The notes below the pieces were generated by a model. The model made no database searches and was not told the origin of the DNA. It saw only the letters and a program-made list of their open reading frames with translations. Source: Thiobacillus sp. (GTDB taxonomy: Bacteria; Pseudomonadota; Gammaproteobacteria; Burkholderiales; Thiobacillaceae). From it: a stretch of 57,088 nucleotides of DNA. The stretch spans positions 1 through 57,088 of the forward strand of contig JANJWF010000028.1 of assembly GCA_024709685.1 (NCBI GenBank). Reading direction: 5' to 3'. This document shows positions 1 through 57,088 of the stretch, one piece after another. The translations under genes and the position numbers were made by a program. Position 1 is the stretch's first letter. Every line of letters begins with the position of its first letter.

Positions 1-168
<168 letters not shown>

Positions 169-309
169 CAACCCGGAGGGACGGCTCGATTCGGGCCCAT
201 GCCTTTGTCGCGCGCCACTTGCAGTGAACGACACTGCGACGTGTCCCGCTTCGCGGCCTGTATCCCGAATCGACCTCGTCGCGGGCGCGAAATAGACGTT
301 TACAGACCC
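169..309 (+). repeat. Truncated copy A of the 265-bp structured repeat
   Basis: The sequence matches the right half of the repeats at 1077-1341 and 11626-11892, including the GCAGTG/CACTGC hairpin and the flanking stem CTCGATTCGGG / CCCGAATCGAC. The right terminal arm is diverged but recognisable, and the last codons of the membrane-protein gene at 300 lie on it. The left half is lost in the poly-C stretch. Confidence 0.8.
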
Positions 310-1052
310 TCGTCCGCCCACACCGCGAAAATCGCCTGATACGAGGCGTACAGCGAACCGAACAGCACCGGCATCGCGACCAGCAGACCCAAAAGCAACG
401 GCACCAGCGCGGCGACGAACAACAGCAGGCCAAGCGCCAAACCGTTGACCAGCATCGCTGCCCAGTTCTTGATTACGGCCTTGAAGCTCACGCCCAAGGC
501 GGTCGCCGGACGGGCGCCGCCGAACAGGATCAGCGCAGGCGCGAACCAGGTCGCCATGATCAACGGGGTGAACAGCGCCAGTCCGGTCAGCAGTGCAGGC
601 ATCGACTGATTCAGGATCGCCTGCATTTGCGCCGGATCCTTTTGCTGCGACTGCGCAGCCGCCATGAGGGCCTGCGGATCGAAGCCCATGCCGAGCATGA
701 CCTGACTGATCAGCAGGGTGCCGAGCAACTGCACCGCACCCACCGTCATCAGCGGGATCGCCGGCCCTTGGACCCCGGCGAAAAATTGCGGCAGTCCGAG
801 TTCCCGGCCGCTATCGAGCGCGCGGTACGCCGCCATGAAACCGGCCACCATCAGCGGCGAGGCCAGTTCCGACAGCGGGCCGCCGACGACAGGGATCAGC
901 CCGAGCCCCATCACCGTGCCGAACAGCACCGCGAACGCGGCAGACAGTAAAAGAGGATTCTTGCGATACAGGCGAAAGCCCGCGACTACCCACTGCAAAC
1001 CCTGGCTGGCCGCGAGCTTGCGCGGAATGTCCTGACTGGAATCGGTATTCAT
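300..1052 (-). CDS. BPSS1780-family integral membrane protein
   Basis: This is a 250-residue inner-membrane protein with about five or six hydrophobic segments, starting with a short polar N-terminus (MNTDSSQD) and a GLQWVVAGFRLYRKNP stretch typical of the BPSS1780 family of betaproteobacterial membrane proteins. The family has no established function. The frame stays open upstream to 1337, but that extension is only a translation of repeat copy B, so ATG 1052 is chosen. The stop codon (300-302) lies inside repeat copy A, so the C-terminal codons may have been altered by the repeat. Gene call is firm; family name is moderately sure. Confidence 0.75.
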   Translation of the reverse strand: MNTDSSQDIPRKLAASQGLQWVVAGFRLYRKNPLLLSAAFAVLFGTVMGLGLIPVVGGPLSELASPLMVAGFMAAYRALDSGRELGLPQFFAGVQGPAIPLMTVGAVQLLGTLLISQVMLGMGFDPQALMAAAQSQQKDPAQMQAILNQSMPALLTGLALFTPLIMATWFAPALILFGGARPATALGVSFKAVIKNWAAMLVNGLALGLLLFVAALVPLLLGLLVAMPVLFGSLYASYQAIFAVWADEGL

Positions 1053-1076
1053 GCGGCGGATTCTAACCGACGCAGT

Positions 1077-1341
1077 GGGCGTGTTAATCCTAATTTCACG
1101 CCCGCGTTGCCGCGAGAAAGCGATGGACGCAAGGCGCGGCGCGAAGGCAAGGGCCATCCCTTGCCAAGCGGTGCAACGCCGCAGACGCGCTTTCTCGCGG
1201 CAACCCGAAGGGACGGGCCGATTCGTGCGCATCCCTTTGTCGCAAGCCACTTGCAGTGAACGACACTGCGGCGCGTCTCGCTTCGCGGCCTGCAACCCGA
1301 ATCGGCCTCGTCGCGGGCGTGAAATTAGGGTTAACACGCCC
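1077..1341 (+). repeat. Complete copy B of a 265-bp MITE/REP-like repeat
   Basis: The ends form near-perfect 30-bp terminal inverted repeats (GGGCGTGTTAATCCTAATTT at the left, its complement with one mismatch at the right). Internal stems are TTGCCGCGAGAAAGCG (1107-1122) with 1188-1203, GGCAAGGG/CCCTTGCC, GGCCGATTCG (1216-1225) with 1298-1307, and GCAGTG/CACTGC. It codes for nothing convincing. It fills the gap between the membrane protein and the DUF2782 gene and ends 3 nt before the latter's stop codon. No clear target duplication is visible. Confidence 0.88.
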
Positions 1342-1344
1342 TAA

Positions 1345-1668
1345 TCAGAACTCCTTGATCACCCACATCGGCGGCCGCATTCCGGAATCGAGGCTGTCCT
1401 GGCGTGCAAACTGGCCGTCGCCCTTCTGGTCGATCAGGTAATACGGCTTGCCGACCTTGGGGATGACTTTCAGCATGTAGAGCTTGCCGTTGGCGCGGTA
1501 TTCCACCACGCGCCCCTGGCTGCTCGGCTTGATCGTCACCTGCGGCGCATCGTCGGGGCCGGGCGGGCCATCGGGCACCGGTTTCAGGTCTGGCGGGCGG
1601 TCGGACGGCCCAGCCGCAGCGACGGGGCCGTTCAACAGCAGGGCCAACAGCAGGAAGGAGTAGCGCAT
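1345..1668 (-). CDS. DUF2782-family exported protein
   Basis: A 107-residue protein with a signal peptide (MRYSFLLLALLLNGPVAAAG), a Pro/Asp-rich linker, and a small C-terminal domain containing GKLYMLKVIPKVGKPYYLID, the hallmark of DUF2782, a proteobacterial family of unknown function. It is probably periplasmic. Start ATG 1668 is chosen because the signal peptide begins there; the frame upstream is Ser/Arg-rich noise. In betaproteobacteria this family commonly sits beside polA, as here with only the LOG-family gene between. Confidence 0.8.
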   Translation of the reverse strand: MRYSFLLLALLLNGPVAAAGPSDRPPDLKPVPDGPPGPDDAPQVTIKPSSQGRVVEYRANGKLYMLKVIPKVGKPYYLIDQKGDGQFARQDSLDSGMRPPMWVIKEF

Positions 1669-1702
1669 GACGGGCTCCGGAAAATGCGGGTATCTGGCCG
1701 AT

Positions 1703-2431
1703 TTAAAGGAAAAGCTGGATTTCGCGCTCGGCGGGCGACGGGATGAAGCCGCGTTTTTCATAGTGACTGAAGATGGCATCGACCACGTCTTCAGGTTTGT
1801 CGATCACGCGCACCAGGTCGACATCCTCGGGGGAAATCATGCCCTCGCTCACCAGCGTGGTCTTCAGCCAGTCGGCAAGGCCTTTCCAGAATGGCGAGCC
1901 GACGAGGACGATCGGTATGGGCGCGATTTTCCCCGTCTGCACCAGGGTAAGCGCCTCGAACAGTTCGTCCAGGGTGCCGAAACCGCCGGGCATGACGACA
2001 TAGGCGGCAGCGAACTTGACGAACATGACCTTGCGCGCGAAGAAATGCTGGAAGGTTTGGCTGATGTCCTGGTAGAGATTGGCGCTCTGCTCGTGCGGCA
2101 ACTGGATATTGAGCCCGACGCTCGGCGATTTGCCGAAATAGGCGCCCTTGTTGGCGGCTTCCATGATGCCGGGGCCGCCGCCTGAGACCACCGAAAACCC
2201 GGCATCCGACAGCTTGCGTGCGATGTCCTCGGTGAGCATGTAGTACGCGTGATCGGCCGGCGTGCGTGCGCTGCCGAAGATCGACACCGCTGGGCGGATC
2301 GACGCCAGCCGTTCGGTCGACTCGACGAACTCTGCCATAATTCCCAGCATCCGCCACGACTCGCGCGCCGAGTAATTGATCTCGTCGGTCCGCCTCGGGT
2401 CAACCGCGGCAGGCAATTTATCCAACTGCAT
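1703..2431 (-). CDS. LOG-family Rossmann-fold protein (TIGR00730-type)
   Basis: A 242-residue cytosolic protein with the lysine-decarboxylase-like Rossmann fold. Visible motifs are SIFGSART near residue 52, SGGGPGIMEAANKGA near 85 and the diagnostic PGGFGTLDE near 150. Characterised members of the family are phosphoribohydrolases that release a base from nucleoside 5'-monophosphates; the substrate here is unknown. ATG 2431 (MQLDKLPAAVD) is preferred over ATG 2458, which would overlap polA. The start is only 13 nt from the divergent polA start, so each gene's promoter must lie in or over the other's 5' end. Confidence 0.85.
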   Translation of the reverse strand: MQLDKLPAAVDPRRTDEINYSARESWRMLGIMAEFVESTERLASIRPAVSIFGSARTPADHAYYMLTEDIARKLSDAGFSVVSGGGPGIMEAANKGAYFGKSPSVGLNIQLPHEQSANLYQDISQTFQHFFARKVMFVKFAAAYVVMPGGFGTLDELFEALTLVQTGKIAPIPIVLVGSPFWKGLADWLKTTLVSEGMISPEDVDLVRVIDKPEDVVDAIFSHYEKRGFIPSPAEREIQLFL

Positions 2432-2444
2432 TTTTGAGCGCCTC

Positions 2445-5171
2445 GTGAACGATCTCATTGTAAGTCAGCCCAGAAGAACACTGCTTCTGGTGGACGGTTC
2501 GTCCTATCTGTATCGCGCATTCCATGCACTGCCTGACCTGCGCAACACGGCAGGCGAACCGACCAATGCGATCAAGGGCGTGCTCGCCATGCTGCACCGG
2601 CTGCGCAAGGACTACGCGGCTGATTATATCGCCTGCGTGTTCGACGCCAAGGGCAAGACCTTCCGCGACGACCTCTATCCCGAATACAAGTCGAATCGCC
2701 CGCCGATGCCCGACGATCTCGCCAGCCAGATCGGGCCGCTGCACGAAGCGATCCGTGCCGAAGGCTGGCCGCTCGTCATCGTCGACGGCGTCGAGGCCGA
2801 CGACGTGATCGGCACCCTGGTCCGGCACGCGGGACAGCGGGGGGTCCGCAGCATCGTCTCCACCGGTGACAAGGACATGGCGCAACTGGTCAACGACCAC
2901 GTCACGCTGGTCAACACCATGAGCCAGGAAACACTCGACGAGTCCGGGGTGGCCGTCAAGTTCGGCGTGCCGCCGGAACGCATCATCGACTACCTCACCC
3001 TGATCGGAGATGCGGTCGACAACGTTCCCGGTGTCGCCAAGTGCGGTCCCAAGACCGCGGTGAAATGGCTCACCGAATACGGCACCCTCGACAACCTGCT
3101 GGCGCACGCCGACGACATCAAGGGCGTGGCTGGCGACAACCTGCGCGCCGCCCGCGACTGGCTGCCGCAGGCGCGCGTGCTGCTCACGATCAAGACCGAT
3201 GTCGCACTGCCCCTCGATTTCGACGATCTCATGCTGAAGCCGCGCGACCTCGAGGCGCAGCGGAGGCTATTCGAGCGCTACGAGTTCCGCGCCTGGCTGC
3301 GCGAGCTCGAGGCTGCCACGGCCGGCATTCCGCCCGCGCCCGACGAGGACCAGAGCGGCGCACACCGTGTCCGTTACGAGACGATCCTCGACGCGGGCCG
3401 GCTCGACGCCTGGATCACCAGGCTGGAAGCGGCGCCGGTGTATGCGCTCGACACCGAAACCACCAGCCTCAACGCAATGCAGGCGGAACTCGTCGGCATT
3501 TCGTTCGCCACCGCCCACGGCGAGGCGGCGTACCTGCCGCTGGCGCATCATTACGCCGGCGCACCGCAGCAGCTCGACCGCGACGCCGCGCTCGCCCGGC
3601 TGAAACCGCTGCTGGAAAACCCGGCGCCCAGAATCATCGGCCAGCACCTCAAGTACGACCGCCATGTGCTCGCGAACTACGGCATCGCGCTCGGCGGCGT
3701 GATCGACGACACCCTGCTGCAATCCTATGTGCTCGAAGCACACCAGTCGCACGAGCTCGGCAATCTGGCGTCGCGCCACCTCGGGCTGGCGACGATCAGC
3801 TATGACGACGTTACCGGCAAGGGTGCCGCACGCATCGGCTTCGAACAGGTCGCGATCGAGCGCGCCGGCGAATATGCGGCGGAAGACACCGACGTCACCC
3901 TGCGTGTACGCGACGTGCTGGCGCCGCAGATCGCCGCAGTGGAGACGCTCGACTTCGTGTACCGCCGCATCGAGCTGCCAGTCGCCGAGATCCTGTTCCG
4001 TATGGAACGCGCCGGCGTGCTGCTCGATCGCCAGCTGTTGGCGGTGCAAAGCGGCGAACTCGGCCGCAAGATGCTGGAGCTGGAACAGCGCGCCTACCAG
4101 GAGGCGGGACAACCGTTCAACCTCGGCTCGCCCAAGCAGATCGGCGACATTCTCTTTACGCAAAAGGGCCTGCCGGTCGTCAGGAAGACTCCGGGCGGCG
4201 CACCATCCACCGACGAGGAAACGCTGGCGCTGCTGGCGCTCGACCATCCGATCGCGCGCGCGATCCTCGATTACCGCGGTCTCGCCAAGCTGAAGTCGAC
4301 CTACACCGACAAGCTGCCGCAGATGGTGCATCCGCAGACCGGGCGCCTCCACACCAGCTATTCGCAGGCCACCGCGGTGACCGGGCGGCTGGCGAGCGCC
4401 GACCCCAACCTGCAGAACATTCCCGCACGCACCACCGAGGGCCGCCGCATCCGCGAGGCCTTCATCGCGCCGCCCGGGCACGTGCTGGTGTCGGCCGACT
4501 ATTCGCAGATCGAGCTCAGGATCATGGCGCACCTGTCGGACGACGCCGGACTCCTCACCGCTTTCGCCGAGGACCGCGACATCCACACCGCCACTGCCGC
4601 CGAGGTGTTCGGCGTGCCGCTCGAGGACGTGAGCAGCGACCAGCGGCGCATGGCCAAGGTCATCAATTTCGGACTGATCTACGGCATGTCGGCGTTCGGC
4701 CTGGCGAGCCAGCTCAACCTTGAGCGAGCCGCCGCGCAGGCCTACATCGACCGCTACTTCGCGCGCTACCCCGGGGTGGCCGACTACATGCAGCGCACCC
4801 GCGAAGCCGCGCGCAGCCGGGGCTACGTCGAGACCGTGTTCGGGCGTCGCCTGTTCCTCCCCGAAATCAACGCCAAAAACCCGCAGCGCCGCCAGGGCGC
4901 GGAGCGCGCGGCGATCAATGCGCCGATGCAAGGCACCGCCGCCGACCTCATCAAGCTGGCGATGATCGCGGTGCAGCGCTGGCTCGACGAAGCGAAACTG
5001 GAAAGCCGCCTGTTGCTGCAAGTGCACGACGAACTCATCCTCGAGGTGCCGGAAAACGAGCTCGACCGTGTACGCGCAGAGTTGCCGGCGCACATGTGCA
5101 ACGTCGCCGAACTCAAGGTGCCGCTGCGCGTCGGTGTCGGCGCGGGCCGCAACTGGGAAGCGGCGCACTGA
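2445..5171 (+). CDS. polA: DNA polymerase I
   Basis: About 908 residues, normal for Pol I. It has an N-terminal 5'-3' exonuclease (LLLVDGSSYLYRAFHALPD, then VEADDVIGTL and TGDKDMAQL), a 3'-5' exonuclease that keeps its DxE motif (ALDTETTSL), and a polymerase domain with motif A (SADYSQIELRIMAHLS), the O-helix (RRMAKVINFGLIYGMSAFG) and motif C (QVHDELILEVP). It works in repair and Okazaki-fragment processing. No ATG precedes the conserved N-terminus in frame, so GTG 2445 is the best start; a TTG at 2376 would overlap the LOG gene. Start is uncertain, identity is not. Confidence 0.97.
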   Translation: MNDLIVSQPRRTLLLVDGSSYLYRAFHALPDLRNTAGEPTNAIKGVLAMLHRLRKDYAADYIACVFDAKGKTFRDDLYPEYKSNRPPMPDDLASQIGPLHEAIRAEGWPLVIVDGVEADDVIGTLVRHAGQRGVRSIVSTGDKDMAQLVNDHVTLVNTMSQETLDESGVAVKFGVPPERIIDYLTLIGDAVDNVPGVAKCGPKTAVKWLTEYGTLDNLLAHADDIKGVAGDNLRAARDWLPQARVLLTIKTDVALPLDFDDLMLKPRDLEAQRRLFERYEFRAWLRELEAATAGIPPAPDEDQSGAHRVRYETILDAGRLDAWITRLEAAPVYALDTETTSLNAMQAELVGISFATAHGEAAYLPLAHHYAGAPQQLDRDAALARLKPLLENPAPRIIGQHLKYDRHVLANYGIALGGVIDDTLLQSYVLEAHQSHELGNLASRHLGLATISYDDVTGKGAARIGFEQVAIERAGEYAAEDTDVTLRVRDVLAPQIAAVETLDFVYRRIELPVAEILFRMERAGVLLDRQLLAVQSGELGRKMLELEQRAYQEAGQPFNLGSPKQIGDILFTQKGLPVVRKTPGGAPSTDEETLALLALDHPIARAILDYRGLAKLKSTYTDKLPQMVHPQTGRLHTSYSQATAVTGRLASADPNLQNIPARTTEGRRIREAFIAPPGHVLVSADYSQIELRIMAHLSDDAGLLTAFAEDRDIHTATAAEVFGVPLEDVSSDQRRMAKVINFGLIYGMSAFGLASQLNLERAAAQAYIDRYFARYPGVADYMQRTREAARSRGYVETVFGRRLFLPEINAKNPQRRQGAERAAINAPMQGTAADLIKLAMIAVQRWLDEAKLESRLLLQVHDELILEVPENELDRVRAELPAHMCNVAELKVPLRVGVGAGRNWEAAH

Positions 5172-5227
5172 CCCGGCGCCCTGCGGAAAGGGCAACCGGC
5201 CAGGGCTGCCCTCGTTTGCGGATCGGC

Positions 5228-5647
5228 TTACTTTTTCAGGCTGTCGCGTATTTCGCGCAGCAGCACGACGTCTTCGGGCGGTGCCGCGGGAGCCGCGGGG
5301 GCGTCCTTCTTCAGCCGGTTGAGCTGCTTCACCAGGATGAAGACGATCAACGCCAGGATGAGAAAATTGAGCAGGATGGTGAGGAAGTTGCCGTAGGCGA
5401 ACACCGGGACCCCGGCTTTTTTCACTTCCGCGAGCGTCATTGCCACGCCTTCTGGCACCGTGTCCAGGGCGATGAACAGGTTGGAGAAGTCGAAGCCGCC
5501 GGAAACGGCACCGACGAGCGGCATGATGAGGTCGTTGACGATCGACTCGACGATCTTGCCGAACGCTGCGCCGATGATGACACCCACCGCCAGGTCCATG
5601 GCATTGCCCTTGACCGCGAACTCCTTGAATTCCGACATGAAACTCAT
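5228..5647 (-). CDS. mscL: Large-conductance mechanosensitive channel MscL
   Basis: 139 residues with two membrane helices: the first carries [19 protein letters not shown], the pore-lining signature of MscL, the second [20 protein letters not shown], followed by the charged C-terminal bundle. It opens under membrane tension to release solutes during osmotic down-shock. A GGGGAGGAG ribosome site lies just upstream of ATG 5647; ATG 5638 is an alternative. It is convergent with polA and separated by about 56 bp. Confidence 0.96.
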
Positions 5648-5762
5648 GTTTGCTCCTCCCCTGTTGATTTGAATGGTGCCTTTCTATGGTAGCCGCTGCG
5701 CCCGTATCGCTCCACCCGGCCAAATCGCGACCGGCTTGGTCGGGACCCGCGACGAGGGTAAA

Positions 5763-6821
5763 ATGCCATTCCTTATGCGCATCGGCCCCCATCTCCTCAA
5801 GAACCGCCTGATCGTCGCCCCGATGGCCGGGGTGACCGACCGGCCTTTTCGCCAGCTTTGCAAGCGGTTGGGCGCGGGCATGGCAGTGTCCGAGATGGTG
5901 ACGTCCAACTCGCTGCTGTACGGCTCGGCCAAGACGGCTCGGCGCGCCAACCACGACGGCGAGGTCGCCCCGATCAGCGTGCAGATCGCCGGCGCCGACC
6001 CGCAGATGATGGCGGAAGCCGCGCGTCACAACGTCGACCGCGGCGCACAGATCATCGACATCAACATGGGCTGCCCGGCAAAGAAAGTGTGCAACGTGAT
6101 GGCAGGTTCCGCCCTGCTGCAGGACGAGCCGCTGGTCGGACGCATTCTGGATGCGGTGGTCAAGGCGGTACCGGAGGTGCCGGTGACGCTGAAAATCCGC
6201 ACCGGCTGGGACCGCGCGCACAGGAATGCACTCAACATCCTGCAGATCGCCGAGAACGCCGGCGTGCAGGCGCTGGCCATGCACGGCCGCACGCGCGCCT
6301 GCGGCTACACCGGCGAGGCCGAATACGACACCATCAAGGCCGTCAAGGCGGAAGCGAAGATTCCGGTGATCGCCAACGGCGACATCACGACGCCGGAAAA
6401 AGCGCAATACGTCCTCGAATACACCGGCGCCGACGCGGTGATGATCGGCCGCGCGGCACAGGGGCGCCCCTGGATATTCCGCGAGATCGAGCATTTCCTC
6501 ACGACCCGCGAGTTCCTGCCGCAGCCGGACGTGGCGGAAATCCACGCCGTGCTGCTCGAGCACATCCACGATTTGTATGCCTTCTACGGCGACGTGACCG
6601 GTGTGCGCGTGGCGCGCAAGCACATTTCCTGGTACACGAAGGGGCTGGTCGGCAGCAGCGCGTTCCGCCACAGCATGAACCGGCTCGACACCGTGGCCGA
6701 GCAGCTCGCCGTGGTCAACGAATATTTTGCCCAGGCAGCGCATGCAGACAGCCGCCTGCGTTACGAATACCAAAACAACAACGCGGAAGACATGCCGGCT
6801 GCCACACGACTCGCGGCATAA
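5763..6821 (+). CDS. dusB: tRNA-dihydrouridine synthase B
   Basis: 352 residues of the Dus TIM-barrel flavoprotein family, reducing uridine to dihydrouridine in tRNA. Motifs are APMAGVTDRPFRQLC near the N-terminus, NMGCPAKKVCN with the catalytic cysteine, and MHGRTRACGYTG. The upstream frame is open to 5673, but GAGGG precedes ATG 5763 (MPFLMRIGPHLL), which fits the family's N-terminus. It is followed by fis after 15 bp, the conserved dusB-fis arrangement in proteobacteria. Confidence 0.95.
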   Translation: MPFLMRIGPHLLKNRLIVAPMAGVTDRPFRQLCKRLGAGMAVSEMVTSNSLLYGSAKTARRANHDGEVAPISVQIAGADPQMMAEAARHNVDRGAQIIDINMGCPAKKVCNVMAGSALLQDEPLVGRILDAVVKAVPEVPVTLKIRTGWDRAHRNALNILQIAENAGVQALAMHGRTRACGYTGEAEYDTIKAVKAEAKIPVIANGDITTPEKAQYVLEYTGADAVMIGRAAQGRPWIFREIEHFLTTREFLPQPDVAEIHAVLLEHIHDLYAFYGDVTGVRVARKHISWYTKGLVGSSAFRHSMNRLDTVAEQLAVVNEYFAQAAHADSRLRYEYQNNNAEDMPAATRLAA

Positions 6822-6836
6822 AGGGGAACCTCGAAA

Positions 6837-7076
6837 ATGATAGAAGAAAACGAAATCGCCGCCTGCATGCGGCGGTCGCTCAACCGCTATTTCAAGGACC
6901 TCGACGGCGAGGCACCGAGCGAGATCTACGACATGGTGCTGAGCGCGGTGGAAAAACCCCTGCTGGCCTACATCCTCGACCGCGCCGAAGGCAACCAGAC
7001 GCGCGCCGCCGACATGCTCGGCATCAACCGCAACACCCTGCGCAAGAAAATGCGCGAACACGGCCTTTCTGACTGA
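6837..7076 (+). CDS. fis: DNA-binding protein Fis
   Basis: 79 residues, the short betaproteobacterial form of the nucleoid protein Fis. The C-terminal helix-turn-helix is clear ([20 protein letters not shown]), preceded by the helices that form the dimer core. Fis bends DNA and modulates rRNA, recombination and replication promoters. It lies 15 bp after dusB and 8 bp before purH, so the three are probably co-transcribed. Confidence 0.95.
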
Positions 7077-7084
7077 AACGCATC

Positions 7085-8686
7085 ATGACCATTGCCCCCC
7101 CGAAAATACAGCGTGCCCTGCTCTCCGTGTCGGACAAGACCGGCCTTGTCGATTTCGCCCGCGCACTCGCCAACGCCGGTGTCGAACTGCTTTCCACCGG
7201 CGGCACCGCCAAGGCGCTGCGCGACGCCGGGCTCGCCGTGATCGACGTCAGCGAATACACCGGCTTCCCGGAAATGCTCGACGGCCGCGTCAAGACGCTG
7301 CATCCCAAGGTGCACGGCGGCATCCTGGCGCGGCGCGACCTTGCGGACCACGTCGCCACCATGGAGAAGCACGGCATGGGCACCATCGACCTGGTGTGCG
7401 TCAACCTGTACCCCTTCGTCGCCACGGTATCGAAGCCGCACACGCTCGACGACGCCATCGAGAACATCGACATCGGCGGCCCGGCGATGGTGCGCTCGTC
7501 GGCCAAGAACTACCGTCATGTCGCCATCGTCACCGACCCCGCCGACTATCCCCTGCTCGCCACCGAAATGCAGACCCACCACGGTGCGCTGACCGACGCC
7601 ACCCGTTTCAGGCTGGCGAAGAAGGCGTTTTCCCACACCGCCGAATACGACGGTGCGATCAGCAACTACCTCACCGCCTTGAACGAGCGCGGCGAACGCG
7701 AGGCCTTCGGCGAGAAACTGAACCTGCAGTTCACCCGCGCGCAGACCTGCCGCTACGGCGAGAACCCGCATCAGGCCGGCGCCTTCTACGTCGAGGCCAA
7801 GGCGCCCGCCGGCACGATTTCAACTGCGCGCCAGATTCAGGGCAAGGAACTCTCCTACAACAATATCGCCGACACCGACGCCGCGCTCGAGTGCATCAAG
7901 CAATTCGATGCCGCGCCCGCCTGCGTCATCGTCAAGCACGCCAACCCGTGCGGTGTCGCCTACGGTGCGACCCTGCTGGAAGCCTACGACCGTGCCTACC
8001 AGACCGACCCCGAATCGGCCTTCGGCGGCATCATCGCCTTCAACGGCCGACTCGACGGCGCGACCGCTGCCGCCATCGTCGAGCGCCAGTTCGTCGAGGT
8101 CATCATCGCCCCCGAAGTGAGCGCCGAAGCCTCCGCCGCGGTCGCCGCCAAGAAGAACGTGCGCCTGCTCGAATGCGGAAAATGGTCGGGGGCGCCGTCG
8201 GGGAACCCGACTCAGTCAGGCACGGCCCAACTCGACATGAAGCGCGTCGCCGGCGGCCTCCTGGTGCAGGACGCCGACGTGCTGCTCAACGCCGAGCTCA
8301 GGGTCGTCACCCAGCGCGCACCGAGCGAGAAGGAAATGGACGACCTCTTGTTCGCCTGGCGCGTCGCCAAGTTCGTCAAGTCGAACGCCATCGTCTACGC
8401 GAAGGACCGCATGACCGTCGGCGTCGGCGCCGGCCAGATGAGCCGCGTCAACTCCGCACGCATCGCCGCGATCAAGGCCGAGCACGCGGGGCTGGCGGTG
8501 CCCGGCTCGGTGATGGCGAGCGATGCCTTCTTCCCCTTCCGCGACGGCATCGACCAGGCGGCTGCGGCCGGCATCCAGGCGGTGATCCAGCCCGGCGGCT
8601 CGATGCGGGACGACGAAGTCATCGCAGCGGCAAACGAGCACGGCATCGCGATGATCTTCACCGGAACGCGCCACTTCCGGCACTGA
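7085..8686 (+). CDS. purH: Bifunctional AICAR formyltransferase / IMP cyclohydrolase
   Basis: 533 residues, the usual PurH length. The N-terminal cyclohydrolase domain begins [19 protein letters not shown] and carries [20 protein letters not shown]; the formyltransferase domain has [11 protein letters not shown] near residue 280 and ends [11 protein letters not shown], the family's C-terminus. It catalyses the last two steps of IMP synthesis. purD follows after a repeat-rich spacer of 132 bp. Confidence 0.97.
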
Positions 8687-8693
8687 TTGTAGG

Positions 8694-8806
8694 GGTTAGG
8701 GGCTAGGATTTAGGGGCTAGGGAATGAGTGGCTTCGCCGCACCTCTTGAGTTTTCCAGCGCGGCCAAGCCGCACAACCCCTAATCGTTAGGTCCTAGCCC
8801 CTAACC
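8694..8806 (+). repeat. Inverted and direct TTAGGGGCTAGG repeats between purH and purD
   Basis: The spacer carries GGTTAGGGGCTAGGA (8694-8708) perfectly complementary to 8792-8806, with extra direct copies of TTAGGGGCTAGG at 8710-8721 and an inverted CCCCTAATCGTTAGG nearby. The loop is about 83 nt. It could fold as a long hairpin in the mRNA between two purine genes, acting as an attenuating or protective structure. There is no U-tract, so I do not call it a terminator. Confidence 0.7.
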
Positions 8807-8818
8807 AGGCACACACAC

Positions 8819-10099
8819 ATGAAACTTCTCGTCATCGGCTCCGGCGGTCGCGAACACGCACTGGCGTGGAAGCTCGCACAATCGCCCCGCGTCTCGCAAG
8901 TGCTCGTTGCGCCCGGCAACGGCGGCACGGCGCAGGAAGACGGCCTCGTCAACGTACCCTTCACCGACATTCCGGCGCTGATTGAATTCGTACGTGGCGA
9001 TACGGACATCGGCTTCACCGTGGTCGGCCCCGAGGCGCCGCTGGCGGCAGGGGTGGTCGACGCCTTCCTGGCCGCGGGGTTGAAGATCTTTGGCCCGACC
9101 CAGGCCGCCGCCCAGCTCGAAAGCTCGAAGGATTTCGCCAAACAGTTCATGGCGCGCCATGGCATCCCGACCGCCGCCTTCGGCACCTTCACCGACACCG
9201 CCGAGGCGCATGCCTACATTGATGCGCACGGCGCGCCCATCGTGGTGAAGGCCGACGGGCTGGCCGCCGGCAAGGGCGTGGTCGTCGCGACGAGCGCCGC
9301 CGAGGCGCATGCCGCCGTGGATTCCATGCTCTCCGGCAACACCCTGGGCGAAGCCGGGCACCGCGTGGTGATCGAGGAATGCCTCGTGGGCGAGGAAGCC
9401 AGCTTCATCGTCATGGCCGACGGCGAGCACGTACTGCCGCTCGCCTCCAGCCAGGACCACAAGCGTTTGCTGGACGACGACGAGGGTCCCAACACCGGGG
9501 GCATGGGTGCCTACTCGCCTGCGCCGGTGGTCACCCCCCAGCTGCACGCGCGCATCATGCGCGAGGTGATCCAGCCGACGGTCGAAGGCATGGCGGCCGA
9601 CGGCATCCGCTACACCGGTTTTCTGTATGCCGGCATCATGGTCGGCGCAGATGGCGCGCCCAAAGTACTCGAATTCAACTGCCGCATGGGCGACCCCGAG
9701 ACCCAGCCGATCATGATGCGGCTGAAGTCCGATCTCGTCGCCGTGGTCGAGGCCGCGATCAGCGGCAGGCTCGACCAGATCGAGGTCGAATGGGACCGCC
9801 GCACCGCGCTCGCCGTGGTGCTGGCCGCCGCCGGCTACCCCGACGCCCCGCAGCGGGGCGCAGTCATCGGCCCGCTGCCTGCCGCGGCCGAAGATCTGCA
9901 CGTGTTCCACGCCGGGACCGCCGCGCAGGATGGCCGTACCGTGGCGAACGGCGGCCGCGTGCTGGCGGTGACCGCGCTCGGCGACAGCGTGCGCATGGCG
10001 CAGAAACGCGCCTACGACGCGGTGGCCGGCATCCACTTCGACGGCATGCAGTACCGCCGCGACATCGGCTGGCGCGCGCTTGATCGCAACAAGAAGTGA
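8819..10099 (+). CDS. purD: Phosphoribosylamine-glycine ligase (GARS)
   Basis: 426 residues with an ATP-grasp fold. It begins MKLLVIGSGGREHALAWKL and contains GPEAPLAAGVVDAF, the ATP-binding VVKADGLAAGKGVVV, and FNCRMGDPETQPIM with metal ligands. It makes GAR from phosphoribosylamine and glycine in purine synthesis. Its stop codon overlaps the start of the next gene by 20 bp, so they are translationally coupled. Confidence 0.97.
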   Translation: MKLLVIGSGGREHALAWKLAQSPRVSQVLVAPGNGGTAQEDGLVNVPFTDIPALIEFVRGDTDIGFTVVGPEAPLAAGVVDAFLAAGLKIFGPTQAAAQLESSKDFAKQFMARHGIPTAAFGTFTDTAEAHAYIDAHGAPIVVKADGLAAGKGVVVATSAAEAHAAVDSMLSGNTLGEAGHRVVIEECLVGEEASFIVMADGEHVLPLASSQDHKRLLDDDEGPNTGGMGAYSPAPVVTPQLHARIMREVIQPTVEGMAADGIRYTGFLYAGIMVGADGAPKVLEFNCRMGDPETQPIMMRLKSDLVAVVEAAISGRLDQIEVEWDRRTALAVVLAAAGYPDAPQRGAVIGPLPAAAEDLHVFHAGTAAQDGRTVANGGRVLAVTALGDSVRMAQKRAYDAVAGIHFDGMQYRRDIGWRALDRNKK

Positions 10100-10637
10100 A
10101 ACGGCGAGCCTGCGCGCGCACCTCAGGCGCGGCGGTCTGATCGCCTACCCCACCGAATCCTGCTACGGTCTCGGCTGCGACCCGCGCAACCCGCGCGCGT
10201 TGCAGCGCCTGGTCAGACTCAAAGGGCGCAGCGCCGCCAAGGGGCTGCTGCTGATCGCCGACCATTTCAAGCGGCTGCAGCCCTTCGTGCGTCCCCTCTC
10301 TGCGGCCGACCGGGCGCGCATGCAGCGCAGTTGGCCGGGGCCCGTCACCTGGGTGGTGCCGGCATCCTCCGCCTGCCCGCCTCTGCTCACCGGCGGGCGC
10401 CCCACGATTGCAGTGCGCGTCACCGCCCATCCCGGCGCTGCGCGCCTGTGCCGCTTGCTCGGCATGGCGCTGGTTTCCACCAGCGCTAACAAAAGTGGCC
10501 GCAGGCCGGCCAAAACTGCGGCAGAATGTCGCAGAATATTCGGCCCACGGATACGCGTGATCGCCGGCCGCATCGGCCCACGCCGGCGCCCATCCACCCT
10601 GATCGACCTTGCCACCGGAACGGTACTTCGACCCTGA
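10080..10637 (+). CDS. tsaC: TsaC/Sua5/YrdC-family protein
   Basis: 185 residues of the YrdC fold: [18 protein letters not shown] near the N-terminus, [26 protein letters not shown] and [12 protein letters not shown] are the family's nucleotide- and threonine-binding motifs. It probably makes threonylcarbamoyl-AMP for the t6A37 modification of tRNA. Start TTG 10080 lies inside purD. The stop overlaps the hemF start (TGATG), giving a tightly coupled purD-tsaC-hemF string. Confidence 0.88.
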
Positions 10638-11626
10638 TGTCTGCCCCTGCCGCCGTCGCCGCAACGTTCGATCCCCACGCAGTCAAGACCTATCTGCTCG
10701 ACCTGCAGGCGCGCACCGTCGCCGCACTCGAAGCGGCCGATGGCCTAGCCTTCCGCACCGACGCCTGGGAGCGCACCCCCTCCCGGGGAACGGGCGCGTA
10801 CCGTGAAGGGCATAAAGGAGACGAGGCCGGGCCTGCCTTGAATGGCGGCGGCGGCATCTCACGGCTGATCGAGGAAGGCCGGATATTCGAACGCGGGGGG
10901 GTGAACTTCTCGCACGTGACGGGCAGCCAGCTGCCGCCTTCGGCGAGCGCGCACCGCCCCGAGCTCGCCGGCCGCCGCTGGGAGGCAATGGGCGTCTCGC
11001 TGGTGCTGCACCCGCGCAATCCCCACGTGCCGACGGTGCACATGAACGTGCGCGGCTTTGTCGCAACGAAGGACGGCGAGGCGCCGGTGTGGTGGTTCGG
11101 CGGCGCCATGGACCTCACGCCCTACTATGGCTCCGTCGAGGACGCACGGCACTTCCACGCGACCTGCAAGGCCGCGCTCGATCCCTTCGGCACCAGCCTG
11201 CATCCGCGCTTCAAGGCATGGTGCGACCGCTACTTCTTCCTCAAGCACCGCAACGAGCCGCGCGGCGTCGGCGGCATCTTCTACGACGACTTCTCCGAAG
11301 GCAGCTTCGACCGCGCCTTCGCCATGACGAAGAGCGTGGGCGACGCCTTCCTCGCTGCCTACCTGCCCATCCTCGAACGCCGCAGCAACCTTCCCTACGG
11401 CGAGCGCGAGCGCGACTTCCAGGCCTACCGCCGCGGCCGCTATGTCGAATTCAACCTGGTGTTCGACCGCGGCACCCTGTTCGGCCTGCAGTCGGGCGGG
11501 CGCACCGAGTCGATCCTGATGTCGCTGCCGCCGATCGTGAAGTGGCGCTACGACTGGCATCCCGAGCCCGGCACGCCTGAAGCTGCGCTATATACCGATT
11601 TCCTCGTCGCGCGCGACTGGGTTTAG
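10637..11626 (+). CDS. hemF: Oxygen-dependent coproporphyrinogen III oxidase
   Basis: 329 residues of the aerobic HemF family. Signature stretches are [15 protein letters not shown] and [19 protein letters not shown] followed by [18 protein letters not shown] is also present. It oxidatively decarboxylates coproporphyrinogen III, so this organism can make haem with oxygen. ATG 10637 overlaps the preceding stop. The last base of the TAG stop (11626) is also the first base of repeat copy C, so the repeat abuts this gene with no spare base. Confidence 0.96.
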
Positions 11627-11892
11627 GGCGTGTTGACATATATTTCACGCCTGCGTTGCAGCGAAATGGCGATGGATGTGAGGCGCGGTGCGCGGGCAAG
11701 GGCCACTCCCTTGCCAAGCACCGCAACGACGCAGACGAGCCATTCTCGCCGCAACCTTTCAGGACGGGGGCAATTTGGACGCCCCCCTTTGTCGCAAACC
11801 GCTTGCAGTGCTTGCACTGCGGCGCGTCTCGCTTCGCGGGCTGCATCCCAAATTGCCCCCGTCGCAGACGCGAAATATACGTCAACACGCCC
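11626..11892 (+). repeat. Complete copy C of the 265-bp structured repeat
   Basis: 267 bp with terminal inverted repeats (GGGCGTGTTGACATATATTT left; complement at 11871-11892). Internal stems match copy B in position but not in sequence: GGGGGCAATTTGG (11766-11778) pairs with 11848-11860, and GCAGTG-CTTG-CACTGC forms a perfect hairpin. It lies exactly between the hemF stop and the next gene's ATG at 11898. TTA flanks both ends but copy B lacks such a duplication. Confidence 0.88.
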
Positions 11893-11897
11893 TTAAC

Positions 11898-14800
11898 ATG
11901 CACAAGATTCCGCGCCGCATCCTGATCGGCCTCGGCGTCCTGCTGCTGATCGTCGCCCTGATCGGGCTCGTTGCATACGAGCTGGTGTCGTCGGCACTGG
12001 AAGCGCAATTCCTTGCCCGCAGCGCGCAAAAGATGACCTGGCAGATGCGGCCGGGTCCGTCGACGCGCATCCGCTATCCCGGCCAGGGGCCTTACGACGT
12101 GCGGCTCGGCTACAGCAAATTGCCGGGGTATCTGGAGCGGCTCGACAAGGCCGGCTGGCAGATCGACGAGCAGGCGAGGATCAAGGTTCAGATGGCCCGG
12201 GTGCATGATCTCGGCCTGTTCCTGCCTTATCACGAAAAAGACCAGGGTGGTCTCACCCTGCTCGACAGCGAAGGCAGGCCGCTGCACCAAAACCTGTACC
12301 CGAAGCGGGCATACAGCCGCTTCGAAGACATCCCCGAACTGCTGGTCGACGCCTTGCTCCACATCGAGAACCGTGAACTGCTGGCCGAGGAGTTCCCCAC
12401 CCGCAACCCCGCGGTGGAGTGGGACCGGCTCGCCCAGGCATTGGTGGAAAAGGGCGTCAGTCTAGTCGACCGCAACCGCAACGTGCCGGGAGGGAGCACC
12501 CTGCCGACGCAGATCGAGAAGTACCGCCATTCGCCCGAGGGCCTCACTTCCAGCATGAGCGAGAAACTGCGCCAGATGGGCACCGCCAGCCTGCGTGCCT
12601 ACCTCGACGGCTCCAACACGCTGCCGATGCGGAAGAAGACGGTGATGGCCTACCTCAATACCGTGCCGCTGTCCGCCGCCCCGCGCTTCGGCGAGGTCAA
12701 CGGCATCGGCGACGGCTTGTGGGCCTGGTACGGACTCGACTTCGATGAGATCAACCGCATCCTCGCCAAGCCGCCGCGCGCCAGGGATGCCGCCTATGCC
12801 AGCGCGCTCAAACACACGCTCTCGCTGATCGTGGCAGAACGCCGCCCTTCGTATTACCTGGCCGCCAATCGCAAGGCGCTCGACGCGCTGACCGACGATC
12901 ACCTGGATCTGCTGGCTCAGGCCGGTGTGATCTCGCGGGAATTGGCCGCCCGCGCCAAGGATGTCAAACTGCGCAGCATCCGGGAGCGCATCGATCCGCC
13001 TGCACCAAATTTCGTCGAGCAGAAGGCCTCCAACTCGCTGCGCATCCGCGTCGCCGCGCTGCTGGGCGAGCGGCGCCTGTACGACCTCGACCGACTCGAC
13101 CTCGAGGTCGCGACCACGATCAACCAACCGGCGCAAAAGATCGTCAGCAGCTACCTGCAGAGCCTCGCCAAACCGGAGGCCGTCGCAGCCTCGGGCCTTT
13201 TCGGCCATCGCCTGCTGCAACCCGGGAACCCGCTGAAAAGCGTGATATACAGCTTCACCCTGTACGAAAAGGCGCCGCAGGGCAACCTCCTGCGCATTCA
13301 GGCCGACAATCTCAACCAGCCGTTCGACATCAACAGCCAGGCACGCCTGGATCTCGGCTCCACCGCCAAGTTGCGCACCCTGGTCACCTATCTGGAAATC
13401 GTCGCACGGCTGCGACAGGAGTACCAGGGCCTCGATGCCGCCGCGCTGGGACAGCGGGCGCAACCGCAGCGCGACGTGCTGGCGCAGTGGGTGGCCGCCA
13501 CGCTGCAGAAGCAGCCCGGCATCCGCCTCGACGCGCTGCTCGAGGCCGCGATGCGCCGCCAGTATTCCGCTTCGCCGGAAACCTTCTTCACCGGCGGTGG
13601 CCTGCACACCTTCGCCAACTTCGACCCCAAGGACAACAGCCGCAATATGGACGTGTGGGAGGCCACCCGCAACTCGGTCAACCTGGTCTACATCCGCATC
13701 ATGCGCGACATCGTACGGCATTACGCGAGCAGCACGCCGGGGGCGGCGGGGCGTATCCTGGATGACGCCAGCAATCCGCTCAGGGAAACCTACCTCGCCC
13801 GCTTCGTCGACCAGGAGGGCCGCGGCTTCATCCGCCGCTTCTATCAGCACCACAGCAAGCTCGACCCCACGCAGATGGCAGACGACGTCTACGCCCGCGT
13901 CGGCGACAACCCACGCCGATTCTCCATCGTTTTCCGTTACCTGGAGCCCGAAGCGAAATTCGAGGCCTATGCAAGTGCATTGCGCGCCCACGTGCCGGCC
14001 GCCGCCGGCCTCAGCCAGAAAACACTCGAATCGATGTACCTGGCATATGCACCTGACACCTACAGCCTGACCGACCTCGGTTACCTGGCGCAGATCCATC
14101 CGCTGGAGCTATGGGTGGTGAAAACCCTGCGCGCCGCGCCCAAGACCGACCTGGCCACCCTGTACGAATCCGGCATGGGGGTGCGCCTCGAAGTCTACGA
14201 CTGGTTATTCAGCACCAGCCGCAAGAATACCCAGGATCGCCGCATCCAGAGCCTGCTCGAAGTCGAGGCCTTCGAAGGCCTGTTGCGCGACTGGAAGCGC
14301 CTGGGCTATCCGTTCGAGCACCTCACCCCCTCCTACGCGACCGCCATCGGCAGTTCGGGCGACCGCCCCGCCGCACTGGCAGAACTGATGGGCATCCTGG
14401 TCAACGACGGGGTGCGGATGCCGATGGTGAGCCTCGCCGGCCTGCATTTCGCCGCCGACACCCCCTACGACACCCGCCTGTCGCCCAGGCCGGTCAGGGA
14501 CGAGCGCCTGATGCCCGTCGAAGTCGCACAGACGGTGCGCCGCGCGCTGGCCCAGGTGGTGCAATCGGGCACCGCCGTGCGGCTGGCCGGCGCACTCAAG
14601 GACTCGGCCGGGCGGCCGCTCACCATCGGCGGCAAGACCGGCACCGGTGACAACCGCTACCAACGCTTCGGTCGCGGCGGTCAGCTGCTCGAATCGCGCG
14701 TGGTCAACCGTACCGCCACCTTCGCGTTCTACCTGAGCGACCGCTATTTCGGCACGCTGACGGTCCTGGTGCCAGGCGAGGAGGCGGGGCAATTCGGCTT

Positions 14801-15116
14801 CACTAGTTCGCTCACCGCGCAGATCCTGAAGACCCTGCTGCCGCAACTGCAGGCGCACCTGCACCTTGGGCCACCCCTGTCGCCGAAGACCGCGCCTGAG
14901 GCCGCGGCTCCCGCAGCCCAGCCGAAACCGCCGGCGGCGGCGCCGGCACCGCGCGCGGCCCCCAGGGAAAAGCCCGACGGCGCCACCAGCCAGGCCGACC
15001 CGCAGGTGAAACAACCGGAACCGGCCGAAGGCGGTTTTCCGGAAGACCTCGAACCCAGCGTCGTGGTGCCGGTCCCACTCAATACCGGGCCTGCCGCCGC
15101 CGAGCCGACGCGGTGA
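11898..15116 (+). CDS. Class A penicillin-binding protein-like transglycosylase/transpeptidase
   Basis: 1072 residues. A single N-terminal membrane anchor (ILIGLGVLLLIVALIGLVAY) is followed by a GT51 glycosyltransferase domain with HIENRELLAEEFPTRNP and GGSTLPTQIEKYRHS (the GGST..Q motif), then a long insert and a transpeptidase domain with SxxK (STAK), SVN and KTGTGDN. The C-terminal 80 residues are Pro/Ala-rich. It would polymerise and cross-link periplasmic peptidoglycan. It is longer than standard PBP1a/1b and the catalytic motifs are unusually spaced, so it resembles a proteobacterial side branch of class A PBPs. The open frame extends upstream through the repeat; ATG 11898 begins just before the anchor. 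Confidence 0.85.
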   Translation: MHKIPRRILIGLGVLLLIVALIGLVAYELVSSALEAQFLARSAQKMTWQMRPGPSTRIRYPGQGPYDVRLGYSKLPGYLERLDKAGWQIDEQARIKVQMARVHDLGLFLPYHEKDQGGLTLLDSEGRPLHQNLYPKRAYSRFEDIPELLVDALLHIENRELLAEEFPTRNPAVEWDRLAQALVEKGVSLVDRNRNVPGGSTLPTQIEKYRHSPEGLTSSMSEKLRQMGTASLRAYLDGSNTLPMRKKTVMAYLNTVPLSAAPRFGEVNGIGDGLWAWYGLDFDEINRILAKPPRARDAAYASALKHTLSLIVAERRPSYYLAANRKALDALTDDHLDLLAQAGVISRELAARAKDVKLRSIRERIDPPAPNFVEQKASNSLRIRVAALLGERRLYDLDRLDLEVATTINQPAQKIVSSYLQSLAKPEAVAASGLFGHRLLQPGNPLKSVIYSFTLYEKAPQGNLLRIQADNLNQPFDINSQARLDLGSTAKLRTLVTYLEIVARLRQEYQGLDAAALGQRAQPQRDVLAQWVAATLQKQPGIRLDALLEAAMRRQYSASPETFFTGGGLHTFANFDPKDNSRNMDVWEATRNSVNLVYIRIMRDIVRHYASSTPGAAGRILDDASNPLRETYLARFVDQEGRGFIRRFYQHHSKLDPTQMADDVYARVGDNPRRFSIVFRYLEPEAKFEAYASALRAHVPAAAGLSQKTLESMYLAYAPDTYSLTDLGYLAQIHPLELWVVKTLRAAPKTDLATLYESGMGVRLEVYDWLFSTSRKNTQDRRIQSLLEVEAFEGLLRDWKRLGYPFEHLTPSYATAIGSSGDRPAALAELMGILVNDGVRMPMVSLAGLHFAADTPYDTRLSPRPVRDERLMPVEVAQTVRRALAQVVQSGTAVRLAGALKDSAGRPLTIGGKTGTGDNRYQRFGRGGQLLESRVVNRTATFAFYLSDRYFGTLTVLVPGEEAGQFGFTSSLTAQILKTLLPQLQAHLHLGPPLSPKTAPEAAAPAAQPKPPAAAPAPRAAPREKPDGATSQADPQVKQPEPAEGGFPEDLEPSVVVPVPLNTGPAAAEPTR

Positions 15117-15228
15117 CGCCCGGGTGGTTCATGCGACGCCACATCACTTCTCGCGCTGGACAAGCGCGCGAAGGGGATCGGAGCCCTTTAGGGATCGCGC
15201 ACAAATCGGATATGCTCAGGACTGCCCC

Positions 15229-16428
15229 ATGAAAGACCACATCCACCACCTGATCCAGCACCCCTCCGCCGACCCTGGAAACGTCAGCGTACCGGCGTTG
15301 AAGGTGCTGTCCGAGATCACGACCAGCCTGTCGACCGACGCCGACGTCGAGCAACTGCTGGGGCGCTTCCTCGCCACCATGATCCGGCTGGCCGGCGCGC
15401 AGGCGGGCGCAGTGCGCATCATCACCGACGACCGCACTCACCTCCGGCTGATCGGCTCGGTCGGCCTGCCGCCCCAACTGGTCGAGCATGAAACCCTCGT
15501 CAGCCTCGATTGCGGCGTGTGCGGCAAGGCGGCGCGCGAGGTCACCGTGAGCAGCTGGAGCAATGTGGCCTACTGCAAGCGGCAGGCCAACGATGCCTAC
15601 TTCAGCGACAGCTGCAGCACCGTGGTGGCGGTGCCGCTCATGCACAAGAACCAGGTCATGGGCGTGTATAACCTGTTCATGGCCGAAGGCAAGGTCGTTC
15701 CCGACGACGTGCGCCTGCTGTTCCGCTCGATCAGCGAGCACCTCGGCATCGCGCTGGAAAACGCACGGCTGACGCGCGAGAACATGCGCATCTCGCTGAT
15801 GAACGAGCGCCAGATGCTGGCCAACCAGATCCACGACTCGCTGGCGCAGACGCTCGCCTACGCCAAGATGCGGCTCACCGTGCTATCCGATGCCATGCAT
15901 CGCGAGGATTATCCCAAAGCCAACCGCTATCTGGTCGATGTCGAGGAAGCAGTCGACCTTGCCTACGCCGACCTGCGCGACCTCATCACCCAGTACCGGG
16001 ACCGCATCAACCCGCGCGGCCTGGTGCCGGCGATCCAGGAACTCGCCAAGAACTTCCGCAAGAAGGCCAACGCCGACGTCGATTTCCTCAACCTGCTGCA
16101 GGAGGTCAACCTTTCGCCCGACGAGGAAATCCAGGTCTTCCACATCATCCAGGAATCGCTCTACAACATCGCCAAGCACGCCCGCGCGCGCCACGTCGTC
16201 ATCACGTTCGACCTGGAAAACGGCCAGTACATCGTCAACGTCGCCGACGACGGCGTCGGCGTGCAGAAAAAGGACGGGTCGTCCACCATGGGCAAGAGTT
16301 TCGGGCTCACCATCATGCGCGAGCGTGCCGGCCGCCTGAACGGCAGGCTCAGCGTCGAGTCGCGTCCCGCCGGCGGCACCGTCATCCGTCTGGTGTTCCC
16401 GCAGCGCAAATCGGAGCAGGTGGCATGA
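15229..16428 (+). CDS. GAF-domain sensor histidine kinase, NarX/NreB type
   Basis: 399 residues without membrane segments. A GAF domain (about residues 20-175) contains a cluster of four cysteines (DCGVCGKAARE, then YCKRQ and DSCSTVV), a HisKA_3 dimerisation region with phospho-acceptor His in NQIHDSLAQTLAYAKMRL, and a HATPase domain with ESLYNIAKHA and DDGVGV. It is cytosolic and phosphorylates the regulator overlapping its stop (ATGA). The cysteines could bind an iron-sulfur cluster or sense redox state; this is inference. ATG 15229 is the first in-frame ATG before the conserved region. Confidence 0.88.
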   Translation: MKDHIHHLIQHPSADPGNVSVPALKVLSEITTSLSTDADVEQLLGRFLATMIRLAGAQAGAVRIITDDRTHLRLIGSVGLPPQLVEHETLVSLDCGVCGKAAREVTVSSWSNVAYCKRQANDAYFSDSCSTVVAVPLMHKNQVMGVYNLFMAEGKVVPDDVRLLFRSISEHLGIALENARLTRENMRISLMNERQMLANQIHDSLAQTLAYAKMRLTVLSDAMHREDYPKANRYLVDVEEAVDLAYADLRDLITQYRDRINPRGLVPAIQELAKNFRKKANADVDFLNLLQEVNLSPDEEIQVFHIIQESLYNIAKHARARHVVITFDLENGQYIVNVADDGVGVQKKDGSSTMGKSFGLTIMRERAGRLNGRLSVESRPAGGTVIRLVFPQRKSEQVA

Positions 16429-17093
16429 CCCTGAAAACCCGCATCATCCTCGTCGACGACCATACCCTGTTCCGCAAGGGCCTCACCGAGCTCCTCGAGC
16501 AAAGCGGCAGCATCGAGGTCTCCGCCTTCACCGGCAACCCCGACGAGGTCGTCATGCTGCTCAAGGCACACCGCCCAGACGTCATCATCATCGACCTCAA
16601 CATGCCCGGCACCGACGGCATCACCCTGATGCAGCAGTTGCGCGCCGCCGGCTTCGGCCTGCCGGTGCTCATCCTCACCCTCTCCGAGGCCGAGGACGAC
16701 CTTGCCCGCGCCCTGCGCGCCGGCGCCAACGGCTACCTGCTGAAGAGCATGGAACCCGACGAAGTCGTCGACGCCATCCTGCGCGCCCAGCGGGGCGAAA
16801 CGGTCGTCGCCCCCGCCATGACCGCCAAGCTCGTCAGGCTCTACGACCAGAAAGACCACGACACCAGTTCGCTGCTCGATGCGCTGACCCCGCGCGAACG
16901 CGAAATCCTCTCCCACCTGTCGCGCGGCGAAAGCAACAAGGCCATCGCCCGTACCCTCGACATCAGCCACGACACTGTCAAACTGCACGTCCGCCACATC
17001 CTCGCCAAGCTCAACCTGTCGTCGCGGGTGGAAGCCGCGGTGTTCGCGGTGGAGCACAAGGTGGCGCCGGGGGGGCGCGGCGAGGGGCGGTAG
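16425..17093 (+). CDS. NarL/FixJ-family response regulator
   Basis: 222 residues. The receiver domain has the acidic pair (ILVDDHTLF), phospho-acceptor Asp in VIIIDLNMPGTDG and the conserved Lys in GYLLKSM. The C-terminal LuxR helix-turn-helix reads LTPREREILSHLSRGESNKA with TVKLHVRHILAKLNL. It overlaps the kinase by 4 nt and is the output of that pair. Targets are unknown; it is the last resident gene before the cassette array. Confidence 0.93.
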   Translation: MTLKTRIILVDDHTLFRKGLTELLEQSGSIEVSAFTGNPDEVVMLLKAHRPDVIIIDLNMPGTDGITLMQQLRAAGFGLPVLILTLSEAEDDLARALRAGANGYLLKSMEPDEVVDAILRAQRGETVVAPAMTAKLVRLYDQKDHDTSSLLDALTPREREILSHLSRGESNKAIARTLDISHDTVKLHVRHILAKLNLSSRVEAAVFAVEHKVAPGGRGEGR

Positions 17094-17226
17094 GAACTGC
17101 CGTCTTTCACCGGGCAGCATGCAGGGTTTGTTTTCGCATTCCCCACTCAATCAAGGCGTTAGCATGATCGGGATCACGTTGTATTGCACGGCGGGTTTGG
17201 TTAGATGGCACTTTTACCGTTGAATT

Positions 17227-17236
17227 AACGTTAGGC
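17227..17236 (+). other. attC core site (left edge of cassette array)
   Basis: AACGTTAGGC matches the integron R' core, with the usual recombination point between G17230 and T17231. No complete upstream attC partner and no integrase gene are visible in the 130 bp back to the response regulator. It marks the probable left boundary of the inserted cassettes. Confidence 0.55.
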
Positions 17237-17293
17237 CACACAGGCCCTATTCGCGTTCATTGCCCGCTACTTCACACAGACAAGGGGAAGTCG

Positions 17294-17662
17294 TTGCTAA
17301 CTGCATTGTTCGACAAAGACTGCGAATTGGTCGGCTGGATCAGACCCGGCCAACACATCTTCGACACTGACATGAACTGGGTCGCCTACGTTTCTAATGG
17401 ACACGCGTGGTCGGCGGAGACTGGAAACTGGTTGGGCGCTGCAGGCGGCTACGTTTGTATGGACACCGACGGAAAGCCAGTCGCCTGGAATCCAGCCCAG
17501 GGAGTCCGCGGCACGGCCCGGCCCGCAAAACCCGCCCGCGCAGCACAGGCAGCGAGGCCTGCGCACCCTGCAAGGCCCGCTCGCCCCGTTCGCCCCGCAA
17601 GGCCAGCGACCCCGGCAGGCGGCTGGTCACAGTTGTCCTTCAAAGCATGGGGGGCGCGGTGA
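17294..17662 (+). CDS. 4-fold beta-flower domain protein (cassette gene)
   Basis: 122 residues. The first 75 carry repeated motifs (LFDKDCELVGWIRPGQHIFD, WVAYVSNGHAWSAETGNWLG, VCMDTDGKPVAWNP) characteristic of the small 4-fold beta-flower family. Residues 76-110 are a low-complexity repeat of Pro-Ala-Arg triplets, and the end is GGWSQLSFKAWG. The family is common in environmental integron cassettes and its function is unknown. Start TTG 17294 has AAGGGGAAG 4 nt upstream. It is followed directly by an attC-like site, as expected for a one-gene cassette. Confidence 0.75.
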   Translation: MLTALFDKDCELVGWIRPGQHIFDTDMNWVAYVSNGHAWSAETGNWLGAAGGYVCMDTDGKPVAWNPAQGVRGTARPAKPARAAQAARPAHPARPARPVRPARPATPAGGWSQLSFKAWGAR

Positions 17663-17667
17663 GTGCG

Positions 17668-17735
17668 GCCTAACCATCGATAGGACGTCACAAAGGCTGC
17701 GCCCTTGCGCCGCCTCTCATGTCAAACGCCAGAGC
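17668..17735 (+). other. attC-like recombination site 1
   Basis: It begins with GCCTAAC (17668-17674), has a central dyad AGGCTGCGC / GCGCCGCCT around 17692-17714, and ends TGTCAAACGCCAGAGC, in which AACG is kept but the following TTAGGC has drifted. It starts 6 nt after the preceding stop codon, the normal position of a cassette's attC. Confidence 0.6.
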
Positions 17736-17744
17736 GCAACCCCA

Positions 17745-18317
17745 ATGGAATACTTATCGCTGTTCAGAATGCCTACCCCGATGAAAATCACGGGGCGTTC
17801 TTCAAGCATCACGAATGCTTTCATCAATTCGATAATTCCTGTCGTGCCTCCCAGCGCAGAAGAGGTCAAACGTGCCTTGGAAATACTCGGAATGACCCCC
17901 GAAACATTTCAGTGCGCATACTGTGGCAGCGTTGCGTCGGAATGGGATCACCTCCGCCCACTCGTCAAAGACAAAAAACCAACTGGGTACATCTCGGAAA
18001 TCCACAATCTCGTGCCATCCTGCGGAAAGTGCAATCAGTCAAAGGGCAACAAGGAATGGAAAACCTGGATGCTCAGCACCGCGAAACTATCCCCAACAGC
18101 ACGCGGCATCAATGACATCGATGAACGAGTCACACGACTTGAGGCTTACGAGAAATCAAAGGCTCCAACGAAAATGGACTTTGCAGCCATCATTGGGTCC
18201 GATGTTTGGGCGCAGCACCAAAACAATCTTGAGCGGGTGCAGTCCCTCATGCGTGAATCTCAGGAGCTTGCTGCAAAGATCAATGCCGGGGTCGCAAGTG
18301 CATACAAAGCACTCTAA
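17745..18317 (+). CDS. HNH endonuclease (cassette gene)
   Basis: 190 residues. The HNH zinc-binding nuclease core is CAYCGS followed by EWDHLRPL (catalytic His), NLVPSCGKCNQSKGN and KEW, at about residues 68-113. The C-terminal third is helical. HNH proteins of this kind cut DNA; in cassettes they are often stand-alone and of unknown biological role, with defence a possibility. It uses A/T-richer codons than the flanking chromosome. ATG 17745 is chosen; ATG 17769 is possible. Confidence 0.82.
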   Translation: MEYLSLFRMPTPMKITGRSSSITNAFINSIIPVVPPSAEEVKRALEILGMTPETFQCAYCGSVASEWDHLRPLVKDKKPTGYISEIHNLVPSCGKCNQSKGNKEWKTWMLSTAKLSPTARGINDIDERVTRLEAYEKSKAPTKMDFAAIIGSDVWAQHQNNLERVQSLMRESQELAAKINAGVASAYKAL

Positions 18318-18400
18318 CCCCGGCGCTCAACCTCGCTCCCTTCGGTCGCTGGGTGCTGCGCGATAGCAGCGGGGCGGTGGCCGACTCTACATGATGCGTC
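18312..18400 (+). other. attC-like recombination site 2 (degenerate)
   Basis: CTCTAACC at the HNH stop codon serves as R'' and ACATGATGC near 18390 as a decayed R'. Between them is CCTCGCTCCCTTCGGTCGCT and GCTGCGCGATAGCAGCGG, which resemble the variable part of the better-preserved site at 19430. The position directly after a stop codon supports the call. Confidence 0.5.
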
Positions 18401-18424
18401 TTACATTGCCAATAGGAGTTCCCG

Positions 18425-19435
18425 GTGAGTCAAATCAGTATCAGGACCGAAAATCAGCTTAACCCGGTTGGCGATGAGGTATCTGCACTTATCGCTGTCG
18501 CTCGGCCAATTCTTCAAGGTCTGTTATTTGCACTGAAGCAAGAAGTAGTCGCAGAGGTCGGCGGGTTCGAGAACGTGAAGCTCATGATGCTTCCTCGAAT
18601 GTACCGCGCAGGTGATGGTGATATTGGCATTTGCTTTGAGTACGCAGTTCATGATGCAGTAAGGCGCGGTGACCAAACCGTACTTGAAAAAGTAAATGAC
18701 GGAATGAGGAGGCACTGCAAGGTAAAGGGAAGTGACACCGCTTCAATTCTGTTTGGCGCCGAGAAGAACGGAGCGCTGCGTCTTATTGACACCGCAAAAG
18801 ATCTCTTGACTGATGACTCACGGTTACTGACCGGCGCGCAAGCTCAACCAATCAAGCTGCGGCGCTACATCAATATGTTGGCTGCCGCGTTTCGTCGCCC
18901 AACAACTCGTCTTTGGTTACCCGCAAGCATCAGTGGCGCATGGAAGGCCGATCTGTTTCTCGGAATGAAGGACACAGATCGTTGGGTCGGAACGACTGTC
19001 AAGATCAATCCAGCGCAGTTGGAAGGGGCAACCGGAATCCGAGTGGGCATTGTTCCGTCACGCCAAGGCAAAAGCGACAAGATCACCTTCGATCATGCGA
19101 AGAATCTGGTTGTTTGTCCGCTTCCCTACGATGCTGCGTTTATGGAAGTCTTTTACTCCGCTTGGGTCATCGTCCAGCAATTCATTGCTGCTGATGCGCA
19201 AGTGCCGAAAGAGGCCTCACTTCCGACAACAGCCCAACGAATGGTGGCGAAACTTCTTGCTGAACGTCGGGCGTTTCCAATAATCGATGTAATTGAGGCT
19301 CTTGGCCCTATTGCCCAACCCGAGCTTCTAGAGACGGTAGCGCAAGATCGGCCAGCTGAGCCGAGTCGCGAAGAAAGCGCAACCGTCGAGACATTGATCG
19401 CTCCCGTTTCGCGGTATGTCAACACAGACGCATAA
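18425..19435 (+). CDS. Unknown 336-residue cassette protein
   Basis: GTG start with AGGAG 7 nt upstream. I do not recognise the family. The N-terminal third is helical with acidic and hydrophobic residues (GFENVKLMMLPRMYRAGDGD). The centre has KADLFLGMKDTDRWVGTTVK, which loosely recalls the D-(x)n-xxK pattern of restriction-type nucleases, and the end is a flexible Glu/Ala-rich tail. No membrane segments or signal peptide. It lies between two attC-like sites, so it is a mobile cassette gene; codon use is less GC-biased than that of its chromosomal neighbours. Confidence 0.75.
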   Translation: MSQISIRTENQLNPVGDEVSALIAVARPILQGLLFALKQEVVAEVGGFENVKLMMLPRMYRAGDGDIGICFEYAVHDAVRRGDQTVLEKVNDGMRRHCKVKGSDTASILFGAEKNGALRLIDTAKDLLTDDSRLLTGAQAQPIKLRRYINMLAAAFRRPTTRLWLPASISGAWKADLFLGMKDTDRWVGTTVKINPAQLEGATGIRVGIVPSRQGKSDKITFDHAKNLVVCPLPYDAAFMEVFYSAWVIVQQFIAADAQVPKEASLPTTAQRMVAKLLAERRAFPIIDVIEALGPIAQPELLETVAQDRPAEPSREESATVETLIAPVSRYVNTDA

Positions 19436-19498
19436 CCCTGCGGTCCACCAGACGCTGCGCGATAAAGCCGCGCAGCGCCGGTGACCTCCACGTTGGGC
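19430..19498 (+). other. attC recombination site 3 (well preserved)
   Basis: R'' is CATAACCC over the preceding stop and R' is ACGTTGGGC (cut between G19492 and T19493). Between them CACCAGACGCTGCGCG and CGCGCAGCGCCGGTG form a nearly perfect stem around ATAAAGC, flanked by GGTC/GACC. This is a textbook attC hairpin and the strongest evidence for an integron cassette array. Confidence 0.85.
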
Positions 19499-19507
19499 GT
19501 CTTAAGC

Positions 19508-20122
19508 ATGGTCACTTGGAAAGCTAAGGTTCCGGGGTGTTTCGCTGGTATGACAGCGCCGTTCGGTGGGCATCCGTGTGATCGAAAGCGCGCCGAACAG
19601 ATGCTCCGTCTTGCACTCCGCGAGGGCGCGACATTCGAGGCCGTAATCCGTGAGGCGAAGCGGTGGCTGAAGCAGCAGGGCGTTACAAGAGAGTCGATTG
19701 AAGAGCAAGTTCAGCGAATCAAGCAGTTTCAGCCCAACCCATTTCCTAAACGCAAACTTGGTTCCGCCTGGCTGGTGACATGGGAGGGAACGTCTCCTCC
19801 TAAACGGCAGCGCGACCGCGTCGCCTCGATCTTGGGTTATCGAACTTCTAGCAGTCGTGTACTGGAATATGTAGAGCAACTGTACATTGATCGCTTGTAC
19901 TCCCTGCACGAGAAAATTTCCTACGCTCGACACAGAGCCGATAACCCGTACCCTGCCGAGTACACGAGAGTCAATGGCGTTGAGTGGGCCGGCCGAATCA
20001 CCTGTGGCCACAATCCATTTCTCCTGGCACGTCCAGTCAAGAACCTAGCATTGCACCAAGAGGCCGACGGTGAGGGGGTTCTCACTTGGGATGAAATTCC
20101 CGTTCCGCACTCTTTGCCATAA
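19508..20122 (+). CDS. Unknown 204-residue protein (last cassette)
   Basis: I do not recognise this protein. It starts 15 nt after the attC cut site. The sequence is basic, with a helical centre (MLRLALREGATFEAVIREAK), a stretch KRKLGSAWLVTWEGTSPPKR, and YIDRLYSLHEKISYARHRAD; it looks soluble. The tail contains TRVNGVEWAGRITCGHNPFL. No attC follows, so the cassette's right end has been lost or replaced by the decayed sequence downstream. Its short distance to attC 3 and low GC support foreign origin. Confidence 0.65.
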   Translation: MVTWKAKVPGCFAGMTAPFGGHPCDRKRAEQMLRLALREGATFEAVIREAKRWLKQQGVTRESIEEQVQRIKQFQPNPFPKRKLGSAWLVTWEGTSPPKRQRDRVASILGYRTSSSRVLEYVEQLYIDRLYSLHEKISYARHRADNPYPAEYTRVNGVEWAGRITCGHNPFLLARPVKNLALHQEADGEGVLTWDEIPVPHSLP

Positions 20123-20473
20123 ATCCCAAGACGCCCATCCCCTCGGTCAACCTGACCGCCCGCAAGGGCTTCCCCAGACCACAAGCTCCAATCTGGATTC
20201 TTATCTTTTCTTCCCTGATCTGATTCGTCATCCGCTGCGGCGTCGTGCGAGAAGGTGCGATGTACAGTTCCTTTTCGTTGCTGGTTCCCATAGAGGCTTC
20301 TTCGGCCGTTCAGGCCGCTTCGGTATGTAATCTGAAATCCTCGCCATATTTCAGCACCGCCCAGGCCAGCCGCGCAATGCCTATTGAGCCATCCAAGCCT
20401 TCTAACATTGCGTATATTGAATCGCCCCAATAGCAAGAAACCAGATCGATAGTTCTGGCTGTTCGGAATTACG
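20123..20473 (+). other. Decayed non-coding stretch right of the cassettes
   Basis: No intact gene is visible. Short frames occur on both strands but none has a family-like composition or a ribosome site. Base composition is mixed and the sequence looks like degraded mobile DNA leading into the GNAT fragment. Confidence 0.5.
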
Positions 20474-20611
20474 TGCTACAAGACCACCCTCTCGTCTAAC
20501 CTCAAGCGGGAGCGCGCCCACGCATTCTACGAATCGGTCGGCTTTGAACGGCACGGCTACAGCTTTAGAATCACGCCCCCTACTCCGCATCCAGCCGGCT
20601 CGGCCGAGTGA
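20474..20611 (+). pseudogene. C-terminal fragment of a GNAT acetyltransferase
   Basis: A 45-codon open stretch reads YKTTLSSNLKRERAHAFYES then VGFERHGYSF, the typical last motif of a GCN5-related N-acetyltransferase, and ends at TGA 20609-20611. The acetyl-CoA-binding motif and the rest of the enzyme are absent upstream, so this is a remnant. It probably reached the site with, or was cut by, the mobile DNA on its left. Confidence 0.7.
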
Positions 20612-20656
20612 CCCGCGCCGGCTGAAGCGGAACGTCAACAAAGCAAAGGAATCAGC

Positions 20657-20995
20657 ATGAGCAACCTGCCTCCATGCCCGCAATGCGGCTCGGAATTCAC
20701 CTACGAGGACGGCAACCAGTACGTCTGCCCGGAATGCGCGCATGAATGGGTGCAAGGTGAGGCCACCGAGAGTGCCGAGCGGCACGTGGTGCGCGACGCC
20801 CACGGCAACGAACTGCACGACGGCGACAGCGTCACCGTGATCAAGGACCTGAAGGTCAAGGGTTCGTCGCTGGTGGTCAAGGTCGGCACCCGGGTGAAGA
20901 ACATCCGCCTGGTCGACGGCGACCACGATATCGACTGCAAGATCGACGGCGTCGGCGCGATGGGGCTGAAGTCGGAGTTCGTGAAGAAAGCGTAA
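20657..20995 (+). CDS. yjdM: PhnA/YjdM zinc-ribbon protein
   Basis: 112 residues. An N-terminal zinc ribbon (CPQCGSEF and VCPECAHEW) is followed by the conserved [20 protein letters not shown] and [20 protein letters not shown], matching the PhnA/YjdM family end to end. The family is widespread; its precise role is unsettled despite the old phosphonate name. AAAGGAA lies upstream of ATG 20657. It is probably resident rather than part of the cassettes. Confidence 0.93.
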
Positions 20996-21029
20996 TCGAT
21001 CGCCGCCGACCGCCGCCGGACGCGTACCG

Positions 21030-22043
21030 CTACGACCATTCCCCCGGCTGCGGCGAGAAGCTGTCCAGTACCCGCAGGTAGCTTGAGCGGGCCATGGCGG
21101 ACGGATCGGACAGGTTCTTCTGGCTCATGCTGCCCTTGAGCTGGGCAACCGACTCGTATTCACGCTCGCTCATCCAACGTTCCATGTCGTGCAGGATCTG
21201 CGTCAGTCTGCCCGGCCCGTGCGCCAACAGGCACGACGCCAAGTGCACCACGTCGGCCCCGACCAGCAGCAGCTTCAGGGCCTCCGCGTGGCTGTGGACG
21301 CCGCCGGTGGCAGCGAGGGTCAGACGGGTGCGTCCGTGCAGGATGGAGAGCCAGCGTATCCTCAATAGCGCCTCGTCTGCAGTCGAAAGGTGCAGGCGGT
21401 CCACCACGCACAGCTTGTCCAGGTCGATGTCGGGCTGATAGAAGCGGTTGAACAGGGCGACGCCCCGCGCGCCTGCCCGTTCCAGCTTGGCAACGAAATT
21501 CGGCAGCGAGGAGAAGAGCGGCGACAGCTTCATGACGATGGGCAGGCTCACCACCTTGCGCAATTCGCCCAGCAGGCTGAGGTAGCGCGCCTCCACCACC
21601 TCACCTGCCTCGTGCATGTCGCCCGCGACATGATAGACGTTGAGTTCCAGCGCGTCGGCGCCGGCCTGCTGCAGCGCACGTCCGAGTTCCACCCAGCCGG
21701 TCAGGGAGACACCGTTGAGGCTCGCCACGACCGGGATGTCCAGGCGCGACTTCAGGCACCTCAGGTGATCGAGGTAGCGCTCGAGACCGTTGTGGAAATC
21801 CCCCTGGCAGGGCAGGAAACCCTGCGCCTCGCTGTGTCCGATGCCAGCCTGGACCAGGAAGCGCTCCATCATCGCGTCTTCCGCATGCAGCTCCTCCTCG
21901 AACAGCGAGTACATCACCAGCGCGGCAGCGCCGGCGTCCTCCAGCCGCAGCGCGGTGTCGAGATTGCGGCTCAGCGGCGAGGCGGAGGGAACCAGCGGGT
22001 TCTTCAGCTTGAGGCCGAGGTAGTCGGTGGAGAGGTCGATCAT
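21030..22043 (-). CDS. Dihydroorotate dehydrogenase-like flavoprotein
   Basis: 337 residues of the DHOD-type TIM barrel: IDLSTDYLGLKLKNPLVPSA at the start, ADALELNVYHVAGD and VVSLPIVMKLSPLF in the middle, and ATGGVHSHAEALKLLLVGAD with the FMN phosphate site. Proteins of this branch commonly sit next to pyruvate:ferredoxin oxidoreductase rather than pyrimidine genes, and their substrate is not established. Start ATG 22043 is 1 nt beyond the nifJ stop, so it is translationally coupled to nifJ and is the last gene of the long minus-strand string. Confidence 0.87.
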   Translation of the reverse strand: MIDLSTDYLGLKLKNPLVPSASPLSRNLDTALRLEDAGAAALVMYSLFEEELHAEDAMMERFLVQAGIGHSEAQGFLPCQGDFHNGLERYLDHLRCLKSRLDIPVVASLNGVSLTGWVELGRALQQAGADALELNVYHVAGDMHEAGEVVEARYLSLLGELRKVVSLPIVMKLSPLFSSLPNFVAKLERAGARGVALFNRFYQPDIDLDKLCVVDRLHLSTADEALLRIRWLSILHGRTRLTLAATGGVHSHAEALKLLLVGADVVHLASCLLAHGPGRLTQILHDMERWMSEREYESVAQLKGSMSQKNLSDPSAMARSSYLRVLDSFSPQPGEWS

Positions 22044-22044
22044 G

Positions 22045-25698
<3,654 letters not shown>

Positions 25699-26005
25699 GG
25701 GGGCTCCCGGGATGCGTCCGCTTCCTATTCTAGCCGCGCATCGCGCCGGAAACAGCCCAACCGGCAATCCTCATGGCGCTGCCGTCAAAAGCTTTGCAGC
25801 CTCCTCTACGCTCAAATCGTCCAACTTCACCGGAGACCCGCCTGTCGCCCGTTGCGGTGGCGACCGCGACGCGCAGAGCGCTCGCGATGGCGTGGGGCTG
25901 GAGCCTGATGGCCGGGATCGTGTTCTGGCCGTCGAGGGCGAGGACGGTAGTGCTGCTGAAGGTAGCCGGAAAGCCGCAGCGTGCGGCCATCCGGCGAAGG
26001 CTGTC
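25699..26005. other. Gap between cysG and nifJ without a supported gene
   Basis: 307 bp on the path of the minus-strand operon. Short frames here are Ala/Arg/Ser-rich and match nothing I know. No strong terminator hairpin with a U-tract is visible, so read-through from cysG into nifJ remains possible. It may hold the nifJ promoter or remnants of a lost gene. Confidence 0.5.
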
Positions 26006-27442
26006 TCAGCCCAGGTGGTTCGGGGCCTCCAACGGGGTGCGCGGCTGCCCGCTGTCCAAACCCGGCTGGTACCAGCCCAGCTTCTCGCGCAGTTTGACGA
26101 CATTGCCGACGATGATGAGGGTGGGCGCCTTGAGCCCGGCTTCTTCCGCCAGCGTGGGCAGCGTGGTGAGGTCGCCGGTGATGACGCGCTGGGTCGGCAG
26201 GGTGCCGTGCTGAATGATGGCCGCCGGCGTACCGGCAGTCAGGCCGTGCTTGATCAGCGCCTCGCACAGGAGCGGCAGCCCCTTCAGACCCATGTAGATG
26301 ACGATGGTCTGGTCTTTTTGCGCGATGCCTTCCCAGTTCATGTTGAAGGTGTTTTCCTTCAGGTGGCCGGTGACGAAGACGACCGACTGCGCGTAATCGC
26401 GATGGGTGAGCGGGATGCCCGCGTAGGACGCCACGCCGGCGGCGGCAGTGATGCCGGGCACCACCTGGAACGACACCCCGTGCTCGACCAGGGTCTCGAT
26501 CTCCTCACCGCCGCGGCCGAAGATGAAGGGGTCACCGCCCTTGAGGCGCAGCGTACGCTTGCCTTCCTTGGCCAGCCGCACCAGCATGAGGTTGATTTCC
26601 TCCTGCGGCACGGCGTGGTCGTCGCGCTCCTTGCCGACGTAGACGCGCTCGGCATCGCGCCGGCACATGTCGAGAATCGGCTGCGAAACAAGGCGGTCGT
26701 AGACGATGACATCGGCCTGCTGCATCAGGCGCAAGGCACGGAAGGTCAGCAGGTCCGGGTTGCCCGGCCCGGCACCCACGAGGTACACCTCGCCGCGAGC
26801 GAGATCGTGCGCGGCGCGATCACGGATCATGTCATCGAGCAGCCTCTCAGCCTCGACATCGCGGCCTGAAAACACCATCTCGGCGACCGGCGAAAGGAAC
26901 ACTTTTTCCCAGAACGCGCGGCGCTGTTCCGGCTTGATCGCCTCACGCACGCGATCCTTGTAGCGCGAAGCGAGCGCCGAGAGGCGGCCGTAGGCGGTGG
27001 GGACCAGGGTTTCCAGACGGGCGCGCAGCATGCGCGCGAGTACCGGCGATTCGCCCCCGCTGGACACCGCCACCATGATCGGCGAACGGTCGATGATCGA
27101 CGGCAGGATGAAGCTGCACAGCGCCGGCTTGTCGGCCACATTGACGGGAATATGGCGTGCGCGCGCTGCATCGGCGACACGTTTGGCGACGGCGGCATCT
27201 TCCTCGACCACGATCACTGCGTCCTTGCCATCGAGCAATTCGGAGGTGAACGCATCCGCCACCCGCGTCAAATGATCGGCGTGCGGCAGTTGGGCGAAGC
27301 CTGCATGCAGGTCGGGTGCAGCGACATCGACATGTGCACCGGCGCGCAGCAGCAGTTCCGCCTTGCGGGCGGCGGTCTCGGAGCCGCCCACCAGCAGGCA
27401 GTGGCGGTCGCGCAGGTCGAGAAAAATAGGCAGGTAGTTCAT
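26006..27442 (-). CDS. cysG: Siroheme synthase
   Basis: 478 residues, a full trifunctional CysG. The N-terminal dehydrogenase/ferrochelatase half starts MNYLPIFLDLRDRHCLLVGG with its NAD-binding glycine motif and SSGGESPVLARMLRARLE; the C-terminal uroporphyrinogen III methyltransferase half has YLVGAGPGNPDLLT, RLKGGDPFIFGRGGEE and VVPGITAAAGVASYAGIP. It makes siroheme, the DsrAB cofactor, which explains its place directly after dsrR (4 bp gap). Confidence 0.96.
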   Translation of the reverse strand: MNYLPIFLDLRDRHCLLVGGSETAARKAELLLRAGAHVDVAAPDLHAGFAQLPHADHLTRVADAFTSELLDGKDAVIVVEEDAAVAKRVADAARARHIPVNVADKPALCSFILPSIIDRSPIMVAVSSGGESPVLARMLRARLETLVPTAYGRLSALASRYKDRVREAIKPEQRRAFWEKVFLSPVAEMVFSGRDVEAERLLDDMIRDRAAHDLARGEVYLVGAGPGNPDLLTFRALRLMQQADVIVYDRLVSQPILDMCRRDAERVYVGKERDDHAVPQEEINLMLVRLAKEGKRTLRLKGGDPFIFGRGGEEIETLVEHGVSFQVVPGITAAAGVASYAGIPLTHRDYAQSVVFVTGHLKENTFNMNWEGIAQKDQTIVIYMGLKGLPLLCEALIKHGLTAGTPAAIIQHGTLPTQRVITGDLTTLPTLAEEAGLKAPTLIIVGNVVKLREKLGWYQPGLDSGQPRTPLEAPNHLG

Positions 27443-27446
27443 GGGT

Positions 27447-27773
27447 TCACTCGGCAGGCGTGGCGTCGGCTTCGGGTTCAGGTTCGGCGGAATACGGCGG
27501 GATGAAAATGAAGCGCATGTCGCCCGGGCTCATCTCGACGAAGTCGATCGTCACCCCCTGCAGGTAAGGGGTGCTCTGCGGCGCAATCAGCAGCTGGACA
27601 CCGTTGACGATGAGGTGTTCGTCGGCCTCGCGCTCGGTATCGAAGCCCATGCCGTAGTTCACGTTGCCGTCGTCTTCCTGATAGGCGGCCACGCGCAGGA
27701 TCATCTCGTATACGTCGGGATTGTTGTTGGCCGCGCGAATCTGCGCCGCGGCGGCGTCGGTGATCTTGATCAT
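27447..27773 (-). CDS. dsrR: DsrR, cysteine-free A-type scaffold-like protein
   Basis: 108 residues resembling IscA/HesB A-type iron-sulfur carriers (MIKITDAAAAQIRAA, GVTIDFVEM) but with no cysteine at all, so it cannot hold a cluster in the usual way. This is the known property of DsrR in purple sulfur bacteria, where it affects expression of dsr genes. The tail is Pro/Glu-rich. It lies between dsrN and cysG as in other oxidative dsr clusters. Confidence 0.88.
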   Translation of the reverse strand: MIKITDAAAAQIRAANNNPDVYEMILRVAAYQEDDGNVNYGMGFDTEREADEHLIVNGVQLLIAPQSTPYLQGVTIDFVEMSPGDMRFIFIPPYSAEPEPEADATPAE

Positions 27774-27793
27774 GGCGAGTCCTTAATGTCGGT

Positions 27794-29161
27794 TCAAGCG
27801 GCAGCGCGCTTGCGCGCACGTACCTGGTTCAGAAACGGGGTGATCCACCCATGCTCCCCTGCCCCTCGGCGATGCATATAGCCGGCAAGCAGGTTATAGC
27901 GCTGGTAGCCATCGTGTACGCCGTCGATGCCGTGACCGCGCGTCACCCCGTAAGCGAATATGGAGTCGGCTGGCAGGTTTTCCAAGCTTGAATAGTGAAA
28001 TTCATGCGCCGGAATGCTGGCGGTTTCCTGCCAGCGGTCGTCGCCGGTCGGCTGCAGTCTGGCGTAGCCGCGCCCGACCGGCCGGGCGTGCATCACCGTG
28101 TCACCCGGCACCACGCCGACCATCTCGCGCGTCTGGCCCTGCCAACTCAGACTCCTCGACAAATACATCAGCCCGCCGCACTCGGCGTAAGTGGGCAAGC
28201 CGGCCTCGATGGCCTGACGGAGGCCGCTGCGCAACGACTGGTTGGCTTCGAGTTCTGCCATGAACACCTCGGGGAAACCACCACCGATGATCAGGCCGTC
28301 GAGCTCGGGCAGCGTCGGAGCGTGCAGGGTGTCCACTTCGACCAGTTCAACATCGGCGGCACGCAGGGCGTCGAGATCTTCACTGTAATAAAAACCGAAA
28401 GCCGGATCGTGGGCGATGCCGATCCGCACGCGTTCGGTCGGGGCTGGCGGCTCGACCGGCGCTACGGTGCGCAGGGCCGGGGCGCTGTCGCCGATGGCCA
28501 GCAGGCGGTCGAGATCGACCTGCGCCGCCACCCGCTCGCCCACGTGGCGGATGCGCGCCAATGCGGCGTCCTGTTCGTTGGCCGGCACCAGCCCGAGGTG
28601 GCGCTCGGCGATCTGCATGGCGGGGTCGTGTTGCACCGCTCCGATCACCTCGACCTCGGTGTAATGTTCGATCACCGCACGCAGCTTGGACTCGTGACGA
28701 CTGCCGCCAAGGTTGTTGAGGATGACGCCGGCGATGCGGATGTCGGGGTCGAACGCCTGGTAGCCGAGGATCAGCGGTGCGACGCCGCGGGTCATGCCGC
28801 GCGCGTCGATCACCAGCACCACCGGTGCACCGAGCAGTTTGGCGAGCGCCGCGTTGCTGTTGCTACCGTCGAGATCGAGGCCGTCATACAGGCCCTTGTT
28901 TCCTTCGATCAGGCTGATGCGTGCGCCGGCCGCGCGACGCGCAAACTGCTGCTCGATCTCGTGCTGCCGCATCATGTGGAAGTCGAGGTTGTAGCAGGGC
29001 CGCCGCGCCGCCATGCCGAGCCACAGCGGGTCGATATAATCGGGACCCTTCTTGAACGGCTGCACCGCATGTCCCCGCGCGTCCAGGGCGGCGCACAGGC
29101 CGAGCGTGAGCGTGGTCTTGCCGGACGATTTATGCGCGGCAGAAATGAAGACGCGGGGCAT
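27794..29161 (-). CDS. dsrN: DsrN, siroheme amidase (CobB/cobyrinate a,c-diamide synthase-like)
   Basis: 455 residues. The N-terminal dethiobiotin-synthase-like P-loop domain has SAAHKSSGKTTLTLGL and FKKGPDYIDPLWLG; the C-terminal glutamine amidotransferase domain has YAECGGLMYLSRSL with the nucleophile Cys and ends near HGIDGVHDGYQRYN. It is thought to amidate siroheme to the form used by oxidative DsrAB. The start is ambiguous: ATG 29161 (MPRVFISA) fits the family, while ATG 29173 adds four codons (MKDR) that come from a palindromic repeat. Confidence 0.92.
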   Translation of the reverse strand: MPRVFISAAHKSSGKTTLTLGLCAALDARGHAVQPFKKGPDYIDPLWLGMAARRPCYNLDFHMMRQHEIEQQFARRAAGARISLIEGNKGLYDGLDLDGSNSNAALAKLLGAPVVLVIDARGMTRGVAPLILGYQAFDPDIRIAGVILNNLGGSRHESKLRAVIEHYTEVEVIGAVQHDPAMQIAERHLGLVPANEQDAALARIRHVGERVAAQVDLDRLLAIGDSAPALRTVAPVEPPAPTERVRIGIAHDPAFGFYYSEDLDALRAADVELVEVDTLHAPTLPELDGLIIGGGFPEVFMAELEANQSLRSGLRQAIEAGLPTYAECGGLMYLSRSLSWQGQTREMVGVVPGDTVMHARPVGRGYARLQPTGDDRWQETASIPAHEFHYSSLENLPADSIFAYGVTRGHGIDGVHDGYQRYNLLAGYMHRRGAGEHGWITPFLNQVRARKRAAA

Positions 29162-29275
29162 ACGATCTTTCATGAGGCGTCAGCCTCATAGAAAGTCGGA
29201 GTCCTCTTGTAGTAGGGCATACGATCTTTCATGAGGCTTTAGGCCTCGTGGGCAATCGGAGTGCTCTTGTAGGGC
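29156..29275 (-). repeat. Two tandem palindromic repeats overlapping the dsrN start
   Basis: Two units of 59 bp begin GGGCATACGATCTTTCATGA at 29156 and 29215. Each folds as a hairpin: unit 1 ATGAGGC-GTCA-GCCTCAT closed by CTTTC/GAAAG, unit 2 CATGAGGC-TTTA-GGCCTCGTG. Both end TCGGAGT(C/G)CTCTTGTAG. A partial third start (GGGCATGCG) follows at 29272. The dsrN start codon and probable ribosome site lie in unit 1. Confidence 0.85.
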
Positions 29276-29337
29276 ATGCGAGCCCCGCGCCTGGAAGAAT
29301 CGTTCAAAGTAACTGGCGCGTTCATGCCGGGCGATCC

Positions 29338-29361
29338 CCCGCCAGGCAGTCGCCTGGCGGG
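29338..29361 (-). promoter_or_regulatory. Intercistronic hairpin after dsrP
   Basis: CCCGCCAGGC-AGTC-GCCTGGCGGG is a perfect 10-bp stem 9 nt after the dsrP stop, without a U-tract. It probably protects the upstream mRNA or lowers read-through into dsrN rather than ending transcription. Confidence 0.75.
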
Positions 29362-29370
29362 CTCATGCGA

Positions 29371-30573
29371 TCAGTGCTCGAGCTTGGCGACGGTGGCGTC
29401 GTCAAGGCTGGCCGGCAGCAGGCGCAGCACCTTGATCCCGAAAACGGTCGCCAGGAGTGCGATCGCCACGCCGCCGAGGCCGAGAAAGAGCTCGGGCATA
29501 CTCGGCGAGTAGGGATGCACCTCGCCGTCGAAGAAGCTGCTCTTTTCGGTCACGCCGGGGAACATGTCGAGCGGATAGGCCTGGGCGCCGATGATGGTGA
29601 CGTACATCTGCACGATGCCGCCCAGGATGACGAGACCGCAGGCGATCATGATCCAGCTGCGCTGTTTGCCCAGCCCGCTCAGCAGGATCACCAGCGGAAT
29701 CACGCAGCCGATGACGATCTGCCCCACCCAGAACAGCGTCGTGATGATGCCGCCGTCGCGCAGCATGAAGGCTTCCACCGCGTGGAACTTGGTGAAGTAG
29801 AGACTTGTCATGTGCTGGACGACGACGAAGTACAGCACCGCCGCGACAAACACGGCAAGCAGGGTTTTCAGGCGCATCATCACGATGTCACCCAGTGCGC
29901 GGCCAGTCCAGGCGTAGGCGGCGGCCAGCACCATCAGATAGATCGCCAGGCCGTAGGCAAACGACATGATGATGAACATCGGCGCCAGCATCGCGGTGCC
30001 GTACAGTTCACGCGCGACCAGGAAGCCGAACAGCGAACCGGTACCGGTCGTCAGGGTCAGGCGCCAGAGGAAGGCCGCGGTGCCCGCCGCCTTGGAGTAG
30101 GACTTGACGCTGCGGTCCAACATGGTCCACAGGTAGATGCCCACCAGCACGAAAAAGCCCGTATACAGGAACACGTTCCAGGTGAACATCGACTTGAAGT
30201 TGAAGTTCGTCATCGCCACGATCAGCCGGTCGGAGCGACCGAGGTCGAGTACCAGCACCAGCAGTCCGCCCAGCAGCAGCGCCAGCGACAGGATCGCGGA
30301 GAGCGGTGCCAGCGGCTTGTACATCGGCTTGCTGAACACCGAGGCGATCGACGCCACGTTGAGCGCACCGGATGCAGCGACGATCAGGAACACTGCGAAC
30401 ACGTGCGGCAGACCCCAGACGATCTGGTTGTCCATGCCGGTGACGACGTGGCCATAGTGGTGCATGGTGTTCCAGGACAGCGCGCCGAACAGCACGAACA
30501 GGCCGAGGAATCCGAACAGCATCCAGTATTTCAGGCTGCTGCCCTCTACTTCGCGGAAGGTAATGCTTGCCAT
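29371..30573 (-). CDS. dsrP: DsrP, NrfD-type quinone-interacting membrane protein
   Basis: 400 residues with about ten membrane helices in the NrfD/PsrC pattern (GLPHVFAVFLIVAASGALNV, LLGGLLVLVLDLGRSDR, FTWNVFLYTGFFVLVGIYLW). It is the membrane anchor of the DsrMKJOP complex, exchanging electrons between the quinone pool and the periplasmic DsrO/DsrJ subunits. It lies 6 bp after dsrO. Confidence 0.95.
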   Translation of the reverse strand: MASITFREVEGSSLKYWMLFGFLGLFVLFGALSWNTMHHYGHVVTGMDNQIVWGLPHVFAVFLIVAASGALNVASIASVFSKPMYKPLAPLSAILSLALLLGGLLVLVLDLGRSDRLIVAMTNFNFKSMFTWNVFLYTGFFVLVGIYLWTMLDRSVKSYSKAAGTAAFLWRLTLTTGTGSLFGFLVARELYGTAMLAPMFIIMSFAYGLAIYLMVLAAAYAWTGRALGDIVMMRLKTLLAVFVAAVLYFVVVQHMTSLYFTKFHAVEAFMLRDGGIITTLFWVGQIVIGCVIPLVILLSGLGKQRSWIMIACGLVILGGIVQMYVTIIGAQAYPLDMFPGVTEKSSFFDGEVHPYSPSMPELFLGLGGVAIALLATVFGIKVLRLLPASLDDATVAKLEH

Positions 30574-30579
30574 GTTGTT

Positions 30580-31356
30580 TTATATTCCGTGATGGCGAAT
30601 GCCGGTGTTGAGATTGAGGTCAGCCCGCACCTGCTTGGTCGGCAGTTCGCGCAGACGCTTCGAGATCTCGCTTTCAGGGTCATTCATGTCGCCGAACAGG
30701 ATAGCGTTGTGGCCAGCCTTGGTGCACGCCTCGGCACACGCAGTATTGCCGTCGCCACGATCGACCTTCTGGACGCAGAAGGTGCACGCCTCAACGCAGC
30801 CGATCCCACGCGGCACGTCCGGTTTCTGGGTGTCGTTCAGCGGCTCATGCACCAGCGAGCGCGCCTTGTAAGGGCACGCCATCATGCAGTAGCGGCAGCC
30901 GATGCAGGTATGACGGTTGACCAGCACGATGCCGTCGGCGCGCTTGAACGAAGCACCGGTCGGGCACACGTCCACGCACGGCGGCTCGCCGCAATGCTGG
31001 CACATCATCGGCAGGTTGGTTTCCAACTGGGTCAACGGATCCTGCAACTCCAGCTTGCGGATCCATTGCGGCGCCTGCCTGGGATGCTTGCTCTCGGCCA
31101 CGGGCGTCCAACCGTTTTCGGTGCTGCATGCGGACACGCATTCGTTGCAATCGGCGACGCACTTGGTGGCGTCAACCAGCATGCCCCAGCGCACGGCCGC
31201 GCTGGCCGCCTGGTCTTCGGGGCGGCCATGCGCTACTTCGATCAGCATGACGCCGGGGGCCAGGGCCAGTCCCGCGGCTGCCGTTGCCACGCCGATAAAG
31301 CGGCGCCGCTCGGGCGAGCCCGGGGTGTTGTCGGACATCGGTTTCATTTCGCTCAT
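30580..31356 (-). CDS. dsrO: DsrO, periplasmic iron-sulfur subunit
   Basis: 258 residues. A Tat signal (SPERRRFIGVATAAAGLALA) sends it across the inner membrane folded. Four [4Fe-4S]-type cysteine groups follow: CVADCNECVSAC, CQHCGEPPCVDVCP, CIGCRYCMMACP and CVEACTFC with a later CAEAC. It is the ferredoxin-like partner of DsrP and DsrJ. The start overlaps the dsrJ stop by 4 nt. Confidence 0.95.
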   Translation of the reverse strand: MSEMKPMSDNTPGSPERRRFIGVATAAAGLALAPGVMLIEVAHGRPEDQAASAAVRWGMLVDATKCVADCNECVSACSTENGWTPVAESKHPRQAPQWIRKLELQDPLTQLETNLPMMCQHCGEPPCVDVCPTGASFKRADGIVLVNRHTCIGCRYCMMACPYKARSLVHEPLNDTQKPDVPRGIGCVEACTFCVQKVDRGDGNTACAEACTKAGHNAILFGDMNDPESEISKRLRELPTKQVRADLNLNTGIRHHGI

Positions 31357-31850
31357 TGGGCAATCCCAGCCATCTCTTCTGCACTGACCCTGCTCGTCGC
31401 CTGGGCAGCGAGCCTGTGCTTGTAGTGCGCTGTGTCAGCATTCAGCGGGTGCATCGCCACCGAACCCTGCGGCTTGGTGGAGTGACAATCGAAGCAATCG
31501 ATCTTGACCGCGGCATAGCTGTGGCAACTCACGCAGAAGTCGTCCTTGGAGGCCGCAACACTGCCCGTCTTTTCGCTGGCGTGGCAGTTGATGCACTCCT
31601 TGAGGGCGTACTTCTTGGTCCGCACGCCGTCGATCACGGTTTCATCACGCTGATGTTTCAGCAGCTTCATGTGGTTGCGCCGCATGAAGTCGTTGGGCTC
31701 GACGCACTGGTCACCCTTGACGGCCTTGGTGATCACGGGCTTGGGCGCACCGCCGGCCTTGGCGAGGTCGCCCGATCCGGCCCAGGCCAGGGTGGCCGTC
31801 GTCAGGACGACCGCTCCCAGCGCCAGGAGGCGTTTCATCTTGCTTGCCAC
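31353..31850 (-). CDS. dsrJ: DsrJ, triheme cytochrome c
   Basis: 165 residues with a Sec signal (MKRLLALGAVVLTTATLAWA) and three CxxCH haem sites (CINCH, CVSCH, CFDCH). A fourth cysteine in DQCVEPNDFMRRNHM matches the residue proposed in Allochromatium DsrJ to be an axial haem ligand. It is the periplasmic haem subunit of DsrMKJOP. dsrL ends 2 nt upstream. Confidence 0.95.
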   Translation of the reverse strand: MASKMKRLLALGAVVLTTATLAWAGSGDLAKAGGAPKPVITKAVKGDQCVEPNDFMRRNHMKLLKHQRDETVIDGVRTKKYALKECINCHASEKTGSVAASKDDFCVSCHSYAAVKIDCFDCHSTKPQGSVAMHPLNADTAHYKHRLAAQATSRVSAEEMAGIAQ

Positions 31851-31852
31851 GC

Positions 31853-33811
31853 TCAGTCACCCATACCCATGACGATGTAACCGGTCGGGCAAACGTCCGC
31901 ACAAATGTGGCAGCCGATGCACTTGGTGTAGTCGGTATCCACGTAGCGGCCGATGGTCGGATTGTCCTTTTTCTTCACCTTGAACACGGCGGTCTGCGGG
32001 CAGTAGACGATGCAGTTGTCGCATTCGAAGCACTGGCCGCAGGACATGCAGCGCTTGGCCTCATTGATGGTTTCCTGGTCGGACAGTGCATGCAGACGCT
32101 CTTCGAAGTTGCCGAGCGCGCCTTGCTTGTCGAGCACGGTGACGTCGCGGATATGACGCGGGACGTTGGTGAAGTGGCCGAGGAACAGTTCGTTGTGCGG
32201 GATAACGTGGCGCTGCGAACGGTCTTCGAAGTTGTGCAGCATGTCCTTGCGCTCCGAGGTGCCCAGGATCTCGCCGTGCATTTCGCTGTACTCGTGGCCG
32301 GATTCGAGCCACTTGCGGATTTCGTCGAAATGATGAACGTCCACCTTCGGCCGCTTGTCGAGTTCCTTGCCGGCGAGGAAGGCGTCGATGCCATCGACGG
32401 CGATGGAGGCGTGGCCAATCGCGGTGGTCAGGAGGTGCGGGCGGATCACGTCGCCGCCGACGAAAACCTTCTCGCTGCCGGGGAAGCGGTAGTTCTTGTC
32501 GGCCTTGATCAGGCCGTTGTTGTTGTTGAACTTCTCCAGACCGGTGAAATCGACACCCTGGCCGATCGCGGACACGATCAGGTCGCCCGGCAGGTCGCGC
32601 TCGGTGCCCGCGACGATCTTGGTTTCCTTGCCTTCCACCACGAAGTCGGCCACACGCAGTGCGGTGGCGCGGCCGTTCGCGTCGACGACCACGGCGACCG
32701 GCGTCACGCCGCCGATAATTTCGATGCCTTCCTGCAGGGCATGCTCGACTTCGTGCTTGTTGGCGGCCATCTTGTCCATGGTGGCACGCGACACCAACAC
32801 CACTTCGGCACCTTCGCGGGCGGAGATGGCGGCGACGTCCTGGGCCATGTGGCCGGAGATCACAGCTTCCGGACGGTCGTCATGGGTGCCGGACTTGGTC
32901 ACATTGCCGAGGCGGCGGGCAACGGTCGCGACGTCGATCGAGGTGTCGCCACCGCCGATAACCACCACGCGGTTGCCGACGTGCTGCAGGCGGCCTTCGT
33001 TGAAGGCACGCAGGAACGCGACGGCGGTCACGCAGTTGGGGGCCTCGGCCCCGGGCACCGGCAGCGGACGGCCAGCCTGCGCGCCCATCGCCATGAAGAT
33101 GGCGTCATAGTCCGTTTCGATCTGTTCGAAGCTGACATCGCTTCCGATACGGGTCTTCAGGCGGGTTTCCACGCCCATCGCGATGATGCGGCCGATTTCG
33201 GCATCGAGCATTTCGCGCGGGGTACGGAAGCCGGGAATGCCGTAGCGCATCATGCCGCCAAGCTCTTCGTGCTCATCGAAAATGGTCACGCCGTGGCCAC
33301 GCAGGCGCAACTGGTAGGCTGCCGCCAGCCCGGCAGGGCCGGCACCGATCACGGCCACTTTCTTGCCGGTTTCAGCTGCAGTGGAGGTATAGGCCATGTT
33401 GTTGGCTATGCCCCAGTCGCCGATGAAGTGCTCGACCGAGTTGATGCCGACGTGATCTTCGACCATGTTGCGGTTGCAGCCGGATTCGCACGGCGCCGGA
33501 CACACGCGGCCCATCACGGCGGGGAAGGGGTTGGCTTCGGTGAGGCGACGGAAAGCGTATTCCTGCCAGGTCACGCCTGCGGGCGGTTTTTCGATGCCGC
33601 GCGCGATATTGAGATAGCCGCGGATGTCTTCACCCGCGGGGCAGGCTCCCTGGCAGGGAGGCGTGGAAAGCACGTACTCGGGGCACTTGTGCGTCCAGCT
33701 CGCCTGGAAGATGCGCTCCTGCGCGGAACGATAGTCCTTGTCGGACTCGCCATCCTTAAAACGACGCCAGATAATGCCTTCGGATTTTGCTTTGTTCGTC
33801 GTGACAGCCAT
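31853..33811 (-). CDS. dsrL: DsrL, iron-sulfur flavoprotein NAD(P)H oxidoreductase
   Basis: 652 residues of the GltD-like family. The N-terminus has cysteine groups CPEYVLSTPPCQGACPAGED and CPAPCESGCNR for a cluster; VAVIGAGPAGLAAAYQLRLR binds FAD and VVVIGGGDTSIDVA binds NAD(P)H; the C-terminus has a two-cluster ferredoxin domain (CMSCGQCFECDNC and CIGCHICADVCP). It passes electrons between DsrAB and NAD(P) and is a marker of the oxidative pathway. AGGAG precedes ATG 33811 (MAVTTNKAKSEG); the frame runs on to 33904 into dsrK without a better start. Confidence 0.95.
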   Translation of the reverse strand: MAVTTNKAKSEGIIWRRFKDGESDKDYRSAQERIFQASWTHKCPEYVLSTPPCQGACPAGEDIRGYLNIARGIEKPPAGVTWQEYAFRRLTEANPFPAVMGRVCPAPCESGCNRNMVEDHVGINSVEHFIGDWGIANNMAYTSTAAETGKKVAVIGAGPAGLAAAYQLRLRGHGVTIFDEHEELGGMMRYGIPGFRTPREMLDAEIGRIIAMGVETRLKTRIGSDVSFEQIETDYDAIFMAMGAQAGRPLPVPGAEAPNCVTAVAFLRAFNEGRLQHVGNRVVVIGGGDTSIDVATVARRLGNVTKSGTHDDRPEAVISGHMAQDVAAISAREGAEVVLVSRATMDKMAANKHEVEHALQEGIEIIGGVTPVAVVVDANGRATALRVADFVVEGKETKIVAGTERDLPGDLIVSAIGQGVDFTGLEKFNNNNGLIKADKNYRFPGSEKVFVGGDVIRPHLLTTAIGHASIAVDGIDAFLAGKELDKRPKVDVHHFDEIRKWLESGHEYSEMHGEILGTSERKDMLHNFEDRSQRHVIPHNELFLGHFTNVPRHIRDVTVLDKQGALGNFEERLHALSDQETINEAKRCMSCGQCFECDNCIVYCPQTAVFKVKKKDNPTIGRYVDTDYTKCIGCHICADVCPTGYIVMGMGD

Positions 33812-33860
33812 GTTGGTTCTCCTAACGCCTACGAATTGAATTGATTCCGTCAAATAAAGA

Positions 33861-35384
33861 TCAGTCGAGCTTGATCGCCTTGCTGACCAGTTGATGCACC
33901 CCACCCACCATGCTCATGTCGAAGCCGTACTTGGGCAAAACCTTGGTGAACTGCGCCTTGCAGATAGCGCAGATCATGGCCATGAAGTTGACCTGATGTT
34001 CCTTCACCACATTATTGAGGGCGGTGGCACGCGGCAGGGCGCCCTTGACGCGCACCTCCATCAGGTCGTCGGTCAGCAGGCCGCCGCCACCTCCGCAGCA
34101 GAAGGTCGACTCGTAAATGGTCTCGTCCGCCATGTTGTGGAAATTGTTCGCCACCGCCTTGATCAGCTCGCGCGGAACGGTGAACTGGCCGCCGGGCTCG
34201 GTACCCATGCGCGAGCCGCGCGCAACGTTGCACGAATCGTGAAAGGTAACTACCAAGTCGTCGTTGGCGGACGGGTCGACCTTGATCTTGCCGGACTTGA
34301 TCAGGTCGTGGGTCACCTCGCAAATATGCTGCGGCTGCGGGTAGGTCGGGTCGAGCTGCTTCTGCAGTTCGATCGAGAAGGGGTCGTTGCCGCCATAGCC
34401 GATGCCGTTCAACGTATTCCAGAAGCTGTAGGCAACGCGCCAGGCGTGGCCACATTCCCCGACGACGATGCGTTTGACGCCGAGTTCGAGCGCAGCGTCG
34501 CGAATCCGCATGGCAGCCTTGCGCATGACTTCATAGTTCGCGTCGAACAGACCGAAATTGGCAGCCTCAGACGCGTAGGAAGACATCGTCCAGTTGATCC
34601 CGGCGGCGTGGAATACCTTGGCGTAGCCGATCAGCGACTCGACGTGCGGCTCGGAGAAGAAGTCTGCGGACGGCGTGATCAGGAGCACCTCGGCGCCCTT
34701 CACATCAAGCGGCATCTTCACCGGCACGCCGGTATCGGCCTCGATATCCTCTTCCAGTCCTTCCAGGGTGTCTTGGAGCGCGGGGCCGGGCAAACCCAGG
34801 TTGTTGCCGATCTTCATGACCTTGGTCAGGATCTCGTTGGAGTATTTCTGCCCCATGCCGACGTGGTTCAGGATCTCGCGCCCGACCATGGTGATTTCGG
34901 CCGTATCGATGCCGTACGGGCAGAACACTGAGCAGCGGCGGCATTCGGAACACTGATAGTAGTAGCTGTACCAGTCGTCCAGCACTTCCTTGGTCAGGTC
35001 CCTGGCGCCGACGAGTTTGGGGAACAGCTTGCCGGCAGTGGTGAAGTAGCGGCGGTAGACCTGGCGCATCAGATCCTGGCGCGCAACCGGCATGTTCTTC
35101 GGGTCCGAGGTGCCGAGATAATAGTGACACTTGTCGGTACAGGCACCGCAATGCACGCAGATGTCGAGAAAAACCTTCAGCGAGCGGTACTTGCCCAGCA
35201 TGTCGCCCATCTTGTCGATGGCGCGCTCTTTCCAGTCGTCGCCGAGTTCATGCGGATATCCCAGGTAATCCTGGATGGGCTGAGCCGCGGGAAATGTCCG
35301 GGCATGCGCCATCACGCCTTCGCGCAGCTTGGGGACCTCGATGTTTTCCTTAATTTCCGGAATGTCAAATTCAGCAGCAGCCAC
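33861..35384 (-). CDS. dsrK: DsrK, HdrD-like iron-sulfur subunit
   Basis: 507 residues. Two ferredoxin-type groups (CVHCGACTDKCHYYLG and CSECRRCSVFCPYGID) are followed by CCG-domain motifs (GECGHAWR, HDSCNVARGSR, STFCCGGGGGLL) that bind the special catalytic [4Fe-4S] cluster of heterodisulfide-reductase-like enzymes. It acts on the cytoplasmic face on DsrC disulfide/trisulfide in the DsrMKJOP complex, with DsrM encoded 50 bp upstream. Confidence 0.95.
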   Translation of the reverse strand: MAAAEFDIPEIKENIEVPKLREGVMAHARTFPAAQPIQDYLGYPHELGDDWKERAIDKMGDMLGKYRSLKVFLDICVHCGACTDKCHYYLGTSDPKNMPVARQDLMRQVYRRYFTTAGKLFPKLVGARDLTKEVLDDWYSYYYQCSECRRCSVFCPYGIDTAEITMVGREILNHVGMGQKYSNEILTKVMKIGNNLGLPGPALQDTLEGLEEDIEADTGVPVKMPLDVKGAEVLLITPSADFFSEPHVESLIGYAKVFHAAGINWTMSSYASEAANFGLFDANYEVMRKAAMRIRDAALELGVKRIVVGECGHAWRVAYSFWNTLNGIGYGGNDPFSIELQKQLDPTYPQPQHICEVTHDLIKSGKIKVDPSANDDLVVTFHDSCNVARGSRMGTEPGGQFTVPRELIKAVANNFHNMADETIYESTFCCGGGGGLLTDDLMEVRVKGALPRATALNNVVKEHQVNFMAMICAICKAQFTKVLPKYGFDMSMVGGVHQLVSKAIKLD

Positions 35385-35434
35385 TTGAGAGTCCTTTGTA
35401 CGTGCTTACGTGTTCGTCAATCGCTGTCGACGAA

Positions 35435-36169
35435 TCAGTTGTTCTGATCAAGGCGGGCAGCCCACGCCGCCACATGGCGATGTTCGCGCGGATTGTCGAC
35501 CTGGTTGCGCGTGGGGCTGAAGAACACGCCCGGCGCATGCAGCAGCTTGCTGATCGGGAAGATCACCATCAGCAGCGCTACCAGAGCAAGATGAACCAGC
35601 AGGATCCGGTCTTGCGGAATCGGCTGCACGTCCAGGTAGATCAGGCCCATGAAAAACGCCTTGAGCCCAATAATGTCGGTGTGCACAACGAAGGTCATCA
35701 TCATGCCGGTCAAGCCGATCGCGAGCAGGAGCAGCAGCATTAGATAGTCGGATGGCGTCGAAATGTAGCGCACCCGATCGACCACGAAGCGACGAGTCAG
35801 CAGCCCTGCCAGGCCGACCACCATCATGATGCTGGCGTATTTTCCGAACGGCTGGATGAAGTCAACCCAGAACCAGACCGGCTCGGTGAAATACCGCAGA
35901 TGGCGCGCCAGCACCAGAAACAGCCCGAAATGGAACAGATAACCGAATACCCAGATCCATTTATTCGATTTAAAAAGCGACTCGAATAGCACCACCTCCT
36001 TGGCCATCCGGTACGCCACACCCTTTTGCGTCGTCGGCGCAGGCGTGGTCGGAATCTTCAGCGGCGCGGGCGTGCGGCTGTAGTCGTAAATCTTGTAGGC
36101 CAGACCCACCACCAGCAACAGGGTGGCGATGTAGAACATCCCGGCATAAATGATCGTCACAGTAGACAA
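35435..36169 (-). CDS. dsrM: DsrM, cytochrome b membrane subunit
   Basis: 244 residues with about six membrane helices, related to NarI-type cytochrome b (IIYAGMFYIATLLLVVGLAY, WIWVFGYLFHFGLFLVLARH with haem-ligand histidines, and VHLALVALLMVIFPISKLLH). It connects DsrK to the quinone pool. A hairpin and 138 bp separate it from dsrC, a wider gap than elsewhere in the operon. Confidence 0.93.
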   Translation of the reverse strand: MSTVTIIYAGMFYIATLLLVVGLAYKIYDYSRTPAPLKIPTTPAPTTQKGVAYRMAKEVVLFESLFKSNKWIWVFGYLFHFGLFLVLARHLRYFTEPVWFWVDFIQPFGKYASIMMVVGLAGLLTRRFVVDRVRYISTPSDYLMLLLLLAIGLTGMMMTFVVHTDIIGLKAFFMGLIYLDVQPIPQDRILLVHLALVALLMVIFPISKLLHAPGVFFSPTRNQVDNPREHRHVAAWAARLDQNN

Positions 36170-36268
36170 ACTCTATCCCCCAACAACAACGTTATGTTTA
36201 CGAATCGAACGCGAGCCGCCAGCGACCCAGCCGCATTCGATTGGGAAACACAGCCTGCAGACCGGAGC

Positions 36269-36289
36269 CGCCCCGATGGAACCGGGGCG
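36269..36289 (-). promoter_or_regulatory. Hairpin after dsrC
   Basis: CGCCCCG / CGGGGCG with a 7-nt loop lies 18 nt downstream of the dsrC stop, before dsrM, without a U-tract. A stabilising or partial-termination role would raise dsrC levels over the membrane-complex genes. Confidence 0.65.
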
Positions 36290-36307
36290 CCCCGATGGCG
36301 TCGCAGC

Positions 36308-36643
36308 TTAAATACAGCCGGTCGGCTTGGGCAGGCCGGCGATCTTACAAGCCTGCTTGGCCGGGCCGTAGGGGAACAACTCGTACAGGTACTTGTTGTT
36401 GCCCTTTTCCGGGCCGAGCTTCTTGCCAATGGCCTTGGTCAGCACGCGCACAGCCGGAGCAATCTGGTACTCGGCGTAATATTCGCGCAGGAAGTTGACG
36501 ACTTCCCAGTGGCTGTCGGTCAGGTCGACCTTTTCTTCGACCGCCATGTACTTGGCGATGTCTTCGTTCCACTGCGACAGATCGACCAGATAACCCTCTT
36601 CGTCGACTTCGACTTCCTTACCGGCGATATTCACCATAGGCAT
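36308..36643 (-). CDS. dsrC: DsrC, sulfur-carrier protein
   Basis: 111 residues, the canonical DsrC. The flexible C-terminal arm ACKIAGLPKPTGCI keeps both redox cysteines, the penultimate one and the one 11 residues before it, which carry the persulfide/trisulfide during exchange with DsrEFH, DsrAB and DsrK. The body shows NIAGKEVEVDEEGYL and VLTKAIGKKLG. A strong AAAGGAG precedes the start. A cysteine-free paralogue lies at 41551. Confidence 0.97.
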   Translation of the reverse strand: MPMVNIAGKEVEVDEEGYLVDLSQWNEDIAKYMAVEEKVDLTDSHWEVVNFLREYYAEYQIAPAVRVLTKAIGKKLGPEKGNNKYLYELFPYGPAKQACKIAGLPKPTGCI

Positions 36644-36666
36644 AGCAATACTCCTTTAATTAAAAG

Positions 36667-36966
36667 TTACAGCCAAGACTGACAGTTGCTGTGCTCTGCG
36701 ACCAGATCCACAAAACCGCCGTAATCCACGACATTGACTCCGCCCAGCACACGCCCGGCCATGCCGCGCGCCGCCAGATCAGGACCGAGTGCGTAAATCT
36801 TGAGGTCAGCTGCTGCTGCCTGGATTTTCGCCGCTGCCGCGTTGCCGTTCGTCGCCGCATACACCGCGTCTTCGATCAGCAATACAGCAGAACCTTTTGT
36901 GGCCAAGCGCAGGCAGCTTTCCAGCGAGCTGCGTTCAGTGGCCGATTTATTCACAATATGCAGCAT
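36667..36966 (-). CDS. dsrH: DsrH, TusB-like subunit
   Basis: 99 residues of the DsrH/TusB family (MLHIVNKSATERSSLESCLR, AVLLIEDAVYAATNG, ending NCQSWL). It forms the DsrE2F2H2 hexamer that hands sulfur to DsrC. The gene sits between dsrF and dsrC with short spacers. Confidence 0.93.
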   Translation of the reverse strand: MLHIVNKSATERSSLESCLRLATKGSAVLLIEDAVYAATNGNAAAAKIQAAAADLKIYALGPDLAARGMAGRVLGGVNVVDYGGFVDLVAEHSNCQSWL

Positions 36967-36976
36967 GTCCGTCCCC

Positions 36977-37372
36977 TTAGAAGCTGATCACGACGTCTTG
37001 CTCGGCCATGAGATTTGCCATCTCATCGTTCGAGAGCACCGTCACATCCACAATCAGGTCGTCTTCGGTCAGACCACGCGCATCCAGCGATACCTGGTCG
37101 ACATAGAGCTTCTCGATGTCGTAGCCCTCCAGCGCACGATAGGTCTTGGAGAAATCCTTGACTTCGATGCCCTTGGTGTCGATGCCCTTCATCAGCTGGT
37201 AGACGCCATCATCGGTGAAAACCATGCTCACATCCTGATCGAAGGCAGCGGTAATCAGCACCACTTCCAGACCTTCCAGCGCGTACACGGTACCGTGCGG
37301 CGCCTTGCGGTTCAGGAACATGAATTTCTTGACGATGCCGGAGCCGTCGTCCATTTCGTCCATATCGCTCAT
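36977..37372 (-). CDS. dsrF: DsrF, TusC-like subunit
   Basis: 131 residues of the DsrE/F fold (VKKFMFLNRKAPHGTVYALE, DQDVSMVFTDDGVYQLMKG). It is the structural middle subunit of DsrEFH. ATG 37372 follows GAGGAAT; an in-frame TTG at 37387 would overlap dsrE. The N-terminus has an acidic stretch MSDMDEMDDG. Confidence 0.93.
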   Translation of the reverse strand: MSDMDEMDDGSGIVKKFMFLNRKAPHGTVYALEGLEVVLITAAFDQDVSMVFTDDGVYQLMKGIDTKGIEVKDFSKTYRALEGYDIEKLYVDQVSLDARGLTEDDLIVDVTVLSNDEMANLMAEQDVVISF

Positions 37373-37383
37373 CTCGTTATTCC

Positions 37384-37743
37384 TCAATCACCGAACGTCA
37401 CGAGACGATCGTACTGAATACCCATTTCCACCAACTGGCCCAGACCGGAGATACGGAATCCCGGTGCCAGCAGTTCGTCCTTGACGCCGCGGCGCAGCGC
37501 AGCGGCCACGCACACGACGAGATCAATGCCGTGCTCTTCGGCAAGCTTCGACCAGCGCGTGGTGATGTTGCGATCATCCTGCGGCGGTTCGCCCAGGCGC
37601 GTCGAGTTGTTCACGCCGTCATGGTAGAAAAAAATGCGCGGAACCTTGTGACCCTTCTCGATCGCCGAGCGGGCGAAGAGATAGGCAGAGTCACTGGCCT
37701 GATGGTTGTAGGGCCCTTCGTTTACAAGAATGCCGAATTGCAT
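37384..37743 (-). CDS. dsrE: DsrE, sulfur-relay subunit with active cysteine
   Basis: 119 residues of the TusD/DsrE family (MQFGILVNEGPYNHQASDSA). The active-site cysteine is in DLVVCVAAALRRGV; it carries the persulfide that passes to DsrC. dsrB lies 90 bp upstream, separated by a strong hairpin. Confidence 0.95.
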   Translation of the reverse strand: MQFGILVNEGPYNHQASDSAYLFARSAIEKGHKVPRIFFYHDGVNNSTRLGEPPQDDRNITTRWSKLAEEHGIDLVVCVAAALRRGVKDELLAPGFRISGLGQLVEMGIQYDRLVTFGD

Positions 37744-37785
37744 GGCTGCTCAAACTCCGAAAAATCCAGTCATTATTATCAGGGT

Positions 37786-37811
37786 CCGCCGCAACCGTCG
37801 GGTTGCGGCGG
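37786..37811 (-). promoter_or_regulatory. Hairpin between dsrB and dsrE
   Basis: CCGCCGCAACC-GTCG-GGTTGCGGCGG is a perfect 11-bp stem 22 nt after the dsrB stop. There is no U-tract. It could stabilise the dsrAB transcript or limit read-through. Confidence 0.78.
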
Positions 37812-37833
37812 GGCTGACAGCTTTGCGACGCGC

Positions 37834-38904
37834 TTAGAAGCGGATGTGCGCGGAAGCGTTCAGGTTGTAACGGCTGCCGCGCCAGTTATCAATGTGATAC
37901 TTGGTGAAGGGCAGACCGGTTTTCTCGAAGAACGCGGGCCAGCCGATGCGGTCGATCCAGTCGTTCATACGCTCCCACGGCTTGCCGTCTTCCTTGTAGG
38001 TGGCGAGGATCTTCTTGACCACTTCGGCGACTTCCGGCCAGCGCGGTGCGTTATTGGGCAGACCGCTCGCAACCAGTTTGTGGAAGGTCGGCTTGGAACG
38101 GGCGTTCGAGTTCTTGCCGCCCACCCAGATCGCGATCTTGGAGTGCACGGGATCGTTGATCGCCATCGGCGGACAGGGCGGGAAGCACGCACCGCAGCAG
38201 ATGCACTTCTTCTCGTCGACTTCCAGCGAGGGCTTGCCGTTCACCAGGGCGGGGCGGATCGCGGCCACCGGGCAGCGCGCCACGACGGACGGGCGCTCGC
38301 ACACGTTGGCAACCAAGTCATGGTTGATCCGCGGCGGCTTGGTGTGCTGCATGATGATCGCCAGGTCAGCCTGGCCGCCGCAGTTGATTTCGCAGCAGGA
38401 GGTCGACAGCTTGACGCGGTTGGGCATCTCGCACTTGACGAAGTCGTCGTACAGTTCGTCCATCAGCGCCTTGACCACGCCGGAGGCGTCGGTGCCGGGG
38501 ATGTCGCAGTGCAGGAAACCCTGGGTGTGGGCGATCATCGAGATCGAGTTGGCGGTGCCGCCGATGGGATAACCCTTGGCGGAGAGTGCCTTGATCAGCG
38601 GCTCGACCTTGGCGCCGTCGCTCACCATGTACTCGATATTGGAACGCGCGGTGAAACGCACGAAACCGTCTGCGTACTGGTCGGCGATGTCGGCCAGCTC
38701 ACGGATGGTGTAGTGGTCCAACTGGCGCGCCGTGCCGGCCTTGACGGTCCAGATTTCGTCGCCGGACTCGGCGCGGTGATACAGAACACCCGGCTTCGGA
38801 TGGCTGTGGAAAGCCCACTTGCCATAGTTCTTCACCATCATGGGGTGCATGTAGGGCATAGGATCCGGCGCACCGGATTCAATAGGCTGACGCATTTCTG
38901 CCAT
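37834..38904 (-). CDS. dsrB: Sulfite reductase, dissimilatory-type, beta subunit (reverse)
   Basis: 356 residues. The siroheme-[4Fe-4S] motif is STSCCEINCGGQADLAI, with the second half VCERPSVVARCPVAA, and the inserted ferredoxin domain has CICCGACFPPCPPM. It pairs with DsrA as the cytoplasmic alpha2-beta2 enzyme that oxidises DsrC-bound sulfur to sulfite in sulfur oxidisers. It lies 68 bp after dsrA. Confidence 0.97.
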   Translation of the reverse strand: MAEMRQPIESGAPDPMPYMHPMMVKNYGKWAFHSHPKPGVLYHRAESGDEIWTVKAGTARQLDHYTIRELADIADQYADGFVRFTARSNIEYMVSDGAKVEPLIKALSAKGYPIGGTANSISMIAHTQGFLHCDIPGTDASGVVKALMDELYDDFVKCEMPNRVKLSTSCCEINCGGQADLAIIMQHTKPPRINHDLVANVCERPSVVARCPVAAIRPALVNGKPSLEVDEKKCICCGACFPPCPPMAINDPVHSKIAIWVGGKNSNARSKPTFHKLVASGLPNNAPRWPEVAEVVKKILATYKEDGKPWERMNDWIDRIGWPAFFEKTGLPFTKYHIDNWRGSRYNLNASAHIRF

Positions 38905-38928
38905 GTTTTCTCTCCAACTGATTTAATG

Positions 38929-38960
38929 CGTGAGCCCGGGTTCGCACCGCGGGACTCACG
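38929..38960 (-). promoter_or_regulatory. Hairpin between dsrA and dsrB
   Basis: CGTGAGCCCG and CGGGACTCACG pair with a single bulged A around an 11-nt loop. It fills most of the dsrA-dsrB spacer, directly upstream of the dsrA stop side. Confidence 0.6.
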
Positions 38961-38972
38961 GGTAAACGAAAC

Positions 38973-40280
38973 TCAAGCTGCGGACTGCGACTGTTTGTAC
39001 TCGTTCCACTTCTCGACCTGCTCGTCCCAGTCGTCGGAACGGAAGTAGGGGTTCATGCGCGGCTGGCTGATCTGGTTGGGATCGACCGGAATATCCATGC
39101 CCTCGAGGAAGTTGGCCAGGCCGATACGCTCGATCATCTCGCCGGTACGCTCGTGCTCCAGGGCGTTTTCCGCGAAGAAGTCGATGATGTTACGCGACAA
39201 CTCGTTCAGCTTCTCGAAATCCTCGTCGGACTCGAGCTTCATGAACGGGATCACGACGGTACCCATAGTGGCACCGATCTTCAGCACGCTCTTGCCGCCC
39301 ACCAGGATGGTGACACCCTTGTCCACACCCGTGCGCAGGCCGCCGGGGATGACGTTGAGGCATTGCATGCAGCGCACGCAGTTCTTGTTGTCGATACACA
39401 GGCTGTTGCCGTCGCCCAGCTTGGCAACCGAGGTGTGCTCGTTGGCCTGCACCTTGTCGGAAGCAACCAGGGTGATGGCGCGGGTCGGGCACTTGCTGAC
39501 CACGTCGTTGACGAGATCGGTCATGCCGTGCGCCTGGTAGTACTGCTGCACGATCTTCTCATCGACGCGGATGTTGTCGCGCCAGGTGCCGATGGTCGCC
39601 ATGTCCGAGCGCTGGATCGCATTGACGCAGTCGTTCGGGCAGCCGGAAAACTTGAACTTGAACTTGTAGGGCAGAGACGGGCGGTGCATGTCATCGATGT
39701 TGTTGTTGATGACAGTGCGCAGCGCCTTGGCCTCGTCGAAGCAGGAATGCTCGCAACGCGCCGCGCCGACACAGGACATCGAGGTACGCAGCGAGGGGCC
39801 TGCGCCACCGAGGTCGAAACCCATTTCGTTGAACTTGTCGAAGGCCCGCTGCACGTCGACGGTCTTGATGCCCTGGAGCATGATGTCGCCGGACTGGCCA
39901 TGAAGACCGATCAGGCCCGAACCGCCGGTTGCCGACCAGGCGTCACACATCTTGCGCAGCAGATCGGAGCTGTAATGCATGCCGGGAGGCGGCATGATGC
40001 GCAGGGTATGGAATTCGGCCGCCTCGGGGAACACCGGGTTGTGGTTTTCGTCCTTCAGTTCGGTGAACCGCGGGATCACGCCACCGCCGTAACCGAACAC
40101 GCCGACCGTGCCGCCCTTCCAGTAGCCTTTCATGTCCTTGTAGGACGTTTCGAGCTGGCCCATCAGGTCGACCATCATGTCGTTGTCCTTGGCCAGGCGC
40201 TTCAGGTTGGTCACGAAGCTGGGCCACGGACCGCTCTCGAGCGCGTCCAGATTGGGCGTATCAATCATCTTCTTTGCCAT
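38973..40280 (-). CDS. dsrA: Sulfite reductase, dissimilatory-type, alpha subunit (reverse)
   Basis: 435 residues. Siroheme/cluster cysteines are in SCVGAARCEHSCFDEAKALR and FSGCPNDCVNAIQ; the ferredoxin insert has CIDNKNCVRCMQCLNVIPG. Catalyses six-electron oxidation to sulfite with DsrB. ATG 40280 (MAKKMIDTPNL) follows AGGAGA; the frame extends to 40346 with no better site. It is the first gene of a minus-strand run of at least 17 genes. Confidence 0.97.
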   Translation of the reverse strand: MAKKMIDTPNLDALESGPWPSFVTNLKRLAKDNDMMVDLMGQLETSYKDMKGYWKGGTVGVFGYGGGVIPRFTELKDENHNPVFPEAAEFHTLRIMPPPGMHYSSDLLRKMCDAWSATGGSGLIGLHGQSGDIMLQGIKTVDVQRAFDKFNEMGFDLGGAGPSLRTSMSCVGAARCEHSCFDEAKALRTVINNNIDDMHRPSLPYKFKFKFSGCPNDCVNAIQRSDMATIGTWRDNIRVDEKIVQQYYQAHGMTDLVNDVVSKCPTRAITLVASDKVQANEHTSVAKLGDGNSLCIDNKNCVRCMQCLNVIPGGLRTGVDKGVTILVGGKSVLKIGATMGTVVIPFMKLESDEDFEKLNELSRNIIDFFAENALEHERTGEMIERIGLANFLEGMDIPVDPNQISQPRMNPYFRSDDWDEQVEKWNEYKQSQSAA

Positions 40281-40619
40281 AGTTTCTTCTCCTAGAACAT
40301 TTCGAATTGCCCGCTTAGCCGACAGCTCAACGGTTTGCACCATCATATTGACTTGGCGGATTCATGACCATCATTCTCACGGGTAAAACAAATACGCCAT
40401 CGCGGTAGTACATAACCCCCCCCAAAAGGGTTATATGAGCCCTCCCAAGATGGGAATGCCTCATTCACGCAAAGGGTGAGACATTACCGGCCCGCCACTG
40501 AGTCGATAAGAGTATTAAAATATTCTTGGCCGTGCAAGCATTGGTTACTTGAATTGCCAAATAGCATCCCCACCATCGGCCCGGTTGCACTTTGAATGAA
40601 GCATCACGGATTTGAGTCC
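40281..40619. promoter_or_regulatory. Divergent dsrA / cas6-like regulatory region
   Basis: About 340 bp separate the divergent starts. It is A/T-richer than its surroundings and holds an imperfect dyad GAGTATT-AA-AATATTC (40510-40525), hairpins ATAACCC/GGGTTAT (about 40409-40434) and TCCCA-AGA-TGGGA (40444-40456), and CTCATTC/GGGTGAG. The dyad is a candidate operator and the hairpins would lie in a long dsr 5' leader. No clear consensus -35/-10 pair stands out. Confidence 0.55.
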
Positions 40620-40841
40620 ATGCCCGAGATTACGCCCCTAGACAAAATGCGGTTGCCGTTCGGCGGCCAGGAAATCGAATTCCAGCACCTGACGCACGAG
40701 TCCGGCGGCGTGCCGTTTCTGCGCATCCGTATCCGTGAAAACAAGCGCTTCACCATATTCGACGTCGACCCCCCCAGCGCGCAAAAGTGGGCCGAGTTCA
40801 TGCTGGCCTGGGCCCGGGATCATGCGGGAGACGCGCCATGA
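40620..40841 (+). CDS. Small unknown protein upstream of the Cas6-like gene
   Basis: 73 residues (MPEITPLDKMRLPFGGQEIE; FTIFDVDPPSAQKWAEFMLA). I do not recognise the family. It is soluble, with an alternating beta pattern in the centre and a C-terminal helix. ATG 40596 would add eight residues. Its stop overlaps the Cas6-like start by 4 nt (ATGA), so the two are made together. Confidence 0.75.
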   Translation: MPEITPLDKMRLPFGGQEIEFQHLTHESGGVPFLRIRIRENKRFTIFDVDPPSAQKWAEFMLAWARDHAGDAP

Positions 40842-41494
40842 GCTGGGGCTGGCCCGAAGACAAACCGGAAGAATACGTGCCGCGCATGATCGATCTGCAA
40901 TTCGATCTGGTGGGCACGACGATTCCGGCCGAGAGCGCGCAATTGCTGTCCGATGCACTCCTCGGCGCGCTGCCCTGGCTGGGCGAAGATCCCGCTACCG
41001 GCGTCCATCATCTCAAAGGCGCGGAAACCAACAGCGGCGATCTCTCGCTCAACATCAACCGGCGCACCAAGCTTTTCATACGGGTCCCCAAGGTGCGGGT
41101 AGACGACATGCAGCAACTGGTCGGCCAGAGCCTGGACCTGGCGGGCCACGCGCTGCAGATCGGCAGCTTCAAGCCCCGCGAATTCAGCCCGTTCAATCAT
41201 ATCTATGCGCACTTTGTTGACACGGGCAGCGCGAGTGAAGAACAATTCGTGCAGGACGTGATGCGCGAGCTGGACGGTCACTTTCACCTGCACTGCGGTT
41301 TCATCTGCGGCAAGCCGCAAACGCTACAAAGCGCATCTGGGCCGCTGCACGGGTTCAGCCTGATGCTGCACGACGTCCCCCCGCACAAGTCCCTGCAGTT
41401 CCAGGACGAGGGGATCGGACGCAACCACCTGTTGGGCTGTGGGATTTTCATCCCGCATAAATCCATCGCACCCGTAGTTCCGGCCATTCTTTAA
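40838..41494 (+). CDS. Orphan Cas6/Cmx6-like RAMP protein
   Basis: 218 residues that match the pattern of the Cas6/Cmx6 (type I-MYXAN) family: an N-terminal ferredoxin-like half (MIDLQFDLVGTTIPAESAQL, PWLGEDPATGVHHLKG), NRRTKLFIRVP, then HCGFICGKPQTL, GFSLMLHDVPPHKSLQFQDE and the glycine-rich C-terminal loop GIGRNHLLGCGIFIPHKSI. Cas6 enzymes cut CRISPR precursor RNA, with a His commonly involved; HH in VHHLKG is a candidate. There is no CRISPR array or other cas gene in the window, so a non-CRISPR RNA role beside the dsr genes is likely. The family call is from memory of motifs. Confidence 0.72.
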   Translation: MSWGWPEDKPEEYVPRMIDLQFDLVGTTIPAESAQLLSDALLGALPWLGEDPATGVHHLKGAETNSGDLSLNINRRTKLFIRVPKVRVDDMQQLVGQSLDLAGHALQIGSFKPREFSPFNHIYAHFVDTGSASEEQFVQDVMRELDGHFHLHCGFICGKPQTLQSASGPLHGFSLMLHDVPPHKSLQFQDEGIGRNHLLGCGIFIPHKSIAPVVPAIL

Positions 41495-41550
41495 ACCCGA
41501 GGCCGGCGCTGCGGCAATTTCTTTAACAACCATCCTGAAAGGAGAAAAAG

Positions 41551-41883
41551 ATGTCTTACGTTGTAAACGGCGAAGAGCTTGAAACTGGTGATGAGGACTT
41601 TCTGCTGGAAGCCAATTTCAGCGACGACGTTCCCCCGGTCATCGCCGCAGCCGAGAAAATCACGCTGACCGACGAGCACTGGACGGTCATCCACTACCTG
41701 CGCGACAAATACAAGGAAGACGGCCAAACGCCGAACTTCCGCAACATGCTGGCAGAAATCGAAGACCTGCACCCGGGCACCGACTGGAAGAAAAAGCTGT
41801 ACGAGCTGTTCCCCAACATGCCGGCTCGCCAGGGTGCGCGTGTTGCCGGCCTGCCCAAGCCCTTCGGCAAGGGCGGCTACTGA
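41551..41883 (+). CDS. DsrC/TusE-family protein lacking both cysteines
   Basis: 110 residues, clearly homologous to DsrC (ITLTDEHWTVIHYLRDKYKE, LYELFPNMPARQGARVAGLP). At the C-terminus the two redox positions are changed: the upstream Cys is Ala in RQGARVAGLP and the penultimate Cys is lost in KPFGKGGY. It contains no cysteine, so it cannot carry sulfur; it resembles the RspA-like branch suggested to be regulatory. A strong AAAGGAG lies before ATG 41551. It could compete with DsrC for partners. Confidence 0.85.
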   Translation: MSYVVNGEELETGDEDFLLEANFSDDVPPVIAAAEKITLTDEHWTVIHYLRDKYKEDGQTPNFRNMLAEIEDLHPGTDWKKKLYELFPNMPARQGARVAGLPKPFGKGGY

Positions 41884-41949
41884 GCAGGCTGCACAGCCCA
41901 CATTGAACGGGCAGCGGCTACTCCGCTGCCCCGATCTCACGGCTCCCCG

Positions 41950-42804
41950 ATGCTTTCCAACACCCTCGTTTCCACCGAAGACCTGGCCGCACACCTGGGC
42001 GATCCCAACTGGGTGATCCTGGACTGCCGCTTCACCCTTACCGATACCGGGGCCGGCCGCCAGGCGTATGCGAAAGCCCATATTCCGGGCGCGCACTATG
42101 TGCATCTGGATGACGATCTATCCGCCCCCGTCAGCGAAACCACCGGGCGACATCCGCTGCCTGACCCGCACGTGCTGGCCGAGAAGCTGTGTGCGTGGGG
42201 GATCGGCGTCAACAAGCAAGTGGTGGTATACGACGACAGTTACGGGGCCATGGCCGTGCGGCTGTGGTGGATGATGCGCTGGCTCGGCCACCCTGCCGTG
42301 GCGCTCCTGGATGGCGGTTATCCGAAATGGACGCGCGAGAAGCGGCCGGTCGATGCCGACGTCCCAGTGCCACACAAGGCCGCCTGTGCCTGTCTGCCCG
42401 AACCCACCCAGATCGTGACGGCAGAAGATGTCATGCACGCGTCGAAGACGGGGGAGCAGATCATCATCGACGCGCGCCCGGACCGCCGCTTCACCGGTGA
42501 ATTCGAACCGCTCGATCCGGTGGCCGGGCACGTGCCAGGCGCCATCAACTATCCGTTCGACGAGAACCTCGACGTGGACGGCACCTTCCTGCCGCCAGAG
42601 GCCCTGCGCGAGAACTACCAGGCGCTGCTGAAGGGCAGGCCCGCCTGGCAGGTGCTCCACATGTGCGGCTCCGGCGTCACCGCCTGCCACAATATCCTGG
42701 CGATGGAAATCGCCGGGCTCCCCGGTTCCCGCCTCTACCCCGGCTCGTGGAGCGAGTGGATCACCGATCCCACCCGCCCCGTCGCCACAGGCGAGGCCAA
42801 CTGA
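41950..42804 (+). CDS. sseA: Two-domain sulfurtransferase (thiosulfate/3-mercaptopyruvate type)
   Basis: 284 residues with two rhodanese domains. The second has the active loop CGSGVTACHNIL and ends GSWSEWITDPTRPV, both typical of SseA-type enzymes; the first (VILDCRFTLTDTGAGRQAYA, IPGAHYVHLDDDLS) is inactive as usual. CGSGVT is closer to mercaptopyruvate sulfurtransferases than to CRKGVT thiosulfate enzymes. It fits a sulfur-handling neighbourhood. Confidence 0.92.
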   Translation: MLSNTLVSTEDLAAHLGDPNWVILDCRFTLTDTGAGRQAYAKAHIPGAHYVHLDDDLSAPVSETTGRHPLPDPHVLAEKLCAWGIGVNKQVVVYDDSYGAMAVRLWWMMRWLGHPAVALLDGGYPKWTREKRPVDADVPVPHKAACACLPEPTQIVTAEDVMHASKTGEQIIIDARPDRRFTGEFEPLDPVAGHVPGAINYPFDENLDVDGTFLPPEALRENYQALLKGRPAWQVLHMCGSGVTACHNILAMEIAGLPGSRLYPGSWSEWITDPTRPVATGEAN

Positions 42805-42825
42805 GCGACCAAAAGGAGAGCAGCC

Positions 42826-43446
42826 ATGGTCAAACCCGTACGAGTCCGCACCATCTGGTTCAAGAAGGACGGCGAACGCAGTGCCGAGGAAATCGCCACC
42901 GCTGTCGCCTCCACGATCTGGCGCGTCGCCGACAAGGCGGTCGACAACCTCGGCCAAGAGAACTACGACATCATCACCCCGGCACGCGGCTTCAAGCTGA
43001 TCGCCGAATTCGTCGCCTTCCTCGTGCACTACTGCGACCGCATGGCCTACGCGACCCAGACGCCCGAGCGCCGTGTCACGGTGCTGCAGGCGATCAGCAC
43101 CCGGCTGGGCGAAGTGATGGAAGAAAACATCGTCGAGGCGGTCGGCCCCGACCCTAGCCGCAACTTCAAGGCCGAGTTCATCGACTTCCTCAACCGTCGC
43201 TTCGCCGACTACGCCGAATTCGAGTTTCCCGACGAAGAGAAGGCCAGCTTCCCGGCGCTGCGCTTCCTCGGCCTGCAGATCCGCGAGGAGATGGGCGAGG
43301 ACGACAAGACCTGGATCATGGACCAGATCATGGACATCGAAATGCCCGAAATGATGGGAACGGTGAGCAAGAGCTTCAAGGGGCTCCTGTCCGACGCCCC
43401 GGTCAAGCGCGGCTTCGGTTCGCCCGACATGCTGCCGCCGGAATAA
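42826..43446 (+). CDS. Unknown conserved-looking protein, 206 residues
   Basis: AAAAGGAGAG gives a strong start at ATG 42826. I do not recognise the family. It is soluble and mostly helical (VASTIWRVADKAVDNLGQEN, KAEFIDFLNRRFADYAEFEF), rich in acidic and Met residues near WIMDQIMDIEMPEMMG. It lies between a sulfurtransferase and a TauD-like oxygenase with short gaps, probably one transcript. Confidence 0.8.
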   Translation: MVKPVRVRTIWFKKDGERSAEEIATAVASTIWRVADKAVDNLGQENYDIITPARGFKLIAEFVAFLVHYCDRMAYATQTPERRVTVLQAISTRLGEVMEENIVEAVGPDPSRNFKAEFIDFLNRRFADYAEFEFPDEEKASFPALRFLGLQIREEMGEDDKTWIMDQIMDIEMPEMMGTVSKSFKGLLSDAPVKRGFGSPDMLPPE

Positions 43447-43450
43447 GTCG

Positions 43451-44395
43451 TTGGCGGCATCACCCTTCGATCTGGCCAACGAGAGCGGTTACCGAGCCTG
43501 GCGTGATGCCAGACTCGCCGCCTATCCGCGCAGCGTCGACGAGCTCGTCGTGCCGCTGGCCGACCCATGGCACCTGAGTGCTGACGAACTCGCCGCGATC
43601 GAAGCCCGCTGTGCGCGTGCCAACATGGCGATCTACAGCGTGCCGCATCTCCCGGCCGCCGACAAGTCGCTCGCCAGGGAACTCGGGCGGCAGCTTGGCC
43701 TGGCCCGGCTCGAGGGCAACTACCTCGCCGACGAGGACGGGCTGTCCAGCATCACGCCGGCCGCCGACGCAGACGGCAGCGTGCGCGGCGAATACATTCC
43801 CTACACCCACAAGCCGATCAACTGGCACACCGACGGCTACTACAACGCACTCGACCGCCGCATCCTCGGCATGACGCTGCACTGCGCGCAGGACGCTGAG
43901 CGCGGCGGCGAGAATGCGCTGCTCGACCACGAGATCGCCTACATCCAGTTGCGCGACGTCGATCCGGATTACGTCGCCGCGCTGATGCAGCCCGACGCGA
44001 TGACGATTCCGGCACGCATGGACGAGGTTTCCCTCTCCCAGGGGGAGAGATCGCAAACGCCGAATCAAGACCAATCGATCGGCCGCGCCGAGCAGAGCGG
44101 CCCGGTGTTCGCAGTCGATCCCGACGCGGGCTTTCTCACCATGCGCTACACGGCGCGCACCCGCTCGATCGCGTGGAAGGCCGGCGCCATCACGCAAGCC
44201 GCGGTCAGAACGCTGGCCGACATCCTGGCGAACTCAGAATACATCCTCACCGCACGCCTCGCCCCCGGCATGGGCCTGGTCTGCAACAACGTGCTGCACA
44301 CCCGCAGCGCATTTTCCGATTCTCCCGAACACCGCCGCCTGCTTTATCGCGGGCGCTATTACGACCGTCTGAGCTTTCCCACACACGCGGCTTAG
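43451..44395 (+). CDS. TauD/TfdA-family Fe(II) 2-oxoglutarate-type dioxygenase
   Basis: 314 residues. The iron-binding motif is HTD in PINWHTDGYYN, with the distal His/Arg region VCNNVLHTRSAFSD and YRGRYYDRL. GGENALLDHEIAY is also typical. The substrate is unknown; a sulfonate or a haem/sulfur-linked role is possible from context only. TTG 43451 is the likely start. A run EVSLSQGERSQTPNQ near residue 195 looks inserted and contains a palindrome (44033-44049). Confidence 0.82.
   Translation: MAASPFDLANESGYRAWRDARLAAYPRSVDELVVPLADPWHLSADELAAIEARCARANMAIYSVPHLPAADKSLARELGRQLGLARLEGNYLADEDGLSSITPAADADGSVRGEYIPYTHKPINWHTDGYYNALDRRILGMTLHCAQDAERGGENALLDHEIAYIQLRDVDPDYVAALMQPDAMTIPARMDEVSLSQGERSQTPNQDQSIGRAEQSGPVFAVDPDAGFLTMRYTARTRSIAWKAGAITQAAVRTLADILANSEYILTARLAPGMGLVCNNVLHTRSAFSDSPEHRRLLYRGRYYDRLSFPTHAA
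44033..44049 (+). repeat. Palindrome inside the TauD-like gene
   Basis: CTCTCCC-AGG-GGGAGAG is a perfect 7-bp stem in frame, encoding SLSQGE. It resembles the core of bacterial REP-type sequences and coincides with an apparent insertion relative to the usual TauD fold. Confidence 0.5.
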
Positions 44396-44445
44396 GCCGC
44401 GGGTAAAGTAAAATGGTGTTTTCGATCAATCGGCCATCTGCCGTC

Positions 44446-45696
44446 ATGCAGCTTCTCACCCTCGGGGTCAACCATCACACTGCGCCGCTCGCGATCCGCG
44501 AGCAGGTCGCGTTCGGCCCCGACAAGCTGGTGCAGGCGCTGCACGAGTTGACCCAGAGCGACCGCGCCTCCGAGGTCGCCATCCTGTCGACCTGCAACCG
44601 CACCGAGCTATACGTCAACACGCCCTCCCCCGATGCCGTGACGCAGTGGCTGGCCGATTTCCACCACATCGAACGGCGCGAGCTCGCCCCCTATCTGTAC
44701 GCGTTGCCGCGGGAGAAGGCGGCGCAGCACGCATTCCGCGTTGCCGCCGGTCTCGATTCGATGGTATTGGGCGAGACCCAGATCCTCGGCCAGATGAAGC
44801 AGGCAGTGCACACCGCCGAGGAAGCCGGCACGCTCGGCCTGCTGCTGCACAAGCTGTTCCAGCGCACCTTCTCGGTCGCCAAGGAAGTGCGCACCAGCAC
44901 CGAGATCGGTGCCAATTCGGTATCGATGGCTGCCGCCTCGGTGCGCCTCGCCGAGCGCATCTTCCCCAGCATCAAGGACCAGTCCTGCCTGTTCATCGGC
45001 GCCGGCGAAATGATCGAGCTGTGCATCACCCACTTCGCCGCGCAGCATCCGCGCCGCATGACCGTGGCCAACCGCACCGCCGAGCGCGCGCGCCCGCTGG
45101 CCGAACGGTTCAACGCCGGGGTCATCCCGCTCACCGCGCTGCCCGAGGAAGTCGCCGCCCACGACATCATCATCACCTCGACCGCGAGCCCACTGCCCAT
45201 CCTCGGCAAGGGCATGCTCGAGCGTGCGATCAAGCAGCGCCGCCACCGCCCCATCTTCATCGTCGACCTGGCGGTGCCGCGCGACGTCGAGGCCGAGGTC
45301 GCCGACATGGACGACGTCTTCCTCTACAGCGTCGACGATCTCGGCCAGGTGGTGCGCGAAGGCATGGACAACCGCGTCGCGCAGGTGGCGCAGGCCGAGG
45401 CCATCATCGAGACCAGCGTCGAAAGCTTCGTGCACTGGATGGAAGGGCGCGAGCTGGTGCCGGTGATCCGCTCGCTGCGCGATTCCGCCGAGCGCCATCG
45501 CCGCCACGAGATCGAGAAGGCCCAGAAGGCCCTTGCACGCGGCGACGACCCGCATGCCATCATCGATGCGCTCTCGCACGCACTCACCAACAAGCTGCTG
45601 CACGCCCCCACCCACGCACTCAACCACGCCACGCACGACGAACGCGAGCAGATCGTCCGTCTCATCAGCCAGCTCCACGGGCTGCACCACGAATGA
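44446..45696 (+). CDS. hemA: Glutamyl-tRNA reductase
   Basis: 416 residues. Motifs are [29 protein letters not shown] with the catalytic Cys, [17 protein letters not shown], and the NADP domain [16 protein letters not shown]. First committed step of tetrapyrrole synthesis, feeding siroheme and haem made elsewhere in this window. ATG 44446 ([11 protein letters not shown]) matches the family; ATG 44413 is possible. Its stop overlaps the prfA start by 4 nt. Confidence 0.96.
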
Positions 45697-46775
45697 AAGC
45701 CTCGCTGGCTGACAAGCTCGCTCGCGCCGACGAGCGACTGGAAGAACTCGATGCCCTGCTGTCGCAGCCGGAAATCGCGGGCGACATGGACAGCTACCGC
45801 AAGCTCACCCGCGAGCACGCGGACATCTCCCCGGTCGTGGCGCTGTATCGCCAGTATCGGCAGGTCGAGGCCGACCAGAAGAGCGCGAGCGAAATGCTCG
45901 GCGACCCGGACATGCGCGAACTCGCCGAGGCCGAGCTTGCGGACGGTGCAGCGAAAATCACCCGACTGGAAACCGAGCTGCAGACCGCGCTGTTGCCGAA
46001 AGACCCCAACGACGAACGCAACATCTTCCTGGAAATCCGTGCCGGCACCGGCGGCGACGAGTCGGCGCTGTTCGCCGGCAACCTTCTGCGCATGTACATC
46101 CGCTACGCCGAGCGCTGCGGCTGGAAAACGGAAATCGTGTCGGAAAACCCCGGCGAGGTCGGCGGCTACAAGGAAGCCATCGTACGCATCATCGGCCATG
46201 GCGCCTACTCGCGACTGAAATTCGAGTCGGGCGGCCACCGCGTTCAGCGGGTGCCAGAAACCGAATCGCAGGGTCGCATCCACACCTCGGCGTGCACGGT
46301 GGCGGTGATGCCCGAAGCCGACGAGGTCGGCGAGGTCGACATCAACCCGGCGGACCTGCGCATCGACACCTTCCGCGCCTCGGGCGCAGGCGGCCAGCAC
46401 ATCAACAAGACCGATTCCGCGGTGCGCATCACCCACCTGCCCACGGGTCTCGTGGTCGAATGCCAGGACGACCGCTCGCAGCACCGCAACCGCGCACAGG
46501 CGATGAGCGTGCTGGCAGCGCGCCTGATGGACCGCCAGTTGCAGCAGCAGCAGGCCACCGAAGCCAGCACCCGCAAGAGCCTGATCGGTAGCGGCGACCG
46601 CTCCGACCGCATCCGCACCTACAACTTCCCGCAGGGCCGCGTCACCGACCACCGCATCAACCTCACGCTCTACAGGATCGACGCGATGATGGATGGCGAT
46701 CTCACCGAACTGCTCGATGCGCTGGCGGCCGAGCACCAAGCCGAGCTGCTGGCCACGCTTTCAGGTGAGGGCTAG
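45693..46775 (+). CDS. prfA: Peptide chain release factor 1
   Basis: 360 residues. The peptidyl-hydrolysis motif is [15 protein letters not shown], and the stop-codon reading tripeptide region is [17 protein letters not shown], giving PET in place of the usual PxT. It reads UAA/UAG. Typical hemA-prfA-prmC operon; prmC follows after 3 bp and methylates the GGQ glutamine. Confidence 0.97.
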
Positions 46776-46778
46776 GCA

Positions 46779-47657
46779 TTGAACGGAGCGGCGGTCACCG
46801 TCGCCCGACTGATTCACGACGCGACCGTCCGCATCGCCGACACACTCGGGCTGGGCAGGCGCGAAGCCCGCATCGAAGCGCGTGCACTGGCGGCGCACGC
46901 CTGGCAGGTCGAGACCGCCTGGCTGATCGCACACGACACCGATATCCCCGACCTCATGCAAACCGCGGCTTTCCTGGCTTTGCTCGAGCAACGGCTGGCC
47001 GGCCAGCCCGTCGCCTATCTCACCGGCATGCGCGAGTTCTATGGCCGGCGCTTTCATGTCGGCCCCGACGTGCTGATCCCGCGCCCGGAAACCGAACTGC
47101 TGGTCGAACGGGCGCTAAGCCACCTGCCCACCGGCCAACCCCTGCGCGTGCTCGACCTTGGCACCGGCAGCGGCTGCATCGCCGTGACGATCGCGCTGGA
47201 GCGCCCGCTAGCGATCGTCACGGCCGTCGATCGTTCGCCGGCGGCCCTGGCGCTGGCGCAGCGCAACGCCAGCGCCCTCAAGGCCGCTGTTCGCTTTTTG
47301 CAAAGCGACTGGTTTGCCGCGCTTGCCGGAGAACACTTCGACCTCATCGTCGGCAATCCGCCCTACGTCGCAGCGGACGACCCCCATCTCGGCCGCGGCG
47401 ACGTGCGCTTCGAACCGCTTGCCGCACTCGCGGCAGGGCACGACGGATTCGGTGACCTGCGTCGCATCATCCGCGATGCACCCGCACACCTCGCCCCGGG
47501 CGGCTGGTTGTGGCTTGAGCACGGTTTTGAGCAGGCCGAACTGACTCGCCGCCTGCTTCAGGAAGCCTGCATGCAACACGTACAGACCCTGCAGGACGCG
47601 GCAAGGCTGCCCCGCATCAGCGGCGGGCAAGCGTCGGAAAAATTTACAGCCAACTGA
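46779..47657 (+). CDS. prmC: Release-factor glutamine N5-methyltransferase
   Basis: 292 residues. An N-terminal helical domain is followed by GQPVAYLTGMREFYGRRFHV, LIPRPETELLVE, the AdoMet loop VLDLGTGSGCIAVTIA and the catalytic NPPYV. It methylates Gln of the GGQ motif in release factors. TTG 46779 is the only suitable start, with GAGGGC upstream. Confidence 0.94.
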   Translation: MNGAAVTVARLIHDATVRIADTLGLGRREARIEARALAAHAWQVETAWLIAHDTDIPDLMQTAAFLALLEQRLAGQPVAYLTGMREFYGRRFHVGPDVLIPRPETELLVERALSHLPTGQPLRVLDLGTGSGCIAVTIALERPLAIVTAVDRSPAALALAQRNASALKAAVRFLQSDWFAALAGEHFDLIVGNPPYVAADDPHLGRGDVRFEPLAALAAGHDGFGDLRRIIRDAPAHLAPGGWLWLEHGFEQAELTRRLLQEACMQHVQTLQDAARLPRISGGQASEKFTAN

Positions 47658-47759
47658 CCTGGTCTCGCCAGACAAAGCAACGAACCCCCGGAACAAGGGC
47701 GTTGGCAGCCAGTTGGCGTGTACTGGCGCAAATCTTGCTGATGTGCTAACAATCCTCTC

Positions 47760-48470
47760 ATGAAGCGAAAGCCCGCCATGTCCATCTATCCGGATTCTGA
47801 GATACCTGCGCCCCCATCCCAGCACAACCCGCACGCGGTCGATCTTTCGCGCCGCAAACTGGGTATGGGGCTTGGCCTGTCGGCGGTTTTTACACTCGCC
47901 AGCCGGCCTGTGCTTGCCCAACAATGCCTCGCTGCCTCGGCGGCGGCATCCGGCAACCTGAGCGCACCCGTCACCCTCTCGACCTGCACCGGCCGCACCC
48001 CTGCTGAATGGGTGGCGTTTGCAAAAAGCAATTTCCCGGAAAGCCCCAATATTCCCAACAACGGCTTCCCAACTCCGACTTTCAGTTCACTGAGCGCATC
48101 CGACGGCGGCAATATTGTATTCAACACGGTTTTCGGCAGCGGAAGCGATAAGCGCCTCTACGAAGCCATGGGGGGTGACACCCGCACCGTTGCACCGTCC
48201 GGACTGGGCGGGGCGCTCAGTTCTCGCAGCAGTAGCGGTGCCACCAGCACGAGCACCATCACCGCGCCAGCCGATCCGATCTCGATGCAATTTGCGGCGA
48301 CCCTCCTCAACATTCGGGATGGCCGCGTACCCGACAATGTGCTGACCGAGACAAAGCTGATCGAAATGTGGAACGAACTCCAGACCAAAGGCGTTTTCGC
48401 ACCCATGGCCGGAGCCACGTGGGACGCTACACAAGTCATGGCATTTCTGCGCACCTTGCAGGGTGCCTGA
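47760..48470 (+). CDS. Exported Tat-signal protein of unknown function
   Basis: 236 residues. A twin-arginine signal (SRRKLGMGLGLSAVFTLASR, then PVLAQ) is followed by a low-complexity Ser/Thr/Ala-rich domain (LSSRSSSGATSTSTITAPAD) and a short helical C-terminus (KLIEMWNELQTKGVFAP). I know no family. It lies 6 nt before a PqqD-like gene, so it is probably the secreted partner or substrate of that cluster. ATG 47778 is an alternative start. Confidence 0.75.
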   Translation: MKRKPAMSIYPDSEIPAPPSQHNPHAVDLSRRKLGMGLGLSAVFTLASRPVLAQQCLAASAAASGNLSAPVTLSTCTGRTPAEWVAFAKSNFPESPNIPNNGFPTPTFSSLSASDGGNIVFNTVFGSGSDKRLYEAMGGDTRTVAPSGLGGALSSRSSSGATSTSTITAPADPISMQFAATLLNIRDGRVPDNVLTETKLIEMWNELQTKGVFAPMAGATWDATQVMAFLRTLQGA

Positions 48471-48476
48471 TCGGCG

Positions 48477-48743
48477 GTGCGTTTTCAGTTGAAGCACTAC
48501 GCAACGGAAGCGGTCGCATTCGATACCGCTTCGGGTGACACGCACTATCTGGCGCCGCTCGCACTGGAACTGTTTCAGCTTTTTCGAGAATGCCCGGGGC
48601 TGTCGCGCGAGGATGCCAAGCGCTTGCTGGCGCAACACCATGCCCTCGAACCCCGGTCGCTGGACGCGCAGATCGACGAAACGCTGGATGGCCTGCACAG
48701 GATCGGACTCCTTAATGAAATTGCATCAAGTCCCTCCGGCTGA
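48477..48743 (+). CDS. PqqD-like peptide-binding protein (HPr-rel-A system)
   Basis: 88 residues with the PqqD/RRE-type layout: a short beta region (RFQLKHYATEAVAFDTASGD), LAPLALELFQLFRECPG and a C-terminal helix (IDETLDGLHRIGLLNEI). GTG 48477 is the start. In the TIGRFAM-defined HPr-rel-A system such a protein accompanies the kinase that overlaps it by 29 nt. It probably binds a peptide or protein substrate. Confidence 0.78.
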   Translation: MRFQLKHYATEAVAFDTASGDTHYLAPLALELFQLFRECPGLSREDAKRLLAQHHALEPRSLDAQIDETLDGLHRIGLLNEIASSPSG

Positions 48744-49665
48744 ACTGCAAGACTGCTTGCGCGACGCAGGGCTCTGGCTCCGTACCGGGCCGTTCTCCCT
48801 GCGCATCCGCTCGCGCATTCCCACAGTGGCGGAAGGCCTCGCTGACCTGTACGGGCAGTTCGAGGTGCGCCATCCGCATGAGACTTTTGCCGATTTCCAT
48901 GTGGATGTGAATGCTCCCAGCCTCTTGCGCCGCTGGTTGCGCCCGCAAGTCGATTTTTCCTTCGACGGCCAGTTGCCGTTCATGCCGCTCCCTTATGACC
49001 AGGCCTATCCGATGCTGGAGTGGGGGCTGAACTGGTGCGTGTCGATGCATGCGCATCAGTTCCTCATCGTTCATGCTGCGGTGGTGGAAAAAAACGGCGG
49101 CGCGGCCATCCTCCCCGCACCGCCCGGCTCGGGCAAAAGTACGCTGACTGCCGCACTGGTGCTCTCGGGCTGGCGTTTGCTGTCGGACGAACTCGCCCTG
49201 ATCGACCGCAAGAGTGGCCTGATTTACCCGTTGCCGCGCCCGGTCAGCCTGAAGAACCAGTCGATCCCGCTGATCCGGTCTTTTAGTGCCGAAGCCTTCA
49301 TCAACCGCGCGTCGCACGACACCGCCAAGGGAACCGTGGCCCACATGCGCCCGCCCAGGGAAAGCGTGCGCAGGCAGCATGAACCCGCACGCCCCGCCTG
49401 GGTGATCTTTCCGCGATGGGCCGCCGGCGCCGCGACCTCGCTGGCGCCACGCTCGGCCGCGCAGACGTTCATGTTCCTGGCCCAGAATGCTTTCAATTAC
49501 AGCCACCTCGGCGCAGACGGCTTTCGCACCGGCACCCGTCTCATCGATCAGGTCGCCTGTTACGACTTTGCCTACAGCCGGCTCGATGAAGCGGTGCAGG
49601 CTTTCGACCGCTTGGCCGAAACGCCCCGGCAGCCGGAGGCAGCTGAACATGCGCCCGGCCACTGA
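48715..49665 (+). CDS. HprK-related kinase A
   Basis: 316 residues. A P-loop ILPAPPGSGKSTLTAALVL lies at about residue 140 and LSDELALIDRKSG follows as a Walker-B-like motif, as in HPr kinase/phosphorylases. The N-terminal third is family-specific. Its substrate is unknown; true HPr kinases act on HPr, but this branch lacks HPr partners in its neighbourhood. It overlaps both the PqqD-like gene and the nucleotidyltransferase. Confidence 0.82.
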   Translation: MKLHQVPPAELQDCLRDAGLWLRTGPFSLRIRSRIPTVAEGLADLYGQFEVRHPHETFADFHVDVNAPSLLRRWLRPQVDFSFDGQLPFMPLPYDQAYPMLEWGLNWCVSMHAHQFLIVHAAVVEKNGGAAILPAPPGSGKSTLTAALVLSGWRLLSDELALIDRKSGLIYPLPRPVSLKNQSIPLIRSFSAEAFINRASHDTAKGTVAHMRPPRESVRRQHEPARPAWVIFPRWAAGAATSLAPRSAAQTFMFLAQNAFNYSHLGADGFRTGTRLIDQVACYDFAYSRLDEAVQAFDRLAETPRQPEAAEHAPGH

Positions 49666-50749
49666 CCTGCTGTCTCGCACCCTGCGCACGCCCGAGCTGG
49701 CCGCGCAGCTTTCACTCGCGAAGTGGGATCTGCTGGTACGACAGGCACGGCAGGCAGGGCTGCTGGCCCGCTTGCACGCACGCTTCGACGAACTCGGCCT
49801 GAGCGAAGCCATCCCACGGCTGGCACGCTGGCACTTCGAAGCCGCCGCCGCCCTCGCCCACAAGCAGCAAATCGCAGTGCGCTGGGAGGTCTGCCAGATT
49901 CGTGACGCACTGGCCGGACTCAACGGGCCGCTCGTCGTGATGAAGGGGGCGGCCTATGTGATGGCCGGGTCGCCCGCTGCGCACGGCCGGCTGTTCAACG
50001 ATATCGACATCCTGGTGCCGCGCCGGCTGCTGAACCAGGCGGAAGCCGCGTTGATGCTGGCGGGCTGGCACACGACCGGCCTGTCCGCATATGACGATCG
50101 CTATTACCGCCGCTGGATGCATGAAATACCGCCTATGCAGCACATCCGCCGCGCCACGGTGATCGACGTGCATCACGCCATCCTGCCGGATACCGCGCGC
50201 TATTTTCCCGACCCGGAAAAACTGCTCGGCCGCGCCGTACCGGTCGCGGACCTGCCGGACGTCTATGTGCTAGCCGCCGAAGACCGCATCCTGCACTCGG
50301 CCGCGCATCTGTTTCACGACGGCGAACTGCCGCACGGCCTTCGCGACCTCACCGACCTGGACCTCCTGCTGCGCCATGAAGCGGCCACGGCCCATTTCTG
50401 GCCACGCCTGGTGACGCGCGCAACCGAACTGCAGCTGGGACGCCCGCTCTTCTATGCACTGCGCTACGCGCGGCACTTTCTCGACACTCCGGTACCCGGG
50501 GACGTGTGGGAGGCCCTGCGCCCGGTTGCGCCGTCCCCAGTATTGCTGCGGCTGGTGGACGGCATTTTCAGCCGCGCGCTCGCCCCGTCGCACGCAAGTT
50601 GCAGCGACGCGCTGAGCCCGGTAGCCCGCCAGGCTGCATATGTCCGCGCCCACTGGCTCAGGATGCCCTCGCACCTGCTGCTGCCGCACCTGTTTCACAA
50701 GGCCTTCATCAGTCCCCATCAGGAAAACGGTTCGCCCAAGGCGGCTTGA
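49649..50749 (+). CDS. Nucleotidyltransferase-family protein (HPr-rel-A cluster)
   Basis: 366 residues of the NTP_transf_5-like family: VVMKGAAYVMAGSPAAHGRL followed by FNDIDILVPRRLL supplies the paired aspartates (DxD) of a nucleotidyltransferase active site; the C-terminal half is helical. It probably adds a nucleotide or similar group to a protein or small molecule. Overlap of 17 nt with the kinase indicates one functional unit. Confidence 0.82.
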   Translation: MRPATDLLSRTLRTPELAAQLSLAKWDLLVRQARQAGLLARLHARFDELGLSEAIPRLARWHFEAAAALAHKQQIAVRWEVCQIRDALAGLNGPLVVMKGAAYVMAGSPAAHGRLFNDIDILVPRRLLNQAEAALMLAGWHTTGLSAYDDRYYRRWMHEIPPMQHIRRATVIDVHHAILPDTARYFPDPEKLLGRAVPVADLPDVYVLAAEDRILHSAAHLFHDGELPHGLRDLTDLDLLLRHEAATAHFWPRLVTRATELQLGRPLFYALRYARHFLDTPVPGDVWEALRPVAPSPVLLRLVDGIFSRALAPSHASCSDALSPVARQAAYVRAHWLRMPSHLLLPHLFHKAFISPHQENGSPKAA

Positions 50750-50773
50750 CTCGACTCCGACCCTGCGTATAAT
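50746..50773 (+). promoter_or_regulatory. Sigma-70 promoter for grxD
   Basis: TTGACT (50746-50751), a 16-bp spacer and TATAAT (50768-50773) are nearly consensus and overlap the nucleotidyltransferase stop. A ribosome site CAGGAG precedes ATG 50812. Confidence 0.8.
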
Positions 50774-50811
50774 TTCCGAGTATTCCACTCAAGTATTTCC
50801 CAGGAGCCCGC

Positions 50812-51132
50812 ATGACCCCCCTCGACCGCATCCGTGACCAAGTCACCAACAATTCCATCGTACTGTACATGAAAGGCACGCCACAGTTTCCGCAATGCGG
50901 CTTCTCGGCGCGCGCTGCGCAGGTCCTGCAGGCTTGCGGTGTAAAGGATTTCCTGGCCGTCAACGTGCTGGCCGACCCGGAAATCTTCGAAAACCTGAAG
51001 CACTACGCCAACTGGCCGACCTTCCCGCAGCTGTACATCAAGGGCGAACTAATCGGCGGGTCCGACATCATGATCGAGATGTACCAGAAGGGCGAAATCC
51101 AGAAAATGCTGGAAGAAGCACTGGCCGCCTGA
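50812..51132 (+). CDS. grxD: Monothiol glutaredoxin (Grx4 type)
   Basis: 106 residues with the monothiol active site CGFS in GTPQFPQCGFSARAAQVLQA, and WPTFPQLYIKGELIGGSDI for glutathione binding. It carries [2Fe-2S] clusters and takes part in iron-sulfur delivery, fitting a chromosome rich in Fe-S enzymes. It is a single-gene transcript with its own promoter and terminator. Confidence 0.97.
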   Translation: MTPLDRIRDQVTNNSIVLYMKGTPQFPQCGFSARAAQVLQACGVKDFLAVNVLADPEIFENLKHYANWPTFPQLYIKGELIGGSDIMIEMYQKGEIQKMLEEALAA

Positions 51133-51150
51133 ACCGCGCCTCTCCGCAAC

Positions 51151-51179
51151 AAAAAAGCCGACGCAAAGTCGGCTTTTTT
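51151..51179. terminator. Bidirectional rho-independent terminator grxD/ntrC
   Basis: AAAAAAGCCGAC-GCAAA-GTCGGCTTTTTT gives a 6-bp GC stem extended by A/T pairs, with a U-tract in both orientations. It ends grxD on the plus strand and ntrC on the minus strand. Confidence 0.93.
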
Positions 51180-51206
51180 GCGGGTGCGCAAGCTCCCGGC
51201 GGGTGC

Positions 51207-52625
<1,419 letters not shown>

Positions 52626-52630
52626 GGCGG

Positions 52631-53704
52631 TCACGCGGGAAGGGGAAGGAAGATGGAGAACACGGTATGGCCCGGACGGCTTTCGCAATCGATGGTGCCA
52701 TGGTTCTGCGCGATCAGCGTCTGCGCGACGGCGAGGCCCAGGCCACTGCCCCCCTCGCGGCCCGACACCAGGGGATAGAAGATCTGTTCGCGGATGTCTT
52801 CGGGCACACCTGGGCCGTTGTCGATGATCTCGACGCGCATGCCCAGGCAGTAGCGACGGCTTTCCAGCATGACCTGGCGCGCCACCCGGGTCCTGAAGAC
52901 GATCTCGCCCTGGCCATGCCCATGCCCGCTACCTGGAATTGCCTGCACGGCGTTACGCGCGATATTGAGCACCGCCTGGATCAACTGTTCGGCGTCGGCG
53001 CGGATCGCAGGCAGGCTGACGTCGTAGTCGCGCCGTAGCGACACGCTTGGCGTTTCTGCCAGAATCAGGCTGCGGACACGCTCCAGCACCTCGTGGATGT
53101 TCACCGCACCATAATGGGGCATACGGTGCGGCGTCAGCAGGCGCTCCATCAGCGACTGCAAGCGGTCCGATTCCTTGATGATGACCTGGGTATATTCGCG
53201 CAGACTTTCACGCGGCAACTCGTGCTCCAGCAACTGCGCGGCCCCACGGATGCCGCCGAGCGGATTCTTGATCTCGTGTGCCAGATTGCGCAGCAGTTCA
53301 CGGTTGGCTTCCTGCTGCAGGCGCGCCTGCTCCAGGCGGGCGATGCGCAGATGGGGATCAATCGCGCGCAACTCGACCAGCACTGCATGCGGCGGCTTCT
53401 CCAGCGGCGAGACGCTGCATCCGACGCGAATCGGCGGATGCCCGCTCAGCGTAACGTCGAGTTCGTACTCAATGACCGTTTCCTGCTCGCTGCGCGCGGC
53501 CCGGATCGCGGTCAGCAATTCGGGACTGCGTTCGAACACCTGGTCGACGGCACCGCCGACCAGCAATGCGCCCGACACCCCCAGCAGGGTCTCGGCCGCC
53601 GGATTGACGTACTGGATGCGGTCTTCGGCATCCAGCAACACGGTGCCCGTAGCGAGGCAGTCCAGTCCGGAAAAATTGCTGGTGGAGGAAGGCATCTTGC
53701 TCAT
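52631..53704 (-). CDS. glnL: Nitrogen regulation sensor kinase NtrB
   Basis: 357 residues. A PAS domain (GTVLLDAEDRIQYVNPAAET) is followed by the H-box NLAHEIKNPLGGIRGAAQLL and a HATPase domain (NIARNAVQAI, DNGPGVP, GGSGLGLAVAQTLIAQNHG). It has no membrane segments, as usual for NtrB, which is controlled by PII protein. ntrC follows 5 bp after. Start ATG 53704 is chosen; ATG 53695 is possible. Confidence 0.95.
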   Translation of the reverse strand: MSKMPSSTSNFSGLDCLATGTVLLDAEDRIQYVNPAAETLLGVSGALLVGGAVDQVFERSPELLTAIRAARSEQETVIEYELDVTLSGHPPIRVGCSVSPLEKPPHAVLVELRAIDPHLRIARLEQARLQQEANRELLRNLAHEIKNPLGGIRGAAQLLEHELPRESLREYTQVIIKESDRLQSLMERLLTPHRMPHYGAVNIHEVLERVRSLILAETPSVSLRRDYDVSLPAIRADAEQLIQAVLNIARNAVQAIPGSGHGHGQGEIVFRTRVARQVMLESRRYCLGMRVEIIDNGPGVPEDIREQIFYPLVSGREGGSGLGLAVAQTLIAQNHGTIDCESRPGHTVFSIFLPLPA

Positions 53705-53901
53705 ACACAAACCATATAAGCACTGATTGTGCCAGAGCAGAGCATGCGTATCGGTACTTCAAGGCCTTCTGTGCGGGGCCCGCTGCCGGCTTGCAGCGAC
53801 GGCCTTCCGCATACGGGGCAAATCAGGCCGGCTGCGGATGGAACAGCGATCTTTGGCGCTCGGCGTGCTGCGACGCGCTGCTCCAGGCGCAGATAGCGAG
53901 C

Positions 53902-54372
53902 TTATTTCAGGTTGGCCAGTTCGCGCTGGATCGAGGTGATGTTTTGCTCGTGCTGCTGCAACGTGGTGCGCAGCTTTTCCACGCGACTGCGGTAGGTTGC
54001 ATCGGTCTCCAGCTCGCCAGGCTGCAGTCGCTCGCCCAACTCCAACTGGCGGCGTGCCTCCTCGGCATTGCGCGTCTCGCCGTTGATTTCGTCCTGCAGC
54101 ACCTGGCGGCGAATATCGTCACGACGCTTCTGCGTGCCGGCATCGATACGCGGAAAATCTGCCGGACCCAGTTTTTGGGTTGCTTTTCTGGGCGCCTTGC
54201 TGGCGGCGGGCAGCGTTGCCGGCGCGGCCGGCAATGCGATGCGCTTGCTGCCCTTCCGGTAGACGTCGCTAAACGTCACCTTGCCGTTTTCATCGACATA
54301 CTTGTAGATCTCCGCCTGTGCGGGCGCAGCCAGAATCAGGCACATCAGAAAGGGAAGCCGGAAGTTTCGCAT
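53902..54372 (-). CDS. DUF4124-domain exported protein
   Basis: 156 residues: signal peptide (MRNFRLPFLMCLILAAPAQA), then the short DUF4124 domain EIYKYVDENGKVTFSDVYRK, and a long charged coiled-coil tail (EINGETRNAEEARRQLELGE, LQQHEQNITSIQRELANL). The family is common beside glnA/ntrB in betaproteobacteria and has no known function. Probably periplasmic. Confidence 0.87.
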   Translation of the reverse strand: MRNFRLPFLMCLILAAPAQAEIYKYVDENGKVTFSDVYRKGSKRIALPAAPATLPAASKAPRKATQKLGPADFPRIDAGTQKRRDDIRRQVLQDEINGETRNAEEARRQLELGERLQPGELETDATYRSRVEKLRTTLQQHEQNITSIQRELANLK

Positions 54373-54483
54373 AGGGAATATGGAGTGTACCTCTTCCGCT
54401 AACGGACAAAAGCCGGCGATCTTGACCGAGCCCGCCTGTGCCGGGCGCACACATCCCGAAAAGCGACAGGGACGCGAGGCAAA

Positions 54484-54509
54484 CAAAAAGGGCGCCCGAA
54501 GCCGCCCCC
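54484..54509 (-). terminator. Rho-independent terminator of glnA
   Basis: Read on the minus strand the sequence is GGGGGCGGCTTCGGGCGCCC followed by TTTTTG, a short GC stem with a TTCG-containing loop and a U-tract, 19 nt after the glnA stop. Confidence 0.75.
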
Positions 54510-54528
54510 ATTGCTGCGTGCATGCGCC

Positions 54529-55938
54529 TTACAGCGAGTAGTACATCGCGAACTCGACCGGATGCGTGGTCATGCGGAACCTGGTGACTTCCTCCATCTT
54601 CAGCGCGATGTAGGCATCGATCATGTCGTTGGTGAATACGCCGCCGCGCGTCAGGAACTCGCGGTCCTTGTCGAGTTCTTCCAGCGCCATTTCCAGGCTG
54701 TGGCACACCTTCGGGATCTTCGCATCCTCCTCCGGCGGCAGGTCGTACAGATCCTTGTCGCCGGGATCGCCGGGGTGGATCTTGTTCTGGATGCCGTCGA
54801 GGCCGGCCATCATCAGCGCGGCGAAGCACAGATACGGGTTGGCCAGCGGGTCCGGGAAGCGGACCTCGATGCGGCGGGCTTTCTCGCTGGCCGCGATCGG
54901 AATGCGGATCGAGGCCGAACGGTTGCGCGCCGAGTAGGCCAGCATCACCGGGGCTTCGAAGCCGGGCACCAGACGCTTGTACGAGTTGGTGCCCGGATTG
55001 GTGATCGCGTTCAGCGCCTTGGCGTGCTTGATAACGCCGCCGATATAGTACAGCGCGGTCTCCGACAGGCCGGCGTAGCCGTTGCCCGCGAATGTGTTCT
55101 TGCCGTCCTTCCACAGCGACATGTGCACGTGCATGCCGGAGCCGTTGTCGCCGACGATGGGCTTGGGCATGAAGGTCGCGGTCTTGCCGTAGGCGTGGGC
55201 GACGTTTTGCACGATGTACTTCAGAACCTGGGTCTGGTCGGCGCGACGGGTCAGCGTGTTGAACACGGTGCCGATTTCGCACTGGCCGGCGGTGGCGACT
55301 TCGTGGTGGAACACTTCGACCGGCACACCCGCTTCTTCCAGCGCCATCACCATCGCGGCGCGGATGTCCTGCAAGCTGTCGACCGGGGGCACCGGGAAGT
55401 AGCCGCCCTTGATGCCGGGGCGGTGGCCCATGTTGCGCTCTTCGAACTTATCGGCCGACGACCAGGCAGCTTCTTCGGACTCGATCTTCACCGAGCAGCC
55501 CGACATGTTGTCATGCCAGGTCACGGAATCGAAGATGAAGAACTCGGGTTCGGGACCGAAATAGGCGGTATCGGCGAGTCCGGTCGACTTCAGGTAGGCC
55601 TCGGCGCGCTTGGCGACCGAACGCGGATCGCGCTCGTAGCCCTTGCCGTCGGACGGCTCGATCACGTCGCAGGTGAGGATCAGCGTGGGTTCGTCGAAGA
55701 AGGGATCCATGTAGGCCGAGTCGGGATCGGCCTTCAGCAGCATGTCGGAAGCCTGGATGCCTTTCCAGCCGGCGATCGAGGAACCGTCGAAGGGATGGCC
55801 GTCCTCAAACCAGTCCTCGGTCACGAGGCGGGCAGGAATGGAAACGTGCTGCTCCTTGCCACGGGTATCGGTAAAACGCAGGTCAACGAACTTGATTTCG
55901 TTGTCCTGGATCATCTTGATCACATTGGCCACGGCCAT
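54529..55938 (-). CDS. glnA: Glutamine synthetase, type I
   Basis: 469 residues, the usual GSI-beta length. Motifs are [42 protein letters not shown] and the adenylylation site with Tyr in [13 protein letters not shown]. It joins ammonia to glutamate and is controlled by adenylylation. An NtrC-dependent sigma-54 promoter lies 75-90 bp upstream of ATG 55938. ntrB/ntrC are encoded downstream in the same orientation. Confidence 0.98.
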
Positions 55939-56012
55939 GCTGAATCTCCTCAAACTGGAACATTGGGACGACAACGCCACGACAGCGCATGTCGCAAAAT
56001 TTTTCTTAACTT

Positions 56013-56028
56013 AGCAGCAACCGTGCCA
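56013..56028 (-). promoter_or_regulatory. Sigma-54 promoter of glnA
   Basis: On the minus strand TGGCACGGTTGCTGCT has GG and GC spaced by exactly 10 nt and matches 11 of 12 fixed positions of TGGCACG-N4-TTGCW. It lies 75 bp before the glnA start. Confidence 0.88.
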
Positions 56029-56101
56029 TGTATGAAATCGTGGCGGATCATTGTGCCACAAGGCCTGTGCGCCAGGATAGTTCAGCGCCATTCGCGTGAT
56101 A

Positions 56102-56118
56102 TGCACCATTATCGTGCG
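56102..56118 (-). promoter_or_regulatory. NtrC-binding-site-like dyad upstream of glnA
   Basis: TGCACC-ATTAT-CGTGCG resembles the NtrC operator TGCACY-N5-RGTGCA with one half strongly conserved. It is about 75-90 bp upstream of the sigma-54 promoter, a usual enhancer position. A weaker pair TGCGCC/GGTGCG occurs at 56132-56150. Confidence 0.7.
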
Positions 56119-56204
56119 CACGGGCCGCCACTGCGCCTCATTGTGGTGCGTTACGTTGCTTCATGCATTTTCATATACTGAATCAACACACCAAGGAAAC
56201 AACC

Positions 56205-56660
56205 ATGGGACGAATCACCGAGCTGCTCGATACCGCCCACCGACTCAGCCAGGAAAATTCCTGGTCTTTTGCCGGTGCCCTGCTGCCGCATGAAGCCCAC
56301 GAGTTGCTGCAAATTGCCCCGGGCGCACGCCTGATCGACGTGCGTTCGCACGCGGAACTCGAATTCAGCGGCATGATCCCCGATGCGGTGCACGTCGAAT
56401 GGCAATCCTGGCCGGGCTGGGTACTCAACCCATATTTCCTGGTCCAGATCGCCCGCGCCGCCGATCCCGAATCGCTGTTGTTCTTCATCTGCCGCAGCGG
56501 CGAGCGCTCGCACCGCGCCGCCGCCGCCTGCAGCCAGGCCGGTCGCGGCAGTTGCTACAACGTGCTGGAAGGTTTCGAAGGCGACCTCGACAAGGCAACC
56601 GGCCATCGCAACGAAACCAACGGCTGGAAGCTGCGCGGCCTGCCCTGGACGCAGAGCTGA
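56205..56660 (+). CDS. Rhodanese-like domain protein
   Basis: 151 residues, one rhodanese domain: RLIDVRSHAELEFSGMIPDA, and the active loop FFICRSGERSHRAAAACSQA with the catalytic Cys in CRSGERS. It may transfer sulfane sulfur. AAGGAA precedes ATG 56205; TATACT (56174-56179) with TTACGT 17 bp upstream is a possible promoter. It is divergent from glnA. Confidence 0.9.
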   Translation: MGRITELLDTAHRLSQENSWSFAGALLPHEAHELLQIAPGARLIDVRSHAELEFSGMIPDAVHVEWQSWPGWVLNPYFLVQIARAADPESLLFFICRSGERSHRAAAACSQAGRGSCYNVLEGFEGDLDKATGHRNETNGWKLRGLPWTQS

Positions 56661-56720
56661 CGCGCCGGCGCCCACGCAAAAACCCGTACTGTTCCGTCAG
56701 CAGCTAGAATAACGGCCGCC

Positions 56721-57088
56721 ATGACCGACCGTTACGCCGTATTCGGGCATCCGATTGCCCACTCCAAATCCCCGCTGATCCACGCTGCCTTCGCCCGCCA
56801 GACCGGGCAGGACCTGAGCTACGAAGCCATCCTCGCACCGCTTGACGGCTTTGCCGCCAGCATCGCGGCCTTCGCCGCGGCCGGCGGGCGCGGCGCCAAC
56901 GTCACCGTGCCGTTCAAGGAAGAGGCGTTCCGGCTGGCCGACCGCCTGAGCCCGCGCGCCGAGCGCGCCGGCGCGGTCAACACCCTGAAATTCGAGCCGG
57001 ACGGTGTCCTCGGCGACAACACCGACGGCGCCGGCCTGGTCGCCGACCTCACCCGCAACCTGAAACGGATGATCGCCGGCCGCCGCAT
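56721..57088 (+). CDS. aroE: Shikimate dehydrogenase, truncated by window end
   Basis: The first 122 codons, open to the last base. [20 protein letters not shown] contains the SxS substrate motif, [11 protein letters not shown] the catalytic Lys, and [13 protein letters not shown] the shikimate-binding Asp. It reduces 3-dehydroshikimate with NADPH in aromatic amino acid synthesis. The C-terminal NADP domain lies beyond the window. Confidence 0.93.

Follow-up and report, generated by a model that had tools for sequence, protein, structure and literature searches.

A Cas6 relative beside dsr, with a small partner and an altered DsrC, points to an overlooked and perhaps RNA-level part of a sulfur-energy pathway

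Described relatives and layout of the locus

Much of the sulfur oxidation that takes place in sediments, at vents and in symbioses is driven by the oxidative Dsr pathway. It has been proposed that dsr is under post-transcriptional control, to our knowledge without an RNA-binding protein being put forward for it. DsrR of Allochromatium vinosum reportedly has a post-transcriptional role. Parts of PMC11406059 describe DsrR in the regulation of sulfur oxidation; it is likewise a dsr-linked accessory regulator, but it belongs to a family unrelated to the protein considered here and is encoded elsewhere in the dsr operon. The closest described relatives are the Cas6/Cmx6 proteins of type I-MYXAN and I-B CAST systems (TIGR02807, PF09559; PDB 8fcj/8fcu), which have the same fold as our protein (TM 0.79-0.81) and share with it a Gly-rich loop, R82 and, in most of the dsr-linked relatives, His33. 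The dsr-linked protein differs from them in having no cas neighbours, in forming a separate clade, and in its PHK ending, R76 and E134; its gene is surrounded instead by dsr, a small protein and a DsrC paralogue ending in KGGY. Other Cas proteins are also found apart from CRISPR, such as solo Cas4 and the Cas1 of casposons, which the abstracts of PMC5704561 and PMC9939771 locate either outside CRISPR loci or within mobile elements, whereas the dsr-linked Cas6 is tied to an energy pathway. Our searches of the open-licence literature brought up no report of a Cas6 gene next to dsr, which does not show that none is in print.

The paralogue, here called DsrC0, belongs to the DsrC/TusE fold family (PF04358, TIGR03342), in which the penultimate cysteine is, according to passages of PMC3397948, strictly conserved in DsrC sequences. 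A DsrC-like gene near dsr is already on record. Sections of PMC4287430 report DsrC homologues without the two cysteines, outside the dsr operon, in the Solemya velum symbiont, and in the text excerpted from PMC5944118 the DsrC-like gene THSYN_22565 of Thiodictyon syntrophicum is numbered near the dsr cluster; the same excerpt cites, for A. vinosum, the binding of DsrC to DNA that lies upstream of dsr. In the corresponding part of PMC3368242, four extra DsrC-family genes of A. vinosum are not numbered beside dsr. Compared with these, DsrC0 has a fixed place beside the Cas6-like gene and dsr, and a constant KGGY tail.

The features that concern us lie as follows in the window, by which we mean the whole stretch of 57,088 nucleotides analysed.

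36170-36307, minus strand: dsrC-dsrM intercistronic region, which holds two hairpins that covary (18 sequences)
36308-36643, minus strand: canonical dsrC, with both cysteines present at the C-terminus (identified by its sequence end and its place in the operon)
37744-37833, minus strand: dsrB-dsrE intercistronic hairpin that shows covariation within the genus
37834-38904, minus strand: presumably dsrB, from operon order
38905-38972, minus strand: dsrA-dsrB intercistronic hairpin (folding, 16 sequences)
38973-40280, minus strand: dsrA (TIGR02064, 490 bits)
40281-40595, no strand assigned: divergent leader between dsrA and the DUF6967 gene, folded on average, with little conserved structure
40596-40841, plus strand: DUF6967 small protein, 81 aa (PF22295, E 4e-30)
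40838-41494, plus strand: Cas6/Cmx6-family protein of a dsr-linked subfamily, 218 aa (TIGR02807, predicted structure, residue table)
41551-41883, plus strand: DsrC0, DsrC paralogue of 110 aa with no Cys and a KGGY end (PF04358, E 2e-29)
41950-42804, plus strand: rhodanese-family sulfurtransferase (PF00581, E 1e-28; synteny)
42826-43446, plus strand: 206-aa protein, family not assigned, no Pfam match over the cut-off; travels with the module (synteny)
43451-44395, plus strand: TauD/TfdA-family dioxygenase, start uncertain (PF02668, E 2.5e-18); travels with the module (synteny)

We take the operon genes other than dsrA and dsrC to be dsrB, E, F, H, M, K, L, J, O, P, N and R. As the initial annotation had described, the genes for DUF6967, the Cas6-like protein and DsrC0, all on the plus strand, diverge from dsrA on the minus strand. 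The small gene, to which that annotation could give no family, overlaps the start of the Cas6-like gene by ATGA (40838-40841), and a DsrC homologue follows the latter after a gap of 56 bp.

The Cas6-like protein

The Cas6/Cmx6-like motifs noticed at the outset proved to belong to a match with TIGR02807 (cas6_cmx6) over profile positions 2-197 of 197, at 209.4 bits against a cut-off of 98.85. PF09559 (E 7e-56) and the Cas6 models of PADLOC (E down to 1e-62) also matched. On this sequence evidence the Cas6/Cmx6 signal is no chance motif. The predicted structure (pLDDT 89.2) has the two ferredoxin-like domains and the Gly-rich loop of a Cas6 fold, and compares with the I-B CAST Cas6 at TM 0.81 (8fcu_B). 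The loop holds G192, G194, G200 and G202. In a table of 191 sequences, from which duplicates and short sequences had been dropped, R82 was present in 191 of 191 and Q189 in 186; the Gly-rich loop and R82 are conserved to the same degree as in Cmx6 controls. By contrast, R76, E134, G158 and K208 are typical of the dsr-linked proteins and absent or rare in the 8 Cmx6 sequences of CRISPR controls. The dsr-linked proteins form a clade separate from the CRISPR Cmx6 proteins (support 100/99) in a tree drawn with 45 of 128 gammaproteobacterial and 9 of 31 genus sequences, chosen at random except for that of the window. The two groups could descend from a common ancestor whose first role was either one.

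His33, a putative catalytic residue assigned by its position alone, occurs in all 128 gammaproteobacterial sequences, in 21 of 24 from other Betaproteobacteria and in 7 of 7 readable CRISPR controls, but in only 1 of 31 from the window genus, where Asn or Ser has mostly taken its place. The window protein has Ser33 where its gammaproteobacterial relatives have His, and thus lacks the candidate catalytic residue. The CAST Cas6 of the solved structure has Asn at this position. Within the genus the median dN/dS of the Cas6-like gene was 0.17 (12 of 18 sequences), indicating purifying selection.

Co-occurrence with dsr and the accompanying proteins

In a class sample of 368 genomes, which omits the window genome, the Cas6-like gene was found in 117 genomes, dsrA in 118 and both in 110 (odds ratio about 480, Fisher p 2e-74), the exceptions being 7 genomes with the Cas6-like gene only and 8 with dsrA only. 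We scored dsrA as present at E <= 1e-30, a threshold meant to keep out assimilatory sulfite reductases; these give weaker matches, as in 6 of 14 control genomes. Two genomes that miss this threshold (G053, 2.5e-22, and G436, 8e-19) may hold dsr fragments. An order sample gave the Cas6-like gene in 9 of 9 genomes with dsrA and in none of 39 others. Among 119 relatives the two genes occurred together in 75, with no Cas6-only genome and a single dsrA-only one, which is 79% complete and whose contig stops 680 bp beyond dsrA (G040); many of the sampled genomes are incomplete MAGs. The initial annotation had allowed that co-occurrence with dsr might fail in related genomes, and this was not what we found. 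The gene is linked directly to dsr in most loci, which were picked (best hits, complete genomes, tiny genomes and exceptions) rather than drawn at random, and it is kept in genomes of 1.0-1.1 Mb. The analysis establishes the family, fold and separate clade of the Cas6-like protein, its tie to dsr rather than to cas1, and the small gene that usually precedes it; on our preferred reading, set out below, it has become a near-constant part of the reverse Dsr system in Beta- and Gammaproteobacteria.

The preceding protein belongs to DUF6967 (PF22295, 103.9 bits, cut-off 27). Among 40 loci fetched from the same genus, family or order, 39 have its gene ahead of the Cas6-like one, and the 40th is cut by the contig end. 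Its median dN/dS in the genus is 0.08 (18 sequences), which likewise indicates purifying selection. DUF6967 is likely a partner of the Cas6-like protein. In the locus DNA examined, a small partner is encoded even where the Cas6-like gene stands away from dsr (L138, L168, L173, L207 and L220). In two loci, L115 and L116, neither the small protein nor DsrC0 adjoins the Cas6-like gene, so neither is a strict partner. The gammaproteobacterial small protein has a predicted structure with pLDDT 90; its homology with the betaproteobacterial DUF6967 was left unproven by hhalign (P 0.053), and the idea was dropped.

DsrC0 falls within the DsrC/TusE family, with 78.3 bits against TIGR03342 (cut-off 53.5), and lacks the penultimate redox cysteine. 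The window copy has no cysteine and ends in PFGKGGY, while the operon DsrC ends in ...KQACKIAGLPKPTGCI. The description of this paralogue as having lost both redox cysteines is right for the window, but does not extend to the genus. In the genus, all 29 distinct DsrC0 tails end in GGY without the penultimate Cys, and 13 of the 29 keep the earlier one (PARQGCR...). A cysteine-free DsrC was accordingly dropped as a family trait; judged from these tails, the constant of the family is the loss of the penultimate Cys. Across the 80 loci of the named collection, a DsrC ending in KGGY was present in 69, and the final 25 residues were free of Cys in every one. This is the safer count of DsrC0, since the rule "ends GGY, or no Cys" admitted 3 fragments. 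A further tally of the neighbour loci took some genomes twice and was redone by distinct Cas6 sequence. DsrC0 might act as a sensor of the pathway, a reading that needs care because the cysteine-free state is not constant in the paralogue.

Hairpins, CRISPR and competing explanations

The four intercistronic hairpins that had been noted in the dsr mRNA (one in dsrA-dsrB, one in dsrB-dsrE, two in dsrC-dsrM) do fold in the window genus. In alignments of 18 loci of this genus (the window and 17 that were fetched, with 16 in all for dsrA-dsrB), change on both sides was seen in 13 of 31 pairs for dsrC-dsrM and in 7 of 15 for dsrB-dsrE. A common hairpin target was rejected: a covariance model built on the best hairpin of the genus (R1) matched, in the window genome, only its own site, on both strands of that site, and had no match in 39 further sources searched, other families among them. 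The second dsrC-dsrM hairpin (36193-36251) has no other site in the window genome. Hairpins 3' of dsrC vary between lineages, and are also present in loci with no detected Cas6-like gene, most of these on contigs that end at or near dsrA. Four reduced genomes (L111-L114) keep the Cas6-like gene with a dsrC-dsrM region of 24-32 nt and an MFE of 0 to -3.3 kcal/mol; in L111 and L112 the dsrA-dsrB gaps are 56 nt and 41 nt, with an MFE near 0. The dsrA-dsrB figure of L114 (1304 nt) and the dsrK-dsrL figure of L111 are artefacts of hit choice and were left out. The proposal that the Cas6-like protein cuts dsr hairpins thus draws support from their covariation in the genus, but sits poorly with the scant dsrC-dsrM structure of the reduced genomes and with Ser33 in the window.

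The Cas6-like protein could be an ordinary Cas6 stranded beside dsr, processing CRISPR RNA from arrays elsewhere. Its NCBI model name is indeed type I-MYXAN Cas6, and the window genome is not CRISPR-free, since other contigs carry cas genes of types I-C and I-E as well as a repeat of type I-C. Type I-C uses Cas5c, and type I-E has here its own Cas6e, so an array elsewhere in the genome matched to the Cas6-like protein, which the initial annotation had raised as a difficulty, is largely excluded even though repeats do exist, in type I-C and I-E surroundings. As that annotation had stated, the window itself holds no CRISPR-like array in our scan. No array and no cas3, cas8, cas7 or cas5 was seen in it or in the mapped neighbour loci, while cas genes were seen in 7 of 8 cyanobacterial controls. 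Outside these controls, the array scan of loci of at least 5 kb gave hits only in L168 and L173, which we read as tandem repeats and rejected as arrays; the scan is not very sensitive, since it flagged 3 of the 8 controls. In the class sample, cas1 was present in 50 of 117 carriers of the Cas6-like gene and in 85 of 251 non-carriers (odds ratio 1.5, p 0.11), leaving 67 carriers with no cas1 match. Carriage is independent of cas1 and follows dsrA. The stranded Cas6 is disfavoured, and we regard it as highly improbable. Calls of "type I-MYXAN Cas6/Cmx6" in dsr genomes should not, alone, be counted as CRISPR systems.

A different possibility is that the fold was recruited for a protein-level job with DsrC0, as scaffold, chaperone or allosteric Dsr subunit, without any RNA. 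This is favoured by the linkage of the gene with a paralogue of DsrC fold and, usually, a small partner, by its retention where dsrC-dsrM structure is nearly gone and by the four residues rarely or never seen in the CRISPR controls. It accounts less well for the conserved RNA-facing loop and R82, and for those sulfur bacteria in which, within the locus DNA examined, neither dsr nor DsrC0 is near the gene; we consider it somewhat unlikely. The protein may instead have a target different from dsr mRNA. TusE, a relative of DsrC, works in tRNA thiolation, which suggests as an example some tRNA or small RNA that Dsr organisms require. The dsr hairpins are not common to the lineages, and the gene in L115 and L116 is divergent from genes that we take to be rnc, era and recO. 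Against this, most loci are linked directly to dsr, no candidate RNA was found, and an Rfam search of the window gave no match at gathering scores; such a target seems to us rather improbable.

The reading that we prefer, and to which we give about an even chance as a whole, is that a domesticated Cas6 acts on RNA outside CRISPR in reverse Dsr sulfur oxidation, with roles for its partner and DsrC0. As Cas6 does, the protein would use its pair of ferredoxin/RRM-like domains and its glycine-rich loop to recognise a short hairpin in RNA. It may cut RNA in most relatives, since His33 is kept there, and would more probably bind without cutting in the window genus, since Asn or Ser stands for His33 in most of its members. 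The protein could thereby control the stability or translation of dsr or another sulfur-related RNA. DUF6967, or its counterpart in Gammaproteobacteria, would be its partner, and DsrC0 would offer the shape of DsrC, which would let it touch Dsr proteins, while lacking the penultimate cysteine on which DsrC depends for carrying sulfur and handing it on. More tentatively, and at somewhat less than an even chance, a Cas6 endoribonuclease freed from CRISPR, the small partner and DsrC0 would form a core, overlooked component of the reverse Dsr system in Beta- and Gammaproteobacteria, exerting control at the RNA level. Of the RNA-control unit for sulfur oxidation first proposed, the Cas6 family, the lack of adjoining CRISPR, the altered DsrC end and the class-wide tie to dsr have held, the cleavage of dsr hairpins is partly supported, and the cysteine-free state is not a constant. 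A Cas6-family protein in 110 of the 118 dsrA genomes sampled in the class, some of them only 1.0-1.1 Mb in size, is a concrete candidate for post-transcriptional control of dsr and, if this is true, would clearly exemplify an RNA protein of CRISPR type at work in energy metabolism.

Two observations concern the flanks of the module. The divergent leader had been called structured: on average, the folding of leaders is indeed stronger than that of their shuffled versions (mean z about -2.5 and -2.7 for the two strands), but their alignment gave little common structure, and the leader is a weak candidate for a conserved RNA element. On the other side, the rhodanese-family sulfurtransferase accompanies the module in most betaproteobacterial relatives.

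A Cas6-family gene module beside the dsr operon

The initial annotation had described a Cas6/Cmx6-like gene and a cysteine-free DsrC paralogue diverging from the dsr operon. This observation is confirmed, and it extends to a class-wide gene module, no description of which was found in the literature searched.

Genes of the module, as read from the window sequence
40596-40841 (+), diverging from dsrA: DUF6967, a small protein and likely partner
40838-41494 (+), diverging from dsrA: 218-aa Cas6-like protein, its start overlapping DUF6967 via ATGA
41551-41883 (+), diverging from dsrA: 110-aa DsrC-family protein (DsrC0)

A profile search placed the 218-aa protein firmly in Cas6/Cmx6, with a TIGR02807 score of 209.4 bits against a cut-off of 98.85; PF09559 matched it with E 7e-56, and the PADLOC models also place it in Cas6. 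The suggested structural comparison agreed, the AlphaFold model (pLDDT 89.2) giving a TM of 0.81 to 8fcu_B, which is Cas6 from an I-B CAST Cascade. The window genome, 79% complete in 195 contigs, has this single copy of the Cas6/Cmx6 family. The protein is under purifying selection (median dN/dS 0.17, 12 sequences), and medians were also low for DUF6967 (0.08) and DsrC (0.03). A TauD/TfdA dioxygenase (window 43451-44395) travels with the module in 69 of the 80 best loci among 579 named-collection relatives.

In beta loci the small protein encoded before the Cas6-like gene is DUF6967. Its gamma counterpart has 58-71 aa, the consensus ML.LSE...gE.fFrmDvkPpf.DTPenWEdrLEaaF and a predicted fold of three helices (pLDDT 90); that the two are related is unproven. 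By a motif rule, the gamma protein lies at most 1.3 kb upstream of the Cas6-like gene in 123 of 149 loci or, counted by distinct Cas6 sequence, in 104 of 128, 64 of them within 120 bp. Several gamma loci carry a 235-236 aa protein directly before the Cas6-like gene (L109:7012-7719, L230:7270-7980), one copy of which gave a weak DUF6031 match, below cut-off.

DsrC0 of the window contains no cysteine and ends in KGGY. Lack of cysteine is not, however, a fixed rule: 13 of the 29 distinct genus tails keep the earlier Cys (...PARQGCR...), while all 29 end in GGY where the penultimate Cys would be. A Cys within the last 25 residues of KGGY proteins was found in 1 of 23 from the family and order, 1 of 34 from the chosen class loci and 0 of 69 from the named loci (best 80 of 579). 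The constant trait is therefore the KGGY end with loss of the penultimate Cys. Inside one genus the tail Cys varies, one being kept in L055, L057, L060-L062, L064, L066, L069 and other loci.

Association with dsr

Co-occurrence with dsr in related genomes, proposed initially as a test, was borne out, with dsrA presence set by our choice at E <= 1e-30. Among 119 relatives, window genome excluded, the Cas6-like gene is found in 75, dsrA in 76 and both in 75; the sole dsrA-only relative is G040, a 79% complete genome in which the dsrA contig stops 680 bp past the gene. By rank, the gene is present in 52/53 dsrA genomes of the genus (in one genus case, G027, the match is short and below cut-off), 14/14 of the family and 9/9 of the order, and in 0/2, 0/2 and 0/39 genomes without dsrA. 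Across 368 class genomes, 117 carry the Cas6-like gene, 118 dsrA and 110 both (Fisher p 2e-74). A phylum sample of 299, searched for the Cas6-like gene alone, gave four matches, the window genome and three of its order. The tie between the Cas6-like gene and dsr is real and wide.

All seven Cas6-only class genomes have a dioxygenase and/or DsrC-like neighbour, and in each the gene has a contig end no more than 2.7 kb away. The DsrC-like neighbour is on the opposite strand in G417, dsrN/dsrR-like genes adjoin in G435 (locus L124), and in G436 (L126) part of dsrA lies on the contig as well. Of the eight dsrA-only genomes, six were inspected, all but G198 and G356. In G325, G228, G189 and G241 the contig stops 150, 657 or 194 bp past dsrA or past the dioxygenase (1.9 kb); G472 showed no trace of the gene in 1.8 kb, and in G329, where it was not found in about 10.8 kb, it looks truly absent. 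Both the window genome and G011, the latter with two copies, carry orphan genes of dsrA type that share about 80% identity with the operon's dsrA (G000:C134:25286-26536 (-), locus L244; also L245 and L246); the fetched stretches contain no dsrB or dsrE/F/H match.

In all 40 genus, family and order loci the Cas6-like gene is followed by a KGGY-ended DsrC paralogue; dsrA lies divergently upstream in 39, the contig of the remaining one stopping there. Fetched DNA contained dsr genes in 30 and KGGY DsrC in 34 of 40 chosen class loci, and in 62 and 69 of the named-collection loci (best 80 of 579), whose carriers include Thiohalobacter, Thiogranum, Thioploca, Parabeggiatoa, Marithrix, Thiomargarita and a Solemya symbiont; 11 of the 18 without dsr have less than 2.5 kb of DNA upstream. 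In the giant-bacteria loci L168, L173, L207 and L220 the small protein still precedes the Cas6-like gene, with no dsr gene or DsrC0 in the fetched DNA. Because the gene is distant from the operon in the dsr-positive genomes G227 (~42 kb), G442 (~518 kb) and G423 (another contig), its retention is not only hitchhiking. At L115 and L116 it lies away from dsr, with a thioredoxin-like gene after it; the divergent genes are presumably rnc-era-recO, and a small-protein gene, looked for beside it, was not seen.

Relation to CRISPR

The dsr-linked Cas6-like protein is very probably not part of CRISPR. In class genomes, cas1 (PF01867) occurs in 50 of 117 carriers versus 85 of 251 non-carriers (p 0.11). 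A CRISPR array elsewhere in the genome, with repeats matched to the protein, had been named as counter-evidence; the window genome does have a type I-C locus with a repeat, and also a type I-E locus with its own Cas6e. Scanning 161 sequences at least 5 kb long for repeats, the window and the controls among them, gave hits in three of the eight cyanobacterial controls and in two regions of tandem repeats. Cyanobacterial plasmid Cmx6 is surrounded by cas genes in seven of eight fetched records, and an 87-sequence tree, midpoint-rooted and so giving no direction of descent, split nine CRISPR/plasmid rows from 78 dsr-type rows with support 100/99. The Gloeobacter plasmid locus L149 has a Cmx6 gene (5971-6762) without cas neighbours, adjoined by PAPS-reductase-family and cupin genes.

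Possible function of the Cas6-like protein

Our best guess, at about even chances, is that the protein functions at the RNA level; its main rival, a protein-level role, we consider distinctly less probable. The initial proposal, cutting of hairpins in dsr mRNA, has candidate targets in the genus. Two hairpins between dsrC and dsrM show two-sided changes in 13 of 31 pairs and one between dsrB and dsrE in 7 of 15. The second dsrC-dsrM hairpin (window 36193-36251, -) is highly conserved, covarying and found at a single place in the genome, and searches in other families gave no match to it. In other lineages the hairpins after dsrC differ, and the reduced genomes at L111-L114 (1.0-1.1 Mb) keep the Cas6-like gene with a dsrC-dsrM spacing of 24-32 nt and MFE of 0 to -3.3 kcal/mol. 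Cutting of dsr-mRNA hairpins is therefore not a general explanation; it could still apply in some lineages.

Across 191 sequences, the Gly-rich loop and R82 are common to dsr-type proteins and Cmx6 controls. Residues typical of the dsr type are R76, E134, G158 and K208. A histidine at position 33, immediately before the first helix and in a place resembling that of the active His of Cas6e, is present in 128/128 gamma, 21/24 other beta and 7/7 readable control sequences. The window genus has His in one of 31, Asn in 27 and Ser in three, and the I-B CAST Cas6 has Asn at the position matching His33 of most dsr-type relatives. We read the protein as one that is or once was active in most relatives and that probably only binds in the window genus.

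Elsewhere in the window, imperfect 60-bp direct repeats lie in the dsr operon region (29156-29272), and a long C run at the contig start (57-177) is probably an assembly artefact.
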